From NCBI GenBank assembly GCA_947372535.1, contig CANBUA010000168.1, positions 1 through 10,379 of the forward strand: a DNA stretch of 10,379 bases. Reading direction: 5' to 3'. Shown here piece after piece: positions 1-10,379 of the stretch. Every line of letters starts with the position of its first letter. Position 1 is the stretch's first letter. The stretch is from Burkholderiales bacterium (lineage in GTDB: Bacteria; Pseudomonadota; Gammaproteobacteria; Burkholderiales; Burkholderiaceae). Both the position numbers and the translations under genes were made by a program. Below the pieces are notes generated by a model. It saw only the letters and a program-made list of their open reading frames with translations, did no database searches and had not been told where the DNA came from.

Positions 1-300
1 GCGGCCGCATTGGCACCCATGGCCGGTGCGGGGCTGCCCGGGCCGGCTGCTGCCGCAGAACGTCGGGATGACGTGACCACGGTGTCCTCCGATGCCTGGC
101 AGGCCTTGGCGCAAGCCTTGCGCGCCTTGATGGATCAGGATGAGGCGCAGTTGTACGAGCGCGTGGAATCGACCCTGGTGACGTTGGGCTACGAACACGC
201 CGGACGCAATCAGGTCCGGGCGGCTCGCCTGCTGGGCCTGACGCGCAACATGATCCGTACCCAGCTCAAGCGGCACGGCCTGCTCGAAGACGCAGCCTGA
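1..300 (+). CDS. C-terminal end of a Fis-type HTH regulator (probable sigma-54 enhancer-binding protein)
   Basis: Only the last 99 codons are present; the frame is open from base 1 and ends at TGA 298-300, so the TTG at 10 is not needed as a start. An Ala/Gly/Pro-rich linker is followed by an acidic helical stretch, then a C-terminal helix-turn-helix reading NQVRAARLLGLTRNMIRTQL, closely like the Fis DNA-binding helices (NQTRAA...G..R.TLR.KL). That arrangement is typical of NtrC-family activators that recruit sigma-54 RNA polymerase; their AAA+ domain (GAFTGA loop, Walker motifs) would lie left of the window and cannot be seen. The gene converges on sbp. A role as regulator of this locus is inferred from its position and from -24/-12 promoter elements at 8308-8321 and 8557-8571. 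Other Fis-domain proteins are possible but less likely. Confidence 0.75.
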   Translation, partial: AAALAPMAGAGLPGPAAAAERRDDVTTVSSDAWQALAQALRALMDQDEAQLYERVESTLVTLGYEHAGRNQVRAARLLGLTRNMIRTQLKRHGLLEDAA

Positions 301-346
301 ACAAGGCAGGCCCGGCATGGGTAAAGCCGTGGGCAAAGACTTGGGC

Positions 347-382
347 AAAAAAAGAGGCCTTGGCATGTGAATGCCAAGGCCT
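347..382 (-). terminator. Rho-independent terminator of the minus-strand sbp gene
   Basis: A perfect 12-bp inverted repeat (aggccttggcat at 355-366, atgccaaggcct at 371-382) closes on a 4-base loop. Read on the minus strand it is followed after one base by seven T residues (353-347), the classic intrinsic terminator layout, about 60 bases past the sbp stop. On the plus strand no T-run follows the stem, so it should not work as a strong terminator for the convergent regulator gene ending at 300. The rest of 301-440 holds nothing else I can identify. Confidence 0.9.
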
Positions 383-440
383 GTCAACATGTGCCCTCAC
401 CCAGGAGGCAGGGCACCCCCACTGCTTGAGAACCCCTTGA

Positions 441-1481
441 TCACTTCTTCAGGTAGATCTGATCGAACACGCCGCCATCGGCGAAGTGCGTCTTCTGAGC
501 CTTGGCCCAGCCGCCGAAGGTGTCGTCCACCGTGAACAGGTTCAGCTTCGGAAACTGCTTGGCGTACTTGGCAGCGGCCTTCGTGTCGAGCGGACGGTAG
601 TAGTACTTGCCGATCAGGTCCTGGCCAGCGGGCGAGTACAGGTATTCCAGGTAAGCCTGGGCCACTTCACGGGTGCCACGCTTGTCGACCACCTTGTCGA
701 CCACGGCCACGGGCGGCTCGGCCAGGATGCTGGTGGCGGGGTAGACCACGTCGAACTTGTCGTCGCCAAATTCCTTCTTGATCAGGCCGACTTCGCTTTC
801 CCACGACAGCAGCACGTCACCCAGGCCGCGCTCCGAGAAGGACACGGTGGCGCCACGGGCACCCGAATCCAGCACAGGCACGTGCTCATACAGCTTGGCG
901 ACGAAGGCGCGGGCCTTGGCATCGTCACCGTTGTTCTTCTTCAGGGCGTAGCCGTAAGCGGCCAGGTAGGCCCAGCGTGCGCCGCCAGAGGTCTTGGGGT
1001 TGGCGGTGATCACGGCGTTGCCAGGCTTGACCACGTCGTCCCAAGTCTTGATGTTCTTGGGGTTGCCCTTGCGGACCAGGAACACGATGGTGGACGAGTA
1101 AGGCGTGGCGTTGGCCTTGAACTTCTTCTGCCAGTCGGTGGACACCAGGCCCTTGTCGGCGATGGCATCGATGTCATAGGCCAGGGCCAGGGTGACGACG
1201 TCGGCTTCCAGGCCGTCGATCACCGAGCGCGCTTGCTTGCCCGAGCCGCCATGAGATGCCTTGACGGTGACGTCATCACCGGTCTTGGCCTTCCAGTAGC
1301 TGGCGAACACCTTGTTGTAGTCGGCATAGAACTCGCGGGTCGGATCGTACGACACGTTGAGCAGGGTGATGTCCTTGGCCTGGGCGACCGCAGGGACCAG
1401 AGACGCCACACCGGTCAGGGCGGTGACAGCCGCCAGCGCCAGGGTGGAAAAGGTGCGGCGAGTGGAAAACAACGTGGTCAT
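441..1481 (-). CDS. sbp: Periplasmic sulfate-binding protein of an ABC transporter
   Basis: A 346-residue protein of the prokaryotic sulfate-binding family (E. coli Sbp is about 330 residues). It binds sulfate in the periplasm and delivers it to a CysTWA-type importer. Residues 1-35 form a signal peptide ending AVAQA, with an RR pair (TRRTF) that could be read by Tat or Sec. Family features seen are the SYDPTREFY block (44-52), SHGGSGKQ (76-83, part of the sulfate pocket in Sbp/CysP) and NPKTSGGAR (161-169), which matches the family signature N-P-K-[ST]-S-G-x-A-R. In the other family signature the usual Gln before Ser is Ala75. No sulfate permease or ATPase genes (cysT, cysW, cysA) lie next to it, so it is an orphan here. 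It is the last gene of the minus-strand series, 107 bases after the cytochrome gene, and is closed by the terminator at 382-347. Its leader has no strong Shine-Dalgarno sequence. Confidence 0.92.
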
Positions 1482-1533
1482 GGGGTGTTCTGTGTTGGAG
1501 TGAACGATGACGAAATCCTAAGAAGGACGTCTT

Positions 1534-1568
1534 GTTTAATAAACGAATGAAAGTGGAATTGCTTATGC
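1534..1568 (-). promoter_or_regulatory. Candidate activator-dependent promoter/operator of sbp
   Basis: On the minus strand the 107-base gap before sbp holds GCATAAGCAA (1568-1559). After 17 bases counted from hexamer 1564-1559 comes TATTAA (1541-1536), a plausible -10 box lying inside the palindrome GTTTA-A-TAAAC (1534-1544). The hexamer at the -35 position is poor, as expected for a promoter that needs an activator, and GCATAAGCAA covers that position. The same 10-mer precedes the rhodanese gene. A LysR regulator of the CysB/Cbl/SsuR type would be the natural candidate, but that is inference. Confidence 0.4.
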
Positions 1569-1588
1569 GATTCGCAAACCTTGCGACA

Positions 1589-2248
1589 TCAGCTGGGCCA
1601 CAGGCCTGCAGCCAGCGCCGCAGCGCCAAAGCCGAGGAACAGGGCAACAGGAAGCGCATAGGCCGGCGCCCTTTTTGGCGGCTTGATGGCACGATCGACT
1701 TGCTTGCTGCCGTGAACCATGGGCGGCACCAGGGCTTCCTTCTTGACGATCTTGTAGCCCACGATGGCCAGGATGTGCAGCACCAGGATGGCGTAGACGC
1801 CAAATGCGGCCAGGCGGTGCTTGCCCGTCAACCAGATGGACGTGTCCTCGCTGACCCAACGGGCCAGGGGGCCGGTGAAGGCGATCTCGTCGTTGCCGAA
1901 CAGGCCAGTCATCACCTGAAAGCTCAGCAAACCGAGCATGGCCAGCACCGAGAATGCACCCAGGGGGTTGTGCCCCAGGCCGTGCCACTGGCCCTTCAGA
2001 TATGCCGAGATGGCCGCGGGGCCACGCACGAAAGTCGCGAAGCGTGCCGTCTCTGAGCCCACGAGGCCCCAGACCAGTCGAAACGCGAGCAATCCTGCGG
2101 TGGCAATGCCCGCCTTGCCATGCAGCTCCATCCAGTCGCCGCCTTTGAGCCCGGTGGCGATGGCGGTACCCACCGACGCCACCAAAGCCCAATGAAAGAG
2201 CCGCAACGGCGCATCCCAGACCCGTACGGAGATGGACGATGCGCTCAT
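1589..2248 (-). CDS. Cytochrome b561-family membrane protein
   Basis: A 219-residue, largely hydrophobic protein of the bacterial cytochrome b561 / Ni-Fe-hydrogenase b-type cytochrome family: four to five membrane helices binding b-type haem that pass electrons between quinone and a periplasmic partner. The N-terminus VWDAPLRLFHWAL (10-22) is characteristic. Histidines suited to axial haem ligation are His19, His43, His144 and His158; His89 and His93 lie in a loop. The C-terminal part has a basic Pro-rich loop and a final helix (about 196-216). ATG (2248) follows the rhodanese stop codon (2252-2250) by a single base, so the two are probably translationally coupled and work together. A role as membrane electron carrier for a periplasmic sulfur redox step is inferred from the neighbours; the actual partner is unknown. 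Confidence 0.85.
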   Translation of the reverse strand: MSASSISVRVWDAPLRLFHWALVASVGTAIATGLKGGDWMELHGKAGIATAGLLAFRLVWGLVGSETARFATFVRGPAAISAYLKGQWHGLGHNPLGAFSVLAMLGLLSFQVMTGLFGNDEIAFTGPLARWVSEDTSIWLTGKHRLAAFGVYAILVLHILAIVGYKIVKKEALVPPMVHGSKQVDRAIKPPKRAPAYALPVALFLGFGAAALAAGLWPS

Positions 2249-2249
2249 G

Positions 2250-2744
2250 TCAGTTGGACGCAGCCGATGCGGCCGGACGCGGTGCAGGAATGGCCACCTT
2301 GACGATGGTGCCGCCCGCTTCGCGGTAGTCTTCCGAGCCCAAGGCGCCAGCCACCTTGAAGCCCTTGGCGCTCAGCAGATCACCCGCAGCGCCGGCACGG
2401 TGTGCGCGGTTAGACACGGTGATGATCTGGCGGTCGCGGGGAATGTAGTCCAGCACATCAGGCAGGTCCTTGACCTGGATGTTCAGGTAAACCGGCAGCG
2501 TGCCGAGCTTGCTGATTTCATCAGGGCGGCGGACGTCGATCACCAGCAGCTTCTTGGGGTTGCCCACCAGCTTGTCCACATCATTGCGGCTGAGCTGCTT
2601 GGTCTTGTACGTCCAGGGTTGCGGCGCCGGTGCGCTGGCTGCCGCGTCGGGCGCCGAGGCAGCCACCTGGGCATGGGCAGACAGGGCGGGCAGAGCCAGT
2701 GCGGCAGCCAGCGGAAGGGCGGCGAACAAGTGCTTGATGGTCAT
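2250..2744 (-). CDS. Exported rhodanese-fold protein with catalytic Cys replaced by Ser
   Basis: A 164-residue protein with a signal peptide (1-25, ...LPALSAHA) followed by an Ala/Pro-rich linker and one rhodanese domain (about 50-150). The domain shows LLVIDVRRPDE (66-76), matching the conserved D-x-R strand, and the active-site loop at 111-116 reads SNRAHR. In active rhodaneses this loop is C-x-x-x-x-R, where Cys carries the persulfide. Here the Arg end (116) is kept but the Cys position is Ser111, encoded TCT, one base from TGT. It is therefore unlikely to be a thiosulfate:cyanide sulfurtransferase and may bind a sulfur oxyanion or act as a partner or scaffold protein in the periplasm. It is coupled to the cytochrome b561 gene by a one-base gap and sits between the ATPase and sbp genes. 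ATG at 2744 gives an intact signal peptide; no strong ribosome-binding site is visible. Confidence 0.85.
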   Translation of the reverse strand: MTIKHLFAALPLAAALALPALSAHAQVAASAPDAAASAPAPQPWTYKTKQLSRNDVDKLVGNPKKLLVIDVRRPDEISKLGTLPVYLNIQVKDLPDVLDYIPRDRQIITVSNRAHRAGAAGDLLSAKGFKVAGALGSEDYREAGGTIVKVAIPAPRPAASAASN

Positions 2745-2773
2745 GGGATGCTTTGGCTTGTGTTGGAATGGCG

Positions 2774-2813
2774 AGGCCCCTTGAGAGGCCCATGAATGCT
2801 AGGCAAGGGGCTT
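2774..2813. repeat. Inverted repeat (hairpin) between the ATPase and rhodanese genes
   Basis: GCCCCTTG (2776-2783) and CAAGGGGC (2804-2811) form a perfect 8-bp stem around a 20-base loop, extendable to 10 pairs with one G-U (2774-2775 with 2812-2813). No T-run follows on either strand, so it is not a textbook terminator. In the mRNA it would lie 30-70 bases before the rhodanese start and could act as a processing or stability element, a weak attenuator, or an operator. Confidence 0.55.
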
Positions 2814-2839
2814 CATGCGGACAAGGAACAAAAGGGAGC

Positions 2840-2849
2840 TTGCTTATGC
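2840..2849 (-). promoter_or_regulatory. Shared 10-base motif GCATAAGCAA upstream of the rhodanese gene
   Basis: On the minus strand GCATAAGCAA lies just past the ATPase stop codon and 96 bases before the rhodanese start. The identical 10-mer occurs at 1568-1559, 78 bases before sbp. Both copies are followed by C/T-rich sequence within a few bases. Its placement in two gaps of about 107 bases suggests a common regulator and a secondary promoter for the rhodanese-cytochrome pair. Binding by a CysB-like LysR protein is a guess. Confidence 0.35.
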
Positions 2850-2850
2850 A

Positions 2851-3633
2851 TCAAGCGGCCTGAGCCAGCACTTCCGGTTGGGGCAAGGCGAACTCGCTCA
2901 TCACGTCGTCTTCGATGCGCTTGAAGTCAAGTGACGCGCGATCACGTGGGCGCGGCAGGTTCACGTCCACCACCCGGCGGATGCGGCCCGGGCGAGGCTG
3001 CATGACCACGATGCGATCGCCGAGATACACGGCCTCCTCCACATCATGGGTGACCAGGATGGCGGTGATGCCTTCGGCCTGCCAGATGCGTTGCAGCTCG
3101 TGCTGCAGACGGCTGCGCGTCATGGCATCCAGCGCGCCAAAGGGTTCGTCCAGCAACAGCACCTCGGGCCTGTTGACCAGCGCTCGCGCAATGGCCACAC
3201 GCTGAGACATGCCACCCGACAGCTGATAGGGGTAGGCCTTCTCGAAGCCCTTGAGCCCCACCAGGTGGATGTGCTCGCGCACGCTCTTGTCCTTCTCGGC
3301 TTGCGAGCCTGGGGCGTTCAGCAAGCCGAGCGCCACGTTCTGCTCCGCCGTCAGCCAGGGGAACAGGCGGTGTTCCTGGAACACAATGCCGCGGTCCAGG
3401 CTGGTGCCACGGATGGGCCTGCCGTCCAGCAGCAACTGGCCCTCATAGCCCGCTTCCAGGCCGATGAGCAAGCGCAACAAGGTGGACTTGCCGCAGCCGC
3501 TGGAGCCCACGATGCTGATGAACTCTCCCGGGCGGATGGACAGGTTGATGTCCTGCAGGACGGGCAGGGGGGTGCCTTTGACCGAGTAGGTCTTGTTCAG
3601 GTTCTGGATGTCGATGGTGCCTGCTTGAGACAT
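2851..3633 (-). CDS. ssuB-like: Sulfonate/taurine-type ABC transporter ATP-binding protein
   Basis: A 260-residue ATPase of the nitrate/sulfonate/taurine importer group (SsuB/TauB/NrtD). It powers uptake through the two permeases encoded just upstream. Visible motifs are Walker A GSSGCGKST (43-51), Q-loop Gln86 in VFQEHRLFPWLT, the ABC signature LSGGMSQ (137-143), Walker B VLLLDE (157-162) with catalytic Glu162, D-loop GALD (165-168) and switch His195 in VTHDVEEA. The FQEHRLFPWL and ALDAMTR stretches are typical of SsuB/TauB-type subunits. The start at 3633 is well supported by AGGAG (3645-3641), 7 bases upstream. The gene follows the second permease by 39 bases, consistent with one operon. 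The substrate (alkanesulfonate, taurine or sulfate ester) cannot be told from the ATPase. Confidence 0.93.
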   Translation of the reverse strand: MSQAGTIDIQNLNKTYSVKGTPLPVLQDINLSIRPGEFISIVGSSGCGKSTLLRLLIGLEAGYEGQLLLDGRPIRGTSLDRGIVFQEHRLFPWLTAEQNVALGLLNAPGSQAEKDKSVREHIHLVGLKGFEKAYPYQLSGGMSQRVAIARALVNRPEVLLLDEPFGALDAMTRSRLQHELQRIWQAEGITAILVTHDVEEAVYLGDRIVVMQPRPGRIRRVVDVNLPRPRDRASLDFKRIEDDVMSEFALPQPEVLAQAA

Positions 3634-3672
3634 GGTGCGGCTCCTGGAAATGTGATGGAACGGGAAGGGCGA

Positions 3673-4458
3673 TCAACGCTGCTGCGGCGCGCGCCAGCGC
3701 AGCAGCCGTTGCTCCGCCAGGCCGGCGAGGCGGTTGAAAAACACGCCCACAAAGCCGATGGCCAGCAGGCCGAAAAGGATCAGCTCGATGTTGAAGGCCA
3801 TGCGGCCTTTGAACACGATGTTGCCCAGGCCATGGCCGTCGTTGACCAGCAGGAATTCGGCGCCAATGGTGGCCAGCCAGGCGTAGATCAGGCCCAGGCG
3901 CAAGCCGCCGATGATCTGGGGCGAAGCCGCCGGCAGCACCAGGCGAACCAGGGTCTGCCGCGGGGTGAAGCCATAGACCCGGGCCACTTCGGCATGGGCT
4001 TGGGTGACGCCGCGCACACCATCCAGCGTGCCCAGCACCACCGGATAGAAGGCCGAGAACCCGATGAAGATCACCTTGGCCACATCGCCCGTGCCCACCA
4101 GCGCCGACAGCAGGGGCAGCCAGGCAAACAACGAGATCTGGCGGGCCGTGTGGAAGGTGGGCCCGATGAGCTTGTCGGCCAATCGCGACATGCCGAGCAA
4201 AGCGCCCACGGCCACGCCAGCCAGCGCGCCCAGCGTGAAGCCCGACAGGTCGCGCCACAGGCTGAGGCCCACGCCCGCGTAGAAAGTGGGGTTGGCCAGC
4301 TCCTTGATCGCGGTGGTCAACACGCCTTGTGGTGGCACGATGAGCTTGGTGTTGACCCAGTGGTTCTGCGTGGCGATGACCCACAGGGCGATGAAGCCGA
4401 CGGGCAGTACGAAGCCGCGCCAGTCCAGGCGGGAGGTTGAATCGGAAGCGTTTGACAT
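3673..4458 (-). CDS. ssuC-like: ABC transporter inner-membrane permease (SsuC/TauC type), second copy
   Basis: A 261-residue integral membrane permease of the SsuC/TauC (BPD_transp_1) family, about the usual length. It begins at ATG 4458 (MSNASDST...), 20 bases after the first permease ends; the frame stays open further upstream, but that sequence overlaps the first permease gene and is not plausible protein. About six membrane helices are seen, the first at 15-30. The cytoplasmic EAA loop that docks on the ATPase reads EVARVYG (157-163) followed by LVLPAASP, with the conserved Gly163 intact. It probably pairs with the permease at 4479-5423 to form a heterodimeric channel, since SsuC-type systems usually have only one such gene. 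Confidence 0.9.
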   Translation of the reverse strand: MSNASDSTSRLDWRGFVLPVGFIALWVIATQNHWVNTKLIVPPQGVLTTAIKELANPTFYAGVGLSLWRDLSGFTLGALAGVAVGALLGMSRLADKLIGPTFHTARQISLFAWLPLLSALVGTGDVAKVIFIGFSAFYPVVLGTLDGVRGVTQAHAEVARVYGFTPRQTLVRLVLPAASPQIIGGLRLGLIYAWLATIGAEFLLVNDGHGLGNIVFKGRMAFNIELILFGLLAIGFVGVFFNRLAGLAEQRLLRWRAPQQR

Positions 4459-4478
4459 GGGTGCTGCCTGTGGGTGGT

Positions 4479-5423
4479 TCAGAAGGCGCTGCGGCGCCAG
4501 CCTTGCAGGCGCGATTCGATCAGACGCAAGGTCAGCTCGATCACGACGCCCAGGGCGCCGATGGCGAACATGGCCACGATCACCATGTCGATCTGGCTCA
4601 AGGAGCGGCTGTAAGCCATGAAGAAGCCCAGGCCTTCGCTGGACGACAGCAGCTCGACGAAGATGACCGACAGCCAGGCCTGCATCACGCCCTGGCGCAG
4701 CCCGGTGAACAAGGCCGGCGTGGCCGCAGGCAACACGATTCGGCTGAGGGTCTGCCAGGTGTTGAATCGGTACACCCGCCCCACCTCCAGCATGGCCGCC
4801 GGGATGTTGGCGATGCCGCTCAGGGTGCTCAGCGCCACCGGCACCACCACCGAGATCGACACGGCCGTGATCTTCAGGGGTTCTTCGATGCCCACGAAGA
4901 TGATGAGCAGGGGGATCCAGCCCAGCACGGGCAGTTGAGCCAGGGCGTCGAAGGTCGGGAAGACGTAGGCCTTGACGCTGCGAGACAGGCCCATGGCCAG
5001 ACCCAGAAACAGGCCACTGCCACCGCCGATGAGCAGGCTCCAGCCCACGCGCTTGAGGCTGAACAGCACATGGCCTTGCAACTCCCCGGATTGCAGGACG
5101 ATGCCCAGGGATTCCCACACGAACGCCGGTGAGGGCAGGATCTGCTCTGCCACCCAATGGCGATCGGCGGCCAGCCACCACAAGCCCCACAGCAGGCTGG
5201 GCAGGATCAGCCCGAGCGCCACCGTGGCCAGCATGCCGCCCAGGCCTTGCAACAAGGATCGCAAGCCAGTCAGCCCCGAGCTGACCGCTCCCCTGTCTGC
5301 CTTGGTGACACCTTCATCCCCGGCTCGCGGCAAGGCGGTGACAGGGGCTTTCAAGCGGGCATGTGCAGGCCCATCCGTTGCAATGGGGGGAAAGATGACA
5401 AGGTCGTCGGTGGACGCGGCCAT
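4479..5423 (-). CDS. ssuC-like: ABC transporter inner-membrane permease (SsuC/TauC type), first copy
   Basis: A 314-residue permease of the same family, longer than usual because of a roughly 55-residue polar N-terminal extension before the first membrane helix (about 63-86). The next possible Met is residue 64, inside that helix, so ATG 5423 is the sensible start even though the ribosome-binding site is weak (AGAGAAAG). The EAA loop reads EVGRVYR (213-219) then IVLPAATP: the conserved loop glycine is Arg219 here, whereas it is kept in the second permease. This may mean asymmetric coupling to the ATPase. The gene begins 24 bases after the binding-protein stop, in one operon. Tandem SsuC-like permeases instead of one suggest a system diverged from classical SsuABC; sulfate-ester transport of the Pseudomonas Ats kind is one possibility. 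Confidence 0.9.
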   Translation of the reverse strand: MAASTDDLVIFPPIATDGPAHARLKAPVTALPRAGDEGVTKADRGAVSSGLTGLRSLLQGLGGMLATVALGLILPSLLWGLWWLAADRHWVAEQILPSPAFVWESLGIVLQSGELQGHVLFSLKRVGWSLLIGGGSGLFLGLAMGLSRSVKAYVFPTFDALAQLPVLGWIPLLIIFVGIEEPLKITAVSISVVVPVALSTLSGIANIPAAMLEVGRVYRFNTWQTLSRIVLPAATPALFTGLRQGVMQAWLSVIFVELLSSSEGLGFFMAYSRSLSQIDMVIVAMFAIGALGVVIELTLRLIESRLQGWRRSAF

Positions 5424-5447
5424 GGTGGGGCTTTCTCTGATTTCAGA

Positions 5448-6542
5448 TCAGGTGCGGGTGAACTTGCCGGTGGCGTCCTGGGTGGGCCAGTAGGTTTCCA
5501 GCTTTTGTTCGCGCAATGCGTTGTTCAGGTACTTGGGTTCCAGCCAGCCGTCGAAGATGGCATCGCGGCGGGTCAGGCGGTACTTCTTGATCTCTTCAAT
5601 GGAGCGCTGGATGGAGGTCACGTAGTACTCGTCCAGCAAAGGGTTGATGCGCACACGCAGGTCTTTCGTGCGAGCCCAAATTTCCTTGTTGTCGATGTAG
5701 GTGTTGGTGCCAGAGCGCGTCCACAGCTGGTATTGCGTCTCGCGGTTGGCCTCTTGGCTGCTCCAGTACGCCACCTTGACCAGGCGGTTGACGATGCGCT
5801 GCACCAGGTCTGGGTAGCGCTGCTCAAAGAGCTCGCCAACCCACACGCTGCTTGGCACGTTGATGTAAGGGTCGTCATAGATGACGGCCAGGCGCTTGGC
5901 CACGCCGCGGGCTTCCAGGCCAAAGGGGGTGTCGATCGTCCCGGCGATGTCCCCTGTGGCCAGTGATGCTCGGCGATCGTCCGGAATCTGGCTGATGATG
6001 CGGAACTCTTTTTCGGGCTCGGTGACGCCGTACTTGGCCAGGAAGCGGTACAGCTGCAGCTGTCCGGCTGTGCCTTTTTGCACGGACAGCGTTTTGCCTT
6101 TGAGGTCTGCCACCGTCTTGGCTGTGGAGGTGGCTGGCGTGATGAAATAGGTGTCACCACCGCGACCAGAAGACATGATGATCTTGTGCTTGAGGCCGGT
6201 GGCGCGGCCCACGATCAAAGGCAGGTCACCATGACCAAAGCAGAAGTCCAGCAGGCCATTGGCATAGGCTTCGTTCAGCGCAGGGCCGGCGCCCACGTAG
6301 TACTTCCATTCGATCTTGATGCCGTCTGCGGCGAACTCTTGTTCCAGTTCGTTGCGAAAGACCGCGTTGGCAGGGAAGCTGGACGCGGGCAGCGGGCGAC
6401 CACCCGTGCCCGCATTGGGGAAGCCGATGCGGATGGTGGCGGGCTTGCCACCGTCGGCGGCGCGTGCGGCCGTGCTCAGGCCGATCAGGGCAGGGGCAGC
6501 CAGGCCGGCGGCCAATGCAGCGTTGAAGTGACGACGATTCAT
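5448..6542 (-). CDS. Periplasmic substrate-binding protein of the sulfonate/sulfate-ester-type ABC transporter
   Basis: A 364-residue solute-binding protein of the SsuA/TauA/NMT1-like group. The N-terminus MNRRHF with a hydrophobic stretch ending TAARAA (to about residue 29) is a Tat-type signal peptide. The mature protein opens IRIGFPNAGTGGRPLP (37-52), then VGAGPALNEAYANGLLDF (83-100) and GDLPLIVGRATGLK (105-118 region). These blocks fit the SsuA-like fold, but GTGGRP and GDLPLIVGRA differ from standard SsuA and recall AtsR-like proteins, which bind sulfate esters in Pseudomonas; this is from memory and uncertain. ATG 6542 is chosen because it gives a clean signal peptide and has GGAG 9 bases upstream (6555-6552). 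The frame extends to 6656 but would overlap the porin gene. It follows the porin by 40 bases, in the same operon. Confidence 0.88.
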   Translation of the reverse strand: MNRRHFNAALAAGLAAPALIGLSTAARAADGGKPATIRIGFPNAGTGGRPLPASSFPANAVFRNELEQEFAADGIKIEWKYYVGAGPALNEAYANGLLDFCFGHGDLPLIVGRATGLKHKIIMSSGRGGDTYFITPATSTAKTVADLKGKTLSVQKGTAGQLQLYRFLAKYGVTEPEKEFRIISQIPDDRRASLATGDIAGTIDTPFGLEARGVAKRLAVIYDDPYINVPSSVWVGELFEQRYPDLVQRIVNRLVKVAYWSSQEANRETQYQLWTRSGTNTYIDNKEIWARTKDLRVRINPLLDEYYVTSIQRSIEEIKKYRLTRRDAIFDGWLEPKYLNNALREQKLETYWPTQDATGKFTRT

Positions 6543-6582
6543 GTGTGTGTGCTCCGAATTTCCGAAATGCGCTTGAACGGGG

Positions 6583-8259
6583 TCAGAAGGTGGTGTTGAG
6601 CTGAACAGCCCAGCCATTGGCGGTCGCCGGCTTGGCGGCAGTAGGTGCTGCACCACCTAACTGGTTGGTCGTGTGAATCTGGTTGATCTGCACGCGGCTG
6701 GTCTCGGCGAAAAAGACGTTCAGCCCAAAGGTCCGGACCCAGACCTTGTCGTTGAGGGCCTTGCCACTGCGGTTGGGATCCCACTCGTCAAAGCGGAGGA
6801 AGGCCTGGTAGGACTTGGGCCAGAAGTCGTCGAACTTGCCCTGGTTCTTGGAACTGCTGAGGAACTGCTCGCCCCAGGTGTAGCCAAAGTTGACGTACTG
6901 ACCCGAGCTGCGCTGCAGGCCGTCTGCATCCGCCGTTGTGGATGTGGCCAGGCTGTTCTTGCCATAGGCCCATTCATAGGAGATGGAGTAGGGCAGGTGG
7001 GTCCAGTTCAGGTCAATGCCGCGACGGCTGTTCACGCCCTTCTTCGTGGCGGTGGTCGTCGAGATGTCGTTGGTGGCCGCCGACGTGATCGTGGTGTAGC
7101 CACGGTAGTAGGAAGCGCCAATTTGGAACTGGCGCAGCCAACTGGCGTAGTCCACCGGCAGGGTGTAGACCAGGCGACCGATCAGGTCCTTGTAATCGTT
7201 GTTGTCGGCTCGGTTCGTGCCGTTGCCGTTGAACACACCAAAGGCATAGGCCACGGAAGGGGCGCGGTAGTTGCTGGTGAAGTCAACGTAGGGGTCGTAG
7301 TCACCGGCAACCACCACACCGGTCTGGCGTGTGCCCAGACCGAGGCCTGACACGAAGCCAGCGTTGTTGATCACAGGGCGAACTTCTGGGTCCAGCGCCT
7401 GCGCGTCCTGGCCAAAGGGAATGGCCTGCTGGCCGAGCGTGACGGTGCCCAGCGGATCCTCCGGATTTCCGCTGGCGGGCTGGAAGCTGTAGCGCAGGTA
7501 GACGTCGGTGGCGTTGAGGAAGCTGTTGCCGTTGGCGATGGTTGCTGTCTTGGTGCCCGTGGCGGTGGTGCCGCTGACGGTCGAGCTCGAAGTCACCGTG
7601 GTGGCGTTGGTCGACGCGAAGGCCAGGCGATAGGTCAGGTTGCGGCCAGCCTCGTAGTCGCGAAAGAGCGTGCCGGTCAGGTTTAATGAATAAGATGGGG
7701 CAGCAAAGCCGTTGGCCCGTGTGGCGGTGGCGCCTGCACCGCTGGACGACGCGCTGGGTTGCGCCTTGGGGTTGTTGGTGTCGTAGCGAACCGTGACACC
7801 GCCGCCCAGCTTGGTGTTGCGCGTCACGCTGGGAACATTGCGCTCCAGTTGGCGAGCGTTGTCGTACTTGTAGTTCTCCATGTCTGTCCGCAGGCCCTGG
7901 ATGTCGGCCTTGGTGGCCGGCGTGCGGGCCTGGAGGGCTTCGTCGCTCTCGCCCTCTTGAGGCTGATCGACCGCCTTGGACTTGGCGGCTTCGTCGTTCA
8001 GCATCTGGAGTTGCGTTTTCAGGTCGTTGACCTGGCGGTTCAGTTCGTCGACGCGTGCGCGGTCCAGAGCGTTGGTGCCGCTGCCCTGTGCCGAGCGCAG
8101 CTCTTGAATCTGTTTGCGCAGGGTTTCCACAGTCTCCTTCAGGGACTGGATCTCTGCCGCGCCAGTGGCCGTGGCGGCGGCGGGTGCCGCCTGAGCAGCC
8201 GCGCAGGCCAGAGACAGGATCACAGCCCCAGCCAGCGCAGTTGTTTTGAATGAATGCAC
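6583..8259 (-). CDS. Outer-membrane porin with N-terminal coiled coil (OprO/OprP-like)
   Basis: A 558-residue protein. It has a signal peptide (1-24, ending AAAQA), then an alpha-helical segment rich in heptads (about 35-95, LKETVETLRKQIQELR), then a beta-barrel domain (about 135-558) with alternating strands, many aromatic girdle residues and a C-terminal Phe (VQLNTTF), the usual BAM assembly signal. Blocks such as YDPYVDFTSNYRAPSVAYAF and FLNATDVYLRYSF resemble phosphate-selective porins O/P. The start is GTG at 8259, supported by GAGGAG (8272-8267), 7 bases upstream; no ATG is in a sensible place. As first gene of the importer operon it probably admits the transporter's substrate, an anion, across the outer membrane. 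The coiled coil could trimerise in the periplasm or contact peptidoglycan. Substrate specificity is not readable. Confidence 0.87.
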   Translation of the reverse strand: MHSFKTTALAGAVILSLACAAAQAAPAAATATGAAEIQSLKETVETLRKQIQELRSAQGSGTNALDRARVDELNRQVNDLKTQLQMLNDEAAKSKAVDQPQEGESDEALQARTPATKADIQGLRTDMENYKYDNARQLERNVPSVTRNTKLGGGVTVRYDTNNPKAQPSASSSGAGATATRANGFAAPSYSLNLTGTLFRDYEAGRNLTYRLAFASTNATTVTSSSTVSGTTATGTKTATIANGNSFLNATDVYLRYSFQPASGNPEDPLGTVTLGQQAIPFGQDAQALDPEVRPVINNAGFVSGLGLGTRQTGVVVAGDYDPYVDFTSNYRAPSVAYAFGVFNGNGTNRADNNDYKDLIGRLVYTLPVDYASWLRQFQIGASYYRGYTTITSAATNDISTTTATKKGVNSRRGIDLNWTHLPYSISYEWAYGKNSLATSTTADADGLQRSSGQYVNFGYTWGEQFLSSSKNQGKFDDFWPKSYQAFLRFDEWDPNRSGKALNDKVWVRTFGLNVFFAETSRVQINQIHTTNQLGGAAPTAAKPATANGWAVQLNTTF

Positions 8260-8307
8260 GAATCAACTCCTCGAACGGTTGCCAATATGTTTGTCCGGCA
8301 AGCAATT

Positions 8308-8321
8308 GCATTTTCCATGCC
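8308..8321 (-). promoter_or_regulatory. Candidate sigma-54 (-24/-12) promoter of the porin-ABC operon
   Basis: The minus strand reads AGGCATGGAAAATGCA (8322-8307). The -24 GG (8321-8320) and -12 GC (8309-8308) have exactly the required 12-base offset. Match to TGGCACG-N4-TTGC is partial (T to A at the first base, C to T in the -24 block, one T missing at -12). Transcription would begin near 8296, leaving a leader of about 37 bases that carries the GAGGAG ribosome-binding site. Confidence 0.45.
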
Positions 8322-8371
8322 TGCAAAACAACTCGACCTGCTGCCCTGACAACCGCCGTTCAGCACGGAAA

Positions 8372-8433
8372 TGTTGAATCAACAACATCTGGCCTGCTGA
8401 TTTTTCAACACCTTTGCTGATGAAATTTCAACA
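8372..8433. promoter_or_regulatory. TGTTGA repeat cluster: candidate enhancer site for an activator
   Basis: The 13-base palindrome TGTTGA-A-TCAACA (8372-8384) is followed by two further TCAACA half-sites at 8405-8410 and 8428-8433, each preceded by T-runs (TTTCAACA). The TCAACA copies start 26 and 23 bases apart, near two to two and a half helical turns. They sit about 75-140 bases upstream of the predicted porin transcription start and about 150-210 upstream of the predicted start for the divergent gene, the normal range for sigma-54 activator sites. Binding by the Fis-type regulator ending at 300 is inferred. Confidence 0.5.
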
Positions 8434-8507
8434 GTCAGAGGCTGTGGTTAAAAACCATACGCAAGCACCGATGGCATACCTATATTTGCCAAACCAATAT
8501 CAATACA

Positions 8508-8520
8508 AATCAATGACTTA
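8508..8520 (+). promoter_or_regulatory. Candidate IHF-binding site
   Basis: AATCAATGACTTA matches the IHF core consensus WATCAA-N4-TTR at every defined position and lies in an AT-rich stretch. It is centred about 70 bases upstream of the predicted start from the sigma-54 promoter at 8557-8571, between that promoter and the TGTTGA cluster. This is where IHF usually bends DNA so an enhancer-bound activator can touch sigma-54 polymerase. Confidence 0.55.
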
Positions 8521-8556
8521 GACATCACCATGCCGGGCCTGATTGTTCGCGAAAGA

Positions 8557-8571
8557 TGGCACGCCAATTGC
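8557..8571 (+). promoter_or_regulatory. Sigma-54 (-24/-12) promoter of the DUF1549/DUF1553 gene
   Basis: TGGCAC (8557-8562), GCCAA, TTGC (8568-8571) matches the sigma-54 consensus TGGCACG-N4-TTGC completely, with GG (8558-8559) and GC (8570-8571) at the invariant 12-base offset. Transcription would begin near 8583, giving an untranslated leader of about 104 bases. The leader holds two weak folding elements: GGTGA/TCACC arms at 8613-8617 and 8635-8639, and the imperfect palindrome TGAGCGAATTGCTCA at 8651-8665, which ends 21 bases before the start codon. Confidence 0.8.
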
Positions 8572-8686
8572 GTAAGTGACGCAACCCAACCGGGCTGGAA
8601 TTGATGAATTGGGGTGACGGTCTTGAATATGACATCACCGAGCAAGCATATGAGCGAATTGCTCAACGCACATGAGGTCAAGCAAT

Positions 8687-10379
8687 ATGAATAAGGTTAT
8701 CTCTCTCACTGCGATATTGGGTTCGCTGGCCATTGGCGCTGTCGCGGCCGAGTCGCCCGCCAAGAATTGGTCGCCTTATGTGGCCGTCAAAAAACCCGAT
8801 CAGCCGGTGGTCAAACAAAAAGCCTGGGTGCGTGACCCGCTGGACACCTATGTGCTCGCCCAAATCGAGTCCAAAGGTCTGAAGCCTTCGGCCGAAGCCG
8901 ATCGCGCCACCTACATCCGTCGCGCCACCCTGGATGCCTGGGGCTTGCTGCCCACGCCTGAGGAAATCAAGGCTTTTGTCAGCGACAAGTCGCCCAATGC
9001 CTACGACAAGCTGGTCGACCGACTGCTGGCTTCGCCTCACTTCGGCGAGCGCCAGGCTCGCCGCTGGCTGGACATCGCCCGCTATGCCGACAGCACGGGC
9101 TTTCAGAACGACAACACCCGTCCCAACAACTGGCGCTATCGCGACTACGTGATCAACGCCTTCAACCAGGACAAGCCGTACTCGCGCTTCATCCAGGAGC
9201 AGGTGGCTGGTGACGAGCTGTTCCAGGGCAACCAGGAAGCGCAGATCGCCACAGGCTATCTGGCCGGCTACCCGGACAACGCCAACTCCCGCGACTTGGT
9301 GCAACGCAAGTACCAGATCGAAACCGACATCACCGATCTGGTCGGCGAGTCGCTCTTGGGCACCACCATCGGTTGCGCCCGTTGCCACAACCACAAGCAG
9401 GACAAGATCAGCCAGAAGGAGTACTTCCAGCTGCAGGCCTACTTCTCCAATGTGGCCTTCGACGAGCGTCGTCCGCTGGCCAAGGGCACGGAGACCGAAT
9501 GGGATCAGGCCTTCACCAAGCAGCAAGCGGCTTACAACGAAGCCACCAAGGACCTGCGCGCACAGCAGAAGGCCATCCTGGATTCGGTGCGCGAAGAAGG
9601 GCGCAAGTACTACAACGAGCGTTACCTGACCGACAGCCGCGACGCCATCTTCAAGCCCAAGGAGCAATGGACGCCCCTGGACCGCTGGGTGAACTACCGC
9701 AAGGATGCCGTGGCGTCGGACGCCGACATCGTGTCCTACCTGCGCGAGTTTGGCCAGGAAAAGGAACGCACAGGCTACAGCGAGGAGATCGCCCAGAAGC
9801 TGAAGGCGTACAACAAGCTGGGTGAAGAACTCAAGCAGTTCGACAAGCTTCGTCCTGCCAAGGGCTCTCGCTTCATCACCGCTGCCAACGAGCTGGGCCA
9901 TGCCGATGCGCCGCCCACCTTCGTGCGCTTTGGTGGCATCCACGAGCGTCCGCTGGAAGAAGTGAAGCCGACCATCCCCTCCTTGTGGATTGGCAAGGGT
10001 CAACAACCCGAGGTCAAACCGCTGGCCGACTCGTCTGGCCGCCGCAGCGCGCTGGCTGCCTGGCTCACGGCCGACACCAATCCGCTGACGCCGCGCGTCT
10101 ACGTGAACCGCGTGTGGGGCCAGTACTTCGACAAGGGCATCGTGGCCACAGCACAAGACTTCGGTCGTGCTGGCGCCAAGCCCACGCACCCCGAGTTGCT
10201 GGACTTCCTGGCCGCCAACTTCGTGGAGATCGGCTGGAGCGTGAAGAAGCTGCACCGCGAGATCCTGCTGTCCGCCACCTACCGCCAGTCGTCGAACGAG
10301 CGTGAAGAGGTTCGCAAGGTTGATCCGGAAAACAAGCTGCTGGCCGTGTACCCGCGCAAGCGCCTGGAAGCCGAAGAGA
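8687..10379 (+). CDS. Secreted DUF1549/DUF1553 protein with one CxxCH motif (partial, 3' end outside)
   Basis: The first 564 codons, open to the right edge. ATG 8687 is chosen because GAGGT (8674-8678) lies 8 bases upstream; an in-frame ATG at 8672 has no such site and the frame is closed by TGA 8651-8653. Residues 1-21 are a signal peptide (LGSLAIGAVAA). DUF1549 spans about 48-260: DPLDTYVLAQIE, RRATLDAWGLLPTPEE, RWLDIARYADS, WRYRDYVINAFNQDKPYSRF and the diagnostic CARCHNHK, in which C230-A-R-C233-H234 is a c-type haem motif. A charged helical stretch (about 270-430) follows, then the start of DUF1553 from about 440: NPLTPRVYVNRVWGQYFDKG, THPELLDFLAANFV and LLSATYRQSS. The family is known mainly from Planctomycetes and Verrucomicrobia, often beside DUF1501 (alkaline phosphatase/sulfatase superfamily) genes; its biochemical role is not established. 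The missing C-terminus and the next genes lie outside. Its divergence from a sulfur-type importer with a sigma-54 promoter suggests periplasmic processing of an organosulfur compound (inference). Confidence 0.9.
   Translation, partial: MNKVISLTAILGSLAIGAVAAESPAKNWSPYVAVKKPDQPVVKQKAWVRDPLDTYVLAQIESKGLKPSAEADRATYIRRATLDAWGLLPTPEEIKAFVSDKSPNAYDKLVDRLLASPHFGERQARRWLDIARYADSTGFQNDNTRPNNWRYRDYVINAFNQDKPYSRFIQEQVAGDELFQGNQEAQIATGYLAGYPDNANSRDLVQRKYQIETDITDLVGESLLGTTIGCARCHNHKQDKISQKEYFQLQAYFSNVAFDERRPLAKGTETEWDQAFTKQQAAYNEATKDLRAQQKAILDSVREEGRKYYNERYLTDSRDAIFKPKEQWTPLDRWVNYRKDAVASDADIVSYLREFGQEKERTGYSEEIAQKLKAYNKLGEELKQFDKLRPAKGSRFITAANELGHADAPPTFVRFGGIHERPLEEVKPTIPSLWIGKGQQPEVKPLADSSGRRSALAAWLTADTNPLTPRVYVNRVWGQYFDKGIVATAQDFGRAGAKPTHPELLDFLAANFVEIGWSVKKLHREILLSATYRQSSNEREEVRKVDPENKLLAVYPRKRLEAEE

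Follow-up and report, generated by a model that had tools for sequence, protein, structure and literature searches.

The window analysed here comprises 10,379 nucleotides of contig CANBUA010000168.1 (GenBank assembly GCA_947372535.1, a Burkholderiales bacterium). A gene for a protein with a haem c motif occupies its right end and is divergent from a series of genes on the opposite strand. The features are:

1..300, plus strand: C-terminus (99 amino acids, ending in a Fis-type helix-turn-helix) of a sigma-54 activator truncated at position 1 (BLASTP)
441..1481, minus strand: sulfate-binding protein Sbp (NF008022, 513 bits, cut-off 288; TIGR00971, 488 bits, cut-off 155.5)
1589..2248, minus strand: cytochrome b561-type membrane protein (PF01292, 3.8e-16)
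2250..2744, minus strand: exported rhodanese-like protein with serine at the catalytic cysteine position (PF00581, 1.6e-4, 22.5 bits, cut-off 22.2)
2851..3633, minus strand: ABC importer ATPase of the nitrate/sulfonate/taurine type (PF00005, 2.2e-35)
3673..4458, minus strand: ABC importer permease (PF00528, 4.5e-22)
4479..5423, minus strand: ABC importer permease (PF00528, 4.7e-19)
5448..6542, minus strand: SsuA/NMT1-like substrate-binding protein (PF09084, 2.9e-5)
6583..8259, minus strand: porin-like protein, coiled coil at the N-terminus (same cluster as proteins encoded divergently to the gene in 12 further loci)
8370..8389, no strand: third, weaker activator-site copy (site-matrix score 13.9 bits; spaced 23 bp from copy 1)
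8393..8412, no strand: palindromic activator site (UAS), copy 1 (22.3 bits)
8416..8435, no strand: palindromic activator site (UAS), copy 2 (22.3 bits; 23 bp after copy 1)
8557..8572, plus strand: sigma-54 (-24/-12) promoter TGGCACGCCAATTGCG (17.2 of 20.5 bits)
8687..10379, plus strand: gene of a DUF1549(PSCyt2)-DUF1553(PSD1) secreted haem-c-type protein (Pfam matches, CxxCH alignment), with the 3′ end missing where the window stops
9374..9388, plus strand: haem c motif CARCH, within CARCHNHK (alignment and shuffling)

The gene starts with ATG at positions 8687–8689, with GAGG nine bases 5′ of it; an alternative in-frame ATG is located further 5′, at 8672. A signal peptide of the Sec type is present at the N-terminus (MNKVISLTAILGSLAIGAVAAES..., judged by eye). 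The protein scores above the curated cut-offs of both Pfam families: DUF1549/PSCyt2 (PF07583) is complete at residues 51–256 (nt 8837–9454; E 1.6e-79; 267 bits, cut-off 29.8), and the window holds the first half of DUF1553/PSD1 (PF07587; first 113 of 244 positions, nt 10040–10378; E 6.7e-51; 173 bits, cut-off 28.5). Both cysteines of the window protein sit in the single CARCH motif. CxxCH arose in 0 of 2000 shuffles of the protein, and C-x-x-C-H-x-H is unvarying in 76 of 76 aligned sequences. The signal peptide, the DUF1549 domain with CARCHNHK and the start of DUF1553 described in the initial annotation are all borne out by these data. The protein would fit a mono-haem c protein, since one CxxCH is found in 65 of 65 proteins of the proteobacterial set and exactly two cysteines in 44 of 65.

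So far the family has been described chiefly in planctomycetes. R. baltica carries 41 copies each of DUF1549 and DUF1553, and a redox function for DUF1553 is suggested in the excerpted text of a stress study of this organism (PMC2754498). According to an excerpt of a second source, nothing is known of PSCyt functions, and PSCyt genes are found near sulfatases in Verrucomicrobia (PMC5615132). Within the open-licence literature (titles and abstract starts), no treatment of PSCyt2 or DUF1501 in sulfur starvation was found.

One scan of 84,980 species genomes yielded 99 confirmed relatives, a lower bound because six exact peptide patterns served as the entry to the search, and the best 80 loci were analysed. 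Among these best 80 of 99, 63 loci (L001–L062 and L064; 56–78% identity) are of the proteobacterial type and fall in Burkholderiales, Zoogloeaceae, Nitrosomonadales, Methylophilus, Methylomonas, Methylobacter, Cellvibrio, Nevskiaceae and some alphaproteobacteria. The other 17 (34–49% identity) are from Acidobacteria, Verrucomicrobia, Poribacteria and Planctomycetes. In a quick tree without bootstrap, 60 rows (58 Pseudomonadota, the window and L019) form one group with an SH-aLRT of 100; for the rows outside this group, the program issued a long-branch warning. L019, a metagenome-assembled genome labelled Bryobacterales, falls inside the proteobacterial group. PF07583 is found in 1 of 299 genomes of an even phylum sample, that one being Aquabacterium commune, in 23 of 101 genomes of the family sample of Methylomonas sp. 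LW13, and in 11 of 200 genomes of the family sample of A. commune. Some of the latter 11 genomes have longer PSCyt2 frames and may be without the operon described below.

Because of the 60-row group and the family-wise sample frequencies, the gene is best regarded as a patchy but old proteobacterial lineage, in agreement with the earlier remark that any transfer would be old; a recent import from planctomycetes is rejected on the basis of this single group. This lineage is a clade separate from the other phyla, with one or two PF07583 copies in each of the 47 genomes searched, versus the 41 of R. baltica (PMC2754498, in excerpt). Any single role is hidden where the domains crowd to 41 copies. 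With one or two copies and a definable regulon in Proteobacteria, the function becomes testable by growth on sole sulfur sources, for example in the named carriers Methylomonas sp. LW13, A. commune, Cellvibrio mixtus and Zoogloea oleivorans.

Open reading frames of the loci were taken from a simple script, without annotation, and clustered across all loci; cluster labels rest on Pfam and NCBIfam matches of one or two representatives each. In the relatives, the gene is the first of an operon that also encodes DUF1501, two cytochromes and a peroxiredoxin (the cassette), with frequent extras: the cysteine-less rhodanese-like protein, cytochrome b561, and either a TonB receptor or the porin together with an Ssu-like importer. 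In the proteobacterial-type loci, 60 places include a following gene, and in 57 of these it is a same-strand DUF1501 gene; a DUF1501 gene is therefore likely to lie right of 10379 in the contig of the window. Across the 63 loci (among the best 80 of 99), clusters occur as follows: DUF1501 in 57, AhpC/TSA peroxiredoxin in 50, small C-terminal cytochrome in 49, dihaem cytochrome in 46, rhodanese-like protein in 42, TonB receptor in 36, cytochrome b561 in 28, sigma-54 activator (cluster 8) in 22, PepSY membrane protein in 21, SMP-30 and cytochrome c' in 19 each, DLH in 18, porin in 12, Ssu-like binding protein in 11 and DsbD in 7. Gene order differs among loci, and some, for example L019 and L049, are without most partners.

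PSCyt2-PSD1 plus DUF1501 of Planctomycetes, Verrucomicrobia and Acidobacteria share the same two Pfam domains and the invariant CxxCHxH, and the DUF1501 gene stands alongside in 13 of 17 other-phyla loci, like in the proteobacterial cassette. Out of 31 neighbour clusters counted, only DUF1501 and sulfatase (1 of 17) occur in these loci. Cytochrome, peroxiredoxin and rhodanese-like partners, as well as the sigma-54 control and SrpI linkage described below, set the proteobacterial side apart.

The DUF1501 partner has the fold of the alkaline phosphatase (AlkP)/sulfatase superfamily. Its invariant residues are S68, H151, D344, H346, D361, R400, D401 and H402, with D71 and E387 nearly so. Formylglycine arises from cysteine or serine in the motif C/S-x-P/A-x-R. 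The overall fold is that of formylglycine (type I) sulfatases, but 51 of 57 aligned DUF1501 proteins of the cassette have no cysteine at all, and [CS]x[PA]xR is found in 4 of 57 only and at no fixed place, which speaks against a type I sulfatase.

Cytochromes, hydrolases and peroxiredoxin alone do not indicate sulfur chemistry. The main rival to a role in sulfur release is a module that belongs to the sulfur-starvation response but serves as periplasmic redox or peroxide defence for thiol-short cells. It is the main rival because sulfur-starved P. aeruginosa induces, besides scavenging proteins, antioxidants including the 1-Cys peroxiredoxin lsfA (more than 45-fold; PMC12581299, in excerpt). 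The haem protein, the cytochromes, the peroxiredoxin (50 of the 63 loci, best 80 of 99) and a DsbD-type reductant (7 of 63) would all suit such a module. We nevertheless judge it unlikely, as it leaves unexplained the AlkP/sulfatase-fold DUF1501 protein, the co-regulated porin and TonB receptors, the hydrolases (SMP-30, DLH, MBL) and the arylsulfotransferase.

The left arm of the window (Sbp, cytochrome b561, rhodanese-like protein, ABC importer and porin, all divergent, with the activator end at 1–300) has the arrangement of L001, L002 and L004. The activator fragment is 55–66% identical to cluster-8 sigma-54 activators of L001, L004, L006 and L008 (BLASTP, E down to 3.8e-22), and its full-length relative in L001 consists of Sigma54_activat and HTH_8 without an N-terminal sensor domain. 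The porin label was given by eye, with Pfam returning only a sub-threshold FlxA match. In the rhodanese-like protein, Ser111 replaces the catalytic cysteine in 42 of 42 aligned sequences, which speaks against an active rhodanese.

The initial annotation had placed the gene next to a sulfonate-type importer, as the periplasmic, haem-dependent arm of an organosulfur scavenging pathway. The neighbourhood is not particular to one strain: a divergent porin no more than two genes away is seen in the window and in 12 further loci, the Ssu-like binding protein recurs in 11 of 63 loci and the ATPase homologue in 14 of 63 (best 80 of 99). However, the remaining 52 of 63 loci, some of them on short contigs, yielded no such binding protein, and the window importer stays below the NCBIfam cut-offs for SsuABC (binding protein TIGR01728, 82 bits, cut-off 163.5), which speaks against a canonical SsuABC sulfonate importer. 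The presence of the Ssu-like importer in a minority of loci counts against the explanation we favour. DUF1501, the c-type cytochromes, the peroxiredoxin and the rhodanese-like protein are steadier partners, and the adjacent transporter weighs less than had been supposed, while the DUF1501-cytochrome-peroxiredoxin operon and the SrpI island (see below) weigh more.

The site at 8557–8572, upstream of the PSCyt2-PSD1 gene, is the top sigma-54 site of the entire window on both strands, scored with a matrix made by hand from the sigma-54 consensus. For the relatives, the rhodanese-like gene was taken as first gene of the operon wherever it precedes PSCyt2, with a threshold of 13 bits. Such a site is present in 46 of 65 proteobacterial operons versus 1.8% of shuffled stretches, and in 0 of 18 operons of other phyla. 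Nineteen of the 65 operons score under 13, nine of them at 12.2–12.6 and ten lower; the lower ten include the alphaproteobacterial L024, L030, L056 and L059 as well as L019, L020, L035 and L052. Counted per cluster (at least 5 upstream stretches), the share with a sigma-54 site is 45% of 65 for PSCyt2, 49% of 43 for the rhodanese-like protein, 69% of 13 for the porin, 59% of 44 for the TonB receptor, 50% of 6 for the arylsulfotransferase and 43% of 7 for one cytochrome c', versus 0–8% in the remaining clusters.

In the 250 nt preceding sigma-54 sites (90 non-redundant stretches), an EM search returned a single palindrome, gCTGcTGaaNNttCAgCAGc, with a log-likelihood of 559 versus 71–75 in three shuffled sets; its median distance to the promoter is 160 nt. 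At 12 bits or more, the site is found in 76 of the 90 training stretches versus 2.7% of random locus stretches. As the matrix was learned here, with a training set limited to cassette, porin, receptor and arylsulfotransferase genes, scores on these genes are not independent, whereas those on ssuD operons are. The loci (1.16 Mb) contain 114 site-promoter pairs versus 1 in the shuffle, and 91 of the 114 precede PSCyt2, rhodanese-like, receptor or porin genes. In L042 and the Methylomonas LW13 island, the activator gene itself has a pair in front of it. A genome-wide search with the site pattern (one mismatch) did recover both known Methylomonas LW13 sites; in most of 11 genomes it was hardly above the reversed control, and the site is therefore too degenerate for pattern search.

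The pair is shared with ssuD in 4 of 8 genomes examined: it precedes an operon of FMN reductase, SfnB-like protein, SsuD and Ssu importer in A. commune (G003) and G316, and ssuD itself in Methylophilus (G006) and G313. The search gave no pair for the ssuD regions of G011, G323 (contig end), G489 and G501, and none for the second ssuD copy in G313. SfnR is known as a sigma-54-dependent regulator, itself under CysB control, of the use of dimethyl sulfone (reference titles in PMC8234197). Like the SfnR/Sfn-Msu-Ssu system of Pseudomonas, the regulon described here has a sensor-less sigma-54 activator, encoded near the operon in 22 of 63 loci (best 80 of 99), a promoter and common activator site before its target operons (19 of 65 under the promoter threshold), in some genomes SfnB/DszC-like protein and SsuD among its members, and a CysB-type regulator in the Methylomonas LW13 island. 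By sequence, the activator cannot be named SfnR: there is no SfnR model among the NCBIfam matches listed, and the names of the homologues listed say just "sigma-54" or "Fis family". The Pseudomonas system desulfonates in the cytoplasm by flavin monooxygenases. Unlike there, the commonest targets here are exported haem and AlkP-fold proteins and outer-membrane receptors.

SrpI is the shell of a cysteine-desulfurase encapsulin which rises under sulfur starvation (PMC8049743, PMC8346489; both in excerpt). The 49 loci considered for SrpI represent 47 cassette genomes, L016 being left out and L043 and L049 being one genome. SrpI (PF19307) is found in 45 of these 47, versus 12 of 299 genomes of the phylum sample. 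Within the LW13 family sample, 19 of 23 genomes with PF07583 carry SrpI versus 26 of 78 without (Fisher p 3e-5, a value that is too small because the genomes are related); 4 of the 23 are without SrpI. PSCyt2 and SrpI share a contig in 25 of the 45 genomes, in all 25 at 3.4–43.7 kb (nearest copy) and including a complete 5.2-Mb Methylomonas chromosome; in the other 20, they are on separate draft contigs. Six more same-contig pairs come from the LW13 family sample, three at 11–21 kb and three at 112, 558 and 872 kb, which makes 28 of 31 pairs within 44 kb overall.

SrpI lies beside CyD in L030, L038, L041 and L064 (by clustering; by Pfam for L064) and in four islands read. Relatives thus have an SrpI shell with a cysteine desulfurase nearby and a serine acetyltransferase, like Family 2A encapsulin operons, usually at most 44 kb from the cassette. 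The Methylomonas LW13 island runs from the activator through arylsulfotransferase, two TonB receptors, SMP-30, rhodanese-like protein, PSCyt2-PSD1 and DUF1501 to cytochrome, peroxiredoxin, dihaem cytochrome, a further peroxiredoxin and PepSY, followed by CyD, SrpI, serine acetyltransferase, CysK, CysB-type regulator, CysA-type ATPase, CysW and CysT. The islands read contain CysK, serine acetyltransferase, CysTWA, SsuD, sulfatase or arylsulfotransferase genes. In 36 of 63 loci, none of eight chosen sulfur markers is found in the stretch examined; many of these contigs are short, with SrpI often just beyond. In the excerpted Family 2A encapsulin literature (PMC8049743, PMC8346489), no link to PSCyt2/DUF1501 or to a periplasmic cytochrome operon was found, and the open-licence literature (without preprints and most subscription journals) returned no report of the cassette, its promoters or the SrpI linkage.

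A sulfur neighbourhood may also arise by hitch-hiking, as a chance or historic cluster without shared function. Variable gene order, the shortage of most partners in L019 and L049, and the three family-sample genomes with SrpI 112–872 kb away on the same contig are in line with this. Given 114 site-promoter pairs versus 1 by chance, and an SrpI distance of at most 44 kb in 28 of the 31 same-contig cases, we regard it as highly improbable.

A further explanation, along the lines proposed for PVC relatives, is that the cassette serves the breakdown of a carbon polymer or another organic compound and is found in sulfur islands because its substrate is sulfated. A sulfatase and an arylsulfotransferase adjoin the cassette in Cellvibrio, a polysaccharide-degrading genus, and SMP-30 and DLH occur in 19 and 18 of 63 loci (among the best 80 of 99). 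Excerpts of work on Verrucomicrobia describe sulfatase genes often near glycoside hydrolase, pectin-lyase-like and PSCyt genes, certain PSCyt genes bearing carbohydrate-binding modules (PMC5615132). Degradation of this kind does not account for a regulation common to ssuD operons in four genomes. Many carriers, moreover, are methanotrophs or methylotrophs, which live on one-carbon compounds, and we hold this explanation to be quite improbable, more so than redox defence.

The shared sigma-54 promoter and activator site, the SrpI linkage and the sulfur genes in the islands tie the cassette to sulfur scavenging, in support of the context first proposed. The cassette very probably has a role in the sulfur-starvation response. 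We further consider it probable, with less confidence, that the gene heads a conserved operon which constitutes the periplasmic, cytochrome-linked arm of an SfnR-type, sigma-54-driven sulfur-starvation regulon. Besides the minority share of the importer, this view has against it the 19 of 65 operons under the promoter threshold, the 36 of 63 loci without the chosen markers, the scarcity of SsuD (6 of 47 cassette genomes), the ssuD regions that gave no pair, and, in the family sample, the three distant SrpI pairs and the 4 of 23 genomes without SrpI. That the PSCyt2-PSD1/DUF1501 pair itself frees sulfur from an organosulfur compound, with electrons passing to the cytochromes, appears to us slightly favoured at best. 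The initial interpretation is, overall, partly supported.

Built on the genes, their order, the promoter, the site and the linkage in relatives, the mechanism may be pictured as follows. When sulfate is short, the sensor-less sigma-54 activator would bind the paired palindromes at 8393–8435 and open the promoter at 8557. Organosulfur compounds would enter via the co-regulated porin or, in relatives, via TonB receptors; our guess for the substrate class is a sulfate ester or sulfonate, bulky enough for a TonB receptor in many species. In the periplasm, the putatively Tat-exported DUF1501 protein and PSCyt2-PSD1, presumed to bear haem, may jointly attack these compounds. The small and dihaem cytochromes, together with cytochrome b561, would carry electrons away, with the peroxiredoxin as a possible guard against peroxide. 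Freed sulfate or small sulfonate could be imported by Sbp/CysTWA and the Ssu-like importer. Serine acetyltransferase and CysK would then fix it, and cysteine sulfur in excess might pass to the SrpI encapsulin.

If true, the sulfur-starvation response would reach beyond flavin monooxygenases to a periplasmic electron-transfer module, and the SrpI encapsulin would gain a recurrent genomic partner. A bolder and rather doubtful extension is that PSCyt2-PSD1 and DUF1501 form a new periplasmic, cytochrome-linked organosulfur-releasing pair, in which an AlkP-fold protein without formylglycine would work with a haem c protein taking the substrate electrons; in Proteobacteria, one copy would be under sigma-54 control in sulfur starvation, and the dozens of planctomycete and verrucomicrobial copies would act likewise on sulfated polymers.

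Since SsuD is found in just 6 of 47 cassette genomes, a replacement of SsuD by the cassette was suggested. The family sample of A. commune may speak against this idea, with an SsuD match in 9 of 11 PF07583 genomes, some of which may be without the cassette, versus 70 of 189 others (p 0.004, likewise too small for related genomes).

The exported rhodanese-like protein (2250-2744 in the window) is encoded by a gene that frequently lies within or beside the operon of PSCyt2 (DUF1549), and all 42 aligned sequences carry an invariant serine at the position of the catalytic cysteine. Of the 50 members of the small cytochrome family next to DUF1501, 29 display a CxxCH motif and 20 a CxxxCH (CX3CH) motif, the latter all from Methylococcaceae loci. 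CX3CH is an unusual spacing for haem attachment.

L025, 13765-14199: small cytochrome with CxxxCH (and 19 further methanotroph loci)
L004, 16032-16739: exported protein of neighbour-gene family 17 (and 11 further loci)

The family 17 protein, with a sub-threshold match to endostatin, recurs close to the cassette (PSCyt2-PSD1 with its DUF1501, cytochrome and peroxiredoxin operon). Its gene has its own pair of sigma-54 and activator sites in two loci (L017 and L051).

The alphaproteobacterial cassettes of Methylocapsa (L024) and Methylosinus (L030) are without a good sigma-54 site. An Rrf2-type regulator, identified by eye, is located within both loci, and its presence in place of such a site may represent an exchanged control system. 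A contig binned as Bryobacterales (Acidobacteriota; L019) harbours a proteobacterial-type PSCyt2 copy with DUF1501, and scoring of the upstream region of this operon yielded no sigma-54 site. Either transfer or mis-binning would account for this copy.

Zoogloea oleivorans carries a tandem pair of PSCyt2-DUF1501-cytochrome cassettes (L012 and L013, 9800-20700), the second copy being the first branch of the proteobacterial group in the midpoint-rooted tree. At four Poribacteria loci (L073, L074, L077, L078), the PSCyt2-DUF1501 pair adjoins repeated copies of genes from clusters 31 and 32, a pair of families whose products are roughly 470 and 500 amino acids long.
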